Source of the DNA: Cloeon dipterum
Taxonomy: Eukaryota > Arthropoda > Insecta > Ephemeroptera > Baetidae
Direction of reading: 5' to 3'
Assembly (NCBI RefSeq): GCF_949628265.1
Contig: NC_088788.1
Coordinates: 1,674,001-1,738,000, forward strand
Length of the DNA stretch: 64,000 bases
Made by a program: the position numbers and the translations under genes. The notes under the pieces are model-generated. The model had not been told where the DNA came from. It worked only from the letters and a program-made list of their open reading frames with translations, and searched no databases. Shown here piece after piece: positions 1-64,000 of this stretch (position 1 is its first letter; each line of letters opens with the position of its first letter).

Positions 1-2223
1 TAATCACGCACCAGACACACGGTAATTGAAGCAGTACTTTCGCATCTGGAAGCTCCTGAGGGAACGAAATTGGGGGAAATGAATGTGGTCTATAAAATTC
101 TATTCAATCGTATTTTTAAAAAGGAGTTTAAGAAAGTGATTTCATTTTTATTTTACTTTTTTATGAGATTTAGAGCGACTTTCCAAGGTAAAATGTAAAT
201 TTCAAAATTTACTAAAACGTTGGTTTAAATTTTTTATAAGGGCCTGATCGGTTTTCCTTAAATTTTACCGATTCAGAAATTATTTTTTACAATAAAATGA
301 GCTGCTATTTAATATTCCCTTTTGTAGACCAAATAAACGCGAAAAATAAGCTAGAGCCTGGTTTAATTATCAAAAAAATACATTTAGTATTTAAAATAAA
401 CTGCTCGCTAGCTTTGAATATGTAAATATGAATATTATTCTTTTCATCGGGGAAATAAATGGTAAATTGAAGGAAAACACAAACAATAAGTGCGAGCGGA
501 GGATCGAATTAAAAAGTCCGAGTGTGGGAAGCGGCTGCAGCTGATGCAACCCTGCACTACACATTTTTATTTATGGGCTCTTTGTGCTGCTGCTGCTGAG
601 CGCGGATGAAAGCCGTCGCTGCTGGCTGATTATTATTTATCCCTCTCTCAGCAGCTCGACTCGAGCTCCGGCTCGGCTACACACCCCCGCCCGGCGGCTG
701 CAAAAAAACAGCGCGCCAGCCAGGCAAGAAGAGCAAAAGTCGTTAATAAGTAATCAACTGGCAATCAGTTTTGCTCATCGCCTCCATTCGCCGCAGATTC
801 TTTCTCCCACTCGTTCTCACCGATTTTCGCTTTCGTAAAAACCAGGACACAGAGAGATGTTTTGTAGCGTCTTTTTATTATTTTAATTTTAAATAATTTC
901 CTTATAATTTTAATTTCTTTATTAAATTTGATTATTTCGACCACCAACAACCAAACTTTTCAGCACAAAGCTGAAAAATTGCAGATAAATGTTGAAAAAT
1001 TATTTTGAAATCTAAAAATCATTCAAAAATGGGAAAGTATTTTTGTTCTAGTTGAAAACTAATTAAGTTTCGCAATTTCAAAACGTTTTCTTACGTTTTT
1101 TTGGTCCTTTGACACCATAAGATCAAACGTAAGTCAAAAAATACTAAATTTTTATTAAAAAAATTATATTTCTATTTGAAAACTGTTGAAGAATTATTCC
1201 GGCAAATTTCTTTGAACTTAAAACCACAGAAATTTTGAAGTGATGAATGGAATAATTTAAAAGGGGGGTAATTTCCGGAAAAAAACCAATCACGCGCAAG
1301 ATTTTTGCGCATTTCACGCAAAAAAAATCATTTCCCAGCTTTAGATATATTATTTTTAATAAAAAGAATCCTTAATTTAGAATTTAATAACACTACCATA
1401 TTGTGCTGAGGGTCAATCCGTTTTTGCCACGATGTTACATTTATAGAAGTCAGTTTGAAGTGTCTCGGAATGAAAACGAGGGGCACGTGTGCGTGCACGC
1501 GTCGCGATCGCGTGTGCCGTGACTTTTGTTGTCGGATCGGCTCGAGGGGGTGGCGAAGCGGCAGTCTGTGAATTCATCCCCTCATAATGAGATACATGGC
1601 TGTGCGCCGCGCGAGATGATGGATCGTGGAGGCCGCCGCAGCCGGTTTTCCGCTCGGGGGCCGCCGCGAGGCCCGCTGTGCCCAATTGCAGCTCGCCATC
1701 GCCCGCCGATTGAGCGTCAATGTGGAAACACGCGCGCGGCTTGCGAGTTGCGTGCGAGTGTGCGACGCTATTTCCGCTCACTGCCCTCCCTTTGTCCCAC
1801 TTTTATATCCGTTTCATCTGCACTCTCGGGCCGCCGCAAACTTGATTCTCTCAGCTGCTCATTCATTTTGCTGCTGAATTAAATTTAACATGTGCCTAGG
1901 AATTTTCAGGTTGGTGATTCTTTTTGTTTTTGATATGAAATCGAGCTTTGAATGGTTAAAAATGGATATTTTTGGTTAAACATTGAGGCATCGGATCCTG
2001 CTGGGGGTCGCCAACAAGGTCAGACAAGATGATCAGAACGGGTAAGAAATCGAACCCTGGCGTCAGGGTAGCCCTCAAGGATCGATTTATTATCAAATTT
2101 AAGTATGTAGTCACTTTAACGACGTCTGACGAGCTTTGTAATGGTTCCAATTGTGAGATCTAATAAAAATAAAGGAAAATAAAACAGCAACAACTTAAAA
2201 TCCCACTGAAACCACATTTTTTA
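1..2223. other. Intergenic, no gene seen
   Basis: The stretch is mostly AT-rich, with two GC-rich islands at about 480-830 and 1,430-1,880. The short open frames in the islands on both strands have low-complexity Arg/Ser/Pro/Ala composition, no domain I recognise, and no matching splice structure. I read them as chance frames in GC-rich DNA. The islands could be regulatory or untranslated exons of a gene outside the window, but nothing here decides that. Confidence 0.5.
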
Positions 2224-2975
2224 CATTTCAATCATTTCCTGAGGGTCGAAATAGGGCTCGTCTCAACCTCAACTAACCAGTTTGCGTGTTTAAGGGGTGC
2301 TTACCCCCATCCCCTTTTAACCCTCGTGCTAAAATTTCAACAGTAAAAATGTACTCGAAAGCATTTTTCTCAGTTTTTAAACTATTTTAGTGATTAGGGG
2401 TTGGGGGTTAGCAACCCCTAAACCATTCGGCTGCTCAAAGAAGGTTAAGATGAGTCTAACGGTGGTTAATTTTTGCAATTCTGACTGTTAGAACCCGAGA
2501 TTTGGAAGTGCAAAGAAGACAAAAAACTCGAAAAATGTAGCATTTTTTCACATTTCGTTAATTTTGCACCTCCAAATCTCGGGTATTAAGCATCACAATT
2601 GCAAAAACTAACCACTACTGGATTCATCTCAACCTTTTCTGAGTAGCTGAAGGGTTTAGGGGTGTTTGATTTCCACCCCTAAGTTTCCATACAGCTTGAA
2701 AAATGCAAAAGTGAGCGCTGCCATGAACGGCGGTCACTTTTTTTCAAAATTGAAGCAATGGGGATGAAAGGGGATGGGGGTAAGAATCCCCTAAACCCAT
2801 CAGCTGCTCAGAAGAGGTTAAGATGAGTCTAACGGTGGGTAATTTTTGCAACTCTGATGGTTAAAACCCAAGATTTGGAGTTGGAAATATCTGCAAAACG
2901 CGAAAAAATTATAAAAAAAAGTATAAAAGTTTTGAAGGGGAATATCTCTGCTCGCACGTCAAAAAACATTTTTAA
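2224..2975. repeat. Dispersed foldback repeat, family A, copy 1
   Basis: This copy is made of alternating inverted modules. One reads as a variant of CGAGATTTGGA and its complement. Others are a GGGGTG/CACCCC block and a motif close to GAGTCTAACGGTGG or its complement. The same order of modules recurs near 5,521-6,275, 7,241-7,960 and, more decayed, 8,290-8,600 and 14,690-14,830. No reading frame for a transposase is present. It is a non-autonomous interspersed or foldback element of unknown class. Confidence 0.7.
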
Positions 2976-3099
2976 ATCGAAATAATTATATACCTCACCT
3001 ATTTCGACCTTTTGGAATGTAAAAAAAATGTTTTTTCAGTGGATTTTTAGAAAAGAGAATAGAAAAAATGACCTAAATCTCGAGAGTCGTATGGGATAA

Positions 3100-3630
3100 G
3101 AAATGAAAATTGTGCCGCGAGATGAGAGTTGGCACGATTTTGGAGGAGCGCAAAGGTTCGGTTCTCGTGTCAAGAGGCTATTTAGATGTCAGGGTGCGGG
3201 ATCGCAGCTCGGAGCGAGCGTCTTTTATTCGCGCACAATGGCTTCTGCTAATGACGGGGGCGCATCTTCTCTCTCGCACATCCCGCTTGGCGTACAAATG
3301 CGGCGGGACGCGCGCGGGCGGGCGGGCGGAACACGTACCTGCTGCCTTTGTTGTTTCAGTCAGACACACACAAAATGCTTTTTCCTATCTGCGCTCTCTC
3401 CTGCGCGCATTATGTGAGAGATCACGCCACTTACCGCCAACTGACATCTTTCCCAACCAACGAACCAACATACTCCGACCGTCAGACAACTCTCTGCCAA
3501 GTTTTCGAGACACGAGAATGGAGCAAAAGTCTCCATTTTTGTCTACTCCCTTTGTAAAACTCTGTGTGGAAGGAGGAAAATGTTTAAAAGTGCACTTGGA
3601 GCGGGTTTTTTGCTCTTTATTGAATATTTA
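3100..3630. other. GC-rich unique island, no gene assigned
   Basis: This GC-rich island between repeats has a plus-strand open frame of 173 codons (3,110-3,631) and competing frames on both strands. The predicted peptides are rich in Arg and Ser, with no recognisable domain and no convincing start or splice context. I treat it as non-coding, possibly regulatory. Confidence 0.4.
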
Positions 3631-3656
3631 AAACGAGCAGACTATTTTATTTTGAT

Positions 3657-4031
3657 TTAAAGACCGTCTTTGACGAGGTTTCTGAGCATACCAAGCGATT
3701 CTTGAGGGTAGAATTTGGTAAAGTGGAGATATTTTCCGTTAAAAAAGTGCAGCACGACGTGCGAACGTTTTTTCCCGCCAAAACAAAATGAATGCGAGAA
3801 GTGCGCATGCGTCATAGCTGGTTTGAGCACTTTCAGAGAGACCACCTGTACGAATGACTTCTTTGTCAAGGTCTGACGCATGCGCACTTCTCGCATTCAT
3901 ATTGTTTTGGCGGGAAAAAAAGTTCGCACGTCGCGCTGCACTTTTTTAACAGAAAAAACATTCACTTTACCTAATTCAACCCTCAGGAATCGATTGGTGT
4001 GCTCAGAAACTTCGTCCAAGACGGTCTTTAA
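3657..4031. mobile_element. MITE with long inverted repeats and TTAA ends, family B, copy 1
   Basis: The element begins TTAAAGACCGTCTTTGACGA. It ends in the near-perfect inverse (GACGGTCTTTAA), so TTAA is at both ends. The two arms of roughly 170 bp are inverted copies and contain GTGCAGC-GCGACGTGCGAAC and TTTTGGCGGGAAA in opposite orientations. There is no coding capacity. TTAA ends suggest mobilisation by a piggyBac-like transposase, which is an inference. Related copies lie at 11,223-11,532 and 60,577-60,946. Confidence 0.8.
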
Positions 4032-5124
4032 GCTTAAAATAGTCTAAAACCGTCTTGGGAGCCTAAGAAACGTCAATTAATTTTTGAAAAACCGTCGAAA
4101 TCAATCGTAAAGACGGATAAAAATCTTACAAAATGGGCTACTATGTGTTTTTTCTGCTAATCAAAACTTTAAGTAACTTATTGAGGCTTGCTAGTTGACA
4201 GTAATTCTTTTGTTTTGGTACAAAACTGATATTTTAGTTTATTATTCTGTCAAAAACTTGTTACAGGTGAAATTGGCAGAAATGATTGAGTTTCAAATAA
4301 AAAATAAATCAAGGAGAATGTACGTTGTTCAATTTGGGCAGAGGCGTTTATTAGATTCTACTTCGATTTGGAAAAATGAACGGGAAGAGAGTTGCTTTTT
4401 TAATTAAGTTGGCCTTTCTCGGATGACCGAAGGCGCTTGCTTTTCACCCAATTACGTTTCGCCCTCGTTGTTGATTTGTGCCGAATTAATTAAAGCACAG
4501 TGGACGACTACGAACGCCGCCACTTTAATTATAATTGTGCCGCGCACGACACAGGCGGCTCAGCCTTCGCAATTTCTGCCGACGGGATCGTGGATTTCAG
4601 TCGCCTCTTGCGTTTCTCATCGTAAATAAATAATTCCAATGGGCTTGTTTCGTAAATTTTTTTAGCTAGTTTGATTTAAAATCAAATTCAAAATAAAATA
4701 AAGCTTTTATAGAAAAGGTTTGACTAATCCTCTATTTAATTTGCTTGAAATACTGTCTATAAATTAGAAAAAATCATAAAATTTGGTGCATTTTTCCTCA
4801 AAATTTGGTTAGATCGCAAAAAATAATTGTCAAGTCGAGAAATTTGGCAAAAATATATTTTTTTACTGCCAGTTAAATAATTATTTACAAATCCTAATTT
4901 TTTTATTTATTTGACCTGAAAAAAGGGCTCGAAAAATCAAGCGTTGGACTGAATTCCACGACCCAAAAAGGCGGTGGCGAAAAATGAGCGTGCGGTCCAT
5001 ATTTCGAGTTGCACTGCGGCATGTCTTGGGGCAGTAATTAAGTTAGCCGGCGAGGCTTTTGATTTGCACACTCATCTCTCTCCGCCCTTGGCCGGCCGCG
5101 TTGGCATCGAGTGCGAGCGAGAGA

Positions 5125-5212
<88 letters not shown>

Positions 5213-5520
5213 CAGCGCACGTGCGCACGTTCCCAAGCATTGCATCAATGTTTTGCCATCAACGTGTTCTCGCCCCTTTTACTTTTGACTGCGAGACGAC
5301 GATGCTGCCGCCGACGGCTGCCACTTGGTCCGCTAGGGCGCCCCCTTCACCCTTAAAAATTCCACCTTTGTTTCATATTCGATTGGTTCTACTGAATTTA
5401 TTAAAATTTGTAACTCATTTTAAATTTCATGACGACAAAATTTGCATTTGTGAGCCTGTTTGAAAATTTCGGAATGGTTTTCACCTCAAAATAAAAAAAA
5501 AATCGAATATCGTTTTTTGC
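4032..5520. other. Intergenic, no gene seen, contains microsatellite
   Basis: AT-rich DNA with a GC-richer patch at 4,420-4,630 and a long AG microsatellite, listed separately. Nothing here has coding character. Confidence 0.5.
5127..5210. repeat. (AG)n microsatellite, 84 bp
   Basis: An uninterrupted AG dinucleotide run of 42 units, preceded by a short imperfect GAGA stretch. It creates Arg-Glu and Ser-Leu repeat frames on both strands that are not genes. In insects GAGA tracts can bind GAGA-factor-type proteins, but the perfect length points to a simple microsatellite. Confidence 0.98.
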
Positions 5521-6275
5521 CAATATTGCCAACTCCATATCTCGGGTTCTAACCATTATAATTGCAAAAACTCACCACCGTTAGACTCGTCTCAACCTCC
5601 ACTAACCAGCTAAAGTGTTTAAGGGGTGCCTACACAATCCCCTTTCAACCCCCTGTTTAAATTTCAGTAGTAAAAATGTACACGAAAGCATTTTTCTCAG
5701 TTTTAAAAATATTTTAGCGATAAGGGGTGGAGGGTAATCAACCCCTAAACACTTTAGCTGGTTAGGGGAGGTTGAGACGAGTCGAACGGTGGTTAGTTTT
5801 TGCAATTCTAATGGTTAGAACCCGAGATTTGGAAGTGCAAAGAACACAAAAAACTCGAAAAAAATAGCACATTTTTCACTTTTTGTTAACTTTGCACCTC
5901 AAAATCTCGGATTTTAAGCATCACAATTGCAAAAAATACCCACCGTTATACTTGTCTCAACTTCTTCTGAGTAGCTAAAGGGTTTAGGGGTGTTTTATCT
6001 CCACCCCTAAGTTGCCATAGAGCTTTAAAAATGCAACAGTGAGCGGCGCTTTAGGAACGGTGGTCGCTTTTTTTCAAAATTGCAGCGATTGGGGATGAAA
6101 GGGGATGGGTTTATGCACCCCCTAAACCCTTCAGATGCTTAGAAAAGATTAAGACGAGTCTAACGGTAGGTAGTTTTTGCAGTTCAAATGGTTAGAACCC
6201 GAGATTTAGAGTTAGAAATATTTGCAAAACACGAAAAAGTAAAAAAATCGCGTTTTCCGAGAGATGAAATTTCTC
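5521..6275. repeat. Dispersed foldback repeat, family A, copy 2
   Basis: It carries the same module order as 2,224-2,975: a Pu/Py pair around CGAGATTTGGA, the GGGGTGGAGGGTAA block, GAGTCTAACGGT, then an inverted set. It differs from copy 1 by scattered substitutions, so it is an old dispersed copy and not a recent tandem duplication. No open frame of transposase type. Confidence 0.7.
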
Positions 6276-7240
6276 GACAGCAAATATGTTTGATCGGGCT
6301 TGGGGAGAAAAAATCCAAATAAGCATTTTATTTTTAAATTCCCTAAATGTCCCGACAAAACCTATAAAAATCAATATTATTTGTCCAAAAAAATTTGTAT
6401 CCCAATTTATTCCTTTGACTTTAATTCAATGGAGGATGCTTCAAAGGAGATGCTTTAATATTTATTTGGAGCAAGAAAATAAATAAAAGAATAGTTTTTT
6501 TAGTCTGCTGAGCTCATCTTAGGATGAGACTATTATTAATTTAATTTTAAGTATCACAGAAAATATATCTTAAGAAAAATCTGACTGGAAAAACGACGAG
6601 CCGTAAACACCAAAGTTAGAGCTTGTAAATTTTGGCAGCCTCGAAGGAAGAGTTTGCTGCCGGAGACGGCGACCCCGGCGTCTTTAAATCGCGGATTAAC
6701 CGCGTGTGTTTCACTCTTTCTCGTCGTGGCCTCGGGTCACATTATCCTCGGATTTACACCCTTTCACTTAGCCAAGTGCAGATGCCGGTCGTCGGGGCAA
6801 GTCACCCCCGGCGTGCAGCCTCTCCGCGCGCCGGCAGGATCGATCGCAAATCCGCGAATTAGCTCTTGGGCCGCGCCGCGCTGCTGCTGCTGCTGCTGCG
6901 AGAAGGGCGAGAGCCGCAGCCGAGCATCAAATATTCATCGCCGAGGAAAAAATCAGCGTCGCTCTCGGAAAACACTCGAGTTAATTTGGCGCCGCTTTGA
7001 ACTCGCTCTGCAATTGGCCGACCAGCGTGTTAACACGTTTGTGCGCCGAGCCGAGCGTGCACCGCTCTTTGCTCTCCAACGCCAGGCTTACACACAGTAA
7101 AACGCCACCGTTCCCAACGCAAACAGGCCCAATTCCACGGGGCAGTGCGCCATAAATGCTCCAAAACGTATTTTGACACTTCAGAATCCTGATAAACTTC
7201 ACAAATAAAAAAATCGATTTTTTTTCGACTTTTTCCTTAT
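6276..7240. other. Intergenic with GC-rich island, no gene seen
   Basis: A GC-rich island at about 6,630-7,150 includes a short CTG run. Its open frames are Arg/Ser/Ala-rich without a recognisable domain. It may be a regulatory island between two repeat copies. Confidence 0.4.
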
Positions 7241-8700
7241 TTTTCAGATTTTGTCAACTCCAAATCTCGGGTTCTAACCATTAGAATTTTAATAACTAAC
7301 CACCGTTGGACTCATCTTGACCTCCCCTGATGAGCTGAAGGGTTTAGAGGGTGCTTACCCCCACCCCTTTCAACCCCTTGCTAAAATTGTAATAAGTAAA
7401 AATGTACTCGAAATCATTTTTCTCAGTTTTTAAAATGTTTTAACGATTGGGGGTGGAGGGTAAGCAACCCTTAAACAATTTAGCTGGTCAGGGGAGGTTT
7501 AGACGAGTCTAATGGTGGGAAGTTTTTGCAATTCTGATGAGTAGAACCCGAGATTTGGAGGTGCGAACTACTTAAAAAAACGAGAAAAAACAGGAACTAT
7601 TCAAATTTTGATATTTTTGCAGCTCACAATTTCGGGTTCTAACCATTAAAATTTAAAAAACTACTCACCGTTAGATTTGTCTCGACAAACTCTAACAAGC
7701 TGAAGGGTTTAAAGGGTGCTCACCCCCACCCCTTTCAACCCCTGCTAAAATTTTGAAAGTAAAAAAATGTACTCGAAAGCATTTTTTCCAGTTTTAAAAA
7801 TATTTTAGCGATTAGGGGTGGAGGGTGAGCAACCCCTAAACATATTAGCTGGTCAGTGGAAATTTAGGTGAGTCTAACGGTGGGTAGTTTTTGCAATTCT
7901 CATAATTAGAACCTGAGATTTGGAGCTGGCAATATTTGAAAAAGACGAAATATCGTGTTTTTCAAGTAGAAGTGGAATTTCTCTAAAAACTTGTTTGATC
8001 AGGCTTGGGGAGAGGAATCCAAGCAAAAGCACACCTTAGCAAGGGTCTGATGATCTTAATGAAAATTTTTACTGAAAACGCCTTTGAGACAACCCTGATT
8101 TTCGCAAATTTGCGGCTTTTACGGGTACTTTAATTTTGAGTTTTCTCCTATTCCGTGCAAATTGGTCTCAGAACAAAAATGTTGACACTTTTGAACTCGT
8201 CTCGTGAAGTGGAACAACTTTTCTGTTGACCTCAAAGCGATAGGTCAAAGGTCAAGGCAATTAAAATTGAATTTTTGAAAAATTGATGTTTTTTGTGGTT
8301 TTTAAAATGTTTAAACGCCCAAATCTCAGCTTCTAATTGTTAGAATTTCAAAAACTAAACACTGCTAGACTAGTCTTAATCTCCCCTAGGCAGCCAAAGT
8401 ATTTTAAGGATGCCAACCCTTCAACCCCCTTTTTGCACCCTACAAATCTTAAATTTTTTATTCCATGCGTGCGTTTTTCACCAAATCTTGGCTTCTAAGC
8501 ATCAGTTCTACAAAAACTGCCCACCGTTTGACTCGTCATGACCTCCCCTAGACAGCTGAAGCAGTTTAACCCCATCCCACCCCTTCTAAAATGGTAAAAA
8601 TGAATTTTCAGAATGGCTCGAATTAAAAATAGATTTTTTATTCTAAGATAAAAAAAATAATGCTCGATAATATGTGACTTTAACAAACAAGGAACGAGTT
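7241..8700. repeat. Dispersed foldback repeat, family A, copies 3-4 (degenerate)
   Basis: Copy 3 occupies roughly 7,241-7,960 and contains the repeat modules twice. A more decayed segment follows at 8,290-8,600, again with CACCG-TT-GACTCGTC and CTCCCCTAG modules. The intervening 7,970-8,280 is AT-rich. No coding sequence is seen. Confidence 0.65.
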
Positions 8701-9394
8701 AAACGAGTTTAATATAGTTTCGAGAGTGTGATACTGCCCCGTGCGCGCTGTGTGTACACACATAATCGCATTCATTTGCACAGAGGGCCAAAAACGGCGC
8801 ATTTCAGCGAGCGAGAGCGAGCGAGAGCAGGAAGGCATGATTGTATCATTTGAGCGGCTTAGCGATATTACATCTGGACCATTTTCACACTGAGTCACCG
8901 AGGATTAGGTGCTGGCTTAGTGAGGTTATACACTGCGCCGCGCGCGCTATCATTACGCCCGTCCGCCCGCCCGCCTAGGTGCGGAGCAGAGGCCGGGGGA
9001 GCCGAGCCGAGCCAACAGACCCACCCGATCTCTCTCTGATGAATTTACACACGGATCGCGCGCTCTCGCGTGCGACCCGAGCACACACGCACGCATTCAA
9101 AACTCATTAGGCCCGCATGAGCTCACTTCACCCCCGACACGACCCACACGCTTTCACAATTTCACTCGCCCGCCCGCCCGACCGCCCACCGCAGCCCTTA
9201 ATTAATTTCGCGCGCATTACGCCACAATTAAAAATTATATACGCACCTGTCTCCTTTTCATTGATTCTCCCTTTTTTTATATAAATGTTGGTCATTTTTC
9301 GTGGCTTTAGATTTGAACGAAATGGAAGATTAAATAAAAAAGGACATTAAGTTGTTTATTTATACAATTATTATTAATTTTTAAAGTAGAAAAA
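8701..9394. other. GC-rich intergenic island
   Basis: The sequence is rich in CG and GAGCGAGC/CCGCCCGC strings between about 8,730 and 9,250, and resembles a promoter-proximal CpG-rich patch. I find no reading frame with protein-like composition on either strand. Confidence 0.4.
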
Positions 9395-10250
9395 TTGTGA
9401 CACTTGAAAACTGTTGTTTTCAGGGCCCAGGTGGGGACCTATATGGGCCGAAGGGTGCCAATTTTGGTACCAATCGACGCCTCTTAGTAGGGCGCGTCCG
9501 CCTGTGTGCGGTTTTTCAAAATCGGATCATTTTTCGAATTTTTACGATTTTATTCGGCCGAAATTTTTTTTTCAAAACATTTTTAAACATGTCACGGGTT
9601 TTAGCCGCAAAAAATCGTTAAATTTGGCTTCTCAATCGACGCGGAATTTATTTAGAAAAATATATAGACCAAATACGAGCCGATCCGATTAATATCCTAG
9701 GAGGAGAAAGATTTTAAAGTTTGAAAAACGTGATTTTTGCACTTTCTCCATAAAGACAACATGGGAAATTGAAAATTCGTGATTATTTTCTAAACCAAGC
9801 AAAGTTAAAGGGGTTTACCGACTTCATCACACGTACAGGACCACCGCTGGACTGGAAACTGATTTTCAGATTTTTCTGGCAAATAGAAAAATTTAAATTA
9901 ATTTTTTTCGGCTTCACGACGCGCAAATGTTCACGTGCGAAAATAATTATATTTTTCTTAAAATTCAGCCGTTGATCCGATCATGGATCACGACCCCTCA
10001 TCAGACAGGTATTTAATTGGGCTTCGACCTGGGCTACCTTAACGACCTTTTTCAGGGTATCCCGACCTGAGATGCGCTCCGAGGCCGGTTTTTAATGCTT
10101 TTTTCAGTAATTTCGAGCACATTTGGCGACGAATTTTCACCCTTGCCTGTCACCGACCTCCCTGACCTCCCTCAGGTCGCGTGACCTGATATCTGACCCT
10201 GAACAGTTGCATCAAACATTAAGTTCGGCCGCTCAGCAATGGCCACGATC
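9395..10250. repeat. Interspersed repeat, family C, copy 1
   Basis: Diagnostic segments are a GGGCCCAGG-like block, TTGGTACCAATCGACGCC, a GTGTGCGGTTTTTCAAAATCGG block, CATCAGACAGGT and CCTGACCTCCCTCAGGTCGCG. The same segments recur in order or in reverse at 16,120-17,080, 35,085-35,890, 42,130-42,850, 57,840-58,090 and 58,800-59,240. No transposase or reverse transcriptase frame is present. The class is unknown. Confidence 0.75.
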
Positions 10251-11222
10251 TGGGTTGTAAATTTAAAAAAAAGGCTAAACGTAAAAAATAATCAAATTTG
10301 ATATCACTTTTTGTACACCTGTTTATCGCAATAATTACATCAATTGATTTTTAATATACAAAAAAATCCTTTTTCTGGGAAATTTAAAACTAATTCACTT
10401 TATTAAATCGCTAATTTTCTTTTCCTGCATAAGAATGGTGTAGTGAGCGCAGAGAGCGCGAAACGAAATGAAGCGGAAGTTGGACGAAAAGAAAAATCCG
10501 TCAGCCGTTTTTCCGCCTTTTTAATTCGGGGCGAAGGAGGAAATCGAGATCAATTCCTGCTGGCTGGCTGCTTGCTTGCTTTTGCGTGTGTTTGTGTCAT
10601 TTATTTCCTCAGCAGCATCCGGCGCGCGAGCGAGAGAGGAAGAGAGGAAATTCTGCGCGCCGGCAGCCGCTTTCTTGGGAAATTTAACGGGTGACGAATT
10701 TTATGGATTTATTCGCTCGAGTCTCTCTTTTTACTGTGGCCAGTCAAGAGGAATGAATATCGCGCACAGCAGCAGCTCCTTTGCCCGTTCCTCTCGGCGG
10801 GCGAGAGACACTTCAAAGCGCCTTTTCACGAGCGACTGCCTGTTTTAACGTGCGCGCCTCGTCGCAATCGGTTTTTGATTGGGCTCTTCCGATCCGATTC
10901 AACGCAATGCCATTCTCAATCACCGATGCACACGCAGATTCCATGCCGAATAAATAGCATCAACGACTGCTCTTTTTGAAATGGAAATCAATCTCATTCG
11001 AAAAGGAACTTTGCTTACGAATTTATGGTAAAATGAAGTTTAAGTGAATTTTCAGCGATATACAAGAAAGATTTTTAATTTGTCGGCGGCCATTGTGGGA
11101 TTAAATTCCATCTAATGGAGATAAAAGTGCTCCAAAAACCTTCAGTTAGGTCATGTAGAGCTGAAGAAAGCAAGTAAAACCTAAAATTGACATCAGATTT
11201 TATTTTTTGGGGTGGAAAACAT
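10251..11222. other. Intergenic, no gene seen
   Basis: A GC-richer patch lies at 10,440-10,960 and AT-rich DNA on either side. Short open frames have no recognisable content. Confidence 0.45.
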
Positions 11223-11532
11223 TTAAGACCATCTTTGACGAAGATTCTGAGCCCACCAATCGATTCCTGAGGGTCGAATTAGGTAGAATTGATATTTTTT
11301 CCGTTAAAAAAGTGCAGCGCGACGTGCGAACTTTTTTCCCGCCAAAACAATTTGAATGCGATAAGTGCGCATAAGTGCGCAGTTCCTCGCATTTTCGCTC
11401 ATATTGTTTTGGCGGGAAAAAAATTCGCACGTCGCGCTGCACTTTTTTAACGGAAAAAATACCAATTCTACCTAATTCGACCCTCAGGAATCGATTGGTG
11501 AGCTCATAAACTTTGTCAAAGACTGTCTTTAA
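11223..11532. mobile_element. MITE with TTAA ends, family B, copy 2
   Basis: It starts TTAAGACCATCTTTGACGA and ends GACTGTCTTTAA. It has inverted arms with the GTGCAGCGCGACGTGCGAAC and TTTTGGCGGGAAA segments seen in copy 1. The centre is shorter than in copy 1 and holds a short tandem ATAAGTGCGC duplication. Confidence 0.8.
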
Positions 11533-12869
11533 AGCAAAAACAGCATTTTTCGCAAATCTAATTGACTCGTCTGAATTTAACAGAGAGCTAAAATGTGTTT
11601 ATGTGTATTAGACGGATGAAGTTAATTTAAAAGGTAGGCGTATTACACAAGAATAAGTTGTGCCGGGGAACAGAGCGCGGAGATGAGGGAGGAGCTGAGT
11701 GTCGGAAGTCGGTTCGAGCCCATTTGCTCCCCTATCTAGCTGCGGCGGCGGCCGCACAACCCTAAATTCATAGCTTTTATTTGATGTGCTGGCAAAGCGG
11801 ATTACACAGGTTGCAAAAGAGTAAGAGGCCTGCTGACCTGTCGGAGGAACACACGCGCCGGGGCTTATTTGGACCGACCGACGCGCCAGCCGCCTCTTTT
11901 CCCATGCTCCGAAATGTGCCTGCCCGCGTACGCAGCCAAATAAACACACGTAGGCCAAAATATATACTTCTTCTTCTTTCACTTCCAAAAAATAATGCTC
12001 CTAGGAAATCAATTTTTCCTTTACACAAATGATTTTTTTATTAAATTAAAAAATTTTAAATTAAATTTATTGATTTACGACGCGCACAATTTAATTTCTC
12101 CGTTTGAGCCAATAGTTTTTTTTTTAAATATTTCAATTATTTCAGCTGTTCTCGTGAATGTTGAGAAGCAAAAATGTTGAATCCAGAATTCCAGGTTCAC
12201 TGGACAATGCATTCAGCTCTTTTCCTCATTAAATGCAAACACACCGTGTTGAATAGATGGAAGGAAAACAAAACGCAGCTTTTTAATACGCGCTCGCTCG
12301 CTCGCTATTTTCAAAGCGGTATTTTGTTTTGCAACGCGTGTCACCACGCGGTAAAAACAAAAGTTGAAATAATGATGATAAAATGCTGAAAAAGCGCTTC
12401 TCATGATTGATGGGAAAGAGCGAGCGAAAACAGTTCGATTATATTGTCCGGACAAAAGGCCGCGGGCAAACACGCACAAATGAACAAAAGATAGATCTCG
12501 ATATGTATGCTAATCTTTGGATAACACACAAGCAAAAAATAAACTCTGGCAATATTCGCAGCATTTTTTAAAAAATTTTATTTCATTTTTTAATTTTGTC
12601 CAAAATTTGGTGACCACAATATTATTTTTCCTTCACTGTCAATTTTCACACAAGGCGAACTCACAATCGGCTTTCATTTCTTCTGCACTTGCTTGTCGTT
12701 CCTGCTCCAATTAACTTAATCCATTTTGTTAATTATTGTGTATTTTCATCCGTTACAAGAATACATACACCCTACACGCGATAGCGATATTATTTGTAGT
12801 GTTTTTATCCTAAAAACCTTAGACGTAACATTTTTAGCGTGAGTTTCTCTCGAGGGACACGCCCAGTTC
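11533..12869. other. Intergenic, no gene seen
   Basis: GC-richer patches lie at 11,640-11,960 and 12,280-12,480. Overlapping open frames on both strands up to 126 codons lack domain-like sequence. Confidence 0.45.
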
Positions 12870-13126
12870 TTCCTTCGACCGGGTTTTCATATTAAAAATG
12901 ATTCTATAGATTTTTAAACAATATTCAGCGTCGAAACGGCTGAATAGGGGGGCGTAACCGAGGGAATACAATATGGCTAGCCGCTCGTAGGGGGCGTGGT
13001 GCACCGCAAAATTGTTTTCCCTCGGTTACGCCCCCTTATTCAGCCGTTTCGACGCCGAACATTTCGTTTTTTCGCGTTCTAGTATTTTTTAAAACCAAAA
13101 ACCCCGGTGCCAAAAGTCGAAGGAAA
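12870..13126. mobile_element. Palindromic MITE, family D, copy 1
   Basis: The two arms are near-perfect inverted copies. The left arm reads CGTCGAAACGGCTGAATA then GGGGGGCGTAACCGAGG, and the right arm is the complement. The outer ends also pair (CTTCGACCGGG against CCCGGTGCCAAAAGTCGAAG). A second copy lies at 46,428-46,648. There is no coding capacity. Confidence 0.8.
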
Positions 13127-14298
13127 CATTTATCCAAATTAACACGAAATTCCCTTCAAGCCAACCACATTTTCTTTCCAAGGCTGTGACTTCGTTTTAC
13201 CGAAACAGGGAAAGCAAGCCACACGAGAATAACAATTTCTTTCTTCGTTAATTAATTAATTGAAAAAAAAATACAGAAATTGCTATGTGCCATTTATTCC
13301 AGATTAAAATAAAAAGCTGAACGTCAAATCTCAAGCTGTCAGTTCTGCGAAACCAAAACTACTACATCACAGCATGTTGGTGACCAAAAACAATAACAGG
13401 GAACGCAATCTGGCTGTTTCGAGAGCGCAGGACCATTGCACCGAGCCCAATAAAATGAACGAACGAACGAACGAAAGAAATGGCGCGCAAGTGAACACTT
13501 GTTGATACCCTTTTAATTACACACTAGGTTGTACTTCAATCTTTTCAAATATGCAAGTAGTGAGGACTGCTGAACAGAAGTGGATCAGTTACAGTTATTT
13601 ATTTTATTATTACGTAAATCGCCTTGAACAAAACTGCTGCTCATTTCCTTAATTTTAAAATATTGATAGCCAAAAACCGTCATTTAAATTAAAAAAAGTT
13701 GATGCGATGATTAAAATAATTTCGTGACGAAATAATTTGAGGCCAAATTAAAGTTGGTATCCGCCCTCGCCAAAACCGTTGTTAATTAATCGTGTTAAAA
13801 GCAGGCAGTTGTTTTCTTTGATTTGCGACTATGAAAACCAAAAGTCGAACCAGCCTCCAATGTGTTGTTGAGTTTTAAGTATGAAATCACACTGCAACGA
13901 ATTCAGTTCACCACGGCAGAAACTTTAGTTCCAGATATATAATGTGTATATCGAGAAGATTCGCTCTGATCTCGCTCTGATCTCACTATTGGCGGCTTCT
14001 AAAACCATTTCGACACAAACACTGACAAAAGAAAGCGAATCGGCGAATACAAATAATGATAATTGATAAGACAAAAAAACGCGACATTTTCCCGACATCG
14101 AAGCAAGTCTGGAAAAACCTTCGGAGTGCTTTTTTTAAGCAGAAACTTAAATTAAAACTGGCAACAGCAGTGTTGGCCACCCTGCAGTAAGTGGAACCAA
14201 AAAGTGTTCATGCAGGTCAGCAGCATAAATCGACAGTAATAATACATGGTTCACATTAAACATATCACATTTTTAGCAACGTTGCGCATCAGAATTCG
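13127..14298 (-). other. Probable 3' untranslated and downstream region of the FBXW7-like gene
   Basis: This is the sequence downstream of the minus-strand stop codon at 14,299. On the minus strand, overlapping AATAAA signals occur at about 13,598-13,608, a plausible polyadenylation region roughly 0.7 kb after the stop. No other coding sequence is evident. Confidence 0.4.
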
Positions 14299-17200
14299 CT
14301 AAGAGGCGATCGGGTCGGGCTCATCGAACAGCGACGTGCTCGACTGGCTGCTCGTCGGCGCCCCCTCGTCTTCGGGGTGCGCGTCAAAGTCGAGAACGAG
14401 CAGCTTCGTCTCCTCGGTGCCGTTGCGGCTGCCCACGGCGCACACGAGCGTCGTCTCCGTCGCCCTTATGCGCCAAACCACACCCCCCGAGCCGCCGCTG
14501 TCCAACGCGATCAGGTTCCTGATGAACTCACCTGGTAAATGATAATTTTTATTATTAGATGACATTTTTTCTTTAATAAAAATCTATGCTGAGCAAATTT
14601 CATCACTTTAATTAATTTAGCAGACGCAGGACGATATTGGCGGTGTCTTTTCCAGGTTTAAAATAATAATAATTCACTTTGTGACTCGGGGGATGAAATT
14701 ATGGCCAGTAGGGGTTGAGGGGTAAGGGGTGAGCAGCCTAAAAACTATTCAGCTCGCCAGGGGAAGTCAAGCCAAGTCGAACGGTGTGCAGTTTTTGCAT
14801 TTCTGACGGTTAAAATCCGCAAAAAATTTTAAAAACCCGAAATTTTAATTTAAATTTCTTAAAATTAAAGCTTAAAACTCCCTTTAAATTTCCTCACAAG
14901 TTTACATGTACTCTGAGACCACTTATGAGGAGCGTTTCGGATCTTCAAAGTATTTTAAAATAAAAAAACGGAAATTTTCGAAAATGACCCTTGATGACCT
15001 CTAATTATGTGTTCATTCGATTGGGCTTGACGAGAGGAGTTTAACGCATATTTTAACTTTTAAACTGCACCAATTATTTCATTCTCAAAATACGCCGCAA
15101 ATTCGGAAACCCCGCAAAAACGATTTTTTTTTTGGTTACTCATTGATTCAAGACTCACAGCAATTTGAGGCACTTCTGATCCACTTAAAAACATTTAAAC
15201 AGTGACCCGTTTTCAGACAAGGATAAAATTTAAATGCGGCTACACAATTGAAGTTTTGTCTTACCTGTTTTCACGTCCCACAGCTTGACCGTGCCGTCGT
15301 CCGAGGAGGTGATGACAAACTTGCTATTGAACTGGAGGCAGGTTACGGCAGACTGGTGCTTGTTGGGCCCTGAAAGCAGAGTGATGCACAAATTAGATTT
15401 TTTTTTCAAAAGGTGTTAGTGTTTTAAAATTCAGCAGTTGATAGCAGCGTCAAAAACTGCCTAAATTCAGAAAGCTACTGAGCAAAATTTTCTCGTTTAC
15501 TATTTTCGCACAAAATTCGTTTGAAAATTTCAACTGGCCGTTAAAGAACTGCTCAAGAAATACTCAAAATCAGGTTAATTTATTCAAGAGTCACTTCAGA
15601 TTTTTTTAATTTTAATAATTTCAAAACCTACCTGAGAGAGTCTGCAGACAGCGTCCAGAGACAATGTCCCAGACCTTGACGGTCGAGTCGGCATTTCCGG
15701 AAACGAGGATGCGGTTGCGCAGCTCCATGCCTGAGGTGAGCGACTGGTGGCCGATCAGCGTGTGCTTGAGGGTGCCGTTGCGCACGTCCCACACCCTGAT
15801 GCTCGTGTCGAGCGACCCGCTGACCACGTGCTTGCCGTCGAACTGCAGCGAGTAGACGCGGTTCGTGTGGCCCTGCAGCGTGTGCAGGCACTCCTCGCGC
15901 TCCGGGTTCCACACCTTGACCATGTAGTCGTAGGCGCCGCTGACCACCAGCTTGCCGTCGTACTGCACGCACCGCACCGCCGCCAGGTGGCCCACCAGCA
16001 CGTGCAGGCACACGCCCGTCTCGATGTTCCACACGCGCAGGGTTGCGTCGCGCGAACCACTCACCACCCTGAAAAATTAAAACGTTTGGGAACGTGAGAT
16101 TACAAGAAGGAACCGAAAATTATCGTGTTCTTTCCGGTGAGACGGCGATATTGACCAAAAAACTCAAATATAAGCGACGGCGTTCAGGTCGCGTGACCTG
16201 AGGAAGGTTGGTGACAAGCAAGGGTGATAAATCGTCACCGAGTATCACAAAACGTGCTCAAAATTACTGAAAAAGTATGAAAAACCGGCCTGAGAGCGGA
16301 TCTCAGGTCGGGATACCCTGAAAAAGGTCATATGGGTACCGCAGGTCAAAGCCCTTCCAAAGACCTGTCCGATGAGGGGTCGCAGTCCATGATCGGATGA
16401 ACGGCTGAATTTTAAGAAAAATAAAACCATTTTCGCCTGTGAACATTACGTGTCGCGGAGCCGAAAAAACTGAAAAAATTAATTTGAAAATTTCTATGGG
16501 AGCGAAAAATCTGAAAATCGGTTGTCAGACTGGCAGCGGTCCTGCGCGTGCGATAGAGTCGGCAAATCCCTTCAACTTTGCTCAGTTAAGAAAAAATAAT
16601 ATATTTTTGATTTCCCAAGTTAGCCTAGTGCAAAAATCACATTTTTTCAAAGTTCAAAATCCATCTCCTCCTAGGTTTTCGATCCGATCGGCTTGCATTT
16701 GGTCTCAATATTTCGCGTCGATTGAGGATCCTTTTTTTAATTTTCCCTGGACCGGAGATATGGCCGGCGGAAATTATTGAAAATTTCGACTTTTCCGAAA
16801 ATTTAGCAGAAAACAAAACGCGATAATTCGATAAATGGTCCGCTTTAAACGAACCACACACGGGTGGATGCGCCTCACCAAGGGGCGTCGATTGGTACCG
16901 AAATCAGCGCCGGCGGGCCCATAGGGCCCTGTCTGGGCCCCGAAAACCAAAGTTAGCAAGTGCCAGAAATCGCGTTTCTTCGATTTTAAAAATTAATAAC
17001 ATGACTCCTGTGGGGCACACAACAGAAATTAAAGTTCATCTGACTCGCTGTAAAATTCTGCATCTTTTGGGAAAAAACCCTTTGATGTCAGAGAGGACAC
17101 AAAAATTAAAAAAACCTCTACGACGTTAAAGTCTCCGAATTGAATTTTTAAAAAATATTTTCACTCACTTCTTGCCGTGGAGATGCATGCAGCGAACGGT

Positions 17201-20200
17201 GGACGTGTGTCCGTACAACGTGTGCAGACACTGGCCAGTCTCGGCGTTCCAGACCTTCAGGGTGCGGTCTGTGCTGCCGCTAATTACAGTGGAGCCGTGC
17301 ATCTGGGACGACCACACGCCTCCAATGTGACCCACCAACACCCGAAGACACTGAAACGAAAATTAGCAAAACCAATATGGATTTAACAAGAGGAGCGCCT
17401 ACCTTTCCTGTCGTTGCAGACCAAACCCTCAATGTGTTATCATCAGATCCGCTGAGTATTCTACTATCAGAAAATTGCAGGCAAGTTATGACGTGGTCGT
17501 CGTGACCTTTGAGCACTTTGGGCGGACGAATCGGCTTTTTGCGCCAGTTCATCTCGATGCTATGTTGACGCAGAAAAGCCGCCTGCAGAATTAAAGAAAA
17601 GTTAAAACCCTCAGGAAACTCTAAACTATAAAAATTAGAGGTCCAGCCGCCGGAAAAAATGGTAAAAAATAGGGATTTTTTCCCTTCTTCAAACTGTTTC
17701 GACATTTCAGTTTCACACACTAAAAGGCCAAAAAATTTAGAATTTTTAATACCAAATCCAGGTCAAAGGAAAAATCCCTGTTAAAAAAAATGTGTTTTGG
17801 CCCTTCTGCCAAGTCGGTCCCGCCAGCGGCTGACCGAGACCTCTAATAAAAATCTTTCAACGTTCAATAAAATAAAGACAAACCTTCCAGGGCGATGGTG
17901 TCGGCTGAGATATTGTGCTAAAAGAAGTACTGGCTGATGAGGGACTAAACCTGGGGTTGTCGAGAGCGCTGGTGGAGCTGCCCCCGATGGAAGAAATAAT
18001 GGCTGAAATGAGTTGCGAAGACGAGAAATCCCTCCTTGCCACCGGCACCGTCTGTCCGACACCAAAAATGAGTCACAAACGTTGAACTGATTGGGAGTGA
18101 GAGTGCGTTACCCATGGCGAGTCGATTCCCGACGCCTTGCACTTCTCGCGCCACAGCAAGTTGTCCTCGGAGAGCAGGCGCCAGTAGCGACACGTCTGCG
18201 CCGCTCGCAGCAAATCGGCTGGCTCCAAGAAACTAAGTACGTGCAACGCCAACTGCGAAAACATTTATTTAAAATTATTGTAGCATTCCGAAAAAAATCT
18301 GGAGTTAAAAAAAATCTTATTTTCCGAGTTTTGAACCGGAATTTCTCGAAAACAAAAAATCCTCAACTATAAAAATTTCTGCTAGGTTCAAACTAAATTC
18401 AGTGGCAATACCGGCGGCGAATTTGCCTGAAAAAAAAAAAACGAAAACCCAAGTCCGTTGAAACCGGGAGAGGAAATTTCAGAAACCTAATTTATTTTAA
18501 ATTACAGCTAACAAAATAAATGAACAAACCTCCTTGGGAAGAAGAGAGATGAAGTCCCGCTGGAACTGCGGCTCGATTATCTCCATCATGTGTCGCACCT
18601 GGACCGGCTCGCACGAGTCGATAAGCGAGTCCAAGGCCATGAGGCGCTCGCCGCTGTTCCAATTCTTGAAGGTGTCGATCCAGCTCTTCAGCTTGGGCGG
18701 CTGCGGAGTTGGGAAGACGTTCATCTTCCATGGTGGGTACAGCTTCTTCAGACGCTTCCTCTCCAGCGCGCCTTCCGATTCGCCTTCGTCTGTGCTGCTG
18801 TCCTCGAGCGACTCGTCCCCAGGGCCACGTCGCCGCACCACTCTATCACTGCTTTCTGCTTCAGTCTCCATATTCAGCTTTCGCTTCCTCTGCAACAGGA
18901 CAAAAACAAAATTAATTATTAATTCTTATAACACGAGATATTTTCTAAGGGTGGAAAATTAATAAGTAAAAATGCAGTGCAGTGGTAAAACCATTTTATC
19001 CATTTTTAGGCAGAAAATGGCATTTTAAAAGAGGAGATTTGACCACTCTGACAGCAATTTCACATTTTCATAGGGAAAAATTGGAAATATTCTAAAAAAT
19101 CACGTTGCTATCCCAAAAATTTTTAAGCTAACTGTTTATGACAAGGTTAACTGGCGAGGAACTTACGTTATTGTTCGTTAATACCTAACATATCTGACGA
19201 GAGATAAGTAGAATTAAGGTTTCAATAGGAAACCGGTCTAAAAGCTTTGTCTGAGTGAAGAGACACGCAGTATTACGCTTCAGAAATTGAAGCACGTTGA
19301 GAAATGTTCAGGAATGATCAGAATTGGCTTTGGTATTGCGTGGAATTTGTGTAAAAATTTATCACTGAATAGTTGCCATTGAGAAAGGAGCATTAATTTG
19401 AAATAGCCACCACAATAGCGTGTTGAAATTGAGTCTTTACCAATAAAACGTACCGATTTTAGAAAACAAATTTTGTAATGATTGTTTTTTTACTCTGAAA
19501 ATGCCAGTTTTTATTCAATTGTGATGATATTTAACAGCAAGATAAGACAAATCGATCAATGGGTCATTTTCGACGCTCCGGAAAAGTCCCTAATTTTTAA
19601 AATTTTGCCGGAAAATTGGCTTATGTCTCAAAAACAGTTCGATATGACGTTTAAAAAAATTTCTGAGCTTACTGCCAAGTTGTATAGCTCAATTTTTATT
19701 GTTGAGAGCAAAATTATATATTTTATTTTAATTTACTAATTTTGCATTTTGAATTAACGTGATTTTTTTAATGAAAAAATGATGCAAGGAAATTTTGATG
19801 AAGATTTAAAAATAGGAAATTTCATAAGCTTTCAATGTTTATTATTTTTTTGCTTTCCGAAAGCCTTGTCGGATATTTCTTAATTTTTTCAGGACGTCAA
19901 AAATGACCAACTAATCGAAATTAAATTACAGAAAAAACAATATTCAAAGGTTTCGACAGAAACTAAAATGTTGAATCCTAAGAGTGTCTTTGTCAACATT
20001 TAAATTATGTAAATAACAAATACATTCAAAGCCGCCATTTAATTTAAATAAATAATTTAAATAAATTCCACTGCGATTTCAGACTCAATTCTGCCACTGT
20101 GCATTCTTCACTTAATTTACTTTCTTTTGACGTGCTAAAAACCAAAATCAGTTCAGCCTATCGCCATAGAATCGTGAAAAACTATTTATAGAAATAAAAA

Positions 20201-22676
20201 ATCTTTTCCGACGGTAATACGGCGATTGGCTGAACCGATTTTGGTTTCCAGAACGTCAAAAGAAAGCCTATTAAGTGGAGAATTCACTGTATCAGGATTA
20301 AGTCTGAAATCACAGCGGAAACGCCTTAAAATTAAATTTATTACGAAACTATACGGTGGCGCCATCTGTTTGCTTCTTCGAACTGGTTTATAACCAAAAT
20401 TTGAAAAACCTACCGAGGAATTGTCCTGGCCAGTGCTGGGAGACAGCTGAGGGGAGAGGCGTTGGTCAGCTGTCTCGGTTGAGGTAGAAGGTGCGGTGGC
20501 GACAGACCAGGGGGCGTCAACCACATCGAGGACTTCAGCGGGCTTGGACTGTGAGCTGCCCATGTCCTCCGACTCGTCCGAGCTGCTGTACAAGGCGAGT
20601 TTGTTGCACAGGATGTCCTCGACGGGCTTCAGCGCATCGTCCACCTCGACGTCGGCACCCAGCGGCGGCGAGTCGCTCACGGTCACGTGCTCCTCCACTT
20701 GGCTAGACGACGTTCCGCAGCAATCCCACCACAAGTCCTCGGGGTGTCCCTAGAAAGTCACAAATGTCGCCACTAGACGCAAGCTCCTTCTCTATGCAAG
20801 CCGTGTCTGTTGAATTGACAAGCAATTCGTGATATCCGCATTGTTCACATTTTTTTTTTAACCGACTGAGGAATGAAAAATTACTGTCGGTAAAGAGGGG
20901 ATCGATACAGGCCGACAGTTGAAAATTATTTGAATTGTTGTAACGGTAAAAAAAATTATTTCTTCAATTTAAAAGAGGAATGATACTGGAAAAGCCTGGA
21001 AAATGGTTGTTGCCAATGCATAAACTCATCCCTTAGGATTCATTTAAAGCCTTAATTGACCTAAGGAGCGCTGTAATTTTTTGAGAAAATTGGCTGGAAA
21101 GTTACCGTGCTTTTCAAATGGTAATGGCTGTCTCCTTACTTGAAATCCGATTTAATTTCAAAAGCAAGAGTTTCCCCAATAAGTGGCAGACACAATTGGA
21201 CAGATCTCGACGAGAGGAATCGAAATTTGCCAAGAAAATATGTTCAAGCACTCAAAATTTTGGAGAAAATTGGCAAAATTTGAATTTTTATTGTAGGAAG
21301 GTCATTTTTTACTATTGCAAATTGTTGGACAAATTGTTTATCGGTCAATTGTTTAAGGCATCCAACAATTTAAATATTTATCAATTGTTGCCCAATATCA
21401 TTCCACTTTAAAATAATAAAAAATTCAAATTTTTCAAATTTTCTCTAAAATTTTAAGCGTTTGACCACATTTTTTAGGCAGATTTCGATTCCTCTGGTCG
21501 ACATCTGTCCAACAGCTTGTGAAACCTTTAAGGGAAACTCTTTGTTATAAAATAAAATAAATTTGCACCAAGTATTTTCCAGGATTTTGCCAATAAATTT
21601 AAAATTTTACCGAATTTCGCGGCAATTAATTTTTTCTCGTCACGAAATTTAAAACAAGTAGTGTTCTAATTATGGGGAAATTTCCCTAAAAATGAAAGAA
21701 ATCATTGTTTTTGTTAGGATTACGGTGCTTTCCGCTTGATTTTCATGCATAATTTAGGGCCAATTTCCTCCGAGAGATTAGATTAGAGAATATTGTATCA
21801 AATATAGCAACGATTTTCCTCCCTCTTTGATTAGCATTTATTTTACCGCATTTATTATATTTTTTAACGTCAATAATTGACCCGCAGTTTGTAATTTTGA
21901 GAATTTTCCGAAGGTAAATCGAGAGGATAAACACAATTGGCTTCATTTTCCTTGTAGAACTTCTGGGAAACATAATGAAAACCACCTTTGATGTGGCATC
22001 ATAGCTTGCTTTCATTGGGTTATTTAAAAACCAGAAAAACATCAATATTTTTTAACCTTTGGTTGGCCTAGATTCGTTTTTATCTGAAAAATGCAAATTT
22101 TCCCCCTCAAATGTCTTCAATTTTGGACACTTGTGATGCTTGCATGGACCAACAGTCACAAGATTCTAACAGACTGGATATTTATATAGAAAAAATTATT
22201 GCTGAATTGATTAAAAGTCACCACATTGTTTATTTTTTAATATTTAAATTTATTAAGGAGCCGTGAGTCCGTGGGAACCCCCACGAGGCTCAAAATTTTC
22301 GGTTTGGTAAATCAGAAATGAAGCAAATGATTGGAAATTAATCTCAAGGGAGTCTACACGTGTCATGTTCTCTCGTTAGAATTTCAGAAAAATGTTTCTG
22401 TCACGTGCAACTAAATTTCAAATCATTTTGCTGGTGTTTTTAATGAGTTTGAAATAAAAACGAAACCTCATTGAGCTAAAATAATCTCTATATTACGTTT
22501 GAAATAAAAAACCATTAATATCTGCAAAAAGGCAGGCTGTTAAAAAAACACCGATGACAAATAAATAAATAAATAAAGTCTCTGGGTGTGGCTCCGATGG
22601 GATAAAACCCTCGATTTTCTCGCCAATGACGGGGATGCAAGAGACAAAAAATGCTCACCTTTTCAGCGCCATCCAT
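14299..22676 (-). CDS. FBXW7: F-box/WD40 substrate receptor of SCF ubiquitin ligase (FBXW7/archipelago)
   Basis: Substrate-recognition subunit of an SCF E3 ligase; in animals the family targets phosphorylated cyclin E, Myc and Notch. Coding exons, minus strand, 5' to 3': 22676-22659, 20749-20414, 18889-18530, 18252-18112, 18051-17884, 17582-17403, 17350-17169, 16068-15632, 15369-15265, 14531-14299. Phases agree at every junction, giving 719 codons. The start MDGAEK is split by a GT donor from an acidic Ser-rich exon. Residues about 185-238 form the dimerisation segment ([19 protein letters not shown]), 234-285 the F-box ([15 protein letters not shown]), and from about 350 the WD40 propeller, ending in the family tail [13 protein letters not shown]. 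The phosphodegron-contacting arginines in [18 protein letters not shown] and [11 protein letters not shown] are kept. Oddity: the exon after the F-box encodes a Ser/Pro-rich linker. Basic runs (RKRK, ERKRLKK) suggest nuclear import. Confidence 0.96.
14690..14850. repeat. Family A repeat fragment in last FBXW7 intron
   Basis: A short decayed piece with the GGGGTGAGCAG, CTCGCCAGGGGA and GTCGAACGGTG modules of family A, inside the intron between 15,264 and 14,532. Confidence 0.5.
14880..15130. repeat. Interspersed repeat, family H, copy 1
   Basis: It shares GTTCATTCGATTGGGCTTG, CTCTGAGACCA and GAAAATGACC blocks, in the same order, with 43,660-43,890 in an intron of Lar. No coding capacity; class unknown. 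Confidence 0.65.
16120..17080. repeat. Interspersed repeat, family C, copy 2 (reverse orientation)
   Basis: It lies in the FBXW7 intron between 17,168 and 16,069. It holds the family C blocks GGTCGCGTGACCTGAGG, GATGAGGGGTCG, GGGGCGTCGATTGGTACC and GGGCCCATAGGGCCC, reversed relative to copy 1. Confidence 0.75.
20026..20390. mobile_element. Degenerate palindromic MITE, family E
   Basis: It has inverted arms around GACGTGCTAAAAACCAAAA and its complement, and the GCGCCATCTGTT segment seen in the two better copies at 53,093-53,517 and 55,557-55,981. The terminal CCAGTTGCATAAACCC repeat is decayed. It lies in the FBXW7 intron next to the acceptor of exon 3. Confidence 0.6.
20985..21545. repeat. 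Foldback repeat, family G, copy 1
   Basis: The segment with CTGTCTCCTTACTTGAAATC, GAGTTTCCC and GACAGATCTCGACGAGAGG is followed at about 21,470-21,545 by an inverted counterpart (GATTTCGATTCCTCTGGTCG, GGGAAACTC). Related copies are at about 30,880-31,150 and 55,110-55,330. No coding frame. Confidence 0.6.
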
Positions 22677-23584
22677 AATTCAAGATGACGTTGTGGAAGG
22701 AGACCCGAATTACGAGGTCCTCATGGCTGGGGTGCGTCGGCAGTAGCACACCTCATGCTCCCGTTTCGACGACACAATAAATATGTGTGTGCTCTATTGC
22801 GTGTTAATCAGTCTTTATCTGCAAAAGAAAGAATTCACAATGAAAAGATCAGCGCGATTATTAGCTGACGAGCGAGAGTTAGTTGCAGGTGGAAAGAAAG
22901 CAAAAATTGTCACGGCCACGGCTGAACGCCCTTGCGAGAAAAGAAATCGCACGCGAACCCAGGGGTTCGTCGCAAGCCACCCGTGTCTCGCTCTAACGGC
23001 AGCCATCTCAAAGCGAAATCAAGAATTAACAGCCAAAATCGAACCGAGCAGTTTGCAAAATTCGCTGATGCAGTCGTGCAATAATCCGAGTGCGTGACAA
23101 AAACACACACCCTGAATGCGAGCACACGGCCCGTTTTGCGCCCCGTTTTACGTCTTCCGCGAGGCAAAATCAGCTGTGTCGGGTGGGTCGGCCGACGCAG
23201 CGACCCAAATGGTCCATTCCTAGCCGAATCAACAAGAATTCGGCGCCCGATACGGAGGATTAGCCTGAAAAAAGGTCGAGAGCGACAAACCTCGTCTATA
23301 TAATCTCGAAAGTGGCAGACATGTTGGAAATGTTGAAATAAGATCGCACCAGAGCCACCTGCAGCCATCTGTTTGAAAGTGAACGACGTCAGAAAACGAG
23401 TACGTGATTCGTTAACTCTGCCTATAGAGGATGCGATCATTACTAGATGAAATTGTAAAATAGTTCCGCATTTTAACGTTAATTCAAGTTTGCCGCACTT
23501 TTCTTCGCGCATCTTGCTTTCATAACTTGCGCAGGGGCCTGCGAATTTGTGAAAAACTAAACAGCGCGAGATTTGAAATTGTTT
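22677..23584. promoter_or_regulatory. Shared head-to-head promoter region of FBXW7-like and GATAD1-like genes
   Basis: The two start codons diverge across about 0.9 kb, so this interval must contain both 5' untranslated regions and either a bidirectional promoter or two close promoters. It includes a CG-rich part at about 22,920-23,250. I cannot fix the start sites. The minus-strand 200-codon frame in this interval (22,910-23,512) has no recognisable domain and I do not call it a gene. Confidence 0.6.
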
Positions 23585-24894
23585 ATGTCAAAAGGCATCA
23601 AGATGGGAGAAACTGCTGTGAATAGCGAAATTCCAGAGATTCCTTTTTCAGAAGAGGAAATCGAGCGTGATGTGCTTTTGACGTAAGTCTTAACCTGCCT
23701 TTCGATCATGTTTCTAAGTGGCTTTTATTTCCAGAATCGAAAATTTAATTTCTGAAGTGCAGTCCGACCAGCCCGACGCAGAATTTGACGAAAGACTGAT
23801 TTGCGAGGATCTTTTGGGACAGGTTTTGGATACGGTTGAATCACAATTATTGGGCCAGGAAGTAGAAAATGAGCCAGAGGAAGTAGAAATGGCCCCTCTT
23901 CAGTCTGAGCCATCAGAAGTAAAAATAGAAACAGTTGAGCCGTCATCCACAGAGCAAGAAGAAAGGTATACAAAACAGCTAATAAGGTTTTTAATTTATT
24001 CTGAATATTTTTTATGCTCCCAGCTCTAAGAAAAATGTTAAATGCCATCGATGCAAAGCTAGCTCATCTTGGATTTGGAGAAAAAGCTCAACTGGCGGTG
24101 GATTTGTCTGCACAAATTGCGACAGCCGAGATTCCAGATTTGACGAGGAGCAGCCACCGACAAAAAGAACTCACAGAGACTCTTTGGTCCTCAATGACGG
24201 CGATTCTCTCGATTTGGACCTGAAATCTACAGACTTGATCAAAATCGAAGCGGACGCGGATGGCGATTTTACGACAACCCCGCTGCCAACTCGGAAAAGC
24301 TCTCGAAGCACAAGAAGCACGCTCTCAAACTCAAATCCCTATGCGTATCCGAGGCCTGTCGTTTCAAAACCGAAAGAAAAGAAATCCGTCATTCGAAATG
24401 CAGTGAGATTTTCTGTAAATAATCTTGTATAGGAAATTTGCAATTTATTTTCAGCCAAACTACGCATCTCCGAGTCCGGTATTAAAGTTAGCAACGCAGG
24501 TGCGGTACAGGGGAACCAGCATCAGAATAGGAGACATAGTGTCAGTCCGAGGCCACGACGGGGCAATCTACTATGCTCAAATCAGAGGATTGCTTGAAGA
24601 TCAGTATTGTGACAAGAGTGCCGCGCTAACTTGGCTTTTGCCCACGAAAAACAGTCCTCCACCAGAGAGAGGCTTTGATCCAGACACATACATTCTTGGT
24701 AAGAATAAAATTTTTATTTGTCCTTGTAGCTAATTAATTGGACTTAAATTTCAGGCATGGAGGAGGACGTTCCTAGATCGCTGGAAAGCATGGAATTTGT
24801 GATGCACGCGCCATCAGACTATTTCAAACTGCAACTTCCGTATGGTTTTGAAGAAACCTACAGCCTAAATGGCAGCTCGACTTTATTAATCTAG
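23585..24894 (+). CDS. GATAD1: GATA zinc finger domain-containing protein 1-like chromatin protein
   Basis: Family members are nuclear chromatin readers found with histone demethylase/deacetylase complexes at H3K4me3 promoters. Exons: 23585-23682, 23735-23965, 24024-24402, 24455-24698, 24755-24894; phases agree and give 363 codons. A second in-frame ATG at 23,603 would remove six residues; neither has decisive context. Residues 34-109 are acidic. A C-x2-C-x18-C-x2-C GATA-type finger lies at 117-142 (CHRC...CTNC, with WIWR between). A basic Ser-rich linker precedes the conserved C-terminal domain (IGDIVSVRG, YYAQIRGLLEDQYC, ALTWLLPT, FDPDTYILG, MEFVMHAPSDYF), which matches vertebrate GATAD1 closely. 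It is about 95 residues longer than the human protein, mainly in the acidic N-terminus and linker. It diverges from the FBXW7-like gene. Confidence 0.93.
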
Positions 24895-26021
24895 TGAAAA
24901 AAATTATTCATCTTTCTTCAGTCATAATTTTGCACAGAAAGTCGAAATGGGAGGAAATTTTAATCTTTTTAAAAATTTATTTTTATTTCGATCAGCGGGG
25001 GAGTGAGAATTGCGTGACGCGCAGGTATGGTGCCAGCTGGTGTACAGCGCGCTTTGGTGTATTAAAAGCGAATTATTTACAATATTTTTGTATAATTTGA
25101 GTAAACTACGCCAATCAGATAAAAAAAACTCTAGAAAGGAGAAGAGCAGAAGCTCAAAGATTTGAAAGATTCCCTCATTTTGACGCCATCTTGGATCTGA
25201 TCAGCTGGAACCAATTTCAGCGCGACTCTGGAAAATCTACTTAATGTTTACTGATAAAATAGGGCTGCCAGATACCAGATTCTCTCTGGTGGCTACAAGG
25301 AGAAGGGGGCGTACCTGGTGTCTTGTTAGCGGGAATTTTAAAAAATGGGTGGGAGAGGGAGGTGTAACCAGAAAATGGCCGACAGAAATCAGGCGTGAAA
25401 GGGGGCGTTTCCTATGTTATCGTCCAGAGATATTTCGATCGGGATGAATCTGAAACTCGAATAAATCTGGGCGAAACCCAGAGAGTGGCAGCATCTCTTC
25501 AGGAGCAGGATTAAATCATGTACATAAATCTAACGAATTCATGTAATAAAAAAGTAAAAGGTTGTGAAAAATTTAATCTATTTTTTAATCCACAAAATCA
25601 TAAAACAGACCAAAATACTCTTCGAATTATTTTAAAATGCTTTAAAAGATTCGCTGACAGGTCGATGATGATAATAATTCTCATTAATGACAATCGAATC
25701 ATTAAAGCACATCTTGGTCGATAGATGGCAGGAGGAGGAGGGATTTTGCAATGAAATTCGCAAAGGGCAGAGGATTTTTTCTAACCAATAGATGGCCTTG
25801 TTCATCTGACCAACTTGTCAGAATCGAACCTTCCAATTATTCACACTCTTTCAAATTTTAAGAAAAATAAAATTCCCTCCTCCAGCATCTCATGAATTTT
25901 CATTGCACGTATCGCATTCATTCATGCGGATAATCTCCTAAAAGCGTCCCAAATCAAAGCAACGCTTGCCATTGGTGGATCGATAGCTCCGTCAGGTTGG
26001 CAGCGAACGTATCCCACCCAA
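24895..26021. other. Intergenic region downstream of GATAD1-like gene
   Basis: It contains the GATAD1 3' untranslated region, with no clear AATAAA close to the stop; candidates are near 25,459 and 25,541. A possible small inverted repeat pairs GGGCTGCCAGATACC near 25,262 with GAGAGTGGCAGC near 25,482. No coding sequence recognised. Confidence 0.4.
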
Positions 26022-27396
26022 CGTCCCACTAGGGTTGTGACTTTGTGAAAAAAACAATATCAATTATCGATATTTGATATGATATTTGAAATATCAATAT
26101 CACTGATATATCAGCGAAAAAATATCAAAATTTGATATATCAACGATGATATTTCCAGATGATCAAAAAATGGCTGCCGGATGAACCGAAACCGGTTATG
26201 GCTATTTTTAAGGCTTAAAAACCGATTTTTTAAGCATTTTTCACCGGTTTTATCATAAACATCGGTTAAATAAGAAAACATTTGAAAAATGGCGGTTTTC
26301 CGCAGGCATATGGGATGAGTATTCAAATAATTTAAATGTTGCGCGCCTTTAAAACAGATGTTTGAGAAGGGGGTGTGTCGGATCCCACCATATGGCGCCA
26401 AAATTTGCATCTGGCTGCTTTCCCTTCCCCCCTACCCGCCACATGGGTGTCTAATTAATTAATTAATAGCTATTATTAGGTAATAAATAAAATATTACAA
26501 TTTAATTGTGCCATTTAAAATTAATTTTTGAGTTTGATGTTTACAATATCAGCTGATATTGTGAGAGCGTCAATTTTTCTTCAAGTTAAAATATTGGGGC
26601 GTTTTTCTCCACATCATAATGTGCTTTTCAACCTTTATCTGGTAATAAATAATTGAGTTTAATAGATACACATAAGAGAAATCAGAATGAAATTACTTTA
26701 AACCGTAGCAGCTGTTTTGTATTAAGTATTTCAATTTTTAATTTGGGGCTATGCCATCATCAGAGCAATTTTCGCAATATTATTTGCGCTATTTGTACAC
26801 ATTTTGATTGGATTAGTTACAATAAGTTCTTAATTATTCACCATTGAAATCTAAAATCATTGTTTACAAACAATTTGTTACATATTATCATTTTAATTCA
26901 ACAAGTAAAATAAATGTGGTACTGCCAGCTGACAGAGGTCATCTGTGACCGATCAGCTGGCGTGGGTGGCCTTTATTGTTGTCAGGGTTTTACCTGACCT
27001 ACCTGACGTTGCTGACCATTGTTTACAAACAATTTAATTTAATTTTCATTCAACACAAAAGCTACTATAAGCTGACCACAGCTGAGAGATCATCTGTGAT
27101 CGATCAGCTGAGACATTTTTCGCGCCTTTGTGCATTGCGAAAACTTCAATATCGGTTACGCCCATGTTTGGGGACGGAAAGTACAGTTTGATCCTAAACT
27201 TTTATGCGAAAACCGGCATGAAAAATGCCATCTGTCGGTCAAAAATGTCAACTAATATCAACCTTGATATCCGACTTAGATATCAATATCAGCCTGATAT
27301 GATATATCAAATATCAGCCATGATAACTGATATGATATTTGACATATCAAATTTTTTTGATATATCGATATTGATATTGCCAACCCTACGTCCCAC
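26022..27396. mobile_element. Non-autonomous hAT-like element with 8-bp target duplication
   Basis: The element runs 26,030-27,388 with ends TAGGGTTG and CAACCCTA. It is flanked on both sides by the same 8 bp, CGTCCCAC (26,022-26,029 and 27,389-27,396). Eight-bp duplications and T/CAGGGTTG-type termini are typical of hAT transposons. Dense subterminal repeats of GATAT/ATATC type occupy about 26,068-26,150 and 27,255-27,378. The interior has repeated GTTTACAAACAAT and GATCAGCTG motifs but no transposase frame. It lies about 110 bp upstream of the proposed first exon of Lar. Confidence 0.88.
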
Positions 27397-27619
27397 CCAC
27401 TTACACTTACTGCCGTTCCATGTTCCATGTTGTTTGACTGACACTGTTGTATTGCAGTGCGGGGTGACGGTAAACTCGCGTTCCGTCGGCGCTTTTCAGT
27501 GAAAATACACGGTGCATCGGGCGAATCGGCGCCCGCGAGCTGTTCGCCGACTGCGTCTGCACGATGGCCAGCTGATTCGGCCGTCGTTGGCCGCTGAAAG
27601 GAAAATAAACGCGGACGAG
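27397..27619 (+). promoter_or_regulatory. Candidate core promoter and 5' untranslated exon of Lar
   Basis: The GC-rich DNA just right of the hAT element contains a TCAGTG initiator-like motif (A at 27,498) and ends in a good splice donor, GACGAG|GTGAGC, after 27,619. The first coding exon of Lar is itself preceded by an acceptor (CTTGTCCTCAG|G, exon from 30,242), so an upstream non-coding exon must exist. This is the best candidate I see. A four-codon upstream frame (ATG at about 27,560) lies in it. This assignment is inferred. Confidence 0.45.
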
Positions 27620-28730
27620 GTGAGCCAGCGAGCTTTTGACAACTGTGCCTTATCTCTTCGATTTCGGGGTCGGCCCCCGTCCTGAGGGGGCCTTTCGGTC
27701 CACTGTCGGCACCGTCCCACCCGAAAATTGGCCGTTGAGTACTTTGATTTTGATTCTTGAGCCGGTTTCGTGCGTTTTGGCCAACACCTGATTGAGACGC
27801 TGCCGCCCGCCCGCTCGGCTCGCGTCGAAAGTGAAAACACTTCTTGAAAACAGCCGTTTAAAGGGTCGAGCCGAGTGGCCTTTAAATTTTTACAGCATCC
27901 AGAAGATCAGTTCTGGACCGGAATTAATTAATTTAATTTTGGAATTTTTTACAGTGGTGAATAAAACGAAAAAAACAATTATTTTTATTTTACTGATTTT
28001 AAAAATTATTTTAATTCAGGTTTAAAACCATTTTTAATTTATTCTCGGCAGCTGAAAGTATTAAATTCTCGTGAACGTTTTATTAGAAACTCGGCAATTA
28101 TTGAAGCTTTGAAAGTAAATCACACACAAGTCATTCTGGTCGAGTTAGTTGTTGGCGTCCAAAACCTGATCAAGAAAGAGGAAAAAAGCCGTTTGTTGTG
28201 TCGGCCAGCGACAAAGAGAAAGAGAATAGACTGAGAGATCGCGACCTTGCCTTTTTCTCATCTTTTCGCCGCGATAATGAATGTCGCGTGGGATCCGCGA
28301 ATGCAGGAAGTCGGCCGGCCGGCCGGCCAATTGCACAAATTGCGCGACCTGCCCGCGGGCCCTGACATTTTAATTGAAGCGGGCCACTCTTTGGCCCAGC
28401 CGGTTTGCAATGTTAATTTCCAGATGAAAGACTCACTCGTTGCCACAGTTTTTCTCATTTGAATATTTTGTTGACGCCGGTTATCAGGATATTTTGTAAT
28501 TTAGTCTGGTGTTTTCATCTTAATCTTGATTGGGATTTTTATTTCCCAACGATTGATAGATAGATAATAAATTCGTTTGATCCTCCCGCAATCAGTTTCC
28601 TTGGGATTATTTCAAAATAGAGCAAAATATATATATAATTTTGGTTTTACGCTCAAAATAAATTATTTTTAAAGTCTAAAATGTTCTTGGAGTTGCGTTT
28701 TACACTGTAACAGCACTGAAATTAAATTTT

Positions 28731-29127
28731 TGACAGTGCCAATTGAATTATTCAAGAATAAATTAGGTTGGCAGTACGATCAATTGGTCATTTCATTCTG
28801 GGGTAGCGTAAAAACCGTTTATTTGGTGATTTTTGGTCTCTTGAACCAATCAAAAACGCCGGCGACCAATCAGAAACCTGCTTTTTGACGTAGCGAAGGC
28901 CTAAGATCGAGACAGCAGCGCCACAGCGGCAGCCAGCGCAATTAAGCGACAAGATTGGCTGCTGGCTACCTCCTCTGACTGTCGCTGTGGCGCTGGTGTC
29001 GTCTAAAAGCCAATCAGAGGCGTTCTTGACCCAATTTTTGATAAATTCAGACCAAAAACCACCAAATTAGCGGTTTTTAAAGGACTGATTCGGCTGCTCG
29101 ACTTATTTCTTCCGATTGGCACTGTCA
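28731..29127. mobile_element. Palindromic MITE with TGACAGTGCCAAT ends
   Basis: The terminal inverted repeats TGACAGTGCCAATTG (left) and CGATTGGCACTGTCA (right) are visible. The interior arms also pair: AAAAACCG with CGGTTTTT, TTTGGTGATTTTTGGTCT with AGACCAAAAACCACCAAA, and CAGCGCCACAGCG with CGCTGTGGCGCTG. It lies in the proposed first intron of Lar and has no coding capacity. Confidence 0.75.
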
Positions 29128-30013
29128 GAAATGAAATTCCAGTCCTTTTATAATCCCTGAGAGACTCATAAATGTCTAGTTCCAATTTTCCTCATTGGTG
29201 AAATCGTTTTTTTCCTCAAAACCTTTCCTCCTTTGATTCCAATGAAAATCTCGAACGGGAGAAATCAAGAGGCGCGTTTCCTGCGGCGTCGGATCGATCA
29301 GCAATGCAAATTCAAGCGGTGGTTTGTCGCTGAGATTGAGATGCATAATATGAGCAAGGCAGGCAGCCAAGGAGCCAAGACGTCTCTCCGTGCACAACAA
29401 TTCCAATTACGACGATAATGCCAAGCAGATGTTAGCGAAGCGAACGCATCCTTGTTTGTGCCGAAGCGTGTGAACTCGCAGTTATCACCGAATTAACAAA
29501 TGACAACAGCTGCGGTCGAGCTCAATAATGCGTTGGGGGACGTGTTAAACTACTCCCTTTTTTTGTTTTTTCTTCGTGTGTCGCACGGATTTTTAACCTT
29601 CACCGGCTAGAAGGCTACAATTTCCAAACCATTACGTAAAAGGGGGTTTTAAAAATATATAAATCTTGTTTTTCGAACTGCTCAGCCGTAAATTAAATAA
29701 TTGTGCTTCCTAAAATAAAAAATAATTTTTGTGAGGCACTTGTTTGAGTAATTTATCAGGAAGTTAATCTTTTTATCACGGCCCGAATCATCAGTCTGCG
29801 TTTCAGCGGTTCTCAAGGCCGACGGCTCGATTCAGCAGTGAATAAAATTGGTACTGATTGCAGGAGTAACTTTCATTTCAGCGCCGGAGAATAAAGAATA
29901 AAAAAAAAACCAAAGCGCGAGCTTTTAATTATCGGGAACGGTCTATTTCCGAGCCTTTTTTCTTTTTCCGTCTGATGGACACAAAGACACAAACGCGTTC
30001 CGTTTATCGACGT

Positions 30014-30039
30014 TCTCTCTCTCTCTCTCTCTCTCTCTC
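30014..30039. repeat. (TC)n microsatellite
   Basis: A run of 13 TC units about 220 bp upstream of the Lar start codon. A second CT tract lies near 38,192-38,212 in a Lar intron. Confidence 0.9.
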
Positions 30040-30261
30040 GGCTGACAGAGGTTATAATTACCTGTTTTTCTCTCGTCTCCCCCGACTCGGCATTCGAAAC
30101 ACGCAGCCCCAAGCTTTATTTCGTTCTCCCTTTTTCGGGCGGCTCTCGCAAGCCCCGCCCACGCACACGTGCATTCTCTGCACACTGAAATTTGTTTGTA
30201 CTGACTGACTGAGTGAGTTTTGTTTTGTTTCTTGTCCTCAGGGAGCGAACGAGAAGGAGAA

Positions 30262-33200
30262 ATGACGCTGCGTCGGCTCTCTCTGCTGCTACTGCTGCTC
30301 GTCAATGGACTCCGCGCCGACGACGGTGAGACACACTCGCGCTCCTCATAAAAAAGAACCCTGAGCCGCTTTCAAATTCCGTTTGATTAAATCATAAACC
30401 TTTTTCGTTCCTCAACAATGTTAGAAACCAGCAGCTTCAACGTTATTTAAAATAAAAAGGATGAATATTTCGATTGTTTGTAAATTGGAAAAGAAAATTT
30501 TGATAAATAAAAATCTTTGCAAGATTTTTGCATTGGTTAAAAAGAATTTTCAAGTCGGTAGTTGTCTCGAAAAATAGTAGAATTATGTAAAAAGGGAAAA
30601 TCCTGAGAATTATCTGAGAAAAACCTTTTAAATGTGAATATATACTTGAGGTAATTTTTTTCCACAACTGTTAGCCCACTGAGGAGAGCTAATTTTTCGT
30701 TTTTTAACTAAAAATAATTGTTGTGACAGATTGTTGAGTGAACACGTCTTGTTTGGAATCAAATTATTGGGAATTACCGACAGTCGAACGTCAACAAGCA
30801 TTTTAAAATTACAAATTGTTGACAAAGGTTCACCTCAGATGGCCTCTAAAGCGGATTGATATTGCAAAATCCTTTTTTCAAGGCATGAAACGATCGCTTA
30901 GGGTTCAGTTGAAAATATTTTTAGAAAATTGGCTGCATGCTTTTCAACTGTCTCCTTACTTGAAATCCTATTTTATTTCCCAAAAAAGAGTTTCCCTAAA
31001 ACGCTGTTGGACGGATCTCGACCAGAGGAATCGAAAACTGCCAAGAAAATGTTCTCAAACGCTGGAAATTTTGGAGAAAATTTAAAAAATTTGAATTTTA
31101 CCCTTTTTTAGTATTTTAAGTTGTAAAACAAATTGTTTATCGATCCAACAATTCAAAATATTTTCAATTGTCGTCCTGCATAAATTAAAATTAACGATCA
31201 TTTCCAGATATTTTGAAAAAGAAGTCAGAATTTGAAATTTAAATCGAAAATTATCGAGAAAAACCAATAAAACCCCAATTTTTTCAGAAAAATTACTGTT
31301 TAAACTTAAGAATTGGCTGAGGGTTCTTTTCTGAGATCAATTTAGCAATTAGTCGCTACTGCTGCTGCTCAAGCACAACAAGATAAATTTTTAATCATTT
31401 CGAAAGCACTCAACGTCGTCGCCGGCTTTTCGTTTGGCATTGTGATTGTATACTCCTTTCTTGCTCTGCGATATTCGGATGCTAGTTTCGTCAGTTGCGT
31501 CACAAGTTTTAATAATCCGTGAGCCGCATAATCTCGTCAGGCCTTAATTCCTTAAATATTTGCCGGCTGCTTTGTTCCGGAGCAGGCGGAGCAGCAGCAC
31601 ACACCCGCCCGCCTCTAAGCCGTGTAGTTAGTCCTCGCGGCACTTAAAATGTTCTGGGCGGAGAGCCAATTAGAAATGTTTAATCCGTTCGGTTCAAGTT
31701 TATGAAATTGGGGTTTAATGTTAAAATATATTATGTGGAAGGAATTTTTTCTTAAATCATATTTCAAAATTACGATTTCGTATACTAATTGCTTTTAGGG
31801 AAACCATTTTTGTGAAATAAAATTGGATTTCAAATGAGGAGACACGAAAAACACGGATAGACACTTTTCTAAAAATATTTAGGTGCTACTACTTCATTAA
31901 ATATTGGTTTCAAATGAGTAAACAAGGATTTTGAAGTGTCAATCCTGTTTGAATGTTTCACTGAAGCCCGGCGTTTTGCAAATTGGCTTCAGTCGAATGT
32001 CTAGCGTTTCAATCGATGCTTGAGTGGCACTCGGGCAGACCCTTTTAACTCCCATAGCGCCCATGTTATCCGGTTGCATCGCTTTTTACAAGATTTAACA
32101 AGCAACTTTGCTATAGTAACGAGCAGAGTGTCTCACTCTCGAGAAAATCCTTCAGAATTGTGGCTAACTAAAAATTAATTTGCATTCTTCTTTCTACACA
32201 ATTCTTACAGTTGAATTTCAGATTTTTCCCAATTTCTCGAAAAATAAAAAGGGTTTTCCCTTTTTTTCGTGCAAATTTTGAAGAAAAATGTCCTAAATTG
32301 TGAAATAATATCATAAATCGTGGTTTTACAGTAAAGAGACAGTGCCAATTATCTAAAAAAAATTAAGTTAAGGTTAAAAGTATTTTTGCAAAAATATATT
32401 CGTAGCTACTGCCTGTTTATTATTATTTTTATTCTCTCCACAAAGCCCCAAAAAAGTAGCCCGTGGTTGTCGGCGTCAATGAATCAATAAAGCATAGATT
32501 CACTTTTGTCTCTGTCTCTACTTTGGCACTCGTGCGCCACGAACGAACGAACGAACGAACTGTCTGTTTTTAGTGTGATTTTATTGTGGACGAGGGAAAT
32601 GGAATGCGCGATGTTGTGACGACAAGCCGTAAATTGTACCGGGAACGCGATGGGCCAAATAAATAAAAGGCGGCTAATTGGATTCGCTTTATGGCCCGTT
32701 GGCATGAAATCTGCCGCTTTTATACGCTTTTGCCCGTGATGGAAATTTGATCAAACTTCAAACTGACTGTCTCCTTGCAGAGAGCTTGTTTCTGAAGAAG
32801 CCACTGGACATGACCGTGCGGACCGGAGGCGTCGCCAACTTCTACTGCCAAACACAGCCCGGAGTCGAGATTCACTGGCGAAAAAATAATAAAAAGATCA
32901 ATCCGACCCAGGTATGCCTTTCTGACTGAATTTCTTGCGCAAATTTTGCTTTGATTTTTTTGCAACTGTGTAAAATTTAATCTGTTTATCAGGCTCGGTA
33001 CCAAACGTACATCGACACCAGCACTGGACACTCGATCCTGCGCATCCAGCCGGCGAAACACTCGCGCGACGATGCCAGTTACGAGTGCGTGGCCAACACC
33101 GACGTCCGGGAAGAAGTGGCCGATGCCGTGCTCACCGTGCACGAAAGTACGCATTTTTTGAAATCGGATTTTGTTGACGAGAAAATGAACCAACTAAATT

Positions 33201-36200
33201 GTTTCAGTTGATCCTCCTGGCTTCCCGAACGCGACTCTGAGTCCGTCGACGTCGAAGGTGGTCGAGCTCGGGCAAAGCACGGCGTTGGGTTGCGAAGCGA
33301 CTGGAAATCCGAAGCCGCATATCGTCTGGCTCAAAAACATGTACCCCATCAACTATACGAAAAACGTCTACAAAACGGAAGATGGTGAGAAATTCCGTCG
33401 GAAATTTTTTGATTAATTTAAATTTGTGTTTTATCAAAAAGGATCGCTACATTTCGTGAACAGTGAAGAAGAAGACAACGGTAGATACGAGTGCGTGGCC
33501 GAAAATAATTTGGGATCGCATTTTTCCAACAGCATTCAGTTATATGTTAAAGGTAAGACTCGTCCTTAGCGACCTGGAAACGAGACTAATTTTAATTTCA
33601 GTTCGGCGGGTGCCACCGACTTTTACGATTCCGCCGCCAAGTGTGCAGGAGGTGATGCTCGGCGCGCCGCTCACCCTGACCTGCGTGGCTGTTGGCTCTC
33701 CCATGCCGAGCGTCAGGTGGCTCAAGGACGAGGGCACCGACCTCACGCCAGAGGACAACATTCCAGTCGGGAAAAATGTGCTGGAGCTCAAGGAGGTCAA
33801 GCAAACAGCAAACTACACGTGCATCGCTTCCAGCAACATTGGCACCATCGAGGCTAGAACCCTGGTCAAAGTGCAAGGTATTATTTCGGCAACCTGATTT
33901 TTTTATTTTTCCAGAGATGAAATTATTATTTTTTTCCTGGTTATTAGATGATTTTAAATTAAGCTCTTAGAAGAAATTGTTGATCGTCCAATAAAATAGT
34001 GATAATTAAATATTTATTGCAGCTCTGCCGGGCCCGCCCGTAGACGTGACCATTTCGGACGTGACGGCGACTTCGGTGCGGCTGTCGTGGTCACACCCAG
34101 AGCGCGACGACATCCGCTACTACAACATAGAATACCGAACTAGGGGCTCTGAGTACTTCCTGGAAACGATCAACGGAATCAACACCCTGTACTACACGTT
34201 GCGCGGTCTCACTCCGTACACCGAGTACGAGTTTTTGGTCACTGCCAACAACGATGTCGGAAAAGGCCCGCCTTCTTCGCCGGCAATCATCACCACCGGC
34301 GAGACAGGTTTGTTCCACTTGCCCTTTTGAGCCACCAGAGAAGTGTTAGATTATCATGCAGTTGAGACCCACTGCCCCAGATTCACTATTAGATTCCTTT
34401 GTTTCGAACTGTACATTGAATGCAATGTTCTCTTTCTAGCTGAGACTTCTGGAGGGAATAGTAAGTGAACAAACAGACATAATTCGTTTTTGTTTGTAGG
34501 GTTTTGATTTTACACTCACCTTATTCATTATTTTACTCTCACCGACGCACTATTTTTTGTTATTTTATCTTTTCCACGAGGTTTGTTTCTGGCACTTATT
34601 ACGTAGGTGTTGTGGTTTTTCCTTTGACCGGCATGGTTTCATTTTCACCGACTCTCTTGGAATGCGTGTGCTTTCTTGATACCAAGCTAATTACAGAACC
34701 CGGATCTGCACCGTGGAATATTCTGCCGAGGCCTCTGAGTTCGACCACGATGGTCATCCAGTGGGACGAGCCTGAAATGCCCAATGGCCAAGTGACGGTA
34801 TGATCTTTTGGCACTTTCAAGAATAACTGTAATTTAAAATTTAATTTATAGGGCTACAAGGTGTACTACACGCACGACCCAAGCCTTCCAATGACGTCCT
34901 GGAAGTTTCAAATGGTGGACAACAACAAACTGACCACCATCAGCGAACTCACCCCTTACACCATCTACACGATCAGAGTGCAAGCGTATACGAGCGTGGG
35001 CCCAGGCCCAACGTCGCTGCCTGTTCAAGTGAAGACGCAGCAGGGAGGTAATTCCTTTTTTTCATCCTAGATTTCGCCAAATTAATTGATCGCAAAGCGT
35101 TAAAAACCGGTCTGGGAGCGGATCTCAGGTCGCGGGGCACCCTGATAAAGGTCGTTTGAGTACCGCAGGTCAAAGCCCTTCCCAAGACGTGATTAATGAG
35201 GGTTCGTGGGCGAAGATCAGACGAGAAGCCGAATTTTAACAAAAATAAAACCATTTTCGCCGTGCACGTCGCGAAGCCGAAAAAAATTAATTTTAATTTT
35301 TGTTTGGGCGCGAAAAATCTCAAAATTGGTTTCCAAGCCAGCGTTTGATCTGCGCGTGTGATGGAGTTAGTGGAAACCCATTATGGGCCGCGTTTGGGAA
35401 ATAAACACGAGTTTTCATAACCTAATTATCCTGAAAATTGTCGTAAACAACAAAAAGTTCCACTGCTGTAAAAAATAAACATAGTGCACAGCTGATCAAA
35501 CTTTCTCAAATTTAATACCTAGCTCAGCGAGCTAGTAGTCATATCAGGGTAAACTCCGGCTCATGGTGGAAAAAATTGAATTTTTTTATTTTCTCGAAAC
35601 TTTTGCCGAAAACAATTCGCAGTAATTCGAAAAATGGTTCGATTTTGGAAAACCGCACACTGGCTGATGCTCCTCTCTAAGGAGCATCGATTAGTACCAA
35701 AATCGGTGCCATCCGGTCCAAAGGGCCACGCCTGGGCCCCGAAAACCTAAATTTGAAATGTCTCAAATCCCGTTTATTGACTTTAAAAATTAATAACTCA
35801 GCTCCTATGGGTCATAGAGTTCAAAACCAAAGTCAAGTTAGACTCACCGTAAAATTTCGCGTCAAATGGACCCAAAAGCCGCCGCCGCCGCTAATGTCCG
35901 CAAAATCAGCTATATTTTTAAGATTTCGGTTTTATTATTTTTTTTTATAAATTCACCTTTTCACCGGATGGCCGTTAAGACTTGTAGACACGCCTCCCTG
36001 CGACTAAACGCGTCAATTTCTCTAGTGTTACGCAGAAATGCACAACTTTGCCGATTATTTTGACTCAGAAAGATAGGTAATTTATATTTCTGGGCTCGGA
36101 AGACAACTCGATAGCCAGCACCTTCCCTAAATTAACACTGTAAATCCGGCCCCGTCCTGTATTAAATTTGGGAATTTGTTTTCACAGTTCCTGGGCAGCC

Positions 36201-39200
36201 CCAAAATCTTGAGGCCACAGAGGTAGACGAGACAACAGTTTTGCTCAACTGGAGCAAGCCTCTGACCTCCGGAGACAATATCGTCAGCTACGAACTCTAC
36301 TGGAACGACACCTACGATAAGGTTAGTAAATTCCCTGAAAACTATTTTCGAATTTGACGAGGAAGAAACTAGTAGATAATTGGAGTATCATGAAAAATTG
36401 TTTCTGAGGCACGAGCTGTTTACAGGAAAAACACCACCGGCACATCCCCGTGTCGACGGCGTACCGACTGACCAACCTTTACCCGAACACGCTCTACTTC
36501 ATCTGGCTGGCGGCCAAGTCGCAGCGGGGCGAGGGCGCCACCACGATGCCGATTGCCGTGCGCACCAAGCAGTCTGGTGAGTTGTCGCGTCGGCCCGCGC
36601 TCGTTCTAGGCCAGCAGACTAGGGGCAAGAGAGAAAAATATTCCGATTGATTTTCGCTGTTCTGTCGGTGTCGCATGCCTGCGTTTTTTCTCCCGTTTTG
36701 GCCCCGAAAGCGTTTTCCTTTTTTTTTTTTGGTTTTGCCTTGTTTTTAACCCGCACACGCAGCTCCGACCGCGTCGCCGCAGAACGTGACGGCCGTGGCC
36801 GAGGGCCCGAGGGCCATCCGCGTCAGCTGGCAGCCGCCGCCGGTGCAGCAGCAGAACGGCGAGGTGGTGCTCTTCAAGGTGTACCTGGTCAGCAACGCGC
36901 AGTCCGACTCGGATGCCACAGTAATCAGTGTGAATGGCTCGGCGCGTAGTCTTTTCATAGACCAGCTGGCCCAGTACACGGACTACCGCGTGTGGGTGGC
37001 GGCCAGCACCAGTGTCGGCGACGGACCCTCCAGCCGCCCACTCAACATCAAAACCGACGAGGACGGTACGTACCCTAGCCGCAACTCCACGAAACTCTTC
37101 TTCCACACCATTGTTTGACGCGTTGTGCTCTTGGAAAAATTCGGTTTAAAATTATTAGAATTTTGGAATTTATCTGATAAATTAAATTGGTCCTTATTAA
37201 TCATGAACTGACAAATTGTTAAGTTTCAGCAATAATTCCAAGGGAAAAAATTCTTCCGGAGTGGGAAGGAAAATAGCGGCTCTCAAGTTGTGAACGCAAC
37301 TTTGAGTCTCACCGTGAGTAGTAGAGGTGGTCGGATGCTTTTTAAATCTCACTTTGAGATCGAAACGCTCGCTCTCGGTTGAGACTGAAGTGAACGAGCG
37401 GTTTGGATCTCACAATGAGAACTAAAAGCTGCTCACGGTGAGAACCAAAATGCTCGCTCGCTTCAGTCTCAACTGAGAGCGAGCGTTTCGATCTCACAGG
37501 GTGACCTGGATCTCACGGTGAGACTTAAATCTCTCGGTGAGGTCCAAAAGCGTTCGGCCGCCTCTGCTACTCACGATGAGACCCAAAGTTCTCAATTTGA
37601 GAGCCGCATTTCGTTTCTCAGCGTGTGAATATTTTCTCTGCTGGGAAATCAAATTATTAAAAACCCCTCCAATGGATTTTTCGAATTGTATGCACAATTT
37701 CTTTAACTTCGCTGAAAATAAGCTACTCACTGAATGAATAAAAATGTAAATATCACGAAAATGGTTGAATATTCGCACTCACTTTCAAACAATGGTGACT
37801 CTTTCTCATTCTCTCGTTATTAACAAAGTTAAGTTCCAAAATTGTTCATTCGACTCTTGATTTTGTTTCCTTTGTCTAACAAACGCTTTGGTGTTTGGGC
37901 TGAAATCCTTGATTTCCACTCTTCTTTTGACTCTTTTTTCCGTTCATTTTTCGACTAACCATCTACGTCTACTACTTTTGTACCGTGTCCGCCCGCGGTG
38001 TCTATCAATTTTTGGAGGACATTTTTGGGGAGTGCTACTGATTTTTCGCTGCGACCTGTGTTTTTGCGGTGACTGGGTACTAATGACTCAAACTCTTTCT
38101 CTCTGGCCCCTGTAACATAAGTAAAGTGAAGCTCAGCTCGATGAGCTCGCTCGCCGGCAACAGTAGGTTCACTCGCAGTGCAGTCCTTTTCTATCTCTCT
38201 CTCTCTCTCTCTCCTTGGTGGATTTATATATCTATTGGTATTTTTGCACCTTGCAAGCGGAATTCTGGATTCGAAACCAAAAATGACCACAATCGAATCT
38301 CGGCAAATCCAGAATCCCGTCTTGGAGCACCAACTGAGGTTTTGTACAGCACTTTTTTGGCTATTTTGCACTCGGCTCGCGCACTTTTTGCCCGACCGTA
38401 GCGTTTTTGGCGCGAGCTGCTGCAAAGTAATCCAAGCGCACTCCCTCTCTAGCACCTTTTGTCGATCCTTTCTGAGCAAAAGGACGCGACGGCAGTCACA
38501 CCTTCTCACATCAACTACTATATATAAATATGGTTTTTGCCTAGAAACATGCATGCTTTTGTAGTTAGCGATAGCAAAAAAAAAGAACACTTACTACTAT
38601 TTCAGTGTGTGTGTTTAACTGTGTCTGTGCTCCATCGAAAGCTAAACGCAAACTTAAACACTATACGCTGCATTTTCTTGACGTTGCATGCTTAAACTTG
38701 CTATATTAATCTCTATAAATATCTGTTTCTGTGTTTGCTGGGATGCAGGGTTCGCAAATTTTGTCAAAACGGGGAAATTTATTCCAGAAATGGCGTAAAA
38801 TGTGTGTAATCACACTAAGAACGCTCCCAATCATTTCTGGCCAAATTAATTAATTCTTAAACCCCATCCTAAGCCCCCTTTCGTGACCATTAAAAGTGTA
38901 AATTCTGTATTTTCAATCAAATTTGGGTCAAAGCCTCTAAACATTTGCTAAAAATGCCTTATTTGTCAAAACATTAAAATTCTGTCGGTAAAAAAACATA
39001 TTTTTCAACTTTTTGGCTTCGATATTCTCATAAAAATAGATAAAATCATTTTATCGGATTTTTAAAATATCATTTACCAGGGTATGGCATTTTTTTAAAA
39101 TAAATTCGACCTGATTTTTGCACATAGATCTACTAGGCAAATTGTTGTCAATGTTTATTCCTAGCCATATTTTATTTAATAATTAGATCCACCACACAAT

Positions 39201-42200
39201 ATCGTCACTGAAAGAAATAATACACTTTTTGCGAACCCTGTGGACGAAATAATGTCAAGCCTTGGATTAAAGCTAACTCTTTGAATGATAAAAAATGAAA
39301 TTCCAAGGTGGCTGTTGCTTTTAGATTTTCTTCTAGCAGAGTTTTGCTCCTTTTGCAGTGCCGGGAGACCCGCAGGACGTGAAGGCCATCATTCTCAACT
39401 CGACCACCATCAAGGTTGAGTGGCTGCCACCTCTGGAAAAGGACCGGCACGGCGTCATCAGGGGCTACCACATCCACGTTCAAGAGGCCAAGGAGGAGGT
39501 AACAAAATAATTTAAGTCTTCATCCTGAAATTTTTTAAAATTACAATTTTTTAGTTCGCTTTAGATTTAGATCAGCTATGGCTTCCATTTGATCCAAATG
39601 AAAATGAGGTTGCAGCCTTAAAATTCATTGTTTTGGAATTAAATCTTAAGATTTCTACAGATTGATAATTTTCAGGGCAAATCAATCATGACCACTCCGA
39701 TCCGCTTCGACATTCTGGAAAACTCGACTCGCGAGCACATCGTCAGCGGTCTGCAACCGGACACCAAATACTCGGTGCAGGTTGCAGCCCTGACCAGGAA
39801 GGGCGACGGCGACCGGAGCGAACCCAAAATCATCAAAACGCCTGGGGGAGTGCCGAACCGGCCGGCCATGAACCTGACGTGAGTCTCGGGCTGTCTCTTA
39901 TATTCTCGCCTAAATAATTTATAATTTTGGTTGCAGGGTTATTGACGAGGAGCCTGCGGCAGGTCTCGCAGTCCAGCTGCACTGGGGCAACCCTTCGCAA
40001 ACGTACGGCGAGCTGATCGGATTCCGGATCATCTATGGCGCCAGAGAGCTGAACAAAAGCACTGAAATTTTTAAGACTGCCTCTGAACACAAACACAAGT
40101 TCCGCGATTTGGGTGAGTGCTAGAAAAGCCTTAAAAGGATTTTTTATAATTAATTGTTGGGTTTCAGAGCGTGGTGTCGAGTACGAATTCCGTCTGGCTG
40201 GGCAAAACGTGGTCGGCTTCGGCCAGGAGAGCGTCCGTCACTTTTTAACACCAGAAGGTGTGCCAACCGGCTCTCCCTTCAACCTGACGCACCGCTTCCT
40301 CACGCCTGACATCGTTTCCTTGTCCTGGCATCCGCCGCCACGCAGCAAGCGCAACGGCAAAATCAACAGATACGACGTCAGATTCCAGAAATTCGGCTCG
40401 TCGGAACCCACAAGTCTGCGAAACACCACCACCAATAAGGTACCTCTATTTTTTTCACAAATAATTTTTTTAAATCACAATTTTTTGATATTACAGGCTG
40501 TCTTTGGAGATTTGGAAGAAGGTGCTCAGTACCTTTTCAGCGTTAGAGCTCACACATCCAAAGGCTCTGGTCCTTGGAGTGAAAATTCCCAACTCGTCGT
40601 GGACAAGGAAGGCGTCCGAGCGCCCCTCGCGGTCAACGCGGCTGCCACTACGGACTCGAGCGTTGAGGTTTGGTGGGAAACCGTGCCAATTCGAGGAAAG
40701 TTGATCGGCTACCAGGTGCGTCTCTCGTTCAAAACGTAAATCCTGCGGTACTTACGGTTTTCTAAAGGTTTTTTACACCATGACGCCTGTGGAAGACTTG
40801 GAAGTGTGGTCGCAGAAGTCGGTTGGCCTCACCAACTCTGTCGAGCTTGTCAATCTGGAGAAATACGCACAGTACGCGATTGCTGTGGCTGCCAGAACCA
40901 AATCGGTTTGTAGTTTTTTCCTGTTATATTAATTCAGGATTTTGGCTCCTGTTCTATGTGGATGGGATTTACTTTTTTTAGGATATTATTTTAGTAATGT
41001 AAGTCTCAAATTAAAAATTTAAATTTCGCAGGGTCTGGGAAAGCTGTCTGAAAAGATGACTGTGAAAGTGAAGCCTGAGGACGTGCCGCTGAACCTGCGT
41101 GTGACCGACACGAGCACGCACTCAATAGTGCTCTCGTGGTCCCCGCCAATCCGATCAAATCCTGTTAACTACAAGGTGAGCCTCAACCCTGCCTGGCGCC
41201 AGTTGTAGCTGACTGAATTGCATTGATTTTCAGATCACTTTGGAGTCGACCAAGCAGTTTGTGGACGCGCAGGGCATCACCCAGACGGCGCATATCATGC
41301 CCAGGACCATCCTCGTGGAAAACAGCGTCACCAGCTACCTGGTCAACGACTTGTCGCCTTTCACCACCTACAATGTCAACGTCAGTGCTATTCTCACTGA
41401 CCAGCAGTACAAACCACCCGCAAAGATCACCGCTACAACGCAGATGGCTGGTTAGTGTTTTTATAAAATTGAAAATGAACCCAGGTGCCACCTCCGCCGC
41501 CTCCAATGCCCCCAAAATCTGTGCTATTTCAAAGTTTTTTGTTTCATTTTATTTTTAAAATACCCTTATGAACAGGATCTCGATTCCAACTTCAAATAAT
41601 TAAAAATTGAATATCAGAATGCATCAATGATATAAATTTCTTTTAATTTACAGCTCCTCAGCCAATGGTGAAGCCTGACTTGTACGGAGTAGAAAATGAA
41701 GAGATGATTCAAGTGATTTTGCCGCAAGCGTCAGAAGAATTCGGCCCCATCAGCCACTACTTCCTGATTGTGGTGCCTGAGGACAAATCCAACGTTCACA
41801 AGTATCCTGATGCCTTCCTCACTGATGATGTAGGTTCATGTTTCTGACACTGATTGCCCTTATTTGACACTCTACTCTTCAGTTGCTGGCCGGCAAGGGA
41901 AAGAAGGGAGACCGCGAAAACGCTCCATACATTGCTGCTAAATTCCCTCAAAGAAACATTCCTTACACATTCCCGTTGGGTACAGGCGAGACGCACGATG
42001 GCTACATCAACCGGAAGCTCATTCAAGGGAAGAGGTACAGGATATTCGTCCGTGCGGTCGTCGATACGCCTCAAAAGGTTTGTAAATAAAAAATCTCTTA
42101 AATAAACCAAACAAATAAAATCAGCAAAGTTATGCATTCTGGCGCAAAAGACGAACAATTGACGCGTTTTGTCACGGGGAGGCGTATTTTCAAATTAGAA

Positions 42201-45200
42201 ACCAAATCGGGCCCATAGGTAAATTTAAAAAAAAGTAATAATAAAACCAAACGCTTTAAAATGAATGTTTGGGGCGGGCAGTGGCGGTAATCATACCTAA
42301 AAGACGCAGAATTTCAAGGCGAGTCTGATGCGTTTCGTTTTTTTACTGTATTACCCATAGAAGCTGAGTTATTAATTTTTAAAGTCGAAAAAACGCGAAT
42401 TGTGACATTTCAAAAATTGGTTTTCGGGGCCCAGGCGGGACTTTATTGGTCAAGTAGCACCGATTCCGGTACCAATCGTTACCCCTTGATGAGGCACGTC
42501 TGCCCGTGTGTGGTTTTCAAAATCGGACCATTTTTGGATTTTTTATGAATTTATTTAGGCCAATTTCTCGAAAAAGTTGGAATTTTTATAAAATGGTTTT
42601 ATTTTTATTAAAATTCGGCCGTTTGTGCGATCGTCAACCACGAACCCTCATCAGACAGGTAGGTCTTTGATTGGGCTTTTACCAAGGATACCCTAGCAAC
42701 CTTTTTCAGGGTACCCAGACCTGAGATCTGCTTTGAGGCCGGTTGATTATGCTTTTTTATTAATTTTGAGCACAAATGACGATACTCGGTGGCGATTACT
42801 CCCCTTGCATGTCAATGGCGTTCCTCAGGTTGCGTGACCTGAGGATTATTTTGCAGTTTTGCTGGCGTCGTGGCTTATATTTGAGTCTTTTGGACAATTT
42901 CGCCTCCTCGACGGTCACTCGACAGGGGGCGCAAGCCACTTGTTAACGAATAATATATTTTTTAACTATCTATCAGATAAAAACACAATTATTTTGCAAC
43001 ATTTCTATTTGTACTTGGCAGCACCTGTACACGTCGAGTCCGTTTTCGGAGCCGCTGAGCCTGGACATGCGTCAGGTTCCACCTGGGGAGCCGCCGCGTC
43101 GGCCAAGTCCGGACATCACAATCAACAGCTCGAATGACGTCGGCGTGCAGCCGAGTAAAGCCGAAATGTGCCTCTTGTGCATTCTGGGCCCAGTGGCCGC
43201 CGGCCTCTTCTTGGCCATCCTCGTCGTCTTGATCATGTTCAGAAGGTATTTCAGTTAATTTTAATTTAATTTGCGATGGTTACCGTTTGGATCTGCTTCC
43301 AGTCGGAGGCGTCGGCCGTGCAAGTCGCCGGAGCAGGCGGCCGTGTTGGCACCGCTGATGTCCAGTCCTGAAGCCCTGAGCTCGCTGCCCATCGCCCCAT
43401 CGGACCCTGTCGAGATGAGGAGACTCAAGTTCCAAACTCCAGCCATGATGTCCCATCCGCCAATTCACATCGCCGACTTGGCTGACCACATCGACAATCT
43501 CAAGAATAACGACAATCTCAAGTTTTCCCAGGAATACGAGGTAAAATTCTAATGCGAAACAATTAAGCACGAAATAAATGAATTTCCGACGGTTAAAATA
43601 TGAGATTAGTCGGTCACATTCACCAAAATTCGGGTTTTTCTCAAATTCTCAAAATAGGAGCCGAACGTCACCATAAATTTTTCACACTTGCTCTGAGACC
43701 ATTTTTGAAGAGCGTTTCTGATTTTTAAAGTATAGCCCTGGTTTATAAAATCCTAAAAAACACCCAAAATTTTCGAAAATGACCTTTGAACGTTCCCAAT
43801 GACCTCAAATTTGGTGTTCATTCGATTGGGCTTGACGAGAGGATTTAATTGCATACCTTAACTTTTAAAATAATTAATCGCATTCTCAAAATTCGCCTAA
43901 AATGTCCCGTAAAACCTGCAAAATTTCCGTCAGATGATCTTGACACAGATAAATTCCTTAATTTTCTTAATTTTTCCCCTGAAACCAACAAAATTTTGCA
44001 GTCCATCGAGCCTGGACAGCAGTTCACGTGGGACAATTCCAACCTAGACACGAACCGCAGCAAGAACCGATACGCGAACGTGATCGCGTACGACCACAGC
44101 CGCGTGATCCTGAACTGCATCGACGGAGTGCCAGGCTCGGACTACATCAACGCCAACTACTGCGACGGCTTCCGCAAGCAGAACGCGTACATCGCCACGC
44201 AGGGTCCGCTGCAGGAGACGTTCGCCGACTTCTGGCGCATGTGCTGGGAGGCACGGGCGGCCTCCATCGTGATGATGACCAAGCTGGAGGAGCGCGCCAG
44301 GATCAAGTGCGATCAGTACTGGCCCTCCAGAGGCTCCGAAACCTACGGCAACATCACGGTCACCGTCAATGACACACAGGAGCTGGCCACCTACTGTATC
44401 AGAACCTTCCAGGTCAGTTTTCTTTAGTGTAAATCATTGGCATGGAGTAACAGAAGAGAAATTCGTGCTCAAAATATTCCTGGGAAGAAAGCTACAGCTT
44501 GTGCAGACATCTGCGCATGCCCAGCAAGAGCAGTGAGGTTAAAAAGCAGTTTGAGAAGTCACGTGACTCAATCCCGCCGTCTCATTGGCTAAGTATCTTT
44601 GCTAACTCCCTTCCGTAATCCCTCCTAACAGCGCGTGCCTGCTCTCGGCCAATGAGATGGCGGGATTGAGTCACGTGACTGCTTGTGTTCTTCACTGGGT
44701 AAGCGCAGATGTCTCTACTGTCGCCTGCACAAGCTGTAGCTTTCTTTCCAGACATATTTCGAACGCGAATTTCTCAATTGAAATTATTAAAAAAGATGAG
44801 AATATTGCTAGGGGGTGAATTTCGAGATTAAATGGTCCAGAATAATCAACTCCTTGGAAATATCTGCAGGTGGCGAAAGCGGGAGTGCCGGAGCGGCGGG
44901 AAATGCGACAGTTCCAGTTCACAGCATGGCCCGACCACGGAGTTCCGGACCACCCGGCTCCATTCCTGCTCTTCTTGCAGCGCGTGCGGTTTCTCACGCC
45001 AAACGAGTGCGGGCCGATGGTGGTGCACTGCAGCGCCGGGGTCGGACGCACCGGTTGCTTCATCGTCATCGACTCGATGATCGAGCGCCTCAGGAATGAC
45101 AAGATGATCGACATTTACGGCCACGTCACATGCCTGAGAGCGCAGAGAAACTACATGGTTCAGGTGATACACTGAGAATCCTGCTTAATATTGTTTTTAA

Positions 45201-46985
45201 TCATCGAGGATAATTTTTTTTTAACAGACTGAAGACCAATACATTTTCATTCACGACGCTCTGCTCGAGGCCGCCATGTGCGGCAACACTGAAGTGCCTG
45301 CCCGGAGTCTCCATCAACATTTGGAGGCTCTGCTGCAAACCGACGTCGGCGAGAGCACCACGGGCATGGAAGCCGAATTCAAGGTAGGATCCCTAGCAAT
45401 TTATTTCAACCGACAAAGAATGAAGGCATATTTATCAGAGATAATTTATTTTGTCTGTTTTAGAAATTATCCACAATAAGGGTGGACGCGACGCGTTTCG
45501 TGAGCGCCTCGTTGGCCTGCAACAAGTCGAAGAACCGGCTGGTGCACATTCTGCCGTTCGAGTCGTCGCGCGTGAGCCTGCAGCCGGTGCGAGGCGTCGA
45601 AGGCTCCGACTACGTCAACGCCAGCTTCATCGACGGCTACAAGTACCGCGGCGCGTACATCGCCACGCAGGGCCCGCTGCCCGAGACGGTCGAGGACATG
45701 TGGCGCATGCTGTGGGAGCACAACTCGACCATCGTCGTCATGCTCACCAAGCTCAAGGAAATGGGCAGGGTCAGTTCATTTTTTAATAAAATTTCAACCA
45801 ATTTAGGAAATAAATAACAGCGCTTCTGAAGTAAACAACATTTTTTAGCCATAATTTTGGATTGTTTCTAATAAAAACCAATTTATGCCTGGTTTTAACC
45901 ACCCTGAATGGTCAAAATCCGGAATATTGTCTTTCTGTGCATATTTATTTCTATTTACTGGAGTTAAAATTATCGCCATCTAATTAAAACTGATTTTTTC
46001 CCCTTTACGCATTTATTTCAGGATAAATGTCAGCAATACTGGCCGAGTGACAGGTCGGTGCGCTACAGTTTCTTTGTGGTGGATCCCATCGCTGAATACA
46101 ACATGCCTCAATACGTACTCAGAGAGTTCAAGGTATAATTTACCCTTGATGCCCCGACTATTTGCGACATTTTTGTGTGATTTTTGTCCAGGTGACAGAC
46201 GCCAGAGATGGTCAGTCGAGAACTATTAGACAATTCCAGTTTGTAGACTGGCCGGAACAGGGTGTTCCCAAGTCTGGGGAAGGCTTCATAGATTTCATAG
46301 GGCAGGTGCACAAGACCAAGGAGCAGTTCGGACAAGAAGGGCCTATCACTGTCCACTGCAGGTAAGCCGATTAAAAATCCGATTTTGGATACAGAAAAGA
46401 CTACGTACAGCCGAATATTCGTGTATTAAAAATACTAGATTTTTTTATGTGCGTGAAACCGAAATTTTCGGCGTCGAAACAGCCGAAGAAGGGGGCGTAA
46501 CCGAGGGAATACAATATGGCGGCACTCCACGCCCCCTAAGAGCCATGTCGGCGCCGCCATATTGTATTACCTTAGCTACGCCCCCTTCTTCAGCTGTTTC
46601 AACGCCGAAAATTTCGGTTTCACGCACATAAATAAATCTAGTATTTTATAGTCCTAAAAACCCTGGTGCCAAAAGTGGAAGGGAACATCCCTGAATCGAT
46701 TGGCACCGTCTAAAATGAAATTTAATTATTTTGGACCGTGAAAACGAATTTATCTGACGGGTGACATGTGTGTGTTTCAGCGCCGGGGTGGGCCGAACGG
46801 GCGTGTTCATCGCGCTGAGCATCGTGCTGGAGCGGATGCAGTACGAGGGCATCGTGGACGTGTTCCAGACGGTGCGCATCCTGCGCACGCAGCGGCCCGC
46901 GATGGTGCAGACGGAGGAGCAGTACCAGTTCTGCTACCGCGCCGCCCTCGAGTACCTCGGTTCGTTCGACCACTACGCCGCCTGA
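30262..46985 (+). CDS. Lar: Receptor-type tyrosine phosphatase Lar (type IIa RPTP)
   Basis: Single-pass neuronal adhesion receptor; the family steers axons and organises synapses through heparan sulfate proteoglycan ligands. Exons: 30262-30325, 32781-32911, 32993-33146, 33208-33384, 33442-33552, 33602-33877, 34023-34307, 34697-34797, 34852-35047, 36188-36321, 36426-36576, 36763-37065, 39359-39498, 39676-39878, 39937-40112, 40168-40439, 40497-40715, 40768-40905, 41032-41175, 41234-41450, 41654-41829, 41883-42077, 43022-43245, 43303-43540, 44002-44412, 44870-45163, 45228-45383, 45464-45769, 46022-46132, 46192-46361, 46781-46985. All phases fit: 2,025 residues (Drosophila about 2,029). Signal peptide 1-20; Ig1-3 to about 304; nine FN3 to about 1,197; membrane segment about 1,371-1,393. 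D1 has WPD Asp1634 and [10 protein letters not shown] Cys1666. D2 keeps Cys1957 but has WPE and KNRL, as expected for the weakly active D2. The Ig1 loop WRKNNKKI retains the basic heparan-sulfate site. Confidence 0.97.
34440..34460 (+). CDS. Lar: Candidate 21-nt Lar microexon (cassette)
   Basis: Between the exons for FN3-1 and FN3-2 lies a 21-nt segment with strong splice sites, TTCTCTTTCTAG before it and GTAAGTG after it. It is phase 1 at both ends, so it can be included or skipped without a frameshift. Inclusion inserts AETSGGN and changes the next residue from Glu to Lys (GET-AETSGGN-KPGS, against GET-EPGS). Vertebrate type IIa phosphatases use microexons to tune ligand binding, although at other positions (meA in Ig2, meB between Ig2 and Ig3). 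Confidence 0.7.
35085..35890. repeat. Interspersed repeat, family C, copy 3 (reverse), in Lar intron
   Basis: It has the family C blocks GGGAGCGGATCTCAGGTCG, GGAGCATCGATTAGTACC and GGGCCCCGAAAACC. It fills much of the intron between 35,047 and 36,188. A separate fragment of the same family's downstream end lies at about 41,480-41,580. Confidence 0.7.
37277..37606. mobile_element. Palindromic MITE in Lar intron (CGGCTCTCAA ends)
   Basis: The ends CGGCTCTCAAGTTG and CAATTTGAGAGCCG are inverted. The inside is built from many TCTCAC/GTGAGA units in both orientations and a pair of CGAAACGCTCGCTCTC arms. It lies just after the exon ending at 37,065. No coding capacity. Confidence 0.75.
42130..42850. 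repeat. Interspersed repeat, family C, copy 4, in Lar intron
   Basis: It has the same orientation and block order as copy 1: TTTTCGGGGCCCAGG, GTACCAATCG, CCGTGTGTGG, CTCATCAGACAGGT and GTTGCGTGACCTGAGG. It occupies most of the intron 42,078-43,021, just upstream of the membrane-segment exon. Confidence 0.75.
43660..43890. repeat. Interspersed repeat, family H, copy 2, in Lar intron
   Basis: It matches 14,880-15,130 through CTCTGAGACCA, GAAAATGACC and GTTCATTCGATTGGGCTTG in the same order. It lies in the intron just before the first phosphatase-domain exon. Confidence 0.65.
44456..44775. mobile_element. Palindromic MITE in Lar intron (CTACAGCTTGTGCAG arms)
   Basis: Inverted arms: GAGAAATTCG pairs with CGAATTTCTC, GGAAGAAAGCTACAGCTTG with its complement near 44,731-44,749, and CACGTGACTCAATCCCGCC with GGCGGGATTGAGTCACGTG. 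The whole 320 bp could fold into one hairpin. No coding capacity. It fills most of the intron between the WPD-containing exon and the one before it. Confidence 0.8.
46428..46648. mobile_element. Palindromic MITE, family D, copy 2, in last Lar intron
   Basis: Near-perfect hairpin: ACTAGATTTTTTTATGTGCG pairs with its complement at the other end, and GGGGGCGTAACCGAGGGAA and AATACAATATGG are repeated in inverse. It resembles 12,870-13,126. It splits the D2 phosphatase signature, because the last intron interrupts the catalytic HC-SAGVGR motif. Confidence 0.8.
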
Positions 46986-48060
46986 AAAGCAGCATTTATT
47001 TCCGGCGCACGCGCGGAAAGACACATACAGACACTTTACATAAGTACTTGTGCAAGCTGAGAGTCTCAAGCTCGACTTTGGAAATGAAAAGATTGATTTA
47101 TTTACATTACACGCTCGTCCGATCTTTTTGATATTTTATAAGAATTCGTCTTTGGTGCCATTTTCATGTTGTATATTTTTTTCTCTATTTTGATTAACGT
47201 TTATATATATTTTTTGGTTCTTCCTGTGATCAGTCTCGTTTACACACACGTTTTGGTTTCTGGTTTTGAAATTTGTGCAGCTCAAAAGTCTGGGGAAAGG
47301 CACAAAAGTGATAATCTTAACTCTCTTATCGCCACACGCAGTGTCATTATAACCGAAAAGCCCGTAAATGTTATAAAAGGTGGTCTTCCTCGTTGTCAAC
47401 CGGTGCATTTCATTTCGTTGTGGTTATTATTATTATGTATTCACAAGAGTACGTCGGTGTCTGTGAGGTATATAAGGTGTAAACTAATCGACAAACAAAC
47501 ACAAACAAACAAAAACCACCCAGGTAGCTATATTGATCGTGTAAATACTCTATCAGGTAATTAGCAACCTCCGCAACAAACAAGTGCTCACTCTAGTAGA
47601 AAACAAACAAATCCCACACTACCACATTCGGCGAAAATGAATCGATACGGAACTTTGTTGCGCAGCAATAAAAAAATGATTTTCCAAGCGCTTCGCTGCA
47701 CGTTTTGTTCGGCTGCTTGATTCAGTTTTGTGACGAAACACAATATTCGCGCTGAAAACGCGAGGACTCACAACTTCCATTCCACTCGAAACGAAGAAGA
47801 AGAAGAAGAAAAACCCAAGAAGAACAATTTGTAGCGAGTAAGGATTAAGGCATCATTCGGCTGCATTTTTATACACCGTGTTTTTGGATCACTACAAATT
47901 TATTAGTGTATGCGTATTTACGATGCAAAAGTGCTTTAATTTTATCTCACGATCCTCAGTACTTCAGTAAGGGCCTTTATTTAGACTTAAATATATTCTA
48001 GAAATGCATTTCGTTGGATGAGAAGAAGAAGAAATAAAGTGACTCTTCTTGTGTAATTCT
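46986..48060 (+). other. Lar 3' untranslated region
   Basis: AT-rich sequence after the stop. AATAAA signals lie at 47,667-47,672 and 48,033-48,038, either of which could end the transcript; the second is followed by a GT/T-rich stretch. No further coding frame is credible. Confidence 0.6.
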
Positions 48061-49600
48061 AACAACATTAAAAACTTACTCTATAAAAAATTCTTGCCCC
48101 TTGTTTAAAAGATGCGGCAAGAACAAACAAACAAACAAACATATTATTCTGTCAAAGTGAGATATTGGCAGGTAAATAAACAAATCCATAATCATTACCT
48201 TTTGAATTTTATTTTTCACCTAAATCCACAATTGCAACCCCTAAAATCATTATTTTTGTTGCGTCTCTTACTTGGGAAACGTGAAATTAATTCAATAGAC
48301 TTTCAGGTTCTTATAAACACTTTTAAAAAAATAAAATAATAAATACAAATACCAAACTAGTGAAAGAATTCAACTGATTCGTGACGATTTTTTTTTTTTA
48401 AACAAAAATTATTGACATTCCTGGGCCCTTTAAATTCCTTGTCTCGTCAGGTCGCCATAGCCCCAACTTGCAAACGTTTGAAATAGTTGAGGAAAAGGAA
48501 ATTTTTATGATTCCATCGACAAAATAAATGACATCTCAACGCATTCTTAGAATTTCTAAATACCGGGGTATTGAAATTTAATTTTTAAATCAAAGGCTAA
48601 GCCTTTTGAATGAAATATAGGCACAATAATTTATTTTTAATTACACAGAAATGAAACAAATTATTTTAAAGGTAAAAATAATAATTAAATTGCCCTAAAA
48701 GGCGCAGCCCAAATTATGAGACATCAGAAATCTTTATAACGAGTTGGAAATAACGTCTTTTATTCTCCCGAATAAAACTTTCCCCACCTATTTTTTCAAC
48801 AATAAACTAATTTGTAAGGGTTTAGCTCACAAACTTGTCTTCTTTGTTGGTTAAGAATAATTTGTTCTACCTATTGACGAAAGGATTTGATCCACCGCAT
48901 TGATTACCTCAATTGAACACTCTAAAAAGGAAACGTACGTTTTTCCTTCCCTATACATTGCTCTTACATCAATAAATTGAGTAATTTTCGATCGTGTTTT
49001 GGTTTTGCTGCTATCATAGAATTTATTTATCAACAAAGCAGCTTATAAACAACAGTATATTTATTACGAAGGTCAACGTGGTTTACGCGCCGAACGAGCG
49101 CAGGAAATGTAGTAGTATACTACAGTGGCCGCTTTTTATTTTTATCAATGAATTTTAATTTATTTTATTGTCTCGGCGCGCATGCGCACAGCTGCTGCAC
49201 GGCCGATTTGCGTCGTGAATTTATTTACAATACTAACAACGCCGCCAAAATAAAATAAAAATTACCGAAATTCGGCCAAAAAATTAATAATGCGGAATTA
49301 ATTTTGTTTCGCGGCTTCCCGGTGCGTCAAATTCTGCGAAATATATCCTTCGGATGGTCAAAATTGCAGCTCGGGCTTGGATGCGCTGTGTCAGGATTTG
49401 AGAATTTTGGTCGGAACTTTATTAAATAATTAGTTTTAAAATTAATTAAGCTGAAATAAAACTCAAAATTTGACCAGGATATTTCAGTCATGAAGCAAAA
49501 ATTTTCAAATTTGTCTAAAAATCAAAATTCGCAAGTCAAGTTCTTAAGTAAAATCGAATCTCCGTTGTAAACTTTAATCTGTTCGGGCGTTACGAGCGGC
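48061..49600. other. Intergenic, one doubtful minus-strand frame
   Basis: AT-rich DNA. A minus-strand frame of 61 codons (49,036-48,851) has a fairly protein-like composition (FIDVRAMYREGKTYVSF) but no recognised family, supporting splice structure or other support. The GCGCGCATGCGCA near 49,180 resembles an NRF1-type promoter motif. I see no definite gene. Confidence 0.35.
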
Positions 49601-49680
49601 GATCGACGGTAACGCCACCTGCGGGCACGCTCACGCAACCAGCGCCCGCCGGTCTCATTCGCTACTTCTTGTTTAGTGCG
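49601..49680 (+). promoter_or_regulatory. Candidate promoter and first non-coding exon of the AT-hook gene
   Basis: A GC-rich start region has a TCATTC initiator-like motif (A at 49,657) and the splice donor TAGTGCG|GTAAGTAC after 49,680. The coding exon at 52,461 needs an upstream non-coding exon because it is preceded by an acceptor (AAATTACAG). Pairing the two is inferred; the intron would be about 2.8 kb. GC-rich frames continuing to 50,200 look non-coding. Confidence 0.4.
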
Positions 49681-50199
49681 GTAAGTACACCACTTGAACT
49701 TTTCCCGATTTTTTGCCGGAAAAACGAGGCCTGTGGGAATTTTGCAAAAATGCTTCCCTCAGAAAAGATTTTTGTTGAGATTTTTCCGCGCACTCGCGAG
49801 ATTTTTCCGTGTCGATTTTGATTTTTACGAAAATGAAAAGAGGGCGACCGTGATGGCGTTCGTCGGCGGGGGACGCTGATCCAGCGCTCCGAAAATGGCC
49901 AGCTTAATTTTTCTTCGAGCGTCCCCGCCGTGTCGGCGCTCGCCGACTCGTGCAAAATTCGGTCTGGAAATACGGATTTTTTTGCCGCCGCACCCACGCC
50001 GGCCCGAATCCGCGTTCGCGTTAAGAAAATTTTGGACCGCCCAGATTATTATTCTCCGACGCAAAGTTTGAAAATGGCGGGCGCGCTGTCGCTCGATTTC
50101 GTCTCGTCAATCGGCTCGCCGATTCTCCCGCCAAGCCGCCGACATTATTATTGTCGCGCGCGGCGCTATTATCCCGCCGACTTGCATTCCTGAGATTAA

Positions 50200-51200
50200 T
50201 TTTTGTAAAAATATTATTTTTGTCGACCGTTAGGACGGCAGCGTCGCGTTAACGCAAAGTGCGGCCGGCCGACCCCACCGGATTCATCTAATAATGATAA
50301 TCACGCTTGACACTAGCTTCAAGGGTCGATTATTTTTGTTTTCCTGACTTTTTTTATCAACTGATTAAAATTTTAAAACAATGTTGACAAGTTGGTATGT
50401 ATTTAAAACTGATTTTTAAGGAAATGAATCCTGTAAATATTTATTTTATCCATTTTAAATCAATTTTATTGAATTTATCGATTTTTTTTAAATAAAAATT
50501 TAAAAAATCACGAAAATTCTTTATTAAAGCCAGGGGTGATTTTAAATGAAATTGCCGCGTTGTGAGTTTGGTGAAGATTTTTCGGTGCTCAAAGCCAAAG
50601 CGCGGTTCTCAAGAAGCTATCGAAGTGGTTTTATCGATTTACTGGGTTCCTCGGCGCGCTTTCGCTTCGGATTCGCCGGTGGCGCCTTCGCGGTTCGCGC
50701 CTCTGCCAAGAGCTGGTCAGTGTTAAAAATAGCAAGCAAATAAACGGCCTGTTGACCACTGGCGCAGGAAAAATGCCAAAATTAAATTAGGCAAAGCAAT
50801 TAATCTTCTAATGGCCAAATGCCATTAATCAAAATTTTAGTTGAAAAGTAAGGAATGCCAGCTTATTTATTTAAATTCTAACCTTAAATAAGCAAAAGGT
50901 ACGCAACTGAATTCTCATCCAGGATTTAAATCAAATCAAGTTCAAGGGTTCGCTGCGGCCATCCGATTCGTAAATCTAATTGACACGAAATTCAAATTTC
51001 CGGGTGAAACAAAGAAAATGAGACTAGCGACACTTCAAGAAAATGAAAAATATACTGCTGCCAGTTTATTACAAAAGACTAAATATTGTATGGTGATGTG
51101 TCATCTTTTGTCTTGGCAAGTATTAAAAAAAAGGAAGAGGTTAGTAGGGGTTTAACAATCGTGGTGTGAAATTTTGCGCTATCAAAAACATTATTTCGTA
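50200..51200. other. AT-rich DNA, no plus-strand gene seen
   Basis: Proposed intron of the AT-hook gene. A GC-richer patch at 50,550-50,750 has a 65-codon open frame without recognisable content. On the minus strand an AATAAA near 51,067-51,073 could end the candidate gene described next. Confidence 0.35.
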
Positions 51201-51230
51201 CTCATCACTGTAAGAAAGGTCGAGTTCCAA

Positions 51231-51562
51231 TCACAAAACAATTGTAGTCGAAGTTCTCCTGTTGCTCACAATGTATAGTGGTCGCTGTGGCTGCACGGCG
51301 AGGACCGGGTAGATGGTCTTGGGTGGACTCAGGGTGTCGAGGGTCCAAACCCGCCGCCCGTACGACGCCCGGGAAGGCTTCGCAGGCCGTCGATTCAAAC
51401 AGTACAGAACGGCCCCGCAGGGCACCTGAGGTTACAAGAAATTTGTCAGAAAGCGGCCAAAAATAAATCAAGTGCCCAGAAGTCACTTGGGAAAATAGGA
51501 AGCCCAAAGATTAAAACTGTAACTTACGTAGTAGTACAGCTTAACAGTTAAATCGGATCCGA
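51231..51562 (-). CDS. Candidate minus-strand terminal exons of an unidentified gene
   Basis: Two minus-strand segments, 51562-51528 and 51425-51231, join in frame across a 102-bp GT-AG intron (donor TAC|GTAAGT, acceptor AACCTCAG|G). The joined peptide contains DLTVKLYYYVPCGAV and ends RTSTTIVL-stop. Third codon positions in the larger exon are strongly G/C (ACC CTC GAC ACC CTG), unlike the AT-rich surroundings. A minus-strand AATAAA lies about 160 bp downstream. I do not recognise the family. The upstream exons were not found, so this may be a degenerate gene, a retroelement remnant or a chance frame. It would be nested in the AT-hook gene's proposed first intron on the opposite strand. Confidence 0.3.
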
Positions 51563-52492
51563 CTCAGAATAGAAGTCGCAAGTTGGCTGAATGCACACCA
51601 TCTACACGATGTGTGCTTCGCCAGTCAAGGGGTTTGGGCTTCTCACAAATTTACTTGCAGGCGAATACATATGCACTCGCCCCCACTTAGTGCCTGCTCA
51701 GGGTATAGGTTCGTCTATTTTAAATATAGGCGAAGGTGCACTCTTACAGCGAAAATTCACAATACATTGGTTCGCGCGAAACTTATACAATTCAAATTTT
51801 GATAGCGCTTGTGTGTAGGGGACATAGTGGAAGGAATAGAGTAATAAAAAAATTAAAATAAATTATTCTCTTTTCGAATAATTACGTGTCTGATTTAATC
51901 TTAAGCCAATGAACTAAACAACGTTATAATCTTAAAAGTCCGAATTTAAATTAAAGAAAAAATCGACATGTTTTTTTATTTAGGACTTTAAACAGCCTGT
52001 TTTAAACAGAAGAAATCGGGTAAAATGCGTGTTTTACAATCCAGAAATTTTCCAACCCCTGTTTGAGAGTAAATTTGTTACTATTTTTTTTCAATTTTAA
52101 ATCTGTTTCCAAGCAGCTGCAAAAAACCAAATAAAAATTAATTTCTTAATCATTTTAAACACATTCACGTCGAGGAAATCGTGTAACCTAGTTTTGGTGT
52201 ATTTAAATAGCGAACCAAAATTCCTGAAATATTAAATTAATTATTTTAAGCACATTCCCGTCGCAAAAACTATTAATCTTACAAATCAGAATTTTAAATT
52301 TGAAAAGAAAAATCGAAGTGCTTTCCACTTAGGACATTTAACGATCAATTTCAATCAGAATTAATCGGGCGGAAAGCGCGTTTAACACTCCAGAAATTTC
52401 CCAACCCCTGCTTGAGAATAAATACTAATTTTCATAACATTTTTATTTTTTAAATTACAGTTTCCGAGCAGCCGCCAAAAGCCAAAAAAATC

Positions 52493-53821
52493 ATGTCTGA
52501 CGACAACTCACCCGTTGCTGAGGAGAAGAAGAAGGGCAGGGGCCGCCCCGCCAAGAAGGACGTTGGAGAGGAGAAGAAAGTGAGTAGAAATTAAATTATT
52601 TCTCTGTTAACAATTTGAGAGCAATCAATCCAATTTATTTTAATTAATTTGTTTTACCACATTCTAATATTCGAACTGTTTATTTTCTTTAGGAAACCCC
52701 CGCCGCCAAGAAGCGCGGTCGCACTCCTGCCGAGAAGTCTGAGGAGAAGAGTGGCCCCTCACCCGCCAAGCGGGGACGCGGAAGGCCAAAGGGCTCCGGG
52801 AAGAAAGCAGCCTCTAAGGCGAAGGCAAAGGTTGGAAATTTGTCAACATTCTCTGCTAATTGTTCCCTAAAAGAATGGGCATTGGCCCCCAAATTGAGCC
52901 TTGGAAGGCGAAAGGGTTGAAGGGGGGAAAAAGCCGCCCCTAAGCAATTTAAGGGAAAAGACTAAAAAAACAGGATTCCTCTTGAAAATCAGAAATTTAA
53001 TTAAATCGAAATGTCTAGCGTTTCAAAAAGTCCTCGGTGCGCCCTTCCCATCCTCGGGCAGGGATAAAAAGAGCCAAAAATAAATCTAATTCACCAGTTG
53101 CATAAACCCTAAGTGTTCGAAGCCGCCAACAGTTGGCGCCACCGTAGACTTTCGATTTTTAAGGCACTTCCGCTGCGATTTTAGACTCAATCTAGCTACC
53201 GTGCATTCTTCAATTAATTTGCTAATTTTTGACGTGCTGAAAACCAAAATCGGTTCAGCCAATCGCCGCAGAATCGTGAAAAACTATTTTTTGAAATAAA
53301 AAAATCTTTTCCAACGTTTCTACGGCGAATGGCTGAACCGATTTTGGTTTTCAGCACGTCAAAAAAAAGCAAATTAATTAAAAAAAGGAAAATAGCTAGA
53401 TTGAGTCTGAAATCGCAGCGGAAATGCCTTAAAACCGCTTAAAACAAGATTTTTAAGAAAGTCTGTGGTTACGCCATCTGTTGGCGGCTTCCATAACTAA
53501 GGGTTTATGCAACTGGTCAATTAATTTTTCAAAAAAAAAAAATAGGTCCTTTTAGGGCCAGTGTAAATTTTCTGACAAATTTTAAGCGAAAAAAATTTCA
53601 ATGGAAGAAACCAGCTTTCTGAATATAGGCAGTTTTTGACAAACGGTTTACTTTTCCTGTAATGTTTTTATTAGAAAAAAATATTAAATAATATTTTCCT
53701 GATGTTGCAGAAGTCGACCAGTTCAGGTCGCGGACGTGGCCGGCCTCGCAAGGCGGACAAGGAGGAGAAGGAGGCCGAGAGCGCCGGCGAGGAGGAGGAG
53801 GAGGAGGATGACGCTGAATAA
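52493..53821 (+). CDS. HMGA: AT-hook chromatin protein, HMGA-like
   Basis: Small nuclear architectural protein expected to bind the minor groove of AT-rich DNA. Exons: 52493-52579, 52693-52830, 53711-53821, all phase 0, giving 111 codons. An acceptor at 52,460 places 32 nt of 5' untranslated sequence before the ATG. Three good AT-hooks (core RGRP) lie at about residues 16-20 (KGRGRPAKK), 55-59 (KRGRGRPKG) and 81-86 (GRGRGRPRK). There is a weaker RGRTP in exon 2. The tail is strongly acidic (GEEEEEEDDAE). Size, hook spacing and acidic tail match animal HMGA and insect HMGI proteins. Its donor at 52,831 (GTTGGA) is weak, but phase and content support it. Intron 2 carries a MITE. Confidence 0.9.
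53093..53517. mobile_element. MITE with ACCAGTTGCATAAACCCT ends, family E, copy 1
   Basis: The terminal inverted repeats ACCAGTTGCATAAACCCT and AGGGTTTATGCAACTGGT (one base varies on the right) enclose arms with GCCGCCAACAG, GGCGCCACCGTAGAC and the CGTGCTGAAAACCAAAATCG palindrome. It lies in intron 2 of the AT-hook gene. A near-identical copy starts at 55,557. Confidence 0.9.
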
Positions 53822-54722
53822 ACTGTCCGGCAGGGTCGTGTTGCAGAAAAATTGATTGTACCATTACTACCGTTTGTGTGTCACCAGTCGAAATTCTCAT
53901 TCAAACTCATGCATACATAAACATGAACCGCGTAGCAATGTAAAAGTGGCCTTTTCCGGGCCTTTTCCCGCCACTTGTTAATTTTGTCTCTCGTCTCGGC
54001 GCCATCTCCGACCGACACAACTTTTAATAGCATGACGTCTTGTGCTTATAATTTTTAATTTTTTGTGAGTGTGAACTAAAGATTCTGCCGATCATTCGTG
54101 TCTCGTAGACGAAAAATTATTATTGGATCAGTGTTTGACGTGCGTTCATCGATCGTAGTCCGAGCTGCTTTTGGTTTTCCCCCCGGCGGCGGCAAGCCGT
54201 CATCAAGTGCAAGTACAAATTCTCCGACTCAAACAACCTTCAAAAAGGGAAGAAACAAACGCAACTCTGGTTGCTTACTTTGAAAGTATTAAGAAGCTAC
54301 GCCTGAAACGAATCTCGAGCACGAAATTAATTTGCAGCCCGACGAATCGTGTTTCTTAATCGATAGGTTTTTTTTTTATTAATAAATGTCTTTGAGCGCG
54401 GCGTTGCGCTGCCCTGGCCCTGGCCCTGGATGCAATGCAATTTTGGCTAGCTAGCAACTCGCGCGCGCACACCTGGCCCTGAGGTGCAAGCGGTAGTCCA
54501 GGCTGCCTCTTTTATTTTTGTATTCTTTCAACTTCCAACAACTCACTTCATGGTAGCCATATTAAATTTTAAGAGATGAATGTGTAATTCAGGTCACAAT
54601 AAACAACATAACACAAAGCTCAGCTCCTTTTTATTTACTCGAAAAGCAATCTTGCATTTTTCATTTTTAAACTACTTCCTCGCTGGGATTCGTGGCGAGT
54701 ATTCAACCGTCGGCCCTTGGAG
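53822..54722 (+). other. HMGA-like 3' untranslated region and short intergenic gap
   Basis: AATAAA signals lie at 54,381-54,386 and 54,598-54,603. The next gene starts at 54,723, so the promoter of the first heparanase-like gene must be compact or overlap this region. Nothing else is recognised. Confidence 0.5.
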
Positions 54723-57700
54723 ATGTACCAGGTCGCAAGGAACCTTTTTCTGCTCACCCTGATGGCCGTGCGCGCTCGGACGGAGCGGCGCGACATTTTG
54801 ATAGCGGAGAGTGACGCCCAAAGAGTCGGCGACAAGTTTGTCAGCTTCTCGGTCGACCCTGAAATGCTCTCGGAACACACCTTCACAAGGTAACGAACGC
54901 TATTTTATAGCGGATAATAAAAAACTAGATATTGTGACGAAATGCAAGCTATGCAACCTGCTCGACATAAAGTTTTAACGGGTTGCCTAATGGTGAAAAT
55001 TGTAAGGAGTTTTAATTATTGATTATGTATGTTTATTTATTCTCACCTTAAAAAAATGTACATTCATGTTAAAAAACAGTTTGTCAAAAATGAAAAAAGC
55101 ACATAGTGAGAAAAGGCATCAACGCTGTAAATTTTTTAGAAAAGTGGCTGCAAATTTAGCACTGTCTCTTAACTTGAAAAAAAAATTATTTCTCTACAAA
55201 GAGTTTCCCTAAAAGGTATTAAACGCTGTTGGACACATCTCGACGATAGAGGAATCGAAATCTGCTTAGAAAATGTGGTCAAGCGCTGCAAATTTTTAGG
55301 AAATCTCGAATTTTTCTCTATATTTTTTATTATTGCAACAATTCAAATAATTTTAATTTGTCGCCATGTAAATCCGCTTCGAAGCAATTTATCTACACGA
55401 TCCCAGGCTGAATTCTAATTGTGTCCAAGAGTAACTGATACTGGCAATTAATTAGTTTACGCGGAAATTATTTCTCTTCTTCTGTTAATTAATTATTTTG
55501 AGCACATTCGCGTCGAGAAAATCGTTAAAACAAGTTACTGTGAATTATTTAAATTGACCAGTTGCATAAACCCTTAGTTATTAAAGCCGCCAACAGATGG
55601 CGCAATCACATACTTTCTTAAAAATTTTGTTTTAAGCGGTTTTAAGGCATTTTCGCTGCGATTTCAGACTCAATCTAGCTATTTTGCTTTTTTTAATTAA
55701 TTTGCTTTTTTTTGACATGCTGAAAACCAAAATCGGTTCAGCCATTCGCCGTAGAAACGTTGGAAAAGATTTTTTTATTTCAAAAAATAGTTTTTCACGA
55801 TTCTACGGCGATTGGCTGAACCGATTTTGGTTTTCAGCACGTCAAAAAATAGCAAATTAATTGAAGAATGCACAGTAGCTAGATTGAGTCTGAAATCGCT
55901 GCGGAAGTGCCTTAAAATTGAAAGTCTACGGTGGCGCCATCTGTTGGCCGCTTCGAACACTTAGGGTTTATGCAACTGGTGAATTGTGAAAATAAATTTC
56001 TTAAATTTCAAATTAATTGGTTTGCACTCTTGGAAATTAATTCCTCTTCTTTGGTTAGTTAAATTAAATATTTAAAGAACATATTCGCGCAAAAAAAATC
56101 GGGTCACTAAGTTTCTGTTAATTTTGAATGCGAACCAAAATAAATGAAATTTCGAATTAATTAGTTTGCAATCCAGGAAATTGATTTCTCTCCTGCAGTT
56201 AGTTAAATCAATTATTTTAAGCACATTCGCGTCGAGAAAATCGTGTTAATTAGTTTCTGTGAATTTAAATTGTGAAAATAAAATCCTTGAATTGTGAATT
56301 ACTTATTTTTCACTCCCGGAAATTAATTTCTCTTCTTTGGTTAGGAAAATTAGCTTTTCTGATAATTGTAAAAATAATAAATTAGAGTAAAACGTAGATT
56401 TAAAATTAAGATTTTACCTTATTAATAAAAAAATCGTCTTTTTGCTCTTTGAAAATCAAATCATCCAGAAATTCGAATACTCGTCTCTTCCTGTAAAAAC
56501 TAAAAATTCTGAATTCAGCTCGGAGCTTGACGAGCTGCACGAGATGACTCATCAGTTGGGCCCCGCGTTCCTGCAACTCTCAGGACCGTGGTGCCAGAAG
56601 TACCACTTGGAACGCTACGCTCCGGCCAATTATTCTGGCCCCGTCGTCTCAGGCAATTATTTTCTATTCTAAATTATATTTTCACTCTAGAATATTATGT
56701 CAGAATAGGCGAAACGGTGCAGATGTTGGCGCAGACAGTTCAGCAGGCTGGATTCACGCTGGTCGTCTGCCTCAATCCGACCCTGAGGAACGCCGACGGC
56801 ACCTGGAACGCGACCGAGGCGCGGGAGATCCTCGAGATTCTGCACTTGATGGAAATCAATATTGCAGTGCAGCTTGGACATAGTAATTTTTAAATTTGGT
56901 CAAAAATGTTGTGATTATTTAATTTCTGTAAATAAACAGAAAGATTAGAGAACGAGCCTGAAGTAAGCGGCTGGCAGATGGGAGTGGATTTAGTGGCGCT
57001 CTACAACCTGTTGCAAGAATTTCCGCGATTTCGATCGGCGCTTATAATTTCGCCCGACATCTCGCCGTCGCTCAAACTGAAAGACAAAGTGAAATTCGAT
57101 CAAATCTTCCGCACAGCTGGATCCAGGATTGACAACGTCATTTTACACTCAAGGTGAATATTTTTAATTAAATTAATTTTTGAAACTATATGCGAATGGT
57201 TTTAGCGACTTTACTCCGGAATTGGGTCCTGGCAGCGAGAACATGGGCACAACAATTGATTCCGCTTTTACAGAAATGTCTGTAGAACGGTGGGACATTT
57301 TCAACGATCTCACCCTGCACAAAGCAGCGAAAAAACCTTTGTGGATCAGTAAGTTCCCCATTTTCTAGATTTAAATTATTAAAAAAATTCCAGGTGATGC
57401 TGGAAAGTGGAAAGGCCGTTTCGTGGACGCGATGGTGTCAATTTCCAAACTGGGCCACGCGGCCAAATCGAACGTGGACGTGGTGCTGCAGAAACCTACC
57501 CTCCGGAGCTTCCGCCGGCCGACCGCGGTAAAGCCGCAAAAATCTAAAATTTTATTAAATTAAATTTCTATAGGAATTCTGGGTGTCGGCGCTGCACAAG
57601 CGGCTTGTCGGCCAGACCGTGCTGGACGTCAGCTTTGTCGAGCACCGCGAATTCGGGGATGAGACGCACCTCTTCGCGCACTGCTCTCCGCAAGGCGGCG

Positions 57701-59969
57701 TCACGCTTTTTGGAGCCAACTACCGCCCTAAACCCGTCTCGCTGAGGGTGAAAGATGTTGGGGTGGACACAGAGATCAACGTCTTCTCCCTCACGCCGAG
57801 GAAAAAGAATATCTTTTCTCGGTAGGTATTTTTTAAATTGTGGCGAAAAAAATCGTAATAATTCGAAAAATGGTCCGATTTTGTAAATTCGCACAAGGGC
57901 GGACGCGTCCCACCGAGGGGCATCGATTGGTACCAAAATCGGTGCCATCCGGCCCATAGGGCCCCGCCTGGGCCCCGAAAACAAAAATTTTGAAATGTCA
58001 CAAATCGCGTTTTTTCAACTTTAAAAATCAATAACTCGGTTTCTATGGGTCGTAGAGTGAAAAACCAAACTTTTCCAGATTTTCCATAAGATTTTACGTA
58101 TTTTAGGTACCTTTGCCACCTCCGCCAACATTTTATATGAATATAGAATATAATAAACAGATTTATCACGCTATCACCGTCTTTGACTTCTTTTTAGGAT
58201 GGTGTTGTTGAACAGGCAGCGGCCAAATGTGTCTTCTGAGTGGATGCAGCCGTTGGTGTTGGCGCCACAGAGCAACGACAGCGTCGTGATGCTGCACATG
58301 CCATCGACCTCAATTGTCTTCTGGCACATGCCGCACGCACAATTTGACGCCTGCCTCACGCATCAAGGAGAATCGCAGGAGATTTGGCCTCGAGATACGA
58401 GGTGCTGGTGTTTTTCTTTTTGTTTTTAATTAGTCTTGTTAGAAATAATTATAATTTGTGTGTACAGTTTGGCTCTGAAGGACGAAGAGGAGTTGTTGGA
58501 AGAAACGGAAATGAAGCAAAATTGCACTGCTCATGAGCCGAGTTATTCGACTTTCCTGCGCCGGTTTATTCGCTTCCTCAAAGCCGAGGACTCTGGGGAG
58601 GGAATCAGGACCAAAAGGGCCGCCCCGGACAGGTTGCAGCCGTATAATAACAAATTTCTTCAGAGGAGCAGTAGAAAACTCAATCCAGAGAAGAGGCAAA
58701 TCGCTGGTTAGTACAATTAATTAAAATGGCATCCTGCAGTTGTAAAAATAAATATTAAAAAATTAATAAATAAATAATCGGGATGTACGACAGCTCGGGC
58801 AAAATATCATTTCACGGCAGTTTTTTTTTTATTTCGACTTTTTCAAAAAATCGGCAGAAAAAAATTCATAAAAATTCTAAAAATAGTCTGGTTTTCAAAA
58901 ACTAAACTTGGGCAGATGCGCCTTACTGAGAAGCATCGATTAGTACCAAAATCAGCGCCATCCGGCCCATAGGGCCCCAAAAACAATAATTTGAAACGTC
59001 ACAAATCGCGTTTTTTCGACTTTAAAAATTAATAACTCGGCTTCTATGGCACGTAGATTAAAAAATTAAAGTTTTAAAGACCCGCCGTAAAATTTTGCGT
59101 CTTTTGGATCCGATTGCTGCAGCCACCCTTCCCGCCACCGCCGCCGCCCCAAAATCTGCGCTATTTTAAAGTGTAAATTTGGTTAATTTTTATTATTTAA
59201 ATTCCTCTATGGGTCGGATTTGGTTTCCTTCTTAAAAATACGCTCCCCAGAAACAAATCGCGTCGATTGCTTGGGTTTTGCGTCAAAATTCGCAACTTTG
59301 CCGATTTTAACCAGAACAACATTTTCGGCTGTTGCATTTACATTGTAAAAAAAATAATAACTTTAATTAATTTAGATTTTTTGATGGGAGCTGGTGCCAA
59401 GTTTCGACATTGGGCGTGGACCGTAGGCAAGATATTCGGCCATCAGACGAGGAGCCGAAAGGGACGATTTCAGGCAAGAAAATCGATGCCGAAGCGGATG
59501 GTGCATCACTTGAGCAAAAGTCAGAGATACGCGGACGCGTGGCCAAAGGTCGCGCCTCTCAGGGCACTCTCAGGACACCGCATCATCGGCAGGAAGCTTG
59601 ACAACCAAAAATCCGAAAAATCCACGGAGATCACCACTAAAAAAGGTATCTAAAAACAATTATTAACTGGCTAAAATGACACAATTTATTTTCAAAGAAT
59701 CGGAAGGAGTGGAAATTGGGCGCGTGAAGAGGCAGGGGGACAACGACCTGTACGAATTTCAGTTTTTGAACGAGGAAGACCTGAATAATTTGCCCGAATA
59801 CCAGCCTTCTTCTTTGACCGAATCGCAAAAAATGGAGAAACTCCACTCCATCAACAAGTTCTTTCGGTCGATGAGCGACATTTTGTCCTCTATTCGCCGC
59901 AAAGTGGTGTCTGTTTCTGCGCCAAACCTCAATGTCCTCAATGCCACTGACACGAAAAACAATAACTAA
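54723..59969 (+). CDS. Heparanase-like protein 1 (GH79 family, altered active site, long C-terminal extension)
   Basis: Exons: 54723-54889, 56519-56652, 56691-56882, 56940-57153, 57206-57348, 57394-57527, 57574-57821, 58198-58401, 58468-58706, 59376-59645, 59698-59969. Phases fit, giving 738 residues. Residues 1-18 are a signal peptide (NLFLLTLMAVRA). Then comes a heparanase/GH79 barrel (NEP at 169-171, KKPLWISDAGK at about 278-288) and the C-terminal beta domain (EFWVSALHKRLVG, HLFAHC, SIVFWHMP), ending about 464 where vertebrate heparanase ends. The family cleaves heparan sulfate outside or in lysosomes. The nucleophile, Glu in the vertebrate WLGET motif, is Asp285 here, so activity is doubtful. 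Residues 465-738 are an extension with furin-type sites RTKR (526-529) and RVKR (657-660) enclosing a very basic stretch. The intron before 56,691 is a 38-bp GC-AG intron. The 56,940 acceptor could shift by 9 nt. Confidence 0.85.
55110..55330. repeat. Family G repeat fragment in heparanase-like 1 intron
   Basis: It shares CACTGTCTCTTAACTTGAAA, GAGTTTCCCTAAA and CGCTGTTGGAC-type segments with 20,985-21,545 and 30,880-31,150. Confidence 0.55.
55557..55981. mobile_element. MITE with ACCAGTTGCATAAACCCT ends, family E, copy 2
   Basis: It has the same ends and internal palindrome as 53,093-53,517 and the same 425-bp length, but is inserted in the opposite sense. It lies in intron 1 of the heparanase-like 1 gene. 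Flanking sequence reads AAATTG on the left and GAATTG on the right, so a duplicated ATTG-like target is possible but not certain. Confidence 0.9.
57835..58100. repeat. Family C repeat fragment (copy 5)
   Basis: Reverse-orientation piece with GGGGCATCGATTGGTACC and GGCCCATAGGGCCCCGCC. It lies in the intron 57,822-58,197 of the heparanase-like 1 gene. Confidence 0.7.
58800..59240. repeat. Family C repeat fragment (copy 6)
   Basis: It has GAAGCATCGATTAGTACC, GGCCCATAGGGCCCC, the CCGCCGCCGCCCCAAAATC segment and CTATGGGTCGG. It lies in the intron 58,707-59,375 of the heparanase-like 1 gene. Confidence 0.7.
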
Positions 59970-60219
59970 TAGTCTGTAAATTATTCCTTTTGTTTGAGTA
60001 ATAAATTTTATTTGTTTTGAAACTGCTACACTTTTTATTGCAATGAACTACATATTGACAAGGGCAAACAACCTTTTTCGAAAACATCAGCGAAATTTGA
60101 AATGAAAACAATTACGCCGGCGGCAACCTACAAAATCGTTCAGTGCACTGCGCCAACTTCAGTTTAATTGGAACCTCCGCCCTGTTTGCACCTGGAAAAT
60201 TCTTTTTATACAGTTAAAA

Positions 60220-63200
60220 ATGCGGCTGTCGTGGCTGCTTTTGTTTTGTCTGTCCGTGTCGCGGGCAGAAAGCGCTCTGATCAACACGACGGCGGCCTCG
60301 CACATCGTCAGCAAGAACTTTATCAGCGTCACCCTGGATCCGTTTCTCATTTCCGACTTGCCCTGGGCTGATCCGTGAGTTATATACACTGACAATTAAA
60401 TATTTAATTGTCTGCATTAACATTGGAAAAAAATAATTCAGGCTGACAGTGAAGCTGTGCAAACAACTCAGTCCTGCCTGGCTCAAAATCGCGCCAACTG
60501 ACGACTCGCTCGACTATAAACTCTTCAATTTAACTGGTAAGACTTTTACAAAATTCGTTGATTTATTTTTTTAATTTTTACGAAGTTTCTGAGCTCACCA
60601 ATCGATTCCTGAGGGTCGAATTAGTTAGAGTAGATGTTTTTTCTGTTAAAAAAGTGCAGCGCGACGTGGCGAACTTTTTTCCCGCCAAAATAATAAAAAT
60701 GTGAGAAGTGCGCATGCGTGAGAGCTGGTTTAAGCACTTGCAGAGAGGCCGCCTGTGCGAATGAATTCTTTGTCACATCCAGCCAGCTCTGACGCATGCG
60801 CACTTCTCACATTTTTATTATTTTGGCGGGAAAAAAGTTTGCCACGTCACGCTGCACTTTTTTAACGGGAAAAACATCCACTTTACCTAATTCGACCCTC
60901 AGGAATCGATTGGTGGGCTCAGAAACTTCATCAAAGGCGGTCTTTCATATAATTTCGATAATTTCAGTCTTCCAATGGGCGGCACTGACCCACTTTGCCT
61001 CCGAATCGGGCCTGGTTCAAATGTGGGACGTCGGAATTTTCGAAAGAGCCGTTTTGGACTGGGACCGCACCCTGAGGAAGGGAGTTTTCCCCATTTCAGT
61101 CGCGCCGCCAACCAAGCACGGTATTAAAAAAAATCAAAATCCTATTTTCCTCCCATTAAAAATAAAAAAATCTAGATTTTCCACCAGCAGCCGGTGAAAT
61201 GGCGTTTTCGTCGAGCGCAGCCGACCTGCCGAAGGTGCAGACGGTCAAATCGCTCATGTCCGGATACGACGGCAAAAATCTGAGCGTTTTCGCGCCAGAA
61301 ATGAGCTATTTCGCCAGCTACAAAGATATAGAGCAGTTTTCCTCGTGGCTCGTGGAAAACGTGGACAAACTGAACGCAATCAGCATGAAACCGTATATAC
61401 ACGCGTAATTTGTTTCAGATGAGGAATTTATATATTTACGCTTGATTTAGATCGAAACTGATCGGCTCGGGAGACCTGTCGGCCTCGTCCGTCGTGAGCA
61501 AGGAGGCCGGCGACCTCTTCAAACTGGAGCTGATGGTGCTGGGCGCCCTCGAACAACTTGGAGCTGCGCGCAAGCCCATTGCTATAAGTGAGTTTTTTTA
61601 TTTATATTAATTGTGAATACCTGAGATGATTGATCGTTAATATATATTGTATTTAAAAGAAAAACTTGTACTCAATTTTTAATTTAAAAAATTGTCATGT
61701 CCGTGGTTTGACACCTCAGCAAAAATAGAAAATATTATGAATTTAAATGAGAAAACTTCTATTTTAATGATAATCACTTGGGAGTGCATAAAATCATTCT
61801 TGCCTGTTTGAAAAATTAATTAAATAATTTTTAAACAGAAAAATTAATTGTAGGATGAATTTTTGCTTTTGTTTTATGATTTAAATTCAGAATCTTTTCT
61901 ATTCTTGCTGAGAGGTCAACAACTTAAAACCGCGGATGCTGAAAAACTAATTAATTATGTTTAAAAAAATTATAATTTAATAAAAACTATTTTTTAATTA
62001 TTATTTTAAATCTAAAAAATTACAGTCAAATTTTAATGCTGATTTTTGCTTCCCATCATCGATATTTCAGGCGATGCGAGAATTTCCTGGGAAGATGAAT
62101 CAGCCCTGCAGAGTTTCGACGACACCTTCGCTTCCACCCTTTTGTGGGCCGACCGACTGGGCCAGGCGGCGGCCCTCGGCGTCTCCACCGTCTTCCAGCC
62201 GGCGTTAATTCCCTCGCACGACAAAGGAAGGAGACTCCAACCCAGCACAGTAGGAAAAAAATTATAACATCCCCTTATTAATAAAGTTACAATTTTCAAA
62301 ATCAGGACTTTTGGTTCGCCGTTCTGCACAAAAAACTGATGGGCGAGCGAGTGCTCGCGGTTCAATCGGACGCGCTGGGCAACCGGTCCGCCAGTTTTTT
62401 CGCGCACTGCACAGCTGTCGGCGGCCGCCACGGGGTGTCAGGCGCCGTCACCGTTCTCGGCGTGAATTTGGGGTCGGCGCCCTTGCGAGGAAACGTCTCC
62501 AGTTGGTCTGCCGGACGCGAAAATGTCACCCTCAACCAGTACGTTTTGCACGGAGACCTCGAAGGAAGGTAGGAAATTGGCAAATATTTTTTAATTGGCG
62601 CGGAAATTTTTTTTAAGCTCGAATTAAATATATTAAAATGACGAAATATAGCTCTCACTGTCAAAGATCGAATTTTAACTCTAAATGACTAAGTTTTAAC
62701 TTTAAAAAATGTTTAAATGCTAACCAAATTTAAGATTTTTCCAAATTTCGCGAAAATTAAATTATTTTTCAATTGATATCGAACTCTTTTGAAGAAAAAT
62801 TCCATAAATTGTGAAATAAGTCGTGATTTTACAATAAAAGGAGACGCAGATTAAGCATTAAAACTTTAAAACCGATTTTTTCACAAAATTTAAAGGGTAA
62901 AACTTGGAAACTTTTTAGCTTTTTCCTAATTTTTAGAAAATATTTCAAGTAAATAAAATTAAAAGGCTATTTTATAATTTTTCTTTCCATTTTAAACCTG
63001 TTCTATTTAACGAAAACGCCAATCAATCGAAATCTCTGAATTTAAAATTATTTTTTTAATATTTTTAAACCTCAATTTTTCAATTTTAAATTCATTTATT
63101 TTAAATTATGAAATATTAATTCCTTCAGGAATGTGATGCTGAACGGGAAGACGCTGTTCGTCGACTTCGACTCAGGGGAGCTGCCCGTTCTAGAGCCGGA

Positions 63201-64000
63201 AACCCTGACCACCCCTGAGGAAGTGGTGCTGCCGGGCCACTCGATCGTCTTCTGGGTGGTGACCGACCTGGGCGCCGCCGCCTGCGTGGACGGCCAGCGA
63301 CCCAAGCGGTCGACGACCCCGGACGAGGAGGACGACCCCGAGACGACGCACCTGGCCATCGTGTTTCCCGTGGAGGAGGTGCGCGAGGCGGAGCGCGCGA
63401 TGCAGTCGGAGCCGAACCGCACCGCCGAGTGCGATCAGTGTCCGGCGGGTTGCAGCCCCACGACGAGCGCCGGCTGCCGGGTTGGAGGGCTGCGCATCGT
63501 CAAGCCCAGCTGCTCCACCGCCGAGTTCCTGCAGAAAATGAGTTTCATCCTGAAACAGCGCCGCAGCGGCTGCTGCTGCGACGGCGCCGTCGCCTGCCGC
63601 GACGACGCTAATAATAATAATAAGCCCGTCGTGGAAAGGGTCGACCTGACGTCCGCCCCACCGGTCATCACGGCCAGCCTGGAGGAGCTGATCACCACCA
63701 TCTTCACCTCCCCTCCGACCTTTTGGCCTCCGGGAAAACGCACCACGGACGAGAACGAGTCGTCGAGCTCGCAGCCGGCGCAGAGACTCGATGAGCACAC
63801 GACCAGCAAGCTGAGTGTTTTCAACCTGGACCAGGAGAAGTACAGGACGAGCTACCTCACCCTGGTGCCGTCCACCTCCGCTCCTTCCCCTCAAACCACC
63901 CCAAGCACCCCCCAGAAAACCGAGACTAATAATCCTCAGCCGGCGTTCGCTGGGAAAACGCCTCCGAACCGGCCGCCTCAACCCCTTCATCCCTACCGCT
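60220..64000 (+). CDS. Heparanase-like protein 2 (GH79 family, active site lost, partial at window end)
   Basis: Exons: 60220-60374, 60442-60536, 60968-61120, 61176-61404, 61451-61587, 62071-62249, 62306-62568, 63129-64000 and on past the window; at least 694 residues. Residues 1-16 are a signal peptide (LLLFCLSVSRA). Heparanase features include KQLSPAWLKI near the N-terminus, RKPIAISDAR at about 252, DTFASTLLWADRLG, DFWFAVLHKKLMG, FFAHC, and a beta-domain end at AAACV about 457. The Asn-Glu-Pro acid/base motif is absent (the aligned region reads PAAGEMAFSS) and the nucleophile is Asp258, so I expect no glycosidase activity. After RPKR (461-464), a furin-type site, comes an extension with a Cys-rich block (CDQCPAGC...CCCDGAVAC), then a Thr/Ser/Pro-rich stretch running off the window. 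It starts 250 bp after gene 1 and shares intron positions with it. Confidence 0.85.
60577..60946. mobile_element. MITE family B, copy 3, left end truncated
   Basis: It shares the GAATCGATTGGTG, GTGCAGCGCGACGTG, TTTTGGCGGGAAA and GCATGCGCACTTCTC arms with 3,657-4,031. The right end reads GGCGGTCTTTCAT, so the TTAA is lost, and the left outer segment is missing. It lies in intron 2 of the heparanase-like 2 gene and contributes most of it. Confidence 0.75.

Follow-up and report, generated by a model that had tools for sequence, protein, structure and literature searches.

The window, a stretch of 64,000 nucleotides of the Cloeon dipterum genome, contains two genes at its right end, here called A and B, whose coding parts run in the same direction and lie 250 bases apart. 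An earlier reading made from the letters alone (the sequence-only reading) had placed a tandem pair of heparanase-like proteins at 54723..64000; two spliced genes are indeed read in this interval, but position 64000 is the edge of the window and not the end of gene B. Gene A (54723-59969, plus strand) was read as 11 exons encoding 738 amino acids. Its exon 1 (54723..54889) encodes a short N-terminal hydrophobic stretch, possibly a weak signal peptide, and the beginning of the GH79-like core. Exon 2 (56519..56652) ends at a GC donor followed by a 38-nt intron, and this is the least secure of the splice calls. Exon 3 (56691..56882) closes with the opening base of the acid/base-site codon (A|AA, Lys), and exon 4 (56940..57153) continues with RLENEPEVSGW..., in which the nearby NEP is an alternative acid/base candidate. 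Exon 5 (57206..57348) ends in WIS, with the Ser codon split by the intron, and exon 6 (57394..57527) carries the codon at the nucleophile place, GAT (Asp), at 57396-57398. The C-terminal beta domain follows in exon 7 (57574..57821), and the GH79-like core ends in exon 8 (58198..58401) at the residues DAC, where the tail begins. The tail extends through exon 9 (58468..58706), with a furin-like RTKR (residues 526-529, 58607-58618), through exon 10 (59376..59645), which is basic, and through exon 11 (59698..59969), with a second furin-like motif, RVKR (residues 657-660, 59721-59732), and the stop. It comprises 275 amino acids past the core, is basic with a net charge of +15, and includes a stretch of 40 amino acids with a net charge of +12; such a strongly basic stretch occurs in the tail of A and not in that of B. 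A match to Pfam SKA1 in the tail of A (E 0.0008, under its cut-off) was taken as chance.

Gene B, also on the plus strand, runs from 60220 to 341 nt past the end of the window and was read as 8 exons encoding 807 amino acids. Exon 1 (60220..60374) begins with the signal-peptide-like sequence MRLSWLLLFCLSVSRAES, compared with which the N-terminal stretch of A is weaker. Exon 2 (60442..60536) is followed by exon 3 (60968..61120), the last base of which opens the acid/base-site codon (G|AT, Asp), and by exon 4 (61176..61404). As in A, the Ser codon at the end of exon 5 (61451..61587; AIS) is split by an intron, and the codon at the nucleophile place, in exon 6 (62071..62249), is GAT (Asp, 62073-62075). 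Exon 7 (62306..62568) encodes the C-terminal beta domain, and exon 8 (63129..64000, then 341 nt beyond the window to the stop) encodes the end of the core and the tail, with a furin-like RPKR (residues 461-464, 63298-63309) just past the core. The tail of B has 351 amino acids, contains nine Cys, and is rich in Ser, Thr, and Pro. The two tails had no significant similarity to each other (best E 0.38), and a comparison of the tails with the rest of the genome gave no significant match (one match at E 2.3 for the tail of B and none for that of A).

Searches of the genome (190 Mb in 10 contigs, the window being on contig C3) with PF03662 (Glyco_hydro_79n) and with the genes themselves indicated at least three GH79 loci, a lower bound given that only the best-scoring candidates were considered. 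In addition to A and B, these include a gene here called C (C3:4094531-4097431, minus strand, 600 amino acids), which lies 2.36 Mb from A and B on the same contig. The sequence-only reading had no such gene; a canonical heparanase is now read in addition to the pair. A sub-cut-off PF03662 match at C3:4.095-4.097 Mb had first indicated the place of gene C, and the spliced protein matched PF03662 above the cut-off (5.8e-22). Against human heparanase (5la4_A), C gave an E value of 3e-92 with 41.5% identity over the aligned core, and it has the motifs LGNEP at the acid/base site and WLGETG at the nucleophile site. At residues 81-99 C has a hydrophobic stretch, predicted to be a transmembrane helix near the N-terminus, of the sort that anchors a protein in the membrane. 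C ends four residues past its last Cys, without a tail and without RXKR. The genome in which the three genes lie also gave matches above the cut-off for the odorant-receptor family PF02949, which we regard as confined to insects.

PF03662 had no match to A or B at E ≤ 10, and the relationship of the two proteins to heparanase was read from other comparisons. The best solved-structure match of A was the heparanase chain 9o1x_A (residues 110-464, E 1.8e-13, phmmer). Against 5la4_A, phmmer gave E 4.8e-13 for A and E 3.1e-17 for B (residues 272-457), the latter being the best match of B, and with these values the likeness to heparanase is not due to chance. In hhalign against a profile of C and HPSE, the probabilities were 99.6% for A and 98.8% for B. 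Identity to HPSE over the aligned core was 95/391 (24.3%) for A and 93/400 (23.2%) for B. The hyaluronoglucuronidase 7eyo, which we take to be a leech enzyme, was matched by all three proteins (A 3.1e-12, B 4.9e-11, C 3e-65), but it is named for the degradation of hyaluronan. No HPSE2-named chain was among the solved structures matched by A, B, or C. Two Cys of the human C-terminal domain, those of HCT and of the final AC, are kept in A and B.

The gene structures agree with these matches. All seven core introns (7/7) are common to A, B, and C, in the same order and with phases 2, 1, 1, 2, 1, 0, and 2. An exon-anchored alignment of A, B, C, and the human protein began at intron 2 and extended to where the core ends. 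When exon segments were compared one by one with shuffled sequences, all pairs in segment 1 (z 0.9-2.3), the A-B pair in segments 2 and 3 (z 0.8 and 1.0), and the B-C pair in segment 4 (z 0.9) did not rise above the shuffles, so parts of the alignment of B rest on intron position. Judged by sequence matches and gene structure together, A and B are descendants of GH79 and remote relatives of heparanase.

The sequence-only reading had reported that the nucleophile Glu (human E343) is replaced by Asp in both copies, and the analysis bears this out. The motifs are WISDAG in A and AISDAR in B, the Asp codons are GAT, and each motif is made across a phase-1 intron (intron 5), which splits the codon before the nucleophile in all three genes: WL(G)|E-T-G in C, WI(S)|D-A-G in A, and AI(S)|D-A-R in B. 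The Asp of A and B was assigned to the place of E343 because the intron has the same place and phase as in the WLG|ETG of C. This placement agrees with hhalign for A and B, with an unanchored MAFFT alignment, and with HMMER for A at low local confidence. Two comparisons were not counted as support: the local HMMER match of B, which starts past the site, and the exon-anchored alignment, which forces the nucleophile match by construction. In the latter, the protein of gene A is shortened directly after the nucleophile place. As for transcripts with a different exon carrying the Glu, which the sequence-only reading had allowed for, none of the intronic AG acceptors would give Glu at the nucleophile place in the needed phase (0/2 in the 45-nt intron of A and 0/13 in the 483-nt intron of B), but an acceptor inside the exon of B would. 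In A, use of the corresponding in-exon acceptor (exon start 57408) would delete 14 nt and put the rest out of frame; in B (exon start 62095), the deletion would be 24 nt, or eight residues, and the frame would be kept. A Glu-bearing splice form of B made in this way is possible, though unsupported.

The second catalytic residue was examined in the same manner. The phase-1 intron 3 falls within the acid/base codon, which is G|AG (Glu) in C, A|AA (Lys) in A, and G|AT (Asp) in B. The Lys of A is also placed under the catalytic Glu (E225) by HMMER and hhalign. In contrast, unanchored MAFFT aligned E225 with the Glu of the NEP of A, five residues past the intron-anchored Lys, and both unanchored MAFFT and hhalign placed the acid/base region of B differently from the intron anchor. 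The preceding residue is Asn in C and in the human protein (N224) and His in A and B in the anchored alignment only, and this shared change vanishes in unanchored MAFFT. We consider that the acid/base Glu has probably been lost as well, being replaced by Lys in A and by Asp in B, with less security than for the nucleophile.

Losses extend to the substrate cleft. Of the 13 substrate-contact residues listed for human heparanase in PMC8157885, C keeps 9/13; A and B each keep 2/13 in the anchored alignment, and the unanchored alignment gave 3/13 for A and 2/13 for B. D62 and K274 remain in A and B, as does H296 in the anchored alignment. In the latter alignment the K274 and H296 places are occupied by Lys and His in A, B, and C; at the H296 place, the His of B fits the intron position, and that of A lies one residue away from it and is placed there by sequence alignment. 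The probable change at the acid/base site, gene C, the losses of contacts, and the tails with furin-like sites were all absent from the sequence-only reading.

The divergence of A and B is not even along the core. In the barrel exons, identity to the human protein falls from 107/233 in C to 54/216 in A and 44/219 in B; the C-terminal exons give 48/138, 36/131, and 44/132 in the same order. With sites taken as independent in each test, the interaction between gene and domain (barrel or C-terminal) gave p = 0.002 when the two related genes were pooled, p = 0.0006 for B alone, and p = 0.077 for A alone, the last being not significant. We read this pattern as a release of the catalytic half combined with retention of the C-terminal half.

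The sequence-only reading had also dated the change to Asp before the duplication, and this is favored in one alignment and is weaker in the other. In the exon-anchored alignment, site patterns favor the grouping of A with B (19 vs. 5 and 3), and the AU p values of the two alternatives were 0.05 and 0.02 (LG+G4), 0.014 and 0.007 (LG+C20+G4), and 0.03 and 0.01 (WAG+G4). In the unanchored alignment, the patterns were 15, 5, and 5, and the alternatives were left unrejected (AU p 0.105 and 0.144). A and B have long branches, so attraction between them is possible. Most simply, the shared Asp, together with the shared His should the anchoring hold, would predate the tandem duplication, and the difference between Lys and Asp at the acid/base place would have arisen after it. 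The pair would have originated by a DNA-level duplication of a C-type heparanase gene and by a tandem duplication.

Taken as a whole, the explanation that we regard as likely is that both genes are intact duplicates of a C-type heparanase gene and encode GH79 pseudoenzymes, which are probably secreted. The sequence-only reading had already proposed pseudoenzymes, and the Asp at the nucleophile place, the probable loss of the acid/base Glu, the loss of most contacts, and the open frames point in the same direction. The best-supported functional statement, and a well-supported one, is that A and B should not hydrolyze heparan sulfate. With less assurance, the fold may be a secreted module that binds without catalysis, chiefly through the better-kept C-terminal domain, and acts on matrix glycans or on active heparanase, and cleavage by a convertase would part the core from the tail. 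We infer a secreted binding or regulatory role of this kind by analogy with HPSE2 and with the GH28 pseudoenzymes of beetles. The composition of the cores lends no support to binding of heparan sulfate: their net charge is -6 in A and -12 in B, compared with -8 in C and +16 over the printed stretches of the human protein, and counts of heparin-binding motifs were not above those in shuffled sequences. C is also acidic, so charge is a weak criterion either way.

The alternative that survives best, possible but on the unlikely side, is that A, B, or both are the insect counterpart of HPSE2 and bind heparan sulfate or C, thereby restraining the activity of C. According to PMC12406646, HPSE2 is inactive, binds heparin, and inhibits HPSE1; the genome matches that were scored comprise one canonical heparanase and two relatives; and the basic 40-residue stretch in the tail of A would suit such a role. 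However, the same source describes an HPSE2 that keeps its acid/base Glu and has approximately 40% identity to HPSE1, whereas A and B probably lack that Glu and are 24.3% and 23.2% identical to HPSE; their cores are acidic, and heparin-binding motifs are not in excess.

It is also conceivable, but quite improbable in our view, that the fold is mainly a carrier and that the functional product is the tail freed by a convertase, basic in A and rich in Cys and in Ser, Thr, and Pro in B. C stops four residues past the last of its Cys, compared with additions of 275 and 351 amino acids in A and B, and RXKR motifs starting at residues 526 and 657 of A and at residue 461 of B are absent from C. Against this, the tails have no significant resemblance to each other or to the rest of the genome, so that a common function is not apparent; a basic sequence readily gives rise to RXKR; and it is the C-terminal part of the core that is better kept. 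We regard as very improbable that A and B are altered but active glycosidases that use Asp as the nucleophile or, in B, an Asp/Asp pair by another mechanism. The Asp at the nucleophile place is still a carboxylate; His occupies the H296 place in all three, as judged from intron position for C and B and from the sequence alignment for A; and a Glu of A lies five residues away from its acid/base place. These points are opposed by the Lys at the intron-anchored acid/base place of A, by the small number of contacts kept (2-3 in A and 2 in B of the 13 in PMC8157885), and by the shortening of A directly past the nucleophile. An altered mechanism is unlikely, and least so for B, in which carboxylates stand at both places by intron position.

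The remaining alternative, that A and B are decaying pseudogenes or non-coding remnants that resemble genes, is barely credible: the two are far more diverged than C, A has one odd 38-nt intron with a GC donor, and some introns contain repeats, but with the splice model applied here 738 codons in 11 exons (A) and 807 codons in 8 exons (B) are free of stops, acceptors are AG throughout and donors GT but for one, and GC3 is 0.66 in A and 0.76 in B. The openness of the frames is partly by construction because the splice sites were chosen to keep them open, and the intron phases common to the three genes are a safeguard here. Simulated drift of 0.5 substitutions per site introduced a mean of 26 stops in A and 23 in B, and the lowest numbers in 50 runs were 17 and 16.

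Regarded as pseudoenzymes, A and B can be compared with several known systems. They share with human HPSE1 (5la4, 5e8m) the core homology and the two Cys of the C-terminal domain; unlike it, they have lost the nucleophile Glu and most of the listed cleft contacts, have probably lost the acid/base Glu, and have added tails. Gene C has the seven core introns and their phases in common with A and B, but it differs from them in its LGNEP and WLGETG motifs, its predicted transmembrane helix, and the lack of a tail. Two papers mention heparanase-named proteins in the bumblebee and the fire ant (PMC9604461, PMC6279166). Insects have been said in print to lack functional heparanases, and C contradicts this for the present insect at the level of sequence. 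No insect GH79 pseudoenzyme was among the matches listed in the open-licence literature. In another family, the GH28 pseudoenzymes of beetles are inactive duplicates with measured importance beside active copies, according to PMC6549527; they are, as A and B probably are, glycoside-hydrolase pseudoenzymes of insects, but they belong to a different family, concern pectin, and have a digestive role.

The closest parallel is vertebrate HPSE2, which, like A and B, is a heparanase relative without a usable nucleophile beside an active heparanase. As described in PMC12406646, HPSE2 has Gly381 at the nucleophile place and keeps Glu262 as the acid/base, and Hpse2 is stated there to be absent in Ecdysozoa. 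A and B differ in having Asp instead of Gly at the nucleophile place and probably Lys or Asp where HPSE2 keeps Glu, and they are less identical to HPSE1, have long tails, and are arranged in tandem. A and B are distinct from HPSE2 in the residues lost, divergence, tails, and lineage. It may even be that a second, convergent arrangement of the HPSE1/HPSE2 type exists here, in which an intact insect heparanase is accompanied by a tandem, secreted, doubly inactivated pair with convertase-freed tails that restrains the active enzyme or its substrate; we think this unlikely. As pseudoenzymes, A and B would indicate more than one origin of dead heparanases, through the loss of different residues; the purpose for which the heparanase fold is retained without catalysis could then be tested by comparison. 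In such a comparison, the contrast between the loosened barrel and the better-kept C-terminal domain of A and B would name the C-terminal domain as the part of prime interest.

Two copies of a foldback element of ~440 nt were found, at 53088–53528 and 55552–55985, which are 86% alike over 278 nt in direct register and form 366-nt arms that are 96% complementary. The second copy lies in intron 1 of gene A, one of the two heparanase-like genes with Asp in place of the nucleophile Glu. Another repeated element, of ~270 nt, occurs in introns 7 and 9 of the same gene (57846–58116 and 58859–59117), and its two copies are 78% alike. In gene B, the tandem neighbor of A, intron 2 contains a large hairpin at 60576–60935, with 153-nt arms (93% complementary) and a 54-nt spacer.

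Elsewhere in the window, fibronectin-III and tyrosine-phosphatase exons at 40053–44427 may all belong to a single LAR-like receptor-type phosphatase. LAR is a receptor for heparan sulfate proteoglycans; proximity to genes A and B alone is no evidence for a connection. A WD40-repeat exon of a beta-propeller protein was located at 15624–16076 on the minus strand. The small gene at 52454–53821 has many GRGRP motifs and by eye resembles AT-hook/HMGA proteins; a Pfam scan of two of its exons gave no match at E ≤ 0.001.

Gene C, a canonical-looking insect heparanase gene on the minus strand of G000:C3:4090000–4099999 (L003), has both catalytic Glu residues. Human heparanase is a secreted enzyme, whereas the product of gene C has a predicted N-terminal transmembrane stretch (residues 81–99), downstream of the leader.
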